From positions 1 to 31,060 of the IMG/VR virus record IMGVR_UViG_3300030061_002579: a stretch of 31,060 bases of DNA; one strand, 5' to 3'. Shown piece after piece: positions 1-31,060 of the stretch. Source of the DNA: a virus. Both the position numbers and the translations under genes were made by a program. The stretch's first letter is position 1. Each line of letters begins with the position of its first letter. The notes below the pieces were generated by a model, which was not told the origin of the DNA, did no database searches, and worked only from the letters and a program-made list of their open reading frames with translations.

Positions 1-44
1 AAGAGCTGCACGAGCTGGTACCTGCAGCTGGAGCTGAAGCGTGA
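1..44 (+). CDS. Possible 3' end of an upstream gene (partial)
   Basis: Reading from base 3, an open frame enters from outside the window and ends ELVPAAGAEA before TGA at 42-44. Only 13 residues are visible, so no function can be assigned. The stop overlaps a GTG at 41-43 that opens a hydrophobic reading frame, an arrangement typical of coupled phage genes. The composition differs from the rest of the window. This is a weak call. Confidence 0.2.
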   Translation, partial: ELHELVPAAGAEA

Positions 45-142
45 CCTTCGTTGTCGTTTGGCTGTGCCTTCTGTTTATGTTTCCCGGTTTCACATTAGCG
101 GGCACCGGGATCCTGATGCTCTCGCTCGTTGGTATACTTTGA
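41..142 (+). CDS. Possible 33-aa hydrophobic peptide
   Basis: A GTG at 41 overlaps the stop of the preceding partial frame (GTGA) and opens a 33-codon frame. The product is almost entirely hydrophobic, with a run containing FVVVWLCLLF and LMLSLVGIL, which would span a membrane once. Small holin-like or toxin-like membrane peptides look like this. A T-rich stretch of DNA also yields hydrophobic residues by chance in one frame, and no convincing ribosome binding site precedes the GTG. Function unknown; low confidence that it is translated. Confidence 0.2.
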   Translation: MTFVVVWLCLLFMFPGFTLAGTGILMLSLVGIL

Positions 143-174
143 TTACCACATGTCGTCTCGTTTATAGAGCTGCA

Positions 175-301
175 CCCCCCTGCGCAGAAGCTACTGCTGA
201 GTACAGGACTGGCGCTGGAAAATGCTGTGGTAAAGCTCGGTGTCGTTTGAAGTAATGGATAACATCTGTGTTGGATTACTATGGAGTTCCCCCCCTGCGC
301 A
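175..301. repeat. Direct repeat of a 12-bp GC-rich word
   Basis: The word CCCCCCTGCGCA occurs exactly at 175-186 and again at 290-301, 115 bp apart. Such a C-rich word is unusual in DNA this AT-rich. The second copy lies inside the loop and edge of an inverted repeat, with ATCTGTGT at 264-271 and ACACAGAT at 301-308. The role is unknown; a protein-binding or packaging site is possible but not shown. Confidence 0.45.
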
Positions 302-310
302 CACAGATTA

Positions 311-335
311 CAAACTAATAAGTTTGGTTTTTACT
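311..335 (+). terminator. AT-rich terminator-like hairpin
   Basis: CAAACT at 311-316 pairs perfectly with AGTTTG at 321-326 around the loop AATA, and is followed by GGTTTTTACTTT. The short stem and broken T run make this a weak intrinsic terminator candidate at the end of the GC-richer left edge. Confidence 0.35.
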
Positions 336-395
336 TTAGAATTATTCTAAAAGATAATTGTTGCGTTGATTGGTGGGATTTGATAAGAGAAGATT

Positions 396-443
396 GTGGT
401 TGAGATATGTACATCAGAAATTGAAGATATCGCACTCAACCAC
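396..443. promoter_or_regulatory. 9-bp inverted repeat in leader of gene 475
   Basis: GTGGTTGAG at 396-404 is the exact reverse complement of CTCAACCAC at 435-443, separated by 30 bases. It lies just upstream of the ribosome binding site (AAGGAG) of the gene at 475. It could fold in the leader RNA or bind a dimeric regulator. The 12-mer GATTTGATAAGA at 377-388, immediately upstream, recurs at 1139-1150 before the gene at 1203. Confidence 0.4.
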
Positions 444-474
444 GCAAACCGTTTAACAAACAAGGAGAAAAGTT

Positions 475-900
475 ATGGGACTAGATCAACACGCACACCT
501 ACGAGGTCAAAAGGTAGATTGGGACAAATACTATTCTGATGACCAAGAGGAACAATCAAAAGTTTTTGTGTGGAGAAAACACGCAAGACTACAACAGTTC
601 ATGGCGAAGAAATGGGACGAACAAAACCAACACCATGAGCATGACGGAATGTTATCACATTTAGGATTTAATTCTGACTGCGAAGCCCCTGTCTATATCA
701 CTCAAGAAGTTGCCAAAGAGTTAGCCGAACAAATACAAGAGGGTTATAAAGATTATGTAGCCGAAGACGGATTTTTCTGGGGGCAACAGTTCCAAGAGGA
801 AAGTGTGAAAGAGTACAAGGAACAAGATATCAAGTTCCTTAAATTTTGCGAACAAGCTATCAATGATAAAAAGGTCGTTGAATATTGGTGTAGTTGGTAA
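475..900 (+). CDS. Small phage protein, MGLD-type N terminus, function unknown
   Basis: This 141-residue protein begins MGLDQHAHL and contains FVWRKHARLQQF. A MGLD start followed by a WRK helix resembles a widespread group of small phage proteins that databases often misname phosphoglycerate kinase; I recall the pattern but cannot confirm membership. The product is acidic, rich in Gln, Glu and Lys, with no signal peptide or membrane segment. AAGGAG sits a good distance upstream of ATG 475. Its stop TAA shares a base with the ATG of the next gene, so the two are probably translated together. Function unknown. Confidence 0.8.
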   Translation: MGLDQHAHLRGQKVDWDKYYSDDQEEQSKVFVWRKHARLQQFMAKKWDEQNQHHEHDGMLSHLGFNSDCEAPVYITQEVAKELAEQIQEGYKDYVAEDGFFWGQQFQEESVKEYKEQDIKFLKFCEQAINDKKVVEYWCSW

Positions 901-1127
901 TGGCTAAAGATAAAATTAATGAGGCGACTACTGTCGCCTCGTCTCGTTCTCGTGGTGGCAAGTTTGATAAAGATAAAACTAAACAACAGCACGGCACGGC
1001 ACAGGAAGAAAAAATAATATCAATCATAAATGATAAGGACACAAATGCTTTTGGTGATTTTGCTAAATTTTTGGAAGATCAACTTAATGAATATGTTAAA
1101 AAAGAAATTAAAAAAAAGTTAAATTAA
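900..1127 (+). CDS. Small hypothetical protein, charged
   Basis: This 75-residue protein starts at the ATG overlapping the preceding stop (TAATG at 898-902). A TTG six bases earlier is possible but less likely. The N-terminal part is Ser/Arg/Lys-rich (SSRSRGGKFDKDK). The C-terminal half is predicted helical and ends in a lysine-rich tail, KKEIKKKLN. No known domain is recognisable. It is probably a small cytoplasmic protein co-translated with its upstream neighbour. The gene is followed by a promoter-like sequence, so it appears to end this small transcription unit. Confidence 0.65.
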   Translation: MAKDKINEATTVASSRSRGGKFDKDKTKQQHGTAQEEKIISIINDKDTNAFGDFAKFLEDQLNEYVKKEIKKKLN

Positions 1128-1130
1128 CTA

Positions 1131-1158
1131 TTGCATAAGATTTGATAAGATATATAAG
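1131..1158 (+). promoter_or_regulatory. Sigma70-like promoter before gene 1203
   Basis: TTGCAT at 1131-1136 and TATAAG at 1153-1158 are separated by 16 bases, giving a start point near 1165 and a leader of about 38 bases with AGAGG before ATG 1203. The spacer contains GATTTGATAAGA, also found at 377-388. Confidence 0.45.
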
Positions 1159-1202
1159 AATAGGGTATTTATAAAAATACATAACTTAACAAAGAGGTAA
1201 AA

Positions 1203-1526
1203 ATGCAAACAGTAAAAAAGCTAAAGCAAGACGAAAAAAAAGTAGTTCTTGCATATGCAACATTAAAGCTGAAAGCAAATAGACTTAACAAAGAGTTAGA
1301 TAGTATGAAAGAACACATTGTTAATCTATTTGAGAGAACAAACCAAAATCTAGTTATTGTTCAAGACGAGCATGGAAATAGTTTTGGTCTTCAAAAGATT
1401 AACCGAGTTAGAAAATCTTTTGACAAAGATAAATTTAAATTAGCACATTTAGATTTATGGAATGCACACCAAAAGCAAATTGAGTATTGTGAGTATAAAG
1501 CTATTGGCGAGGTATCAAATGCCTAA
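1203..1526 (+). CDS. Hypothetical protein, helical N-terminal half
   Basis: This 107-residue protein has a long charged helix in its first half (about residues 3-45, with heptad-like spacing around LKLKANRLNKELDSMKEHI). A basic segment follows, with GLQKINRVRKSFDKDKF near residues 60-80. Such small proteins upstream of TerL could be DNA-binding packaging factors. No small terminase subunit is otherwise obvious here, but no helix-turn-helix is clear and this is conjecture. AGAGG precedes the ATG. The gene overlaps the next by 8 bases. Confidence 0.7.
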   Translation: MQTVKKLKQDEKKVVLAYATLKLKANRLNKELDSMKEHIVNLFERTNQNLVIVQDEHGNSFGLQKINRVRKSFDKDKFKLAHLDLWNAHQKQIEYCEYKAIGEVSNA

Positions 1527-1779
1527 TAATGATTTGATTAACATAGCTAATGTATTGAGTGAGAAATTAAACTCTAATGCACCTACTTCACTTGCTGACA
1601 TGGTGGTGGACAATGGACAAAAAAAGCAACTCAACTATGAAATCATGTTCCAACTATTAATGGGCGAGTGTGAAAAGCACATACTCGAGAATGTTGGCAA
1701 CCCTGTTGTAGATGAGTTCAAAGACAATGTACTTAAAAAGTTTAGTACACTTGTTCAAGCAATACATAATAACGAATAA
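1519..1779 (+). CDS. Hypothetical protein upstream of TerL
   Basis: I place the start at ATG 1519 (86 residues) because GGCGAGGT lies just upstream and the overlap with the preceding gene is then only 8 bases. An earlier in-frame ATG at 1462 would overlap by 65. The protein is predicted mainly helical, starting MPNNDLINIANVL, with no membrane segment or known motif. It ends just before a perfect 11-bp hairpin. Its place before TerL makes a packaging role conceivable, but nothing in the residues supports it directly. Confidence 0.7.
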   Translation: MPNNDLINIANVLSEKLNSNAPTSLADMVVDNGQKKQLNYEIMFQLLMGECEKHILENVGNPVVDEFKDNVLKKFSTLVQAIHNNE

Positions 1780-1790
1780 CTAACCCATAA

Positions 1791-1818
1791 CCAATGGCGT
1801 CTTAACTGACGCCATTGG
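1791..1818. terminator. Perfect 11-bp hairpin, terminator-like but without T tail
   Basis: CCAATGGCGTC at 1791-1801 pairs exactly with GACGCCATTGG at 1808-1818 around the loop TTAACT. The symmetrical stem is stable. The following bases, TGTATCTATCGC, lack a T run on either strand, so it is not a textbook intrinsic terminator. It may be an RNA-processing or stability element, or a protein-binding palindrome between the early small genes and TerL. Confidence 0.55.
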
Positions 1819-1971
1819 TGTATCTATCGCACACCTATAGCAAGGCTCATAATCAATCTCAAAATCGTTTTTAATTTTTACGCCATCAGGGTTCGCGTTG
1901 CTGTGCTGGGTTTTTTGAGGCGAAAGGGTTTACAAAGTAGGATATACAAATATACTAGGGTCCCAAACGAG

Positions 1972-3450
1972 ATGAAAATAGAAAACTTAACTGAAGACGA
2001 ATTAAAAGATATTATTCTGAAAAAGCAGTTGGAGTGGATCAAGTTATGCCAAGATAATTTTTTAATTTTTGCAGAGTCTGTCTGGCAAGATTTTATATAT
2101 CGTAAAACAAAGGACCCAAAGAACTATGGGCACCATCAAATTATTGCTGAAGCGTTTCAAGATATTGCAGATGGAGACGCAAAGAGGCTCGTGATCAATA
2201 TGCCTCCACGTCATACTAAATCTGAATTTGCATCATATTTATTCCCCGCTTGGTATATTGGAAAGTATCCAAAGAAAAAAATTATGCAGGTATCCCACAA
2301 CGCTGAACTTGCTTCAAGGTTCGGTAGCAAAGTTAGAAATTTAATGAACACCAAGGAGTATAAAGAAATATTTGGAAATGTTACATTGAGAGAAGACAGT
2401 AAAGCAAAAGGCAGGTGGGAAACCAATCATGGTGGTGAATACTTTGCAGCGGGTGTTGGCGGATCTATCACAGGTCGAGGGGCCGATTTGCTTATTATTG
2501 ATGATCCACATACGGAACAAGATTCCTTGTCGGATACAGCTATGGAACGTGCTTACGAATGGTACAGTTCAGGACCCAGACAGCGTTTACAACCCGGTGG
2601 CCGTATTCTTGTAGTCATGACTCGTTGGGCTACTGACGATCTTACAGGAAGGTTGGTAAAAGCACAGAGTGGTACTAAAGCGGATCAATGGAAAGTAATT
2701 TCATTTCCTGCAATCATGCCTAACGATAAACCTGTATGGCCTGAGTATTGGAGTAAAGAAGATTTAGATTCTGTGAAAGCCTCAATCTCTACAAAAAACT
2801 GGAACGCACAATACATGCAGGACCCAACCTCAGAAGAGGGTGCAATTATAAAAAGGGAATGGTGGCAAGATTATAATAAGGAGCAACTTCCAAGACTGCT
2901 CCATGTGATACAATCATATGATACTGCATTTTCTAAAAAAGAAACTGCCGACTATTCTGCTATTACTACTTGGGGTGTCTTTGAACCTGTAGAAGGTTAT
3001 GAGAAAGCAATTATATTATTAGATGCTATGAAGGGTAGGTATGATTTTCCAGATTTAAAAAATGTTGCACTAGAGCAGTATCATTACTGGGAACCAGAAA
3101 CTGTAATCATTGAAGCTAAAGCTTCAGGACAACCACTTATTCATGAACTTAGACGTGCAGGAATCCCTGTAATTGATTATGTTCCAGCTAGAGGACGAGA
3201 CAAGCATACTAGAATAAACAGTTGTGCTCCTGTATTTGAGTCTGGTATGGTGTGGGCACCTTTGGACGAACACTGGGCACAGGAGGTTATTGAGGAATGT
3301 GCAGCGTTTCCTAATGGTCAGTATGATGACTATGTTGATTCTATGACCCAAGCTGTGTTAAGATATCGACAAGGTGGATTTGTTTCAACATATTCTGATG
3401 ATTGGGATGATGAGCCAATGAAATTAGAAAAAGAGTATAAATATTATTAG
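1972..3450 (+). CDS. terL: Terminase large subunit (TerL)
   Basis: TerL is the motor that drives DNA into the prohead through the portal and cuts the concatemer. I start at ATG 1972 (492 residues, MKIENLTEDEL); a GTG at 1903 would add 23 residues of unconvincing sequence. An N-terminal ATPase domain shows a Walker A-type PPRHTKSE near residues 78-85, Walker B LLIIDDPH near 173-180, and VMTRW as the likely coupling motif. The C-terminal RNase H-like nuclease shows acidic positions in SYDTAF (about D317), VIIEAKASG (about E381) and DDYVDSMTQA (about 452-460). Length and motif order fit the family well. No small subunit is recognised beside it. Confidence 0.95.
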   Translation: MKIENLTEDELKDIILKKQLEWIKLCQDNFLIFAESVWQDFIYRKTKDPKNYGHHQIIAEAFQDIADGDAKRLVINMPPRHTKSEFASYLFPAWYIGKYPKKKIMQVSHNAELASRFGSKVRNLMNTKEYKEIFGNVTLREDSKAKGRWETNHGGEYFAAGVGGSITGRGADLLIIDDPHTEQDSLSDTAMERAYEWYSSGPRQRLQPGGRILVVMTRWATDDLTGRLVKAQSGTKADQWKVISFPAIMPNDKPVWPEYWSKEDLDSVKASISTKNWNAQYMQDPTSEEGAIIKREWWQDYNKEQLPRLLHVIQSYDTAFSKKETADYSAITTWGVFEPVEGYEKAIILLDAMKGRYDFPDLKNVALEQYHYWEPETVIIEAKASGQPLIHELRRAGIPVIDYVPARGRDKHTRINSCAPVFESGMVWAPLDEHWAQEVIEECAAFPNGQYDDYVDSMTQAVLRYRQGGFVSTYSDDWDDEPMKLEKEYKYY

Positions 3451-3458
3451 GAGTTAAC

Positions 3459-4160
3459 ATGACTATAAAAGCTGGAAGCATGTATGATAAAAAAATAAAA
3501 AAACAAAGAGAGATGAGGAAAAAAAATATGCTTACCGGTGGCCAAGCAAAAATTGCAGCCAAAGCTCCACCACCAAATGTTATTGATGAAAAAGATTTCG
3601 CTGTTCTAAGAGCAGAAAAGAAAAAAGTAAAACCAGTCAAAGCAAATCTTGGTTTAATGTTTATGAAAAAAGCAAAAGACAAAGGTGCTAAAGGTTTAGA
3701 ATTTTTATCCCCACTTGCAATGCTTAAAAGAGTTTCTGGTAGAAAAATGGGTGGTGTAGCAAAATACAAAAGAGGAAGTGGTCTAGATCTTCCTGTAATT
3801 AGTTCAGTCAAACCTGGATCAAAAATTGGTAAGGGTAAAAAAACTACACTTGAACAAGTTAGAAAAGAAAAAGGTTTTAAACCTGGAGAAACTCCATCTC
3901 AGTTTAACAAAAGAAAAATGGCTTTAGAAGCAGGTAAGAAAGCATTAAGAGCATCTACTGTTGGTAAAATAGCTTTAGGTGTTGGTACTTTAGGAGTAGC
4001 TGCACAACAATACTTAAAATCTAAAATGAAAAAGAAAGACGAGCCTAAGAAAAAAATGGGTGGTGGCATGATGCAAAAGCCTATGGGTTATAAATCAGGC
4101 ACCATGATCAAAGCAAGAGGTTGCAAACTAGGTAGAACGAAACCTACTAAAATTACATAG
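3459..4160 (+). CDS. Lysine-rich basic protein, probable virion or packaging-associated
   Basis: This 233-residue protein is strongly basic, with lysine-rich blocks throughout and Gly/Met-rich C-terminal segments (KKKMGGGMMQKP). It ends in CKLGRTKPTKIT. The motif MGGVAKYKRG near residue 92 closely matches LGGVASFKRG in the protein at 15843, linking the two as parts of one small-basic-protein family in this phage. AGGAG precedes the ATG, 9 bases after TerL. High charge and position among packaging genes suggest DNA binding or an internal virion role. That is inference; I do not recognise a catalytic domain. Confidence 0.8.
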   Translation: MTIKAGSMYDKKIKKQREMRKKNMLTGGQAKIAAKAPPPNVIDEKDFAVLRAEKKKVKPVKANLGLMFMKKAKDKGAKGLEFLSPLAMLKRVSGRKMGGVAKYKRGSGLDLPVISSVKPGSKIGKGKKTTLEQVRKEKGFKPGETPSQFNKRKMALEAGKKALRASTVGKIALGVGTLGVAAQQYLKSKMKKKDEPKKKMGGGMMQKPMGYKSGTMIKARGCKLGRTKPTKIT

Positions 4161-4168
4161 GAGGGACA

Positions 4169-6079
4169 ATGTCCCTGAAGGCAATACTTAGAGCGGGGAA
4201 GGAATTACTCAAGGCTAAGAAGCCTTCAGCAACACCGGCCACCGGACAACAACAAAGACAAATAACTTACGAACCTAAGCCTTCACAATCACAGGCTAAA
4301 GAATTAGTTACACAAGAATTAAAAAACCCACCTGTTGTTCTTAAAAAAACAAAACCCCTACAGATGGGTGATGACATGGCACCTGCTTTTGGTTCATCAA
4401 CATATGACTGGGCTATGAGAATGGGTAGATCAAAGTACACTGCAGATGAGTGGCTAGATCATTTAACATCAACTAGAAAAGTAAACTTTAAAATTTTTGG
4501 TAAGCCTGCACAGAAAACTGTCCGTGAACAAAAAAGATTTAAATACGATTCAGGCCCCTTTGCCGGTAAAGAGGTTAGTGTATCCAAAGAAGAATTATTT
4601 GATTCCAATTTAGCAGTATTCAATGAAGCAGGAGACCTAACAGGTGGCCTGTTATATGCAGCAAAAAAATTTGGTTTGAAGTTAGATGCTAATGAAATTG
4701 GAGCAATGTTAAAATTAAATCCTATTAATAGATTAAAACCAATAGAACTTGGTGTTAACAAAGGTGCACAAGAAGCATTTGATGTAGCAGCAAAGAATGC
4801 AAGAAATACGGTAAGGGATTTACAAGTTAAATACAAAGACAACGATACCATAAAATATGAATTAGATAATTTACAATATTATTTAAAAGCTGATGAAGGT
4901 GTTCCAAGTAGATCAGCACTAAGAGATTTGAATGATACATTAAAAAATCTAACAAACTCTGGATTAGTATCTGTAGATGAAAAAAAAGCATTAAACAAAG
5001 TCATCGGTGAAATAAATAATAAAGTTGGACCAATGCAGGCTACCAAAACTAGATACGGAAATGAAACTAATTACACACTACAAGGTGGTAAAGATTACAG
5101 AGAAACTATATTTACTTTACCAGAAGATATTCCAACTAATGCATCGCTTCGAAATAAAGGTGGACACTTTGGTGATGAGATTGGTGATACAAATAATATT
5201 TATCATATCAGATACGATACAAGGTTCACACCTGATGGTAAAAAAGTATTTATGATTAATGAAATACAATCTGATGTAAACCAGAGTATTGCAAAAAGTA
5301 TGACTAAAGCCCAACAACTAGCAGGCGAGAAAAGATTGAATCCTTTTAATGCTGATTTAGAATTAAATTTACTTGTCAGCCAACGTGGTAAGATGCTTAA
5401 AGATATGGATGATGCACTTGTTAACAACGAGTTTGGTAGAGTGAATGCAATCGGTGCATCAATGAAAGATATAAATACAAAATTAAGAAGATTAACTACT
5501 AGACGAAATACTTACAGTGATGATAAAAAAGATTACTTTCCAATGGTCGAATCAGATTCATATGGAGATCATGCAATTAAATATTTGATGCAGAAAGCAG
5601 CACGTGAGAATGTTGATTACGTAGCCGTTGCCCCGTTTGACAAAGTAAGTTTCAGACAAGGTTACAAAGCGGGTAACGAAAGATTTTACGGTTATGCTAA
5701 TGGTAAAGGTATTGGTAAAAAGGGTAAAGCGGTAATTCCAGATGTAATGTCTAAGAATGCAAGGTTCTATGGATCAAAAGCAGGGCCTACAAAAATATCT
5801 TTATCAGATCCAACAAAACCATATAAGTCTGTAAGTAGCGATACTTTTAAATATCCAAAAGATCATCCATTAAAAGGAAAAGAAATCAAAAGCACATACC
5901 ACAGTAGTTCTGGTATGAATCCTGAAAAGGGAACTAAGAATATTCCAGAAGGAGATCCACGCTTGTATTTTGATGCATATGCTATTAAAGTGGTTCCACT
6001 AATGAGAAATACACAAAAAACTTACAAGTCTAAAGGTGGACTTGTAGTGGATATGTTTAAACCAATAAGGTACAATTAA
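4169..6079 (+). CDS. Large protein with EIQSD motif, polyvalent-protein-like, between TerL and portal
   Basis: This 636-residue protein follows a strong GGAGG site. Residues about 330-380 contain YHIRYDTRFTPDGKKVF then INEIQSD, and near 470-500 there is DHAIKYLMQKAAREN then DYVAVAP. A beta-rich IRFxxR...DGKKVLFxEEIQSD block followed by a helical RYAAENGYD block is what I recall from domains of large polyvalent phage and conjugative proteins, which are thought to enter the host with DNA. The N terminus is Lys/Gln/Pro-rich; the middle is helical (about 170-280). Position beside the portal fits an internal or ejected virion protein. Enzymatic function unknown. Confidence 0.7.
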   Translation: MSLKAILRAGKELLKAKKPSATPATGQQQRQITYEPKPSQSQAKELVTQELKNPPVVLKKTKPLQMGDDMAPAFGSSTYDWAMRMGRSKYTADEWLDHLTSTRKVNFKIFGKPAQKTVREQKRFKYDSGPFAGKEVSVSKEELFDSNLAVFNEAGDLTGGLLYAAKKFGLKLDANEIGAMLKLNPINRLKPIELGVNKGAQEAFDVAAKNARNTVRDLQVKYKDNDTIKYELDNLQYYLKADEGVPSRSALRDLNDTLKNLTNSGLVSVDEKKALNKVIGEINNKVGPMQATKTRYGNETNYTLQGGKDYRETIFTLPEDIPTNASLRNKGGHFGDEIGDTNNIYHIRYDTRFTPDGKKVFMINEIQSDVNQSIAKSMTKAQQLAGEKRLNPFNADLELNLLVSQRGKMLKDMDDALVNNEFGRVNAIGASMKDINTKLRRLTTRRNTYSDDKKDYFPMVESDSYGDHAIKYLMQKAARENVDYVAVAPFDKVSFRQGYKAGNERFYGYANGKGIGKKGKAVIPDVMSKNARFYGSKAGPTKISLSDPTKPYKSVSSDTFKYPKDHPLKGKEIKSTYHSSSGMNPEKGTKNIPEGDPRLYFDAYAIKVVPLMRNTQKTYKSKGGLVVDMFKPIRYN

Positions 6080-6081
6080 TC

Positions 6082-8400
6082 ATGGCAGTAGAAAAAGTAA
6101 CAGAGGAATTAGCAGAAGAAGTAGTTGAGCAACCAGAAGGTCTACCTGTAGAGGTAGAAGTTGAAGGTGAAGAAGAGGTAATTGAAGAAAAACCTCAAGA
6201 CGATTTTAATGCAAACTTAGCAGAAAGCATGGACGAGCGAGAGCTTAAGGACATGGCCATGGAGCTTATTGAAGAATACAAAAAAGATAAGACATCCCGA
6301 AAAGAATGGGAAGATGCTTACATCAAAGGTTTAGATTTATTAGGAACTAAGTACCAGGAGGTAACAAAACCATTTAAAGGAGCTTCCGGTGTCACGCATC
6401 CGTTGTTAGCTGAGTCTGTAACACAATTTCAAGCACAAGCCTATAAAGAACTTGTACCATCTGATGGGCCAGTTCGAACACAGGTCGTAGGTTTACAAAC
6501 ACCGGCTACCGAACAACAAGCGGATAGAGTTAAAGATTATATGAATTACCTTCTTATGGAGGAGATGGAAGATTACACAACTGACATGGATCAGATGTTA
6601 TTTTACCTACCGCTATCTGGATCTACATTTAAGAAAATTTATTATGATGCAATGTTAGATAGACCTGTATCTAAATTTATTCCAGCAGAAGATTTAGTAG
6701 TTCCTTACTATGCATCCGATTTGAAAGATTGTGAGAGAATAACTCACGTTATTAAAATGACACAGAACGATGTCACTAAAAAAATGGCTGCAGGATTTTA
6801 TAGAGATATAGAATTAATTGATAGTAGCTCAGAACCAGATTCAGTACAGAAAAAATTAAATGAACTAGAAGGTGTAAAAGGTACTGGTTCAGATTATTTG
6901 AATACAATTCTTGAAATGCACGTAGATTTAAATTTAGATGACTACGAGGATTTTGATGACAAAGCTAAAAAAATTAAAATTCCATACATTGTAACTATTG
7001 ATGAAGGTAGTGGAGAGATTTTATCTATTTATAGAAACTACAAACCAGGTGATATGAGTTACGCAAGAACTGAATACTTTGTACACTACAAATTTTTACC
7101 AGGATTAGGTTTTTATGGTTTTGGTTTAACACACATGATCGGTGGTTTATCACAAGCTGCAACTCAATCGTTAAGACAATTGATTGATGCAGGTACTTTA
7201 AAAAATTTACCAGCAGGATTTAAATCACGTGGCATTAGAGTAAGAGATGATGATCAACCAATTCAACCAGGAGAGTTCAGAGATGTAGATGCACCTGGTG
7301 GAAATATACGAGATCAGTTTTTTAACTTACCATTTACAGAGCCATCACCTACTTTATACAACTTAATGGGCTTTGTAGTACAAGCAGGACAGAAATTTGC
7401 AGCAATTACAGATTCAAATATTGGTAATGATGCTCAAAACAGAGCAGTTGGAACTACAATGGCGCTGATGGAAAGAGGATCACGTGTAATGAGTGGTGTT
7501 CACAAGCGTTGTTACTACGCAATGAGACTAGAATTTAAAATTTTAGCAAGAATTTGTGGTGAATATTTACCACCAGAGTATCCTTATGATGTTTACGGTG
7601 GCCCAAGACAGATAAAACAGGCAGATTTTGATAGCAGAGTTGATATTTTACCTGTTGCAGACCCAAATATTATGTCTATGTCGCAAAGAGTGACGTTAGC
7701 ACAGGCACAATTGCAAATTGCACAGTCAAATCCACAGATGCATAACTTACATGAAGCTTATAGACGTGTTTATGAAGCACTTGGAACAAAAACTATAGAT
7801 CAAATTCTAAAACCACCACCAAAACAACCTGAACCTTTAGACCCTGCAAAAGAAAACGCACGTGCGCTACAGATGAAGTTGTTAACAGCGTTTGAATTTC
7901 AAGATCACGATGCACATATTGCTGCTCACATGGCATTTATGGCATCAAGAATGGTGCAAATTAATCCTCAGGTGTATGCATTACTTCAATCACACATTTC
8001 TGATCACGTTTCATTCAAAGCTAAGGCACAAGTTAAGGAAATGATGATGCAAAACCCTCAAATGGTACAACTTGCTCAACAAGATCCTCAACAATTTGAA
8101 ATTATGTTCGAAGCAGAAGTTGCAAAAGTTGCTGCACAGATAACACAAGAGTTAGTGAAGACTGAAAATGCTTCACAGAACAAAGAAGACCCATTAATTA
8201 AAATAAAACAACAAGAAATTGATTTAAGAGCTATGGATCTACAAAGAAAAGCAGATGAAACTAGATTTAGAGCAGAACAAGAGAATCAAAGAGCTGCTCA
8301 AAGACTTGAATTTGATTACGATAGACTTGCAACACAAGACGCACAGTCAGATGAACGTTTAGAAATAGCGAGAGAGAAACTTGAAGCAACGAAAAAATAA
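6082..8400 (+). CDS. Portal protein
   Basis: The portal forms the dodecameric ring at one capsid vertex through which DNA is packaged and ejected. The 772-residue length, the position directly after TerL and its neighbour, and the following head genes all fit a P22-type large portal. The N terminus is acidic (Glu/Val-rich to about residue 45). The core contains KPFKGASGVTHPLL near 93-106 and FYLPLSGSTFKKIYYD near 170-185, typical of this family. The last 100 residues are a Gln/Glu/Arg-rich helix or coiled coil, a barrel-like tail. There is little Shine-Dalgarno sequence before ATG 6082, so translation is probably coupled to the gene ending at 6079. Confidence 0.9.
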   Translation: MAVEKVTEELAEEVVEQPEGLPVEVEVEGEEEVIEEKPQDDFNANLAESMDERELKDMAMELIEEYKKDKTSRKEWEDAYIKGLDLLGTKYQEVTKPFKGASGVTHPLLAESVTQFQAQAYKELVPSDGPVRTQVVGLQTPATEQQADRVKDYMNYLLMEEMEDYTTDMDQMLFYLPLSGSTFKKIYYDAMLDRPVSKFIPAEDLVVPYYASDLKDCERITHVIKMTQNDVTKKMAAGFYRDIELIDSSSEPDSVQKKLNELEGVKGTGSDYLNTILEMHVDLNLDDYEDFDDKAKKIKIPYIVTIDEGSGEILSIYRNYKPGDMSYARTEYFVHYKFLPGLGFYGFGLTHMIGGLSQAATQSLRQLIDAGTLKNLPAGFKSRGIRVRDDDQPIQPGEFRDVDAPGGNIRDQFFNLPFTEPSPTLYNLMGFVVQAGQKFAAITDSNIGNDAQNRAVGTTMALMERGSRVMSGVHKRCYYAMRLEFKILARICGEYLPPEYPYDVYGGPRQIKQADFDSRVDILPVADPNIMSMSQRVTLAQAQLQIAQSNPQMHNLHEAYRRVYEALGTKTIDQILKPPPKQPEPLDPAKENARALQMKLLTAFEFQDHDAHIAAHMAFMASRMVQINPQVYALLQSHISDHVSFKAKAQVKEMMMQNPQMVQLAQQDPQQFEIMFEAEVAKVAAQITQELVKTENASQNKEDPLIKIKQQEIDLRAMDLQRKADETRFRAEQENQRAAQRLEFDYDRLATQDAQSDERLEIAREKLEATKK

Positions 8401-8515
8401 TTCATTAAGTGGAGGAGTTAAATCTGGGCCACCGCCTAAGAGAGGACCGAATCCACAAGGAATAAAAGTTCAAGATGGCAAAAAACTCTTACGAAAGTCT
8501 TTCAGAAAAAAATAA
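8381..8515 (+). CDS. Small basic protein (44 aa), probably truncated by the homing endonuclease
   Basis: A TTG at 8381 inside the portal 3' end, preceded by GAGAGAG, opens a 44-codon frame with a very protein-like sequence: LSGGVKSGPPPKRGPNPQG, then KVQDGKKLL and a basic end. Gly-Pro-rich, basic short proteins of this kind follow the portal in related marine phages as I recall them. The frame runs 41 bases into the endonuclease gene starting at 8475 and ends in SFRKK within it. A likely reading is that endonuclease insertion replaced the original C terminus. The unusual start codon and short length keep confidence moderate. Confidence 0.55.
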   Translation: MKQRKNNSLSGGVKSGPPPKRGPNPQGIKVQDGKKLLRKSFRKK

Positions 8516-8837
8516 AATACTTTTCCTAGCTGGTCTTTTTGATGGTGAAGGAAGTTTTGGTATTTGGGGTAAGGGTAATGGAAGAAAAACATTTCAATGT
8601 GGTATTGAGATGTGTGATAAAGATATTTTAGATAGATTTTCTGATTTTTTTGGCGGTAATGTAATGAAAGTGCGAATAAGAAAGCCAAATTGGACACAAA
8701 CCTGGAGATGGAGACTATCTGGTACAAGGGCTTACGAATGTATAGATATTTTGATAGAATACATGTGTTTAAGAAGACAGGAGAAATACTATAATGTGGT
8801 TAAGCGCGATAAAATTAGCCGTCTCTGCTGGAAGTAA
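8475..8837 (+). CDS. LAGLIDADG-family homing endonuclease
   Basis: Residues 18-29 read LAGLFDGEGSF, a clear LAGLIDADG motif, with the catalytic acidic position probably E25. At 120 residues with one motif visible it would act as a homodimer, cutting a long pseudo-palindromic site in genomes that lack the element so that the gene is copied in. It has only a weak ribosome site. It overlaps the 44-aa basic gene at its 5' end and the next membrane-protein gene by 44 bases at its 3' end, and carries the AGGAGA site used by that gene. No intron boundaries or intein residues are seen, so it looks free-standing. Confidence 0.85.
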   Translation: MAKNSYESLSEKNKILFLAGLFDGEGSFGIWGKGNGRKTFQCGIEMCDKDILDRFSDFFGGNVMKVRIRKPNWTQTWRWRLSGTRAYECIDILIEYMCLRRQEKYYNVVKRDKISRLCWK

Positions 8838-9183
8838 AATATACGCTAACAAGCAGAAGACAAAAATGGCAATGTCAGAAGCACAATTGATGCATGCAAC
8901 TAAGATGGCTCAAGGTGAAGAAGCTTACCAAGGTAAATTACTAGAAGCTCGTCAATCCGATTGGAAGGACGAGGCCGTACTCGTAATTCTTAGTTTGCCC
9001 GTGTTGGTGCTTGCTTGGGCAGTGATATCGGATGATCCAACTGCGATGGATAAAGTAAAATTATTCTTCGACATGTTCTCTCAACTCCCGTCATGGTTCA
9101 CAAATTTGTGGATCCTTGTCGTGGCATCTATATATGGTATTAAGGGAACTCAAATCTTCAGAAACGGTGCAGGTAAGAAATGA
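8794..9183 (+). CDS. Membrane protein, holin-like
   Basis: This 129-residue protein has a Gln/Met/Lys-rich helical N-terminal half, then two hydrophobic segments at about residues 65-82 (VILSLPVLVLAWAVI) and 105-120 (LWILVVASIYGI), with a charged DDPTAMDKVK loop between and a basic end. This layout matches small conserved membrane proteins of marine phages usually called holin-like or unknown. A holin would time lysis by opening the inner membrane, but the peptidase lies far away at 17968, so a virion membrane role is also possible. AGGAGA upstream lies inside the endonuclease gene. The stop overlaps the next start. Confidence 0.75.
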   Translation: MWLSAIKLAVSAGSKIYANKQKTKMAMSEAQLMHATKMAQGEEAYQGKLLEARQSDWKDEAVLVILSLPVLVLAWAVISDDPTAMDKVKLFFDMFSQLPSWFTNLWILVVASIYGIKGTQIFRNGAGKK

Positions 9184-9287
9184 AATATTTAGTAACAATC
9201 ATTTATCATTGGTCAACTAAATTAACTTCATGGTCTTGGACTAAATTATACGGAAACAGAACAACAGGATTAGGTTATAAAAAATGA
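9180..9287 (+). CDS. 35-aa Trp-rich small protein
   Basis: An ATGA overlap at 9180-9183 couples this 35-codon frame to the holin-like gene, and its own TGA at 9285-9287 overlaps the next ATG in the same way. The product has a mildly hydrophobic N terminus (MKYLVTIIYHW) and a Trp-rich middle, ending TTGLGYKK. A short amphipathic or membrane-edge peptide is plausible. No family is recognised; support comes mainly from perfect overlap spacing on both sides. Confidence 0.6.
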   Translation: MKYLVTIIYHWSTKLTSWSWTKLYGNRTTGLGYKK

Positions 9288-9439
9288 ATCTAGATAGAGA
9301 TTTAAAAGAATTAAGAAAACAGAAACAGATGAAAGATTCTGCTATCGCTCAGCTACGTAAGAGAAGCAAAGATTCAGTGGCTAGACCTAAAGCAGAAAAA
9401 AATATATTATCAACAGACCCAAGGATGCAACAGATATGA
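9284..9439 (+). CDS. 51-aa charged helical protein
   Basis: This 51-residue frame sits between two four-base ATGA overlaps, at 9284-9287 and 9436-9439. The product is Lys/Arg-rich and helical in its first half (DLKELRKQKQMKDSAIAQL), with no hydrophobic segment. No known family is recognised. The strict chain of overlaps from 8794 to 9974 argues that this is a real co-translated gene. Confidence 0.6.
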   Translation: MNLDRDLKELRKQKQMKDSAIAQLRKRSKDSVARPKAEKNILSTDPRMQQI

Positions 9440-9642
9440 CAAAACTATGTGCTAGAGGCAAATCAGCTGCCAAAAGAAAATTTAAAGTTTACCCGTCTGC
9501 GTACGCAAATGCATACGCTAGTAAAATTTGTGCAGGTAAAATAAAAGATCCATCAGGAACTAAGAAAAAAGATTGGGGACCTAAGAAAATGCGTGGTGGT
9601 GGAATAGCAATCAAAGGAACAGATTTCAAAGGCGTATTCTAA
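9436..9642 (+). CDS. Small basic phage protein with KVYPSAYANAYASK block and AIKGTDFKGVF tail
   Basis: This 68-residue Lys-rich protein contains CARGKSAAKRKFKVYPSAYA near residues 5-24, a block that recurs in small proteins of marine myoviruses and podoviruses. Its C terminus, RGGGIAIKGTDFKGVF, is almost the same as that of the separate protein at 10113, which suggests a shared terminal tag. The charge and two cysteines fit nucleic-acid contact or virion packing. Function unknown. It is coupled by ATGA upstream and by TAATG downstream. Confidence 0.75.
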   Translation: MTKLCARGKSAAKRKFKVYPSAYANAYASKICAGKIKDPSGTKKKDWGPKKMRGGGIAIKGTDFKGVF

Positions 9643-9974
9643 TGAATAAAAAAGGTTCTTGTTGGGAAGGGTATGTCCAAAAAGGAATGAAGAAAAAAGG
9701 AAACCGTATGGTTCCTAATTGTGTGCCTGCTATGAGAACAGGTGGACTAACAAAATGGTTTAATGAAAAATGGGTAGATATTGGAGCAAAGAAAAAAGGT
9801 GGCAAGTATCAAGAGTGTGGAAGAAAATCTGCCAGTGGTTCAAAGCGGAAGTATCCGAAGTGCGTACCACTTGCAAAAGCCACAGCGATGACAAAGTCGC
9901 AAAAGGCCTCTGCTGTTGCCAGAAAGAGATCAGCAAGTAATGCAGGACCAAAACCAACTAACGTGAGGACATAA
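9642..9974 (+). CDS. Basic Cys-containing protein, DUF5872-like
   Basis: This 110-residue protein has two blocks. Residues 4-30 (CWEGYVQKGMKKKGNRMVPN then CVP) resemble a short motif frequent in marine phage structural-region proteins. Residues 38-105 contain KWVDIGAKKKGGKYQECGRK, then KYPKCVPLAKA and MTKSQKASAVARKRSA, ending GPKPTNVRT. I recognise the second block as a domain of unknown function of the DUF5872 type, shared by phages and some large eukaryotic viruses. It is strongly basic with paired cysteines, so a nucleic-acid-binding or small zinc-binding role is possible. Translation is coupled through TAATG at 9640-9644. Confidence 0.75.
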   Translation: MNKKGSCWEGYVQKGMKKKGNRMVPNCVPAMRTGGLTKWFNEKWVDIGAKKKGGKYQECGRKSASGSKRKYPKCVPLAKATAMTKSQKASAVARKRSASNAGPKPTNVRT

Positions 9975-9975
9975 A

Positions 9976-10113
9976 ATGTGGATATGGAAATGGATAAAAA
10001 AATGGTTTACTCCTAAACAGGAAGTAAAACCAGAACCTAAAAAACCTGCGATAGACTTAACAGGTCTTACTAAAGGTGATATAAAGAAATTAATCAAACA
10101 AGGAAAACTATAA
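9976..10113 (+). CDS. 45-aa amphipathic small protein
   Basis: A 45-codon frame begins at ATG 9976, shortly after the preceding stop, and its TAA at 10111-10113 overlaps the next ATG. The product starts MWIWKWIKKWF, a Trp/Lys amphipathic segment that could lie on a membrane, then a Pro/Glu-rich linker and a helix, LTKGDIKKLIKQGKL. Small proteins with this layout recur in related marine phages as I recall them. Function unknown. Confidence 0.6.
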   Translation: MWIWKWIKKWFTPKQEVKPEPKKPAIDLTGLTKGDIKKLIKQGKL

Positions 10114-10397
10114 TGCCTAATATAAATAAATACAAAGCTCATGAAAAAATGATGCAAGATCCTGAAAGAAGAAAAGATTACATTAGAGAAAAAAAACGTC
10201 AAAAATCAGTTTCAAAAAGAAAAAAAATGCCAGCCAATGATCCAACAAAATTACCTGCTGGTTTAAAAAAAGATACAACGACAAGTGCGTATGGAGATGC
10301 AGGTAGAGGTAGACCAGTTCCTAAGTTTAATGAAGGTGGTATTTGTAGAGGTGCAGGTGCTGCAATAAAAGGCACAAATTTCAAAGGCGTTTTTTAG
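10113..10397 (+). CDS. Small basic protein with AIKGTNFKGVF tail
   Basis: This 94-residue protein is very basic in its first half (EKKRQKSVSKRKKMPAND) and Gly-rich in its last third. It ends GGICRGAGAAIKGTNFKGVF, sharing the terminal AIKGTxFKGVF with the protein at 9436. The middle contains LPAGLKKDTTTSAYGDAGRG. The shared terminus on otherwise different proteins suggests a docking or encapsidation signal (inference). It is the last gene of the overlapping chain; a promoter-like sequence follows at once. Confidence 0.75.
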   Translation: MPNINKYKAHEKMMQDPERRKDYIREKKRQKSVSKRKKMPANDPTKLPAGLKKDTTTSAYGDAGRGRPVPKFNEGGICRGAGAAIKGTNFKGVF

Positions 10398-10425
10398 TTT
10401 ACAAAAATCCTAGATAATATATAGA
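10398..10425 (+). promoter_or_regulatory. Promoter-like sequence placing +1 at ATG 10432
   Basis: TTTACA at 10398-10403 and TATAGA at 10420-10425 lie 16 bases apart. Only six bases separate the -10 element from ATG 10432, and no Shine-Dalgarno sequence precedes that ATG. If active, it would make a leaderless mRNA for the downstream unit. Confidence 0.4.
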
Positions 10426-10431
10426 TTCGTT

Positions 10432-10638
10432 ATGAGTCTAAGAGCAACATTGCTACAAGCACTAGAAGATAGATATAATGCTCAAATATCTGAAGCTGAT
10501 GCAACAATTCAAATATATCTAGAAAAACCTGTAGCGATTGGTGAGCACCCACAACATTTAGAAGAGATAGATAAGCTGATTACAAAAATAGCTGAAGCAG
10601 AAGAAAAAATTGCTGTACTTCAACAATTTAAATTATGA
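10432..10638 (+). CDS. Small coiled-coil protein
   Basis: This 68-residue acidic protein is almost wholly helical, with heptad-like repeats in LEEIDKLITKIAEAEEKIAV near residues 43-62. It has no membrane segment or catalytic motif. Short coiled-coil proteins of this sort are common between portal and scaffold genes in marine phages; a structural or assembly role is a guess. No ribosome binding site is visible before the ATG, which lies about where the promoter-like element at 10398-10425 would start transcription. The stop overlaps the next start (ATGA). Confidence 0.7.
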   Translation: MSLRATLLQALEDRYNAQISEADATIQIYLEKPVAIGEHPQHLEEIDKLITKIAEAEEKIAVLQQFKL

Positions 10639-11213
10639 TTGAAGGTGATGGTAAAGAGTATGAGTTATTAATTGAAGCTTGTAAATCTCTTACAGCTGAT
10701 AATTTATTTACAGCGGAAATTGGTGTTAGACGAGGATTAGGGTCAAAACTAATTTTAATGAACTTAAAACATAAAAACCATTGGCATATAGGTATAGACC
10801 CTTATGGTAATTTATCTTACTCACATTTTGATAAAAAAAATCCTATTACTTGCGACTACACCAACAGCATGAAATTACAATTAATTAAAGATTTAGACTA
10901 TGAAAATTTTACTTTATTTCAAATGGAGGATGATGAATTTATAAAAAGATTTTCAGATGGTGTTCCTATTTACAGGGATAAAAAAGAAATTATTAATACA
11001 TATGATTTAGTTCATTTTGACGGACCCCATAAAACAAAAGACGTAATTAAAGAAGCTATATTTTTTGGAGAAAGATCAAAAGTAGGTTCTATTTTTGTTT
11101 TTGATGATTATCCCTATTATGATATAGATGCAGTTTTAAAAATTATAGTAAATGAATTCAGTTTTGATTTATTAAAACAAGGAAAAAGCAAACTTTCACT
11201 AATTAAAAAATAA
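10635..11213 (+). CDS. SAM-dependent methyltransferase-like protein (class I fold)
   Basis: This 192-residue protein shows a glycine-rich AEIGVRRGLGS at residues 27-37, as in motif I that binds S-adenosylmethionine. HIGIDPYGN follows as the probable motif II strand with its acidic residue, then LVHFDGPHKT near 125-135 and IFVFDDYPYYDID near 152-165. The pattern is closest to small TylF/Methyltransf_24-like enzymes that act on small molecules or sugars. The phage substrate is unknown. It is coupled by ATGA to the gene before it and by TAATG to the one after. It is an accessory gene between structural genes rather than an assembly factor. Confidence 0.7.
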   Translation: MIEGDGKEYELLIEACKSLTADNLFTAEIGVRRGLGSKLILMNLKHKNHWHIGIDPYGNLSYSHFDKKNPITCDYTNSMKLQLIKDLDYENFTLFQMEDDEFIKRFSDGVPIYRDKKEIINTYDLVHFDGPHKTKDVIKEAIFFGERSKVGSIFVFDDYPYYDIDAVLKIIVNEFSFDLLKQGKSKLSLIKK

Positions 11214-11431
11214 TGGACATAGATACAATATCACTCGTACAACATAAAGTTAAGAAAGCTCTAGCTAGACTCAAGTCACACGCTATATATGGTGTTGACA
11301 CCATGGAGAAACTACAATATGTTAGGGGTCAAATCAGATCTCTTGAAGATCTGCAACAGGATCTAAAAGACCTGCTGACAACAACGGAGTATGAAGATGA
11401 TAGAGTCCACGGAGACACCGAAACGGACTGA
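11213..11431 (+). CDS. Small helical hypothetical protein
   Basis: This 72-residue protein starts at the ATG overlapping the methyltransferase stop. It is predicted to form two helices: VQHKVKKALARLKSHAIYG (about 9-27) and KLQYVRGQIRSLEDLQQDL (about 33-51). Its tail is acidic. Size and helix pattern recall small phage proteins placed before the head genes, without a known function. The last 35 bases overlap the GroES-like gene, suggesting translational coupling. Confidence 0.65.
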   Translation: MDIDTISLVQHKVKKALARLKSHAIYGVDTMEKLQYVRGQIRSLEDLQQDLKDLLTTTEYEDDRVHGDTETD

Positions 11432-11843
11432 AGCTCTTCTAGATGCCTACAAGGCAAAAGAAGAAATAGAAACAGTCCTTGATCCAAAAGCGATCGACAA
11501 ATCAACATTAGATAAACTACCAAACCCAACTGGATATAGACTTTTAGTTCTGCCTTTTGCAGGACCTAAGAAAACTAAGGGTGGTCTTTGGTTATCTGAT
11601 GCAACACAAGAAACAATACAGATGACTACAGTTTGTGGTCTGGTATTAAAAATGGGAGATCTTTGTTATCACGATAAAGATAAATTTCCTAAAGGGCCTT
11701 GGTGCAAATTAAATGAATGGATAATTTTTAGTAGGTACGCAGGTTCAAGATTCAAAATAGACGGAGGAGAAGTAAGAGTTTTAAATGATGATGAAGTCAT
11801 TTCAACTATAAGCGACCCCAACGATATTTTGCACCATTACTAG
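11397..11843 (+). CDS. GroES-like co-chaperonin
   Basis: The 148-residue product contains a Cpn10 barrel: NPTGYRLLVLPFAGPKKTKG at 43-62, a flexible SDATQETIQMTT stretch at 67-78 where GroES has its mobile loop, then CGLVLKMGDLCY, WCKLNEWIIFSRYAGSRFKI, and the terminal strands VRVLNDDEVISTI. A 40-residue extension precedes the barrel. I prefer ATG 11397 to 11391 because GGAG at 11386-11389 is then seven bases away. Phage GroES analogues such as T4 gp31 replace the host cap on GroEL to fold the capsid protein. Its position just before scaffold and capsid genes fits that role. Confidence 0.85.
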   Translation: MIESTETPKRTEALLDAYKAKEEIETVLDPKAIDKSTLDKLPNPTGYRLLVLPFAGPKKTKGGLWLSDATQETIQMTTVCGLVLKMGDLCYHDKDKFPKGPWCKLNEWIIFSRYAGSRFKIDGGEVRVLNDDEVISTISDPNDILHHY

Positions 11844-11852
11844 GAGGACTAA

Positions 11853-12860
11853 ATGGCAGACATACAAGAAAAAAATCCATCAGTAGAATTAGATACAGAT
11901 GGTGTTAACGATCAAACAATAGAAGTAGAAACTCCAACAGAGTCAACAACTGAATTTGAAAAAAAAGAAGATGTTGATTTAGGTTACACGGATGTTTCTG
12001 GTGGTAAAACTGCAAAAGAACTTTTACAAGAAGCAAAACAAACTGAAGCAGAAGAACCAAAAGCAGAACCAAAATTTGAACAAACTGAAGAAAAAGAAGA
12101 AGATTCAGGCCTTCAAGACTATTCTGAAAAAGTTCAAAAAAGAATAAAAAAATTAACCTTTCAAGCTAAAGAAGCTGAACGTAGAGAAAGAGCGGCAGTG
12201 GAGTATGCAAAAGGTTTAAAAAGTAAGTATGAAAGTGCTGAGAAAAAATTCGAAGAAACTGATACTAACTACCTTAAAGAATATAATGCTAGAATTGATT
12301 CAGAAAGAGATAAAGCAAAAGCTGAATTAAAGGTAGCTTTGGATTCTCAAGATGCAGATCAAATTATGGAGGCTCAAGATAAGCTTACAAAATTAGCTGT
12401 AGAAAAAGAAAAAGTTTCGATAACTCTTGGAGAAAAAGAGTCTAGAAAAAAAGAAATAGAATCACAACCTGTTGAAGAACAAACTCAGGCACCACAACCG
12501 CAAATAAGTACGAAAGCTCAAGAATGGGCTACTGAAAATGAGTGGTTTGGATCTGACAGAGTATTAACTTCTGCAGCGATGGGAATACATGAAGACCTGT
12601 TGCAGGAGGGAATTGACGCGGAGAGTGATGACTATTATAATCAAATCAACAAACGTATGAAGGAGTATTTCCCTCAGAAATTTGCCGAATCTTCTACTGA
12701 AGAAACAACAAAAGCTGCACCCGTCCAAAACGTAGCTTCTGTTAGCAGAAGATCAGGTGGACGCAAGTCTGTGAAACTCACCAAATCACAGGTAGTTATC
12801 GCTAAGAAATTAGGGGTGCCGCTAGAGGAATACGCAAAATACGTGAAGGAAGGAGCCTAA
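11853..12860 (+). CDS. Scaffolding protein
   Basis: The scaffold guides capsid protein into a prohead and leaves before or during DNA filling. This 335-residue protein is very acidic and Glu/Lys-rich. Its long predicted coiled coil runs from about residue 85 to 210 (KVQKRIKKLTFQAKEAERRE and following). A globular part near 225-275 holds TKAQEWATENEWFGSD, and a short basic C terminus contains SRRSGGRKSVKLTKSQ, the end that usually contacts capsid protein. AGGAGG gives strong translation. Placement two genes before the capsid proteins agrees. The call rests on composition and context. Confidence 0.8.
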   Translation: MADIQEKNPSVELDTDGVNDQTIEVETPTESTTEFEKKEDVDLGYTDVSGGKTAKELLQEAKQTEAEEPKAEPKFEQTEEKEEDSGLQDYSEKVQKRIKKLTFQAKEAERRERAAVEYAKGLKSKYESAEKKFEETDTNYLKEYNARIDSERDKAKAELKVALDSQDADQIMEAQDKLTKLAVEKEKVSITLGEKESRKKEIESQPVEEQTQAPQPQISTKAQEWATENEWFGSDRVLTSAAMGIHEDLLQEGIDAESDDYYNQINKRMKEYFPQKFAESSTEETTKAAPVQNVASVSRRSGGRKSVKLTKSQVVIAKKLGVPLEEYAKYVKEGA

Positions 12861-12861
12861 T

Positions 12862-13332
12862 ATGGAAACTATTAAAAAAACTTCACGCGAGTCTGAATCT
12901 AGAACTAAACTTTCTAGAAAGAAAGATTGGACTCCACCATCCAGTTTGGATGCGCCAGCGCCACCGCAGGGATATTCACATAGATGGATAAGAACCTCTG
13001 CAAACGGTTTTGAAGATCCAGGTAATGTATCTAAGAAACTAAGAGAAGGGTGGGAATTTGTGAAAGCCGAAACACTTTTAAGTGAAATAGGTGAACATGA
13101 TTATCCCGTCATTCATGAAGGCAAACACGCTGGTTTAGTCGGAATTGGTGGCCTTGTGTTGGCAAGGATACCGGAGGAGATATTGAAAAGTCGTGCTGAG
13201 TATTTTAGAAAAATAACTCAAGACAGAACAGACGCGGTTGATCGAGATCTTATGAAGGAGCAACACCCGGATATGCCTATCAATATTGATAGACAGTCTA
13301 GAGTTACCTTTGGTGGTAGTCGTAAAAAATAA
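12862..13332 (+). CDS. Conserved head-region protein, function unknown
   Basis: This 156-residue protein lies between scaffold and capsid genes after a GGAAGGAG site. It contains GYSHRWIRTSANGFEDPGN near 37-55, LREGWEFVKAE, then GLVGIGGLVLARIPEEIL near 91-108 and DRDLMKEQHPDMPIN near 129-143. I recognise this as a conserved small protein in the head cluster of many marine phages, without known activity. A capsid-assembly or minor virion role is the simplest guess. There is no membrane segment despite the Gly/Leu stretch. Confidence 0.8.
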   Translation: METIKKTSRESESRTKLSRKKDWTPPSSLDAPAPPQGYSHRWIRTSANGFEDPGNVSKKLREGWEFVKAETLLSEIGEHDYPVIHEGKHAGLVGIGGLVLARIPEEILKSRAEYFRKITQDRTDAVDRDLMKEQHPDMPINIDRQSRVTFGGSRKK

Positions 13333-13400
13333 TTTTTTTGCATTACCTACTATAGATAGCTTGGATTAAATAAACTAACTAAGTTAAGGAGAACTGACAA

Positions 13401-13985
13401 ATGTCAAATCAACTGGAAAAGTTTGGTCTAAGACCATACAGAAAACTAGATGGTACACCATTAGCAGGAGCCCAAAACAGATACACAATTGCAGCAGGTT
13501 ATGCGACTGCGATATTCCAAGGTGACTTGGTACAGCCTACAGGTGCAGGTAATATCGAAAGACATACTGGCAATACAAGTGATGCTGTTGTGGGTGTTTT
13601 TAACGGAGTTTTTTACAACGATCCAACTACTCAAAAGCCAACGTACAAAAATTACTACCCTGGTGGAATTACACCAACTCAAGGCGATATTACAGCCTTT
13701 GTTGTTGATGACCCAGACGCAGTATTTTTAATGGACGCAGACGCGGCTTTTACTAGAGCGGACTTGTTCAAAAACTACTCTGTTACTACTGCAGGTGGAG
13801 TAACACAAACAGGAATATCAAGCGTGCAATTAGATGTAAGTGCTTCAGGTACTGCAGCTACTTTCGCGGTTCAAGCAATTGATATATCACAAGATCCCGA
13901 TAATTCGGATACTAGTGTATCAAACGCTAACGTTCTTGTTAGAATCAACAATCACTTCTATAGAAGTGGTACAGGTATAGCGTAA
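13401..13985 (+). CDS. Capsid-associated or decoration protein
   Basis: This 194-residue beta-rich protein starts LEKFGLRPYRKLDGTPLAGA, contains RYTIAAGYATAIFQGDLV and a GVFNGVFYNDPTTQKPTYKN segment, and ends VRINNHFYRSGTGIA. Proteins of this kind sit directly before the major capsid gene in many marine podovirus-like genomes and are taken as head decoration or structural proteins. AAGGAG before the ATG suggests strong expression, as expected for a virion component. A 68-base gap upstream contains TACTATAG, which might be a promoter element but lacks a partner. Confidence 0.75.
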   Translation: MSNQLEKFGLRPYRKLDGTPLAGAQNRYTIAAGYATAIFQGDLVQPTGAGNIERHTGNTSDAVVGVFNGVFYNDPTTQKPTYKNYYPGGITPTQGDITAFVVDDPDAVFLMDADAAFTRADLFKNYSVTTAGGVTQTGISSVQLDVSASGTAATFAVQAIDISQDPDNSDTSVSNANVLVRINNHFYRSGTGIA

Positions 13986-14000
13986 TAAAGGAGAATAACT

Positions 14001-14918
14001 ATGGCAATATCACGATCACAACTAGTTAAAGAACTAGAGCCAGGTTTGAATGCTTTATTCGGCCTGGAATATAGTAGATACGAAAATCAGCATGCTGAAA
14101 TTTTCGCTACTGAAACATCTGACAGAGCTTTTGAAGAAGAAGTGATGTTAAGCGGTTTCGCTTCTGCACCAACTAAACAAGAAGGTGCTGGAGTAGTGTT
14201 CGATCAAGCAGGTGAAACTTTCACAGCTAGATACAACCACGAAACTATCGCTTTAGCATTTGCTATTACTGAAGAAGCGATTGAAGACAACCTATACGAT
14301 AGACTTGCGGGTAGATACACAAGAGCTCTTGCAAGATCTATGGCAAACACGAAGCAAGTTAAAGCTGCGAACATTCTAAACAATGCGCAAGTTACAACTG
14401 CTGTTGGTGGAGATGGTGAATCCCTAATCGGAAATGCTCACCCACTTGCAACAGGCGGAACTTTCTCAAACGTTTTAGCAACTGCTGCAGACCTTAACGA
14501 AACTTCACTCGAGCAGTCATTAATTGACATTGCTGGATTTGTCGATGAAAGAGGCTTAAAAATTGCTTCTTCTGGTAGAAAAATGATAATTCCAAAAGAA
14601 TTACAATTTACTGCTGAGAGAATCATGAAGTCGCCAATGAGAGTTGGAACTGCCGACAATGACATCAATGCAATTAATAACATGGGAATGGTTCCTGAAG
14701 GTTACAGAGTTAATAACTTTTTAACTGACACAGACTCATTCTTCTTGTTAACTGATGTGCCTAACGGATTAAAATACTTCGTTAGATCACCTATCAAAAC
14801 TGCAATGGAAGGTGACTTCGATACAGGTAATATGAGATTTAAAGCTAGAGAAAGATACAGCTTTGGTTGGTCAGACCCAAGATGTATATTTGGTAACGGA
14901 AACTTACCGACTAGCTAA
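14001..14918 (+). CDS. Major capsid protein
   Basis: This 305-residue protein follows the scaffold cluster, has a strong AAAGGAG site, and is closed by a strong terminator. These are the marks of the most expressed virion gene. The N-terminal arm (LVKELEPGLNALFGLEYSRY) is followed by ETFTARYNHETIALAFAITE, then SGRKMIIPKELQFTAERIMK near 191-210 and FKARERYSFGWSDPRCIFG at the end. The pattern resembles HK97-fold head proteins of the Mu gpT-like branch. The region of about 60-150, with LAGRYTRALARSMANTKQVK, would be the spine helix part. It assembles with scaffold and probably needs the phage GroES. Confidence 0.85.
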   Translation: MAISRSQLVKELEPGLNALFGLEYSRYENQHAEIFATETSDRAFEEEVMLSGFASAPTKQEGAGVVFDQAGETFTARYNHETIALAFAITEEAIEDNLYDRLAGRYTRALARSMANTKQVKAANILNNAQVTTAVGGDGESLIGNAHPLATGGTFSNVLATAADLNETSLEQSLIDIAGFVDERGLKIASSGRKMIIPKELQFTAERIMKSPMRVGTADNDINAINNMGMVPEGYRVNNFLTDTDSFFLLTDVPNGLKYFVRSPIKTAMEGDFDTGNMRFKARERYSFGWSDPRCIFGNGNLPTS

Positions 14919-14950
14919 TAGTCAATATATTTAACCCTTAGGGTTACTTT

Positions 14951-14982
14951 AAAGGGGCGGTGTTCACATCGCCCCTTTTTTT
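14951..14982 (+). terminator. Strong intrinsic terminator after the capsid gene
   Basis: AAAGGGGCG at 14951-14959 pairs exactly with CGCCCCTTT at 14970-14978 around a ten-base loop and runs into a T tract ending at 14982. This is a textbook Rho-independent terminator 33 bases after the capsid stop. Its loop holds the -35 element of a promoter for the next gene. Confidence 0.85.
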
Positions 14983-14991
14983 ATGTATAAT
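14963..14991 (+). promoter_or_regulatory. Sigma70-type promoter embedded in the terminator
   Basis: TTCACA at 14963-14968 (five of six consensus bases) lies in the terminator loop, and a perfect TATAAT is at 14986-14991 after 17 bases. Transcription would start near 14998 and give a leader of about 80 bases for the gene at 15081. Confidence 0.6.
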
Positions 14992-15014
14992 GAAAATACC
15001 TAGATAAATAATTA

Positions 15015-15055
15015 TTATGTAGACTGACTAGGCAGACGGTATAGAGACTACATAA
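15015..15055 (+). promoter_or_regulatory. Leader stem-loop upstream of gene 15081
   Basis: TTATGTAG at 15015-15022 is the exact reverse complement of CTACATAA at 15048-15055, with a 25-base loop (15023-15047). It lies in the leader expected from the promoter at 14963-14991, upstream of AGGAG. It may stabilise the mRNA or adjust translation; no riboswitch class is recognised. Confidence 0.45.
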
Positions 15056-15080
15056 CAAACGCTATACAGGAGAAAATATT

Positions 15081-15485
15081 ATGGCAAATACTACATTTAC
15101 AGGACCTGTCCGATCGGAAAATGGTTTTGAATCAGTAACTAAAAATGCATCAACAGGTGCAATCACATCTAACGCTTCTTACGGAAAAGCTATTAGAGGT
15201 GGTGTTCAGTCTTTATCAGGTGCTGGTGCAGTTGATTTAACTAACTTAGTAACTGAGTTAACTACTACTGGAGCTAATGCATTAACTTTAGCTGATGGTA
15301 CAACTTCAGGGCAAATTAAAATCATTAACATGATTGTTGACGGTGGAGATGGAACTTTAACTCCAACTACTTTTGCAAATGGAACTACGATTACTTTCGA
15401 TGCAGTAGGAGAGTCAGCTACTCTAGTTTGGAATAGCACTGTTGGTTGGATTGCAAGTTCAACTCAAGGTGCAACAATAGCTTAA
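15081..15485 (+). CDS. Probable head decoration or fibre protein
   Basis: This 134-residue, Thr/Ala/Gly-rich beta protein starts MANTTFTGPVRSENGFE. It contains KAIRGGVQSLSGAGAVDLTN, LTLADGTTSGQIKIINMIVD and a terminal TLVWNSTVGWIASSTQGAT, the pattern of small head-fibre or decoration proteins I associate with the position after the capsid gene in marine phages. It has its own promoter, a structured leader and a strong AGGAG, and a hairpin follows, so it is set up for high separate expression. No enzyme motif is seen. Confidence 0.75.
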   Translation: MANTTFTGPVRSENGFESVTKNASTGAITSNASYGKAIRGGVQSLSGAGAVDLTNLVTELTTTGANALTLADGTTSGQIKIINMIVDGGDGTLTPTTFANGTTITFDAVGESATLVWNSTVGWIASSTQGATIA

Positions 15486-15495
15486 TAATTAAATA

Positions 15496-15515
15496 GTGGC
15501 TCCTTCGGGAGCCAC
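15496..15515 (+). terminator. UUCG-capped hairpin between two structural genes
   Basis: GTGGCTCC at 15496-15503 pairs exactly with GGAGCCAC at 15508-15515 around TTCG closed by C-G, the extra-stable UUCG tetraloop type. It lacks a T run, so complete termination is unlikely. A role in partial termination or as a 3' barrier protecting the upstream mRNA is more likely. Confidence 0.6.
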
Positions 15516-15532
15516 AACTAAAGGAGAAAATT

Positions 15533-15841
15533 ATGTCAGGCGGAGGAAGTTTTAGTTCAGACCAAAAAGTACTTAACATGACTACGGTTGGTGCAAATAC
15601 ATTAGCAAAAACTGGAAGAATGAGAATTACTTCTATTCAAGGTGAAGGTATTGCAAGTTCAACAATTATTTTTTACGATTCAGCTGATGCATCATCACCT
15701 GGAACTGCAGTTGCTACATACAATTTCAATACAGAAGGTTTAGAAGTTTATGTACCAGGTTCCGGTATTCTTTTTAAAGAAGGACTTGTTTATAATCTTG
15801 CAGGTTCTGGTGGAAGCATAACTATTACATATACAGGCTAA
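15533..15841 (+). CDS. Small structural-type protein
   Basis: This 102-residue protein begins MSGGGSFSSDQKVLNMTTVG and is beta-rich, with RITSIQGEGIASSTIIFYDS near 27-46, then TYNFNTEGLEVYVPGSGILF and a terminal GGSITITYTG. The composition (Gly, Ser, Thr; few charges) is that of virion surface proteins, and the neighbours are structural. AAGGAG precedes the ATG. No domain is recognised; decoration protein is an inference from context. The next gene starts two bases after its stop. Confidence 0.7.
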   Translation: MSGGGSFSSDQKVLNMTTVGANTLAKTGRMRITSIQGEGIASSTIIFYDSADASSPGTAVATYNFNTEGLEVYVPGSGILFKEGLVYNLAGSGGSITITYTG

Positions 15842-15842
15842 G

Positions 15843-16559
15843 ATGAGTAAATTTAGATTAACATATGCAGGCGGTAAATACGCAGGTAAGAAAATAGTTG
15901 ATCTTGTTAAAAGCTTAAAAAAAAATAAAGCTACCAAAAAAAGAAATGAACGTTTTGAAAAAGTTCATGGTTATAAACCTAACAAAAGCACAGCTAAACC
16001 ATTTCAGAATGTTTCCAGTAGCGGTAGTAATAGTAAATCAGCTATTATCCCAGCTAAATTACAATCACAAAGAGGAAGTTCTTTTAAAGTTCATAAAGTA
16101 AGAGGTAAGGGTGCTAATTCTCTAAGAGGAATGGGTTCAGGAAGACAAATAGGTTCTTCGGGTTCTGCAGAATCTTGGAGAATGGATATGGAAAAACTAA
16201 CAAACATGCCTTCTTTTAACGAACTTACAAGATCAGTATTTAAGAAAAAAAGAAAAGCTCTTGGTGGTGTTGCTAGTTTTAAAAGAGGCGGAGATAATAT
16301 GCCAGCTAGAAACAAAAAGAATTTTAGATCTACTAAAAGCGGTGCTGGTATGACTGCTGCAGGTGTTGCAGCCTACAGAAGAAAAAACCCTGGAAGTAAA
16401 TTATCAACTGCTGTTACGGAAGATAATCCAGGAAAGAAAAGAGCAGCACGTAGAAAATCATATTGTGCAAGATCAGCAGGACAAATGAAGAAGTTTCCTA
16501 AAGCTGCAAAAGATCCAAATTCAAGATTAAGACAGGCGCGAAGACGTTGGAAGTGTTAG
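15843..16559 (+). CDS. Basic protein with C-terminal DUF6321-like domain
   Basis: This 238-residue protein is strongly basic. Residues 1-140 are Lys/Ser/Arg-rich and of low complexity. At about 141-151 stands LGGVASFKRGG, shared with the protein at 3459. The last 80 residues form a conserved block: GMTAAGVAAYRRKNPGSKL, KRAARRKSYCARSAGQMKKF, then AKDPNSRLRQARRRWKC. I recognise this block as DUF6321-like, often a free-standing small protein in marine phages. An internal ATG at 16299 with GGCGGAG just upstream could start that block alone, so the gene may make two products. A nucleic-acid-binding virion role is plausible. Confidence 0.8.
   Translation: MSKFRLTYAGGKYAGKKIVDLVKSLKKNKATKKRNERFEKVHGYKPNKSTAKPFQNVSSSGSNSKSAIIPAKLQSQRGSSFKVHKVRGKGANSLRGMGSGRQIGSSGSAESWRMDMEKLTNMPSFNELTRSVFKKKRKALGGVASFKRGGDNMPARNKKNFRSTKSGAGMTAAGVAAYRRKNPGSKLSTAVTEDNPGKKRAARRKSYCARSAGQMKKFPKAAKDPNSRLRQARRRWKC
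16285..16301 (+). promoter_or_regulatory. Internal ribosome site and start for the DUF6321-like block
   Basis: GAGGCGGAG at 16285-16293 lies five bases before an in-frame ATG at 16299-16301 (codon 153 of the gene at 15843). This is an excellent Shine-Dalgarno and start pair inside a coding region, and it would give an 86-residue protein starting MPARNKKNF. Confidence 0.5.
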
Positions 16560-16562
16560 TTT

Positions 16563-17204
16563 ATGGCATACTTAAATGCTGACATACCACCTATATACTG
16601 TAAGATAAGAAAGGAATATTTATATGATCTTAAAAAACATCAAGGAGAGTCTGTTGACTGTTGTATCTTTAGTGTGGTCTCTATTACAGATCGCGCACTC
16701 TTATTTAATATCATGTTACCCAACGGTGCGTGCTTTTGGCGTTTGCCTATATCAGCGTTTTTTCAAGAAAAATTTAAAAGAGTCGAAGTGCCCGATATGC
16801 CTATCGACCAGCTTCAGTTGTGGAATTGTTTTAGTTATTATCCTAGTGTTCATTGCTTTAGTTTTCTAAGAGGTAAACGAGGAAAGTATTATGGAAAAGA
16901 TAAAAAAAATTATCCATTCGAATATTTATTTACCATTGATTGGGGTCACCCAGAAGGAAACATTTTGGATACGGAACATTCTGAGATACCCGCTGAACAT
17001 AAGTGTGCGCATATATTGGCTCTTGATGACGGTAATTATGCAGCTCAGCCTAATAATCGTATTTTGTGGGATGCTCCTAACTACACTGTTGGTGACGGGG
17101 TTCCAGACTATTCGGTGCAAACTACAAAGTGGAATGTTGAAAATAAAGATTGGCTTACAGAAGACAGTGACAAAATGTTTTACGAAATAAATAAAAATGA
17201 TTGA
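16563..17204 (+). CDS. Conserved phage protein of unknown function
   Basis: This 213-residue protein starts MAYLNADIPPIYCKIRKEYL and contains RALLFNIMLPNGACFWRLPI near 44-63, LQLWNCFSYYPSVHCFSFLR near 84-103, then IDWGHPEGNILDTEHSEIP and HILALDDGNYAAQPNNRILW. I recognise it as a well-conserved protein of marine T4-like and podovirus-like phages with no assigned role. Many aromatic residues and cysteines and no membrane segment point to a compact globular protein. It overlaps the next small gene by eight bases. Confidence 0.75.
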   Translation: MAYLNADIPPIYCKIRKEYLYDLKKHQGESVDCCIFSVVSITDRALLFNIMLPNGACFWRLPISAFFQEKFKRVEVPDMPIDQLQLWNCFSYYPSVHCFSFLRGKRGKYYGKDKKNYPFEYLFTIDWGHPEGNILDTEHSEIPAEHKCAHILALDDGNYAAQPNNRILWDAPNYTVGDGVPDYSVQTTKWNVENKDWLTEDSDKMFYEINKND

Positions 17205-17295
17205 TAAATTTATATATAATTTTTTTGGGTTACTAGACAAAGCCTCCGAATGGATTGATAATATATTTTTTAGTAAAAAAAAGAAAAAAAAATAA
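17197..17295 (+). CDS. 32-aa amphipathic small protein with lysine tail
   Basis: An ATG at 17197 inside the end of the preceding gene opens a 32-codon frame. The product is aromatic and hydrophobic (IDKFIYNFFGLLDKASEWID, then NIFF) and ends in a run of lysines. This is a recurring micro-protein pattern before lysis genes in marine phages as I recall them. It could sit on the membrane surface. The A-rich DNA at its end encodes the lysine run. Confidence 0.6.
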   Translation: MIDKFIYNFFGLLDKASEWIDNIFFSKKKKKK

Positions 17296-17312
17296 TTATG
17301 GAGTATCAGAGG

Positions 17313-17396
17313 ATGAACTATTACTTTACAGGTGCTTTAATAGTAGCTTTTGTATTAATAGCTCTTTTCTTACAACCAGGATATATACCTAGATGA
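17313..17396 (+). CDS. 27-aa single-span membrane peptide
   Basis: I choose ATG 17313, nine bases after GGAG (17300-17303), over an in-frame ATG at 17298 that has no ribosome site. The 27-residue product has one membrane span (TGALIVAFVLIALFL) and ends QPGYIPR. Its stop overlaps the next start by ATGA. Together with neighbours it forms a set of small membrane proteins before the peptidase, so a holin or regulator role is reasonable. Confidence 0.65.
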   Translation: MNYYFTGALIVAFVLIALFLQPGYIPR

Positions 17397-17770
17397 GCAA
17401 TAAACCACTTAACATCGGAGAAGAGGCAAAAGTACAAATGCCTATGAAGACTGTTGCTAGTCTAATTTTTGTCGTTGCAGCAGGTGTCTTCGCATATACA
17501 GAGCTGACTGCAAGGTTGGTATCGTTAGAGACATCAAGAGAATTATTTGAAAATGATTTGTTGAAAAAAAGTCAACAAGTCCCCGTGGATCAAGAGCAAC
17601 ATTTTTTATTGGAAGATCTTTATAAAACTGTAGAGAAATTACAGTCTACTCAAGAAATGAATATGACAAACAAAGTTAATATAGAATTTTTAAAATCACA
17701 ATTAGAAAAAGCTTTAAGTGATATTGAAGAATTAAAAGATAAGGTAAGACAAAATGGAAACGGTCATTAG
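17393..17770 (+). CDS. Membrane-anchored coiled-coil protein, spanin- or holin-accessory-like
   Basis: This 125-residue protein has a short cytoplasmic N terminus, one membrane span (TVASLIFVVAAGVFAY, about 20-35), and then a long helical domain with heptads (LETSRELFENDLLKKS; FLKSQLEKALSDIEELKDKV). That is the layout of an i-spanin-like Rz protein or of a lysis accessory protein. No outer-membrane lipoprotein partner (lipobox) is visible nearby, so the spanin idea is tentative. It overlaps the next gene by 17 bases and belongs to the same translation chain as the M15 peptidase. Confidence 0.7.
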   Translation: MSNKPLNIGEEAKVQMPMKTVASLIFVVAAGVFAYTELTARLVSLETSRELFENDLLKKSQQVPVDQEQHFLLEDLYKTVEKLQSTQEMNMTNKVNIEFLKSQLEKALSDIEELKDKVRQNGNGH

Positions 17771-17981
17771 TACAGTAGTTGCACTTTGTATGTTTGTAGC
17801 AGGAGAATTAAAGGAACACAGAATCCAACCTGCAATGTCGGATTGTTTAAAAGGAAAAAGGGTTGCAGAACGTACAGCAAATGATAATATTCAATACAAA
17901 TGCGGAAAAGTAAAAGTTGAACTTGAGTCGAACATAGACGGATCTAAAACTATTAAAAAAATTATAAATGAATCTGAGTAG
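17754..17981 (+). CDS. Small protein with N-terminal hydrophobic segment, lysis cassette
   Basis: This 75-residue protein starts with a hydrophobic stretch (VISTVVALCMFVAG, about 4-17) that could be a signal or anchor. A conserved-looking HRIQPAMSDCLKGKRVAERT follows, then two strands (YKCGKVKVELESNIDGS). Two cysteines in the exported part could pair in the periplasm. It lacks a clear lipobox. It lies between the coiled-coil membrane protein and the peptidase, overlapping both, so a lysis or envelope role is likely; the exact function is unknown. Confidence 0.7.
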   Translation: METVISTVVALCMFVAGELKEHRIQPAMSDCLKGKRVAERTANDNIQYKCGKVKVELESNIDGSKTIKKIINESE

Positions 17982-18444
17982 AAACTTTACCCTTCTAGAA
18001 TTAATTAAATCGGACACAGCTGTTCGTAAGGGAATAAACAATAATCCAAATGCAGGTCAAATAGAGAAATTAAAAGCAGTTTGTGAAAATATACTACAAC
18101 CCGTAAGAGACCATTTTGGTAGAGTGAAGATCACATCAGGGTTTCGTTCAGAAGACCTTTGCCTTGCCATAGGATCGAGTCGGAACAGCCAGCATGCAAA
18201 AGCTGAGGCGGCAGACTTCGAATGTATTGGAATTGACAATGCTGAAGTAGCCGATTGGATTAAAAAGAACCTTCAGACAGATCAATTGATCCTTGAGTAT
18301 TACACTCCAGGTGAACCTAACAGTGGATGGATACATTGTAGTTGGATTCCAGAAGGAAGACGTGAACAATTTTTACTTGCTTATAGACAAGATGGAAAAA
18401 CTAAGTATAAACCCATCATAGGTAAAGCAAAGGATATAATTTAA
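17968..18444 (+). CDS. M15-type peptidase, probable endolysin
   Basis: This 158-residue enzyme should cleave peptide cross-links of peptidoglycan to release virions. Residues 54-61 (KITSGFRS) and 72-84 (RNSQHAKAEAADF) carry the M15/VanY-type zinc site with H76 and D83 as ligands. SGWIHCSW supplies H123, and E110 could be the catalytic base. No signal peptide is present, so export needs a holin, which fits the small membrane genes just upstream. The length is that of a single catalytic domain without a cell-wall-binding part. It overlaps the preceding gene by 14 bases. Confidence 0.9.
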   Translation: MNLSRNFTLLELIKSDTAVRKGINNNPNAGQIEKLKAVCENILQPVRDHFGRVKITSGFRSEDLCLAIGSSRNSQHAKAEAADFECIGIDNAEVADWIKKNLQTDQLILEYYTPGEPNSGWIHCSWIPEGRREQFLLAYRQDGKTKYKPIIGKAKDII

Positions 18445-18575
18445 TGGCAATAGGACGAGGACAAATATCTGCACAAATAGATGGTAAGTTAAGAGGTGCA
18501 AGAAGTGAAAAAAAGAAAAAATTACAAGCAAAAAAGAAACTTAATAGCAAAAAACCTAAGGTCTTCAAAGTTTAG
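18444..18575 (+). CDS. 43-aa lysine-rich protein
   Basis: The ATG at 18444 shares a base with the peptidase stop (TAATG). The 43-residue product starts MAIGRGQISAQIDGKLRGAR and continues as a lysine-rich helix ending KPKVFKV. It resembles other very small basic proteins in this genome. Function unknown; nucleic-acid binding or a ribosome-like role would fit the charge. A promoter-like sequence begins within its last codons. Confidence 0.6.
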   Translation: MAIGRGQISAQIDGKLRGARSEKKKKLQAKKKLNSKKPKVFKV

Positions 18576-18592
18576 TCAAAAAGTGATACAAT
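18564..18592 (+). promoter_or_regulatory. Sigma70-like promoter before the connector genes
   Basis: TTCAAA at 18564-18569 (four of six) and TACAAT at 18587-18592 (five of six) are 17 bases apart. The start would be near 18599, leaving a 27-base leader with AAAAGGA before ATG 18626. Confidence 0.4.
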
Positions 18593-18625
18593 CCAAGAAA
18601 TTGTACAACCGTAAAAAGGATATTA

Positions 18626-19321
18626 ATGGCAACTTCAGGGACTACGACATTTGATCTATCAATAGAAGAAATAATACAAGAAGCCTACGAAAGATGTGGC
18701 ATGGCTACAACAAGTGGTCATAGTTTAAGATCTGCAAGAACAAGTCTTAATTTATTGTTTGCTGAATGGGCTAACCGAGGTATTCATTTATGGAAGGTGG
18801 CCTTAAACGAGAAACAATTAGTATCTGGACAAGCAAACTATACAGTAGATGGAAATGTTAGTGACGTACTCGAAGCTTTTGTGTCTACAACTGCTGCTGC
18901 TTCTAATTCAGTAAATACACAAGATGTTGCATTAACAAAAATAGATAGATCTGCATATTCTGCATTACCTAATAAATTAGCTTTGGGACAACCATCTCAA
19001 TATTATGTGGATAGACAAGACACACCTGTAATATATTTATACCAAGCACCAGATTTAAACACATATACTTATTTGAAATATTATGTAATTAAAAGAATTG
19101 AAGATGCAGGATCTTACACTAATGATGCTGATGTAGTGTTTAGATTTTTACCATGTATGGTAGCAGGACTTGCTTATTATTTAGCTATGAAAAACGCACC
19201 TCAATTAGTTCAACAAAATAAATTAATTTACGAGGATCAATTAAAAAGAGCTCTAGATGAAGATGGACAAAGAGCTTCAACTTATATTACTCCTCAATCA
19301 TTTTATTATAATGGAATTTAA
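18626..19321 (+). CDS. Head completion or tail adaptor protein, P22 gp4-like
   Basis: This 231-residue protein begins with the pattern DLSIEEIIQEAYERCGM, then SARTSLNLLFAEWANRGIHL near 35-54. In P22 gp4-like tail accessory proteins this helix pair docks below the portal ring. The central part is beta-rich (QANYTVDGNVSDVLEAFV), and later helices contain FLPCMVAGLAYYLAMKNAP. The role would be to close the portal after packaging and carry the tail hub. The assignment rests on the recalled pattern of the N terminus and its place as first gene of the tail module. Confidence 0.7.
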   Translation: MATSGTTTFDLSIEEIIQEAYERCGMATTSGHSLRSARTSLNLLFAEWANRGIHLWKVALNEKQLVSGQANYTVDGNVSDVLEAFVSTTAAASNSVNTQDVALTKIDRSAYSALPNKLALGQPSQYYVDRQDTPVIYLYQAPDLNTYTYLKYYVIKRIEDAGSYTNDADVVFRFLPCMVAGLAYYLAMKNAPQLVQQNKLIYEDQLKRALDEDGQRASTYITPQSFYYNGI

Positions 19322-19323
19322 CA

Positions 19324-19764
19324 ATGGCAAAATGGGCAACAGGTAAAAGATCACAAGCGATATCAGACAGATCAGGAATGGCTTTTCCTTATCAAGAAAT
19401 GGTAAAAGAGTGGAATGGTTCCCTTGTACATTTTTCTGAGTTTGAACCCAAACATCCACAAATAAGACGTAAACACACTACTTCAGATGCAATTGCTTTA
19501 CAAAACACAAGACCACTAAGATTTCAACAACCTCAAACAGTTGCTCAGAACGATAATACTAAATCAAACTCTGGTGGGACTATGGTTGGTGTAGCTAATT
19601 TAACTTTACCTGGTAATTTTGCTTTTAACACAACACAACCTGCAAATGTTTTAACAAGTTCTGGTGTTGTAATAAGTACTATGAGACCAGCAGACCCTTC
19701 TTTACAAAATAGAAGAAGAAAATTAATTATAACAACAGGAACAGTAACAGTGAGTATTACATAA
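19324..19764 (+). CDS. Structural-region protein, function unknown
   Basis: This 146-residue protein starts MAKWATGKRSQAISDRSGMA and continues FPYQEMVKEWNGSLVHFSEF, then PKHPQIRRKHTTSDAIAL. The second half is Thr/Asn-rich and beta-like with no charges for long stretches, ending in RRRKLIITTGTVTVSIT. I recognise the N-terminal pattern as common in this position in marine phages; a connector or tail structural protein is the likely job. It starts two bases after the upstream stop, and its own stop overlaps the next ATG. Confidence 0.7.
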   Translation: MAKWATGKRSQAISDRSGMAFPYQEMVKEWNGSLVHFSEFEPKHPQIRRKHTTSDAIALQNTRPLRFQQPQTVAQNDNTKSNSGGTMVGVANLTLPGNFAFNTTQPANVLTSSGVVISTMRPADPSLQNRRRKLIITTGTVTVSIT

Positions 19765-20426
19765 TGGCAATAACTTATTCAGATTTTTTAACACAAGTAA
19801 GAAACTTTACTGAAGTAGATAGTAATGTCTTAACTGATATTATTATAGGACAATTTATTAGAAATGTTGAATTAGATATAGCTGGTAAAGTTGATTATGA
19901 TGACACAAGAAAATACGCAACCTCATCATTTACTTCAAATAAAAGATATTTAGTTACTCCTGCAGATTTTTTAGTTATTAGATCTCTTCAAGTTTTTAGT
20001 ACAACTGATCAGACAGGAACAAGAAGTTTTATGGAAAAAAGAGACACTAGTTTTATTACAGAATTTAACGGAACTGGTGCTACTGGATTACCTAAATATT
20101 ATGCAAATTGGGATGAAACATCAATTGTTGTTGCACCCACACCAGACCAAGCATATGCAGTACAATTAAACTATATCATTACACCACCTAGTTTTACATC
20201 AACTAACACAACTTATTTATCAGAATATCAACAAGGCATGCTTTTGGACGGTGTTTTAGCAGAAGCTTACGGTTTTTTAAAAGGACCGATGGATATGTAC
20301 AATCTGTATAAAAGTAAGTATAATGAAGGAGTACAGAATTTTGCTCTCCAACAAATGGGGAGAAGAAGACGAGCAGAATACGATGATGGAGTTCCTAGAG
20401 TTAAGGTACCTTCACCATCACCATAA
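19764..20426 (+). CDS. Phage adaptor-like structural protein
   Basis: This 220-residue protein begins MAITYSDFLTQVRNFTEVDS. It contains FIRNVELDIAGKVDYDD near 31-47, YLVTPADFLVIRSLQVFS near 63-80, YYANWDETSIVVAPTPDQAY near 112-131, and a C-terminal helical and basic end (FALQQMGRRRRAEYDDG). The layout (N-terminal helices, beta core, C-terminal helix) is that of portal-adaptor proteins that bridge head and tail. It follows the gp4-like gene through coupled reading frames. Naming it an adaptor is an inference from layout and neighbours. Confidence 0.7.
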   Translation: MAITYSDFLTQVRNFTEVDSNVLTDIIIGQFIRNVELDIAGKVDYDDTRKYATSSFTSNKRYLVTPADFLVIRSLQVFSTTDQTGTRSFMEKRDTSFITEFNGTGATGLPKYYANWDETSIVVAPTPDQAYAVQLNYIITPPSFTSTNTTYLSEYQQGMLLDGVLAEAYGFLKGPMDMYNLYKSKYNEGVQNFALQQMGRRRRAEYDDGVPRVKVPSPSP

Positions 20427-20444
20427 AATTAAAGGAGAACTATT

Positions 20445-20888
20445 ATGGCAATAACAACTAACGCAATTTGTAATTCTTTCAAAAAAGAATTATTACAGGG
20501 CAAACACGATTTTGATACATCCTCTGATACATATAAATTAGCAATGTATACATCATCTGCAACTTTAGGTAAATCAACAGAAAACTACACAACTTCAAAT
20601 GAAGTATCATCATCTGGTTACACTGCAGGTGGTAAAGCACTTGTTAATCAAGGTGTTAAAGTTTCATCTTCAGTAGCAATTACTGACTTTGCTGATTTAT
20701 CTTTCACAGGAGTTACATTAACAGCTAGAGGAGCTTTGATTTATAATACAACAACTGATGGTGGTTCAAACACTACTGATGCTGTTTGTGTTTTAGATTT
20801 TGGTGGAGATAAAACTGCAACTGCAGGAACATTTACAATTCAGTTCCCTGCATTTACAACTTCTGCTGCTATATTAAGATTAACGTAA
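20445..20888 (+). CDS. Tail structural protein, beta-rich
   Basis: This 147-residue protein starts MAITTNAICNSFKKELLQGK then HDFDTSSDTYKLAMYTSSAT. The rest is Thr/Ser/Gly-rich with VSSSGYTAGGKALVNQGVKV and a terminal FTIQFPAFTTSAAILRLT. This pattern is frequent among virion proteins before fibre genes in marine phages. A strong AAAGGAG suggests high expression. No enzymatic motif; it may form part of a tail hub or a fibre base. Confidence 0.7.
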   Translation: MAITTNAICNSFKKELLQGKHDFDTSSDTYKLAMYTSSATLGKSTENYTTSNEVSSSGYTAGGKALVNQGVKVSSSVAITDFADLSFTGVTLTARGALIYNTTTDGGSNTTDAVCVLDFGGDKTATAGTFTIQFPAFTTSAAILRLT

Positions 20889-20899
20889 GAGAGGTTTAG

Positions 20900-21358
20900 A
20901 TGGCACTTGTCATTAACGATAGAGTTAAAGAGACAAGCACTACCTCGGGAACGGGAACGTTAAACCTAGCTGGTGCTTCTCAAGACTTCATTACTTTTGT
21001 AGCTGGAGTAGGTACAACTAATACTACGTATTATTGTATTACCGAAACAGGTACAGATAAATTTGAAGTTGGTATTGGAACCGTTACCGATGCCTCTCCA
21101 GATACTTTAGCAAGAGACACGGTTATAAGTAATTCATCAGGAAACACATCTAAAATAGATTTTGGTTCAGGAGAGAAAGAAGTCTTTTGTACTATCCCTG
21201 CTAAAAAAGCAATGTCACCTGTTATGGAAGCAACAGGTTATGTTGTAACTCATGCATCTACATTAGATGAAGTTCAAACAATGGACTCTGGTGTTTTAGC
21301 AGGACCAGTGACAATAACAGGAACAATAACAGCAACAGGAACATTGGTAATTATTTAA
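20900..21358 (+). CDS. Short tail-fibre-type protein
   Basis: This 152-residue protein has the start MALVINDRVKETSTTSGTGT, then LNLAGASQDFITFVAGVGTT and YYCITETGTDKFEVGIGTVT. This sequence signature occurs at the N termini of many marine phage tail fibres or as a separate short fibre protein. The tail contains VVTHASTLDEVQTMDSGVL and repeats of TGTITATGTL. It probably docks the large glycine-rich proteins that follow, since its stop overlaps the ATG of the first of them. GAGAGG precedes the ATG. Confidence 0.8.
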   Translation: MALVINDRVKETSTTSGTGTLNLAGASQDFITFVAGVGTTNTTYYCITETGTDKFEVGIGTVTDASPDTLARDTVISNSSGNTSKIDFGSGEKEVFCTIPAKKAMSPVMEATGYVVTHASTLDEVQTMDSGVLAGPVTITGTITATGTLVII

Positions 21359-22836
21359 TGAGTAAGATAGAAGTAAATGAAATAGATGCGCAATCAGGCA
21401 GTACAATTACTGTAGGATCAGCATGTAAATCAATTGCAATTCCAGGTAATGTTGTAAAAACAAATGCTGTGCAAGCTTCTGATGGTGGTAACATAATTAG
21501 TCAATGTGGAGCAACCATAACATTAGGTGCAAGTGGCGATACCGTTACTCTTGCATCAGGTTCATCTCAATCAGGGTTCGGGAGAACAGGAACTGTAAAT
21601 TGGGATACAACTAAAAAGACAGCTTCTTTCACTGCAGTAAGTGGAGAAGGTTATTTTGTAGATACTTCTAGCGCAGCAATCACAGTAACATTACCTGCTT
21701 CACCTTCTCAAGGGGATATCGTAGCCGTAGCAGATTATGCTGGAACTGCAGGAACTAATGCGATTACATTAGCAAGAAATGGTTCTAACTTTGAAGGGGC
21801 GGCTAACGATGGTCAAATTACTGGAAATAGAAATACACTAACAGTAGTTTATGTTGACGCAACACAAGGTTGGGTACCTGTTAATGAAAATGTTGGTTCT
21901 TCAGAAAAAAATATATTTATTTCAGCAACAGGTGGAACCGTTACAACTTGCGGAGATTTTAAAATTCACACGTTTACAGGGCCTGGAACTTTTTGTGTTT
22001 CAGCGGGTGCAGGTCCAGTAGCAAAAGTAGATTATGTAATAGTAGCTGGTGGAGGTGGTGCTGGTGGTTCTACTAACCCTGGTGGTGGAGGCGGCGGTGG
22101 CGGTGCTGGTGGTTACAGAGAATCACATTGCGCTACAACATCGGGACCTTACACTGCAAGTCCATTAGCAAATCCAACTTCTTTACCAATCTCACCAGGA
22201 GCAATACCTGTTACTGTAGGTGCAGGTGGAGCAGGAGGTCCTCCTAACGTAGGTGCTTCTTTTGGTAATGATTCCATATTTTCAACAATAACAGCTTTTA
22301 GAGGTGGCTATGGAGGTATGAATGGTCCAGGTTTTCCATCTCCTTATCAACCTCAACCTTGGCAACCTGCTGGAAGAGGTAGATTACAAGGTGGTTTAGG
22401 TGGTTCAGGTGGTGGAGCAGCAATTTTTAGTGGTCAAGGAAATGCTTGTGGTAACACACCACCAGTAAGTCCTCCTCAAGGAAGTCCAGGTGGTGATGGT
22501 GGATCTGCATCACAATATGGTGGTGGAGGTGGCGGTGGAGCTACAGCAGCAGGAGCAGATGCTAATCCAAATGGTGGGAATGGTGGAGCTGGAGCAACAT
22601 CATCAATTACTGGATCACCAGTTACGAGAGCTGGAGGTGGAGGTGGAGCCTCTACGAGTGGAACTGATGGTTCAGGAGGATCAGGAGGCGGAGGAAACGC
22701 AACTTCTCCTGGTGGCACAGGAGGTGCAGGATCAACTAACACTGGAGGTGGTGGAGGTGCTGGTGGATCACCAACGAATGCTACAGGTGGTGCAGGTGGC
22801 TCTGGTATAGTAATAATAAGGTATAAATTTCAATAA
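21358..22836 (+). CDS. Glycine-rich tail adhesin-like protein 1
   Basis: This 492-residue protein is the first of three tandem paralogues. Residues 1-75 form a beta-rich N-terminal repeat region (NAVQASDGGNIISQCGATIT). Residues 76-180 are a shared middle domain (GYFVDTSSAAITVTLPASPS). Near 187-215 comes ATGGTVTTCGDFKIHTFTGP, then a glycine-rich C-terminal region to residue 480, with PPVSPPQG at 368-375, ending SGIVIIRYKFQ. Phage tips rich in glycine can pack as polyglycine II helices that expose variable loops to bind the host (known for some tail adhesins). Receptor binding is therefore likely. The ATG overlaps the preceding stop. Confidence 0.85.
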   Translation: MSKIEVNEIDAQSGSTITVGSACKSIAIPGNVVKTNAVQASDGGNIISQCGATITLGASGDTVTLASGSSQSGFGRTGTVNWDTTKKTASFTAVSGEGYFVDTSSAAITVTLPASPSQGDIVAVADYAGTAGTNAITLARNGSNFEGAANDGQITGNRNTLTVVYVDATQGWVPVNENVGSSEKNIFISATGGTVTTCGDFKIHTFTGPGTFCVSAGAGPVAKVDYVIVAGGGGAGGSTNPGGGGGGGGAGGYRESHCATTSGPYTASPLANPTSLPISPGAIPVTVGAGGAGGPPNVGASFGNDSIFSTITAFRGGYGGMNGPGFPSPYQPQPWQPAGRGRLQGGLGGSGGGAAIFSGQGNACGNTPPVSPPQGSPGGDGGSASQYGGGGGGGATAAGADANPNGGNGGAGATSSITGSPVTRAGGGGGASTSGTDGSGGSGGGGNATSPGGTGGAGSTNTGGGGGAGGSPTNATGGAGGSGIVIIRYKFQ

Positions 22837-22838
22837 TT

Positions 22839-24500
22839 ATGACAAGTAAAATAAAAGTAGATAATATAACAGACCAAGATGATAACGCAGTTATCTCTAG
22901 ATGTGGTTCAACACATACAGTAACTGCTGAAGTTTATAAAGCAGATACTATTAAAGATACAAGTAATAATACTTATATTGCTAAATGTGGTACAACTTTA
23001 ACTCTTGGTGGATCTGGTCAAACATTAGCTTTAGCAGCAGGAACAACAAATGAATTAGGTGGTGGAGGTATTGATTGGCAAACAACTCCTAAGACAGCTA
23101 ATTTTAATGCAGCAGCAGGAGAAGGATATTTTGTAGATACTTCATCTAATGAAGTAACAGTTACCTTACCAGCAGGAGTTGCTGGTGAATCAGTAACTGT
23201 TTTAGATTATATAGCTAATGCAAATACAAATGAAATATTTTTAAAACCACAGTCAGGTGAAAAAATTGAAGGTGGCACAGATGGTCAAGTTGTAGCTACA
23301 ATTAGGCAAGCAACTACTTTAGTATATTCGGGTTCTACTCAAGGCTGGTTAGTATCAAGTTCAGGAGATTCAGGTCCTATTCAAACTCCTACAATCACTT
23401 TTGCTACTGCTTCAGGATCTTTAGGAACACTCGATGATAATAATAGAACAGACCCTAATGGTAATTTATCTCCTGTTACTGCAACGGCAAATTTTGGAAC
23501 TTTAACATATTCAATACAATCCGGATCACTACCTTCAGGTTTAACTTTAAATTCCTCTACAGGTGCGTTTGTTGGATCTGCAGATTCTGTAGGAACCAAC
23601 ACTACTTCAAATTTTACTGTTCGAGCCACTATTACAGAAACAGGCACATTTTCTGATAGAGCTTTTAGTATTACAGTTCAATCAGCTCTTTTTGTAACAG
23701 CAACAGGTGGAACAGTTAATACTACAGGTGATTTTAAAATTCATACTTTCAACGGTCCTGGTACTTTTACAGTTTCTTGTGCTGGAAATCCTACAGGCTC
23801 TAACACTGTAGATTATATGGTTGTCGCTGGAGGAGGTGCTGCACATACCTCTGGACCTGGTGGAAAAGGTGGCGGTGGAGGAGCAGGAGGATTTAGAACA
23901 TCTTCTGGTGCTGCCTCTGGATGTTATTCTACATCACCATTAGGATCAGGTGTTTCTGCACTTCCAGTATCAGTTCAAGGTTATCCAATTACAGTCGGAG
24001 GAGGAGGTAGTGGAGCACCAAATAGAGTAGGAACTTCTAACAGTGGGGGAAGTTCAAGTTTTTCAAATATAACATCTGCAGGAGGTGGAGCAGCTGGTGG
24101 TAATGAATCATCTGGTAATGGAACAAACGGAACGTCTGGAGGATCAGGCGGTGGTGGAGGGGGTGGTAGCTCTTTCAATGGAAGTGGTGGTTCTGGAAAT
24201 TCTCCACCTGTAAGTCCACCACAAGGAAATTCTGGAGGTTCATCGTCATCAAGCCCACAAAGAGGTGGTGGAGGTGGCGGAGCTGGAGGATCTGGTGGTA
24301 CACAAGGCGCTGGATCAGGAACATCAAGTTCTATTACTGCTAGTCCAGTTACTTATTCAGAAGGTGGTACAGGTTTTCCTGGACCTGCTTCTGGAGGACC
24401 TTCTAACAGTGGAGATGGAGGAAGTGGTACTAGAGGTGAAAATGTTCCCGCAGCAGGTGGAGGTTCTGGTATAGTGGTGATAAGGTATAAGTTTCAATAG
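22839..24500 (+). CDS. Glycine-rich tail adhesin-like protein 2, with an Ig-like insert
   Basis: At 553 residues this is the longest paralogue. It has the same N-terminal and middle domains (GYFVDTSSNEVTVTLPAG). An extra domain of about 90 residues lies between them and the glycine-rich part: FGTLTYSIQSGSLPSGLTLN then STGAFVGSADSVGTNTTSNF, a clear He_PIG-type putative Ig fold. The glycine-rich part again follows ATGGTVNTTGDFKIHTFNGP, has PPVSPPQG at 456-463, and ends SGIVVIRYKFQ. The Ig-like insert may lengthen the fibre or bind glycans. There is no ribosome site of note, so translation probably follows from the upstream gene two bases away. Confidence 0.85.
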   Translation: MTSKIKVDNITDQDDNAVISRCGSTHTVTAEVYKADTIKDTSNNTYIAKCGTTLTLGGSGQTLALAAGTTNELGGGGIDWQTTPKTANFNAAAGEGYFVDTSSNEVTVTLPAGVAGESVTVLDYIANANTNEIFLKPQSGEKIEGGTDGQVVATIRQATTLVYSGSTQGWLVSSSGDSGPIQTPTITFATASGSLGTLDDNNRTDPNGNLSPVTATANFGTLTYSIQSGSLPSGLTLNSSTGAFVGSADSVGTNTTSNFTVRATITETGTFSDRAFSITVQSALFVTATGGTVNTTGDFKIHTFNGPGTFTVSCAGNPTGSNTVDYMVVAGGGAAHTSGPGGKGGGGGAGGFRTSSGAASGCYSTSPLGSGVSALPVSVQGYPITVGGGGSGAPNRVGTSNSGGSSSFSNITSAGGGAAGGNESSGNGTNGTSGGSGGGGGGGSSFNGSGGSGNSPPVSPPQGNSGGSSSSSPQRGGGGGGAGGSGGTQGAGSGTSSSITASPVTYSEGGTGFPGPASGGPSNSGDGGSGTRGENVPAAGGGSGIVVIRYKFQ

Positions 24501-24507
24501 GTAAATT

Positions 24508-25926
24508 ATGAGTGAAGTAAAAGTAAATAAAATTAGTCCAAGAACAGCGTGTGGTACGACTACATTAGGAGATAGTGGAGATACATTCACAATTCCTGCT
24601 GGTGTAACTATTACAAACTCTGGAACAGCAGCAGGATTTGGTTCTACTGGTGAAATATCTTGGGACACTACAAAAAAAACAGGTGATTTTACAGGAGCTT
24701 CAGGTGTAGGATATTTTGTAGATACAACAAGTGGAGTTGTAACAGTAACTTTACCAAGTTCGCCTAGTGCAGGAAATGTAGTGGGTGTTTCAGATTATAA
24801 TGGAACTGCAGGCATAAACAATATTACTATTGCTAGAAATGGTTCTAACATAAATGGTGATGCTTCTAATTTTACAATATCTAAAGATTTTTCAGCTGTT
24901 CAACTTATTTATATAGATGCAACAGTTGGTTGGCAAACTGTATTTACAGGAAGCACTTCAGACGTACAAAATCCTTTTTTAACAGCAACAGGTGGTACAG
25001 TAACAACTTGTGGAGATTTTAAAGTTCACACATTTACAGGTCCAGGAACTTTTACAGTTTCAACACTAGGTACAACTGCATCTAATAATGAAGTAGATTA
25101 TTTAGTAGTAGCTGGTGGCGGTGGTGGAGCTGTAGATATCGGCGGCGGTGGTGGCGGTGGTGGTACTAGATTTAGAGCTGGAACTTTTTCTGTTCCTAGC
25201 CCACTTGCACCAATAGGTGCGCCAGCAGGAGTTACAGTAACAGCTACTGCTTTCCCAATTACAGTTGGTGCGGGCGGAACTGCTAGCGCATCACCACCCG
25301 CTCCTGTTGGAGGATCCGGAGGTGTTTCAACTTTTTCAACAATTACATCAGCTGGAGGAGGTGGTGGAGGAAAATTATTAACTGCAGGAGTCAACGGTGG
25401 AAATGGTGGTGGAGCTGGTGGTCCAAATTCAGCTGCTGGTCCTATAGCAGGAGGATCTGGAAATACACCGCCTGTTAGTCCCGCTCAAGGAAAAAATGGT
25501 GGTACTGCTTTAGGAGGAACTCCTTATAGTCCAGGACCAAATTTTGATGGAGCTGGTGCAGGTGGTGGCGGAGTTCAATCTGCTGGTTCCAACAGTGGAC
25601 CTACTTCTCCTCCCTCTCCCGCTTTTGTTGCAACTGGAGCTGGTCCTGGTGGTGCAGGAATGCCTTTTCCAGCAAATTCTTTTCAATCTTCTGCTACAGG
25701 TTATGGTGGCGGAGGCGGTGGTGGTGGTTACAATTGTGGTGGTGGTAATCCAAGACCTGCAGGAACAGCTACAGATGGTGGTGGTGCTGGTGGTTTTACT
25801 GGCGGACAAGCAGGAACAGCAGGAACAACCAATAGAGGTGGTGGCGGTGGCGGTGGCGCAGGAGCTAATGGTGCTGGTGCAGCCGGTGGATCAGGTATAG
25901 TAATAATAAGGTACAAATTTCAATAA
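24508..25926 (+). CDS. Glycine-rich tail adhesin-like protein 3
   Basis: This 472-residue paralogue has a shorter N-terminal repeat region (about residues 1-45), then the common middle domain (GYFVDTTSGVVTVTLPSSPS), ATGGTVTTCGDFKVHTFTGP, and a long glycine-rich region. It carries PPVSPAQG at 321-328 and the same end, SGIVIIRYKFQ. The glycine-rich loops differ much from the other two, while the ends stay conserved at protein and DNA level. The stop overlaps the ATG of the first oxygenase gene (TAATG), tying fibre and oxygenase translation together. Confidence 0.85.
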   Translation: MSEVKVNKISPRTACGTTTLGDSGDTFTIPAGVTITNSGTAAGFGSTGEISWDTTKKTGDFTGASGVGYFVDTTSGVVTVTLPSSPSAGNVVGVSDYNGTAGINNITIARNGSNINGDASNFTISKDFSAVQLIYIDATVGWQTVFTGSTSDVQNPFLTATGGTVTTCGDFKVHTFTGPGTFTVSTLGTTASNNEVDYLVVAGGGGGAVDIGGGGGGGGTRFRAGTFSVPSPLAPIGAPAGVTVTATAFPITVGAGGTASASPPAPVGGSGGVSTFSTITSAGGGGGGKLLTAGVNGGNGGGAGGPNSAAGPIAGGSGNTPPVSPAQGKNGGTALGGTPYSPGPNFDGAGAGGGGVQSAGSNSGPTSPPSPAFVATGAGPGGAGMPFPANSFQSSATGYGGGGGGGGYNCGGGNPRPAGTATDGGGAGGFTGGQAGTAGTTNRGGGGGGGAGANGAGAAGGSGIVIIRYKFQ

Positions 25927-26537
25927 TGAATTTCGAAACAATACCTTTGTTTTCACATCCTATTAATATTTTTAATTTAAATTTTAATACGCAACAAAGT
26001 GAGAAAATACAAGAAATTATTAATTCAACAGAATATAGATTAAACGATAGTGGTAATGCTTTTATAAGTAAAAATTTAAAAGTTTTAGAATATCCAAAAT
26101 TAAATTTTTTAAAAGATGAATTTAGCAAAGCACTCAATGAATTTAACGAAAAAATTATGGGTTATGAAAAAAATAATTTAAAAATTACTACAAGTTGGTT
26201 TACTAAATGTGAGCCAGGTCAACAGTCCCACAGACACAACCACAAAAATAGTTTATATTCAGGAGTCTACTATAACAATGTAGATGATTATTCAAAAATA
26301 TTATTTTATAATAATGATTGGAGAGGAAACAATTATCAATTAAAAATAAATGATTACAATTTTTATAATTCAGATACATGGTCAATAGAACCTAAAAGCG
26401 GTTCTTTAATCATATTTCCCTCTTACTTATCACATAAAATAATAAAAAATAATTCTACAAAAACTAGGTATTCTTTAGCTTTTAATTGTATTCCTAGACC
26501 CCCATATGGGGATGCAGATTCTTCTGTGAGGTCTTGA
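25926..26537 (+). CDS. 2OG-Fe(II) oxygenase family protein, TIGR02466-like
   Basis: This 203-residue protein shows the double-stranded beta-helix pattern of Fe(II)/2-oxoglutarate oxygenases. TSWFTKCEPGQQSHRHNHKN at 89-108 holds the first metal ligands (H102, H104 or H106). LIIFPSYLSHKI at 161-172 supplies H170, and TRYSLAFN supplies R181 to hold 2-oxoglutarate. The layout resembles the TIGR02466 group common in marine phages. The reaction would be hydroxylation or other oxidation of an unknown substrate. It starts on the stop of the third adhesin gene, and its last codons carry the -35 of a promoter for the next gene. Confidence 0.8.
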   Translation: MNFETIPLFSHPINIFNLNFNTQQSEKIQEIINSTEYRLNDSGNAFISKNLKVLEYPKLNFLKDEFSKALNEFNEKIMGYEKNNLKITTSWFTKCEPGQQSHRHNHKNSLYSGVYYNNVDDYSKILFYNNDWRGNNYQLKINDYNFYNSDTWSIEPKSGSLIIFPSYLSHKIIKNNSTKTRYSLAFNCIPRPPYGDADSSVRS

Positions 26538-26562
26538 ATAGAATTAAAAACAAATATATAAT
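26534..26562 (+). promoter_or_regulatory. Sigma70-type promoter at the end of the first oxygenase gene
   Basis: TTGAAT at 26534-26539 and a perfect TATAAT at 26557-26562 are 17 bases apart. The start would fall near 26569, downstream of AGGAG (26563-26567) and about five bases before ATG 26574. Transcripts from here would be nearly leaderless, while read-through mRNA keeps the ribosome site. Confidence 0.55.
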
Positions 26563-26573
26563 AGGAGTTAATT

Positions 26574-27023
26574 ATGGCACATTTTGCAAAACTAGGAGCT
26601 AACAGTAAAGTTATTCAAGTATTAACACTTGATAATAAAGATATGTTAAATGCTGACGGAGTTGAAGACGAAGCAGTAGGACAACAATATTTAGAAACAC
26701 ATAATAATTGGCCTGCACAAATGTGGATTCAAACTTCATACAATACATCAGGTAATCAACATAAAGATGGCGGAACACCTTTAAGAGGTAATTACGCAGG
26801 TATAGGTTACACTTGGGACGAAGATGATCAAATATTTTGGCCTAAAAAACCTTATGCATCTTGGGTAAAACACATGGAATCAGCTTCTTGGAAATCACCA
26901 ATCGGTGATGCTCCAGCATTAACTACTGAACAAGAATCACAAAATGAAGCTGGTACTCATGATTGGAATTACGTTTGGAATGAAGATAACACAACTTGGG
27001 ATTTGACAGACTTTAAAGCATAA
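26574..27023 (+). CDS. Tail-associated protein of a common marine phage type
   Basis: This 149-residue protein starts MAHFAKLGANSKVIQVLTLD then NKDMLNADGVEDEAVGQQYL. It contains QTSYNTSG, GNYAGIGYTWDEDDQIFWP near 72-90 and PYASWVKHMESASWKSPIG. This is a distinctive small protein I associate with tail and fibre regions of marine T4-like and podovirus-like phages, often in several copies. Function unknown; a fibre tip or fibre chaperone role is plausible. It interrupts the oxygenase run and has its own promoter-like element. Confidence 0.8.
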   Translation: MAHFAKLGANSKVIQVLTLDNKDMLNADGVEDEAVGQQYLETHNNWPAQMWIQTSYNTSGNQHKDGGTPLRGNYAGIGYTWDEDDQIFWPKKPYASWVKHMESASWKSPIGDAPALTTEQESQNEAGTHDWNYVWNEDNTTWDLTDFKA

Positions 27024-27041
27024 TTTATATACGGTGGTGGT

Positions 27042-27545
27042 ATGCAAAAGAAAGTATTATCAGAAGTAAGTTTATATTACGGTGATGTGGCAATGCCTAA
27101 AGATTGGGACATTGACCGAGATAAATTATCAGGCGACATTTTACAATCATCTTCTACGAATAGAGAATTTCCATTTTCAAGAACTTGGGATATGTTGAAT
27201 ACATATATGCGAGATCATATTGGTCTTGAGTATGGTATCAATCTTGTTAATAAAAATTCTTGGGGTGATATTTATAAACCAAATCAAACATCAAAACCAT
27301 TATTAGATGTAGATCCAGTTGATCTTAGAAACTCACCAGACTTTACATTACTGTATGGTGTTAAAGTTGATAAGTGTTGGGTTCGAATACATTATGAAGA
27401 TAACAGACGTAAAGGCAGATCTTGGGATATAGAACTTACTAACAATAAATTTATTATGTTCCCATCTACGAATATGTATTACTTAACTAATAATCAAAAG
27501 GATAGTTTAAATTTCGTACAAACTATAACGTATGAATATATCTAA
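27042..27545 (+). CDS. Oxygenase-fold-like protein lacking metal ligands
   Basis: This 167-residue protein contains LYYGDVAMPKDWDIDRDKL near 11-29 and a C-terminal half, VRIHYEDNRRKGRSWDIEL then NNKFIMFPSTNMYYLTN. The FIMFPS strand aligns with the IIFPS or IVFPS strands of its neighbours. Where they have a metal-binding His (SHKI, WHRV, EHEF) it has NMYYL, and no HxD is seen upstream. It is therefore probably a degenerate double-stranded beta-helix protein, perhaps a binding or scaffolding subunit. The call depends on motif alignment by eye. It overlaps the next gene by 14 bases. Confidence 0.6.
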   Translation: MQKKVLSEVSLYYGDVAMPKDWDIDRDKLSGDILQSSSTNREFPFSRTWDMLNTYMRDHIGLEYGINLVNKNSWGDIYKPNQTSKPLLDVDPVDLRNSPDFTLLYGVKVDKCWVRIHYEDNRRKGRSWDIELTNNKFIMFPSTNMYYLTNNQKDSLNFVQTITYEYI

Positions 27546-28170
27546 TTATTATTGGTATTTTAAATCTGCATTAACACCTAGATTTTGTGATGAAGTAATT
27601 AAATATGCCAACGAACAAAAAGAAGTTATGGCAAGAACAGGTGGTTATGGTGACAGAAAATTAAACAAACAAGAAGTATTAGATTTAAAAAGAAAAAGAA
27701 ACTCTGATTTAGTATGGCTCAATGATACTTGGATATACAAAGAATTACACCCATACATTCACGAAGCAAATAAAGCAGCTGGTTGGAATTTTGATTGGGA
27801 AAGATCAGAATCTTGTCAGTTTACAAAATATAAACACAATCAGTATTATGATTGGCATTGTGATAGTTGGAATAAACCATACGACAGGGGAGATTCTAAT
27901 AATCCAGAGCATGGCAAAATTAGAAAACTATCTATGACTTGTCAGTTGACAGATGGTTCAGAATATAGTGGTGGAGAACTAGAGTTTGATTTTAGAAACT
28001 ACGATCCACATATGCGAGATGAATCAAAACATAAAATACAATGTAAAGAGATTTTACCAAAAGGTTCTATCATTGTATTTCCTTCATTTGTGTGGCATAG
28101 AGTTAAACCAGTAACATCAGGCACAAGATATAGTCTTGTTGTTTGGCATTTAGGAAAGCCGTTTAGATAA
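27532..28170 (+). CDS. 2OG-Fe(II) oxygenase, PKHD/prolyl hydroxylase-like
   Basis: This 212-residue protein has the full set of catalytic residues. HNQYYDWHCDSWNK gives H109 and D111. IIVFPSFVWHRVKPV gives H189. SGTRYSLVVWHLG gives R199 for 2-oxoglutarate. LSMTCQLTDGSEYSGGELEF at 133-152 is the typical core strand pair of P4H/PKHD-type hydroxylases. Members hydroxylate proline or other residues in proteins, and some act on small molecules; the substrate here is unknown. It is the clearest active enzyme of the cluster. Its stop shares a base with the next ATG (TAATG). Confidence 0.9.
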   Translation: MNISNYYWYFKSALTPRFCDEVIKYANEQKEVMARTGGYGDRKLNKQEVLDLKRKRNSDLVWLNDTWIYKELHPYIHEANKAAGWNFDWERSESCQFTKYKHNQYYDWHCDSWNKPYDRGDSNNPEHGKIRKLSMTCQLTDGSEYSGGELEFDFRNYDPHMRDESKHKIQCKEILPKGSIIVFPSFVWHRVKPVTSGTRYSLVVWHLGKPFR

Positions 28171-28799
28171 TGTATATAAATAATTATTTTAATACAACCA
28201 TTTGGTCAGAACAAAAACCAGAGTTTGTAAAATCATTAAACAAAGCTTCTAATAAGTATATTAAAGATGCAAGAAACAGAGAAAAGAAATTTATTAAAGA
28301 ACACGGTGACTTTGGAAGATCGTATCATTCAACACCACTCACAATGGATAATGACTTCTTAGATTTTAGAAATTATATTGGTCAAAAGTCTTGGGAGTAT
28401 TTAGATCACCAAGGTTATGATATGTCACAATATACAACTATGTTTAGTGAGCTATGGGTGCAAGAGTTTGCTAAAAAAGGTGGTGGTCATCATTCTGCAC
28501 ACATTCATTGGAATCAACACGTATCAGGTTTTTATTTTTTAAAGTGCAGTGATAAAACATCATACCCAATTTTTCATGAACCAAGAACAGGTGCACGTGC
28601 AACTAAATTAAAAATGAAAGATCAAAAAGGTGTATGGGGTGGTAGTGAGCTTATACATTTTAAACCTAAACCTGGAACTTTAATTATATTTCCAGGATTT
28701 TTAGAACATGAGTTTAGTGTAGATTTTGGTATAGAACCATTTAGATTTATACATTGGAACATACAAGCCGTACCAAAAGAGATGGCAAAAGATGTTTAA
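28170..28799 (+). CDS. 2OG-Fe(II) oxygenase family protein, TIGR02466-like
   Basis: This 209-residue protein has ELWVQEFAKKGGGHHSAHIH at 94-113 followed by WNQHVSGFYFLK, a His-rich strand for the first metal ligands. TLIIFPGFLEHEFSV supplies H180 and EPFRFIHWN supplies R192. The arrangement matches the first enzyme of the cluster (25926) more than the PKHD type at 27532, so at least two subfamilies are present. Substrate unknown. It overlaps the next gene by eight bases, consistent with joint translation. Confidence 0.8.
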   Translation: MYINNYFNTTIWSEQKPEFVKSLNKASNKYIKDARNREKKFIKEHGDFGRSYHSTPLTMDNDFLDFRNYIGQKSWEYLDHQGYDMSQYTTMFSELWVQEFAKKGGGHHSAHIHWNQHVSGFYFLKCSDKTSYPIFHEPRTGARATKLKMKDQKGVWGGSELIHFKPKPGTLIIFPGFLEHEFSVDFGIEPFRFIHWNIQAVPKEMAKDV

Positions 28800-29367
28800 A
28801 GAATATAAATTACCTTTTGATTCTTTTATAGGTGGATGGTTTATACCTAAAAAAACTTGTGATGATATTGTAAAATATTTTGATGAAAATGAAGAAATGA
28901 GAACTCAAGGTAAATTTGGAACTAATAACGAATTTTACGTTGATAAAAAAACTAAAGATTCAACAGACATATCTATAAATAATTATAATCTTGATGATGA
29001 AATAATTGAATACAGAAAACAATTACAAAAAGTATTAAATCTTTATCAAAAAAGATATGAAACTGTAAAAAATCTTTCTAAATTTAATCTTGAAGGTTTT
29101 AACATACAAAAATATCCAAAAAAAGGTGGCTATAAAATTTGGCATAATGAAAGAAGAAGTCCTTTTACTGCAAGAAGAGTATTAACTTTTATGACTTATT
29201 TAAATGATTGTGATAGTGGAGGAACAGAATTTATGTATCAAAAATTAATTACACCTGCAAAAAAAGGATTAACTTTAATTTGGCCTGTTGATTTTACACA
29301 CATACATAGAAGCCAAATTTGTAATCAAGAAAAAATAATAACAACAGGATGGTTTTATTTTATATGA
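28792..29367 (+). CDS. 2OG-Fe(II) oxygenase-like protein with HxE site
   Basis: This 191-residue protein has FNIQKYPKKGGYKIWHNERR at 103-122, where H118 and E120 stand in the usual HxD position. RRVLTFMTYLNDCDSGGTEF at 128-147 is the P4H-like core, LTLIWPVDFTHIHRSQ supplies H170 or H172, and KIITTGWFYF ends the fold. Lys181 may take the part of the Arg that usually holds 2-oxoglutarate, as in prolyl 4-hydroxylases. HxE in place of HxD is accepted by some members of the superfamily. Substrate unknown. Its stop overlaps the next start (ATGA). Confidence 0.75.
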   Translation: MFKEYKLPFDSFIGGWFIPKKTCDDIVKYFDENEEMRTQGKFGTNNEFYVDKKTKDSTDISINNYNLDDEIIEYRKQLQKVLNLYQKRYETVKNLSKFNLEGFNIQKYPKKGGYKIWHNERRSPFTARRVLTFMTYLNDCDSGGTEFMYQKLITPAKKGLTLIWPVDFTHIHRSQICNQEKIITTGWFYFI

Positions 29368-29987
29368 GTTTTAAAAAAAATAAATATACAATTATTCGGC
29401 AAGCAATATCAAAGGACTTAGCATCTTTTGTTGCTAATTATTTTTCAATGCAAAAACAAGTTTATGATACTAGTATACAAGCAAGATACTTTTCACCATT
29501 TGAAAATATTATAGGTCATTATGAAAGTAAAAATGAACAGATACCAAATACCTATAGTCAATATTCTAATATTGCTATGGAAACATTAATGTTAAAATGC
29601 CAACCTAAAATGGAAGAAGTCACAGGTTTAAAACTATACCCTGCTTACACTTATGCAAGAATTTATAAAAAAGGTGATGAACTTAAAAGACACAAAGATA
29701 GATTTAGTTGTGAAATATCAACCACTATGAATCTTGGTGGAGATCCTTGGCCTATATATGTTGAGCCATCTGGTAAAGAAGGTTTAAAAGGAATTAAAGT
29801 AGATTTAAAACAAGGTGACATGTTAGTTTACTCTGGGTGTGAACTAGAGCATTGGAGAAATAAATTTAAAGGTAAAGAATGTGTACAAGTTTTCTTACAT
29901 TATAATAATCGTAAAACACCAGGTGCAAAGGATAATATGTTTGATAAAAGACCTCATCTAGGTCTTCCTTCGTGGTTTAAGCGATGA
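29364..29987 (+). CDS. 2OG-Fe(II) oxygenase family protein
   Basis: I start at ATG 29364 because it forms an ATGA overlap with the preceding stop; ATG 29349 would add five residues. The 207-residue protein has YARIYKKGDELKRHKDRFSC at 97-116, giving H110 and D112, and KQGDMLVYSGCELEHWRN, giving H163. A terminal strand follows (KECVQVFLHY). A long C-terminal tail, RKTPGAKDNMFDKRPHLGLP, extends past the fold. The canonical HxD...H triad suggests an active enzyme. It is the last of the cluster and is followed by a promoter and hairpin, so the oxygenase unit ends here. Confidence 0.8.
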   Translation: MSFKKNKYTIIRQAISKDLASFVANYFSMQKQVYDTSIQARYFSPFENIIGHYESKNEQIPNTYSQYSNIAMETLMLKCQPKMEEVTGLKLYPAYTYARIYKKGDELKRHKDRFSCEISTTMNLGGDPWPIYVEPSGKEGLKGIKVDLKQGDMLVYSGCELEHWRNKFKGKECVQVFLHYNNRKTPGAKDNMFDKRPHLGLPSWFKR

Positions 29988-29993
29988 TATAAT
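29985..29993 (+). promoter_or_regulatory. Extended -10 promoter candidate
   Basis: TGATATAAT is a perfect extended -10 element (TGn followed by TATAAT), overlapping the stop of the last oxygenase. The region 17 bases upstream is a poor -35 (TTCCTT). A start near 30000 would put the hairpin at 30002-30035 at the very 5' end of the mRNA for gene 30054. Confidence 0.45.
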
Positions 29994-30001
29994 TCTTAGA
30001 T

Positions 30002-30039
30002 GGAGGCAGGGCACCACCACATACCCCCTGTCTCCTTTT
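30002..30039 (+). terminator. GC-rich hairpin with short T run
   Basis: GGAGGCAGGG at 30002-30011 pairs with CCCTGTCTCC at 30026-30035 (one G-U pair) around a 14-base loop, followed by TTTT. It can end the oxygenase transcript. It may instead act as a 5' hairpin of the transcript starting near 30000. Confidence 0.65.
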
Positions 30040-30053
30040 AAGGATTATATTAT

Positions 30054-30932
30054 ATGTTAGGTATTACAGCTTTATCACAGTCTCCGATAGCTTCTTTAGG
30101 AGGAACTAATGTTAATGTTGCCGTTACAGGTTCACAGTTAACAGGTTCTATTGGTGCTTCAACTACAACAGCAAATGCAAATGTAAATGTAACAGGATCT
30201 CAATTAACAGGATCTTTAGGAAATTCTACTATAGATATAAATACCAATGTAAGTGTTACAGGTTCTCAGTTAAATAGTTCTATTGGAAGTGTTACTGCTC
30301 AAGCTGGAGCAAGTGCTGCAGTAACTGGATCACAATTAACAATGTCTATGGGAGAAGAGACTCTTGTAGGAAATGCAGATGTTCCAGTCACAGGATCTCA
30401 ATTAGGTTTATCACTTGGAACATATTCTGTAAGTGCTGATGGTAATGTAAGTGTAATTGTTACTGAACACGATATGGTTATGTCAACAAATGATGTTGAT
30501 ATAACAGGTGATGCAAATATTACAGTTACAGGAAGTCAAGCTACATTTTCAGTAGGATCTGTTTTAGCTTCAATAAGCAAAGACGTTGATGTTACAGGAA
30601 GTCAATTACAAACATCAAGTGGTTCTGTAACAACTACCGCAGACGCTAATGTAAATGTTACAGGTTCACAAATAACAGCATCTTTAGGAGAAGAGACTGT
30701 TGATATAAATACGCCTGTAGATGTGATAGGGTCTCAATTAACTGCATCAATTGGCACCGCAGTAGCTGTTCCTGGAGTGGACGTTTTAGTTACAGGTATG
30801 CAATTAACAGGTTCTATTAATAGCCCATTAGTTACAGCATGGTCTAACGTAGATCCAGGTGTTACTAATACTTGGACTGAGGTAAATAAAGGAGTATCTA
30901 ACATTTGGACAGAAGTTGATAAGGCAGCTTAA
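30054..30932 (+). CDS. Repeat protein of about 22-residue VTGSQLTxSxG units, tail-fibre-like
   Basis: This 292-residue protein consists of about eleven imperfect repeats with the core VTGSQLTGSIG and a linker such as STIDINTNVS. One degenerate copy reads VTEHDMVMS. There are no cysteines and very few charges, as in beta-solenoid or beta-helical shafts. The last 31 residues change to WSNVDPGVTNTWTEVNKG and a second WTEVDK, a small repeated Trp motif also seen at the ends of marine phage fibre proteins. AAGGA precedes ATG 30054. It probably forms a fibre or a surface layer of the virion; host binding is inferred only. Confidence 0.8.
   Translation: MLGITALSQSPIASLGGTNVNVAVTGSQLTGSIGASTTTANANVNVTGSQLTGSLGNSTIDINTNVSVTGSQLNSSIGSVTAQAGASAAVTGSQLTMSMGEETLVGNADVPVTGSQLGLSLGTYSVSADGNVSVIVTEHDMVMSTNDVDITGDANITVTGSQATFSVGSVLASISKDVDVTGSQLQTSSGSVTTTADANVNVTGSQITASLGEETVDINTPVDVIGSQLTASIGTAVAVPGVDVLVTGMQLTGSINSPLVTAWSNVDPGVTNTWTEVNKGVSNIWTEVDKAA
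30108..30836 (+). repeat. Coding tandem repeats, about 66 bp each
   Basis: Eleven consecutive units of 21-24 codons encode the VTGSQLTxSxG protein repeats. The DNA copies differ at many third positions (ACAGGTTCACAG, ACAGGATCTCAA), so the array is old or under selection against exact repetition. It still offers a path for copy-number change by recombination. Confidence 0.8.
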
Positions 30933-30944
30933 AAAGTGTATAAT
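30916..30944 (+). promoter_or_regulatory. Near-consensus sigma70 promoter, leaderless start
   Basis: TTGATA at 30916-30921 and perfect TATAAT at 30939-30944 are separated by 17 bases. ATG 30953 lies eight bases after the -10 element and has no Shine-Dalgarno sequence, so the mRNA would begin at or just before the start codon. Confidence 0.65.
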
Positions 30945-30952
30945 ACCAAATT

Positions 30953-31060
30953 ATGGCATCAACATATTCATCAGATCTTAAATTAGAACTAATGGCCACC
31001 GGTGAGAATGCCGGTACATGGGGTACTAAAACAAATACAAACTTAGAACTTGTCCAACAA
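30953..31060 (+). CDS. Tail fibre-type protein (partial, cut by window end)
   Basis: Only the first 36 codons are present. They read MASTYSSDLKLELMATGENA, then GTWGTKTNTNLELVQQ. This start is a familiar N-terminal signature of marine phage tail fibre and tail proteins, in which a short conserved head domain is followed by variable shaft and tip. There is no stop in the window. The promoter just upstream suggests separate control from the repeat protein gene. Downstream domains cannot be seen. Confidence 0.8.
   Translation, partial: MASTYSSDLKLELMATGENAGTWGTKTNTNLELVQQ

Follow-up and report, generated by a model that had tools for sequence, protein, structure and literature searches.

The seven-gene block and its surroundings

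The window, i.e. the 31,060-nucleotide stretch of IMG/VR record IMGVR_UViG_3300030061_002579 analysed here, is a member of the HTVC023P-type pelagiphages, and between positions 25926 and 29987 it carries a block of seven genes (A to G) next to three genes for glycine-rich adhesins (Table 1). Specifically, the block comprises five predicted oxygenases that have a metal site (A, D, E, F and G), one apparently dead copy (C) and the unrelated gene B. The first-pass annotation had described a run of six oxygenase-fold genes, which holds for the five members with metal sites and the degenerate C but leaves out B. It had placed the block and its four overlapping junctions correctly (C-D 14, D-E 1, E-F 8 and F-G 19 bases), as well as the start of gene A, which overlaps the stop codon of adhesin gene 3 (TAATG). 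Chance can be excluded because the gene order B-C-D-E-G was found again in dozens of contigs. Gene H, located after the block, may encode another tail protein. A tRNA scan of the window found none, and a defence system was rejected as an identity for the block, the PADLOC matches being to generic CRISPR-associated 2OG models only.

Table 1. Predicted genes of the block and of its surroundings (positions in the window)
Gene	Position	Strand	Assignment	Support
Adhesin 1	21358..22836	+	glycine-rich adhesin	translation end GGSGIVIIRYKFQ; contains NTPPVSPPQG
Adhesin 2	22839..24500	+	glycine-rich adhesin, Ig-like He_PIG + Gly_rich_2	PF05345 7e-10, PF21722 2e-7
Adhesin 3	24508..25926	+	glycine-rich adhesin	PF21722 6e-10; contains NTPPVSPAQG
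A	25926..26537	+	oxygenase PF13759/TIGR02466, HxH...H...R, accessory member	PF13759 6e-21, TIGR02466 3e-17
B	26574..27023	+	phrog_7759, adhesin-linked, non-oxygenase	phrog_7759 5e-31
C	27042..27545	+	predicted oxygenase-fold protein without metal site (pseudoenzyme)	AF2 model, Foldseek, hhalign
D	27532..28170	+	2OG-Fe(II) oxygenase PF13640, prolyl-4-hydroxylase/PKHD-like	PF13640 9e-16
E	28170..28799	+	oxygenase PF13759, HxH...H...R	PF13759 2e-12
F	28792..29367	+	2OG-Fe(II) oxygenase PF13640, prolyl-4-hydroxylase-like, HxE...H...K, accessory	PF13640 1e-7
G	29349..29987	+	predicted oxygenase fold, HxD...H; 'ferrochelatase' in PHROGs and GenBank	phrog_2954 2e-54
H	30054..30932	+	repeat-rich, weakly stalk-like	VTGSQL repeats; PF05662 below cut-off

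Oxygenase folds and metal sites

Pfam matches to 2OG-Fe(II) oxygenases above the curated cut-off were obtained for A, D, E and F, and in the alignments the metal ligands are conserved in D, E, F and G, the HxD/E...H triad being invariant or nearly so in D, F and G. In all, a family profile or a predicted oxygenase fold, along with conserved ligands, is seen in five members, with HxD in D and G and HxH in A and E. The invariant residues are H104, H106, H170 and R181 in A, and H111, H113, H180 and R192 in E; both share the HxH...H ligands with the solved relatives 3BVC and 2RG4 (about 1e-20 for A), a set that is compatible with metal binding, yet not the canonical 2-His-1-carboxylate. In D, H109xD111, H189 and R199 are invariant, and its PDB matches include the prolyl-4-hydroxylase (P4H) 5C5T (2.8e-7), which we take to be the viral enzyme from PBCV-1, and PiuC; F matches the bacterial P4H 3ITQ (1e-9). 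Judged by sequence comparison, the nearest relatives of D and F are prolyl-4-hydroxylases; they share with 5C5T and 3ITQ the fold and the HxD/E...H + R/K site, at low identity.

According to hhalign, E groups with A (98.5%) and F with D (96%), while G is distant and C is near A only (74%); a recent tandem duplication as the source of all six is therefore not supported. For C, the AF2 model (pLDDT 78) gave Foldseek matches to PHD2, P4H and 3BVC (E about 1e-4), no histidine is invariant among 38 members, the metal ligands are absent, and the members share an invariant DNRRKG.SWD motif; on the basis of the model, C is a degenerate, fold-only oxygenase copy. Gene B, considered as a further oxygenase, was ruled out since neither hhalign (<0.5% against every other block member) nor Pfam revealed any similarity.

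Gene G has no Pfam family match. Among its 46 members H115xD117 and H168 are invariant, as are R104, R170 and Q180, candidates for the contact to the 2OG carboxylate, and the AF2 model (pLDDT 89) has the prolyl hydroxylase 4IW3 as its top Foldseek PDB match (E=4e-9); there were 700 PDB matches with E<=0.001, and the best 50 of these are all 2OG oxygenases, prolyl hydroxylases among them. The invariant HxD...H together with the predicted fold makes G the fifth putative oxygenase with a metal site. A ferrochelatase was ruled out, as none of the 46 members matches PF00762 (E<=1) and no ferrochelatase fold occurs among the best 50 of the 700 structural matches. That G is predicted to be a double-stranded beta-helix oxygenase-fold protein rather than a ferrochelatase appears to be new.

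Two alternative substrates were considered. The structure 4IW3 shows a prolyl hydroxylase of Pseudomonas putida together with EF-Tu, which would fit hydroxylases directed at host proteins, e.g. translation factors or ribosomal proteins, that reprogramme translation during infection; we regard this as improbable, the match to G being at the level of fold (14% identity) and uninformative on substrate, and the position beside the adhesins and the adhesin proline content (see below) being left unexplained. Action on nucleic acids, i.e. DNA or RNA repair or hypermodification, is more improbable still. The superfamily includes AlkB and TET/JBP, and DNA repair has been suggested as a role of those in cyanophages (Weigele 2007, as cited in PMC3037559), but the members here are PF13640/PF13759 proteins with prolyl-hydroxylase-like folds, the AlkB-like PF13532 is touched by only 4 of the 46 G members (E 0.014), the genes sit in a structural region, and nearby 'DNA endonuclease V' labels are without Pfam support.

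Association with adhesins and adhesin proline content

Glycine-rich adhesins of marine phages carry PF21722, frequently have GGSGIVIIRY at their end, and gene B comes after them. In several phage groups B lies immediately 3' of a glycine-rich adhesin ORF (504 of 577 loci; background 6%), and B is thus a companion of these adhesins across phages, an association that appears to be new. When loci were selected by B alone, an oxygenase was present within 3 kb in 48%; the CRP-207 group has glycine-rich adhesins with B but without detected oxygenases.

The order adhesin-B-oxygenase is present in HTVC023P podophages, HTVC025P-like phages ([Gly-B]n, then F-D-A), the cyanomyovirus S-SM1 and DSL-LC04-like freshwater phages, the last sharing with the window the placement of gene A after the adhesin and before B. 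In HTVC008M and contigs L187 and L201 the oxygenases lie on the opposite strand, convergent to the adhesin-B pair, and the link between adhesins and oxygenases is therefore not a matter of simple read-through. Of the 71 oxygenases in 11 complete genomes, 29 are within 6 kb of a Gly_rich_2 gene, compared with 7.6 expected by rotation (p=5e-5), and the other 42 are >6 kb from any Gly-rich gene, many T4-like phage oxygenases being located elsewhere. The fibre link, previously drawn from adjacency, thus gains from recurrence in unrelated phages, from the rotation test and from the proline covariation described below, but it is not exclusive.

An alternative to the fibre link is metabolic cargo: the oxygenases would be auxiliary metabolic genes with small molecules or the host 2-oxoglutarate level as their target, would have collected at a fibre-side recombination hot spot and would be functionally unlinked to the adhesins. 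Such cargo would agree with published proposals of 2OG drawdown and nitrogen signalling (PMC3037559) and of partner auxiliary metabolic genes (PMC9599517), with the tryptophan halogenase, carbamoyltransferase and haem oxygenase genes that share these neighbourhoods in large phages (myophages), with the many large-phage oxygenases found elsewhere, and with the variable presence of A and F among close relatives. We nevertheless consider it rather unlikely, since it does not lead one to expect that unrelated phages have oxygenases next to one and the same adhesin-B pair, nor the convergent layouts, nor the proline covariation.

The motif PPVSPPQG occurs in 84 of 212 adhesins with oxygenases and in 1 of 130 without. 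It was rejected as a general oxygenase target, being restricted to the HTVC023P-like lineage so that the association is confounded by descent, and the comparison was superseded by a test of proline content on phylogenetically independent pairs. In 24 of 28 such pairs, chosen on a tree of one short protein, proline was higher in the adhesins beside D/F-type oxygenases (p=3.7e-5); strict scoring gave 22/24, loci chosen blind to oxygenases 20/24, and none of 200 label permutations matched the observed result. Among the 20 residues proline alone survives correction, and the lysine and cysteine excess of the raw comparison is gone in independent pairs. GC content does not account for the proline excess, and other proteins of the same contigs showed a small, non-significant rise (only 14 usable pairs). 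Mean proline content was 2.0% in the group without oxygenases, 3.2% where A alone is present, 5.6% with D/F and 7.4% with D-E-G; nine oxygenase-near adhesins of the CRP-207 group showed no rise. Proline content is a correlate, and host or adhesin type could be the driver. The covariation in independent pairs appears to be new, and the proline-richer adhesins of oxygenase-bearing phages suggest that these phages chemically modify their own attachment proteins.

A candidate hydroxylase bank and its relation to known systems

Our preferred reading, to which we give a probability of about 0.5, is that the block is a phage hydroxylase bank with a predicted activity on the glycine-rich tail adhesins, mainly at proline. 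The adhesins and B would be produced together with the oxygenases, and D and F, perhaps with A, E and G, would hydroxylate residues of the Gly-rich domains, mainly prolines in loops such as TPPVSPPQG and in GPG/NPG turns. C might hold the substrate or act as a scaffold, B might assist assembly or form a cap, and the hydroxylation could make the receptor-binding tip stiffer or more diverse. More tentatively, unrelated groups of abundant marine phages may hydroxylate prolines of their own glycine-rich receptor-binding proteins by means of dedicated prolyl-hydroxylase banks, which would amount to post-translational modification of the virion, with enzyme set and substrate composition coevolving. 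Some phages that rank among the most common in the ocean carry this row of oxygenases beside their glycine-rich adhesins.

Among known adhesins, gp38 of Salmonella phage S16 probably resembles the marine ones as a glycine-rich receptor-binding tail protein, and we know of no oxygenase that acts on it; the marine adhesins differ in PF21722, the frequent GGSGIVIIRY end and the gene B that follows. For S16 gp38 as a polyglycine-rich adhesin, see Dunne 2018 (cited in PMC6957217).

What role phage oxygenase genes play has been a question since at least 2010. That single oxygenases are common, as remarked in the first-pass annotation, understates the case, multi-oxygenase phages being already in print (PMC9599517, PMC9602691). 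The cyanophages S-SCSM1, with 24 oxygenase genes (PMC9602691), Syn10, S-SM1 and P-RSM4 (see also Sullivan 2010, PMC3037559) carry many diverged PF13640/PF13759/PhyH oxygenases per genome, some of them in runs beside fibre genes, as in the window, and the published reading is host metabolism or DNA repair; the pseudo-member C was not found in the cyanophages examined. The multi-oxygenase cluster itself is not new, since HTVC023P-type pelagiphage loci, i.e. the same phage group and the same genes as in the window, have been published (Wittmers et al. 2022, PMC9599517). That paper describes eight non-orthologous oxygenases colocated with 'ferrochelatase' and makes no link to adhesins ('tail fiber' is absent from its text). 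In it the genes are taken for auxiliary metabolic genes and the ferrochelatases for genuine ones, whereas our models predict the 'ferrochelatase' to be an oxygenase-fold protein. The gene G type is treated as a ferrochelatase in two papers (PMC9599517, PMC11561400), and if phrog_2954 is an oxygenase, their statements on a phage ferrochelatase partner and on seasonal enrichment need rereading.

Layout of the oxygenase block

The window is a virus record of 31 kb. Its right end aligns at 83-85% identity, over approximately 1/3 of the window length, with Pelagibacter phage HTVC023P as well as with 023Pt_psg01, an identity that on sequence grounds marks it as an HTVC023P-type pelagiphage; HTVC023P has the same gene order in this region. 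At position 25926 a set of three glycine-rich adhesin genes ends and seven genes, A to G, follow. The first-pass annotation had described six oxygenase-fold proteins here; its block coordinates and overlaps were correct, but it omitted the non-oxygenase gene B. Elsewhere in the window, ORFs at 8475-8837 and 11391-11843 give the impression, from sequence, of a homing endonuclease and a GroES-type co-chaperonin, respectively.

Genes following the third glycine-rich adhesin gene (window positions)
Gene	Position	Boundary
A	25926-26537	starts on stop codon of third adhesin gene
B	26574-27023	
C	27042-27545	overlaps D
D	27532-28170	overlaps C and E
E	28170-28799	overlaps D and F
F	28792-29367	overlaps E and G
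G	29349-29987	overlaps F

Members of the block

A and E match the profiles PF13759 and TIGR02466 as well as 3BVC and 2RG4 (structures solved, uncharacterised), and their metal motif is HxH...H plus a conserved Arg, not HxD. This use of HxH...H instead of HxD...H is common to 3BVC and 2RG4, and the cofactor chemistry of PF13759 proteins may differ from that of canonical 2OG oxygenases. D matches PF13640, the prolyl-4-hydroxylase 5C5T and PiuC, with HxD, H and R invariant among 20 aligned proteins, and F matches PF13640 and the bacterial prolyl-4-hydroxylase 3ITQ; D and F are the members closest to prolyl-4-hydroxylases.

C has no profile match, while profile comparison with A gave 74% and its model (pLDDT 78) matches PHD2, P4H and 3BVC (E about 1e-4, TM about 0.5-0.6). 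Since its alignment holds no invariant His and an invariant DNRRKG.SWD motif, C is predicted to be a conserved pseudoenzyme.

The only profile matches of G are phrog_2954, which bears the name ferrochelatase, and its relative phrog_3531. Across 46 members the HxD and the distal His of G never change, and the AlphaFold2 model (pLDDT 89) matches 2OG oxygenases, prolyl hydroxylases included, with 4IW3 the best of them (E 4.1e-9). With a ferrochelatase family match in 0/46 members and a predicted fold of the 2OG oxygenase type, we rejected G as a ferrochelatase. The label is carried by a large marine phage family (phrog_2954/T4-GC 615; window, L223, L231, L232 and L235) and appears to be an annotation error in place since 2010 or earlier; a seasonal study handles phrog2954 as ferrochelatase (PMC11561400).

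B-C-D-E-G is the prevailing order in the 147 contigs that C or G retrieved, with A and F variably present at several positions, and some contigs have nine detected oxygenases. Profile comparison yields the pairs A-E and D-F, sets G apart and finds no similarity of B to any other member; given these two links and the separateness of G, the run was probably assembled from several lineages and not by recent duplication. In cyanophage Syn10 (L222:9455-15546) approximately ten overlapping genes adjoining fibre genes are annotated as hypothetical, and nearly all are similar to oxygenase, JmjC or DUF6445. Pfam gives no support for the name 'DNA endonuclease V' attached to short proteins within oxygenase runs (L004:11952-12431, L232:11344-11832, L007:15663-16175).

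Association with glycine-rich adhesins

In phages with a wide range of hosts, the small protein B (phrog_7759) comes after glycine-rich adhesin genes, including at loci without a detected oxygenase. Podo-, autographi- and myoviruses of Pelagibacter, Roseobacter, Methylophilales, cyanobacteria and Pontimonas encode relatives of B, as do freshwater or groundwater phages. A Gly-rich ORF directly precedes B in 504/577 loci (within 1 kb in 556/577), compared with 275/4565 for the remaining genes on those contigs, and B is a candidate adhesin chaperone or cap. In five locus sets picked by B alone, an oxygenase lies ≤3 kb from B in 205/428 loci (HTVC025P 80/127, Greip 63/89, DSL-LC04 45/70, ctn9Y15 14/66, CRP-207 3/76). 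HTVC025P-like contigs carry the Gly-rich gene and B one to four times, then F-D-A; S-SM1 has a Gly-rich gene, B, then a run with two G genes at its end. In DSL-LC04-like phages, A (~35% identical to that of the window) lies between adhesin and B as in the window, and in HTVC008M and contigs L187 and L201 the run is on the opposite strand, facing the adhesin-B pair.

In 11 complete genomes, conditional on carrying G or B, 29/71 PF13640/PF13759 genes lie ≤6 kb from a PF21722 (Gly_rich_2) gene (7.6 expected with positions rotated as one block, p=5e-5), and the five large genomes found via G alone gave 15/49 (3.9 expected, p=2.5e-4). This clustering above expectation lends support to the fibre link first proposed from adjacency, but 42/71 genes are not near such a gene.

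For the glycine-rich core, we compared the amino-acid composition of adhesins that have an oxygenase nearby with that of adhesins that do not. Within the HTVC025P group, proline was the sole differing residue of 20 (3.6% vs 2.1%, p=1.3e-5). With shared descent removed by drawing independent pairs from 494 B loci placed on the B tree, proline was higher with D/F than with none in 24/28 pairs (p=3.7e-5); no other residue survived correction and locus GC did not differ. The excess persisted under strict scores (22/24 pairs) and in loci picked blind to oxygenases (20/24), and both together gave 18/21 (p=0.003), narrowly missing correction for 20 residues. None of 200 label permutations matched the observed difference, and other proteins of the same contigs showed no significant proline change in the only 14 usable pairs. 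Raw mean adhesin proline, uncorrected for descent, was 2.0% with none, 3.2% with A only, 5.6% with D/F and 7.4% with D-E-G. Since D and F are nearest prolyl-4-hydroxylases, the simplest reading of this correlation would be that they hydroxylate adhesin proline.

Relation to published systems

Eight non-orthologous oxygenases colocated with 'ferrochelatases' were reported in HTVC023P-type phages by Wittmers 2022, which does not discuss tail fibres (PMC9599517), and S-SCSM1 has 24 oxygenases (PMC9602691). Sullivan 2010 proposed 2OG metabolism for these enzymes, and a passage there citing Weigele 2007 proposes a DNA repair role (PMC3037559); Phold finds phage oxygenases resembling human EGLN3 (PMC12774648). 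Host iron uptake increases on infection by HTVC027P, also HTVC023P-type, which was tied, among other explanations, to a single oxygenase gene (PMC12753301); the rise is consistent with demand from iron enzymes. No earlier report linking phage tail fibres to hydroxylation or dioxygenases was found in the literature searched, subscription papers lying outside it. The oxygenase cluster is real and already published; three points appear to be new within that literature: the reassignment of G, the recognition of B as a companion of adhesins, and the covariation of adhesin proline with the oxygenases.
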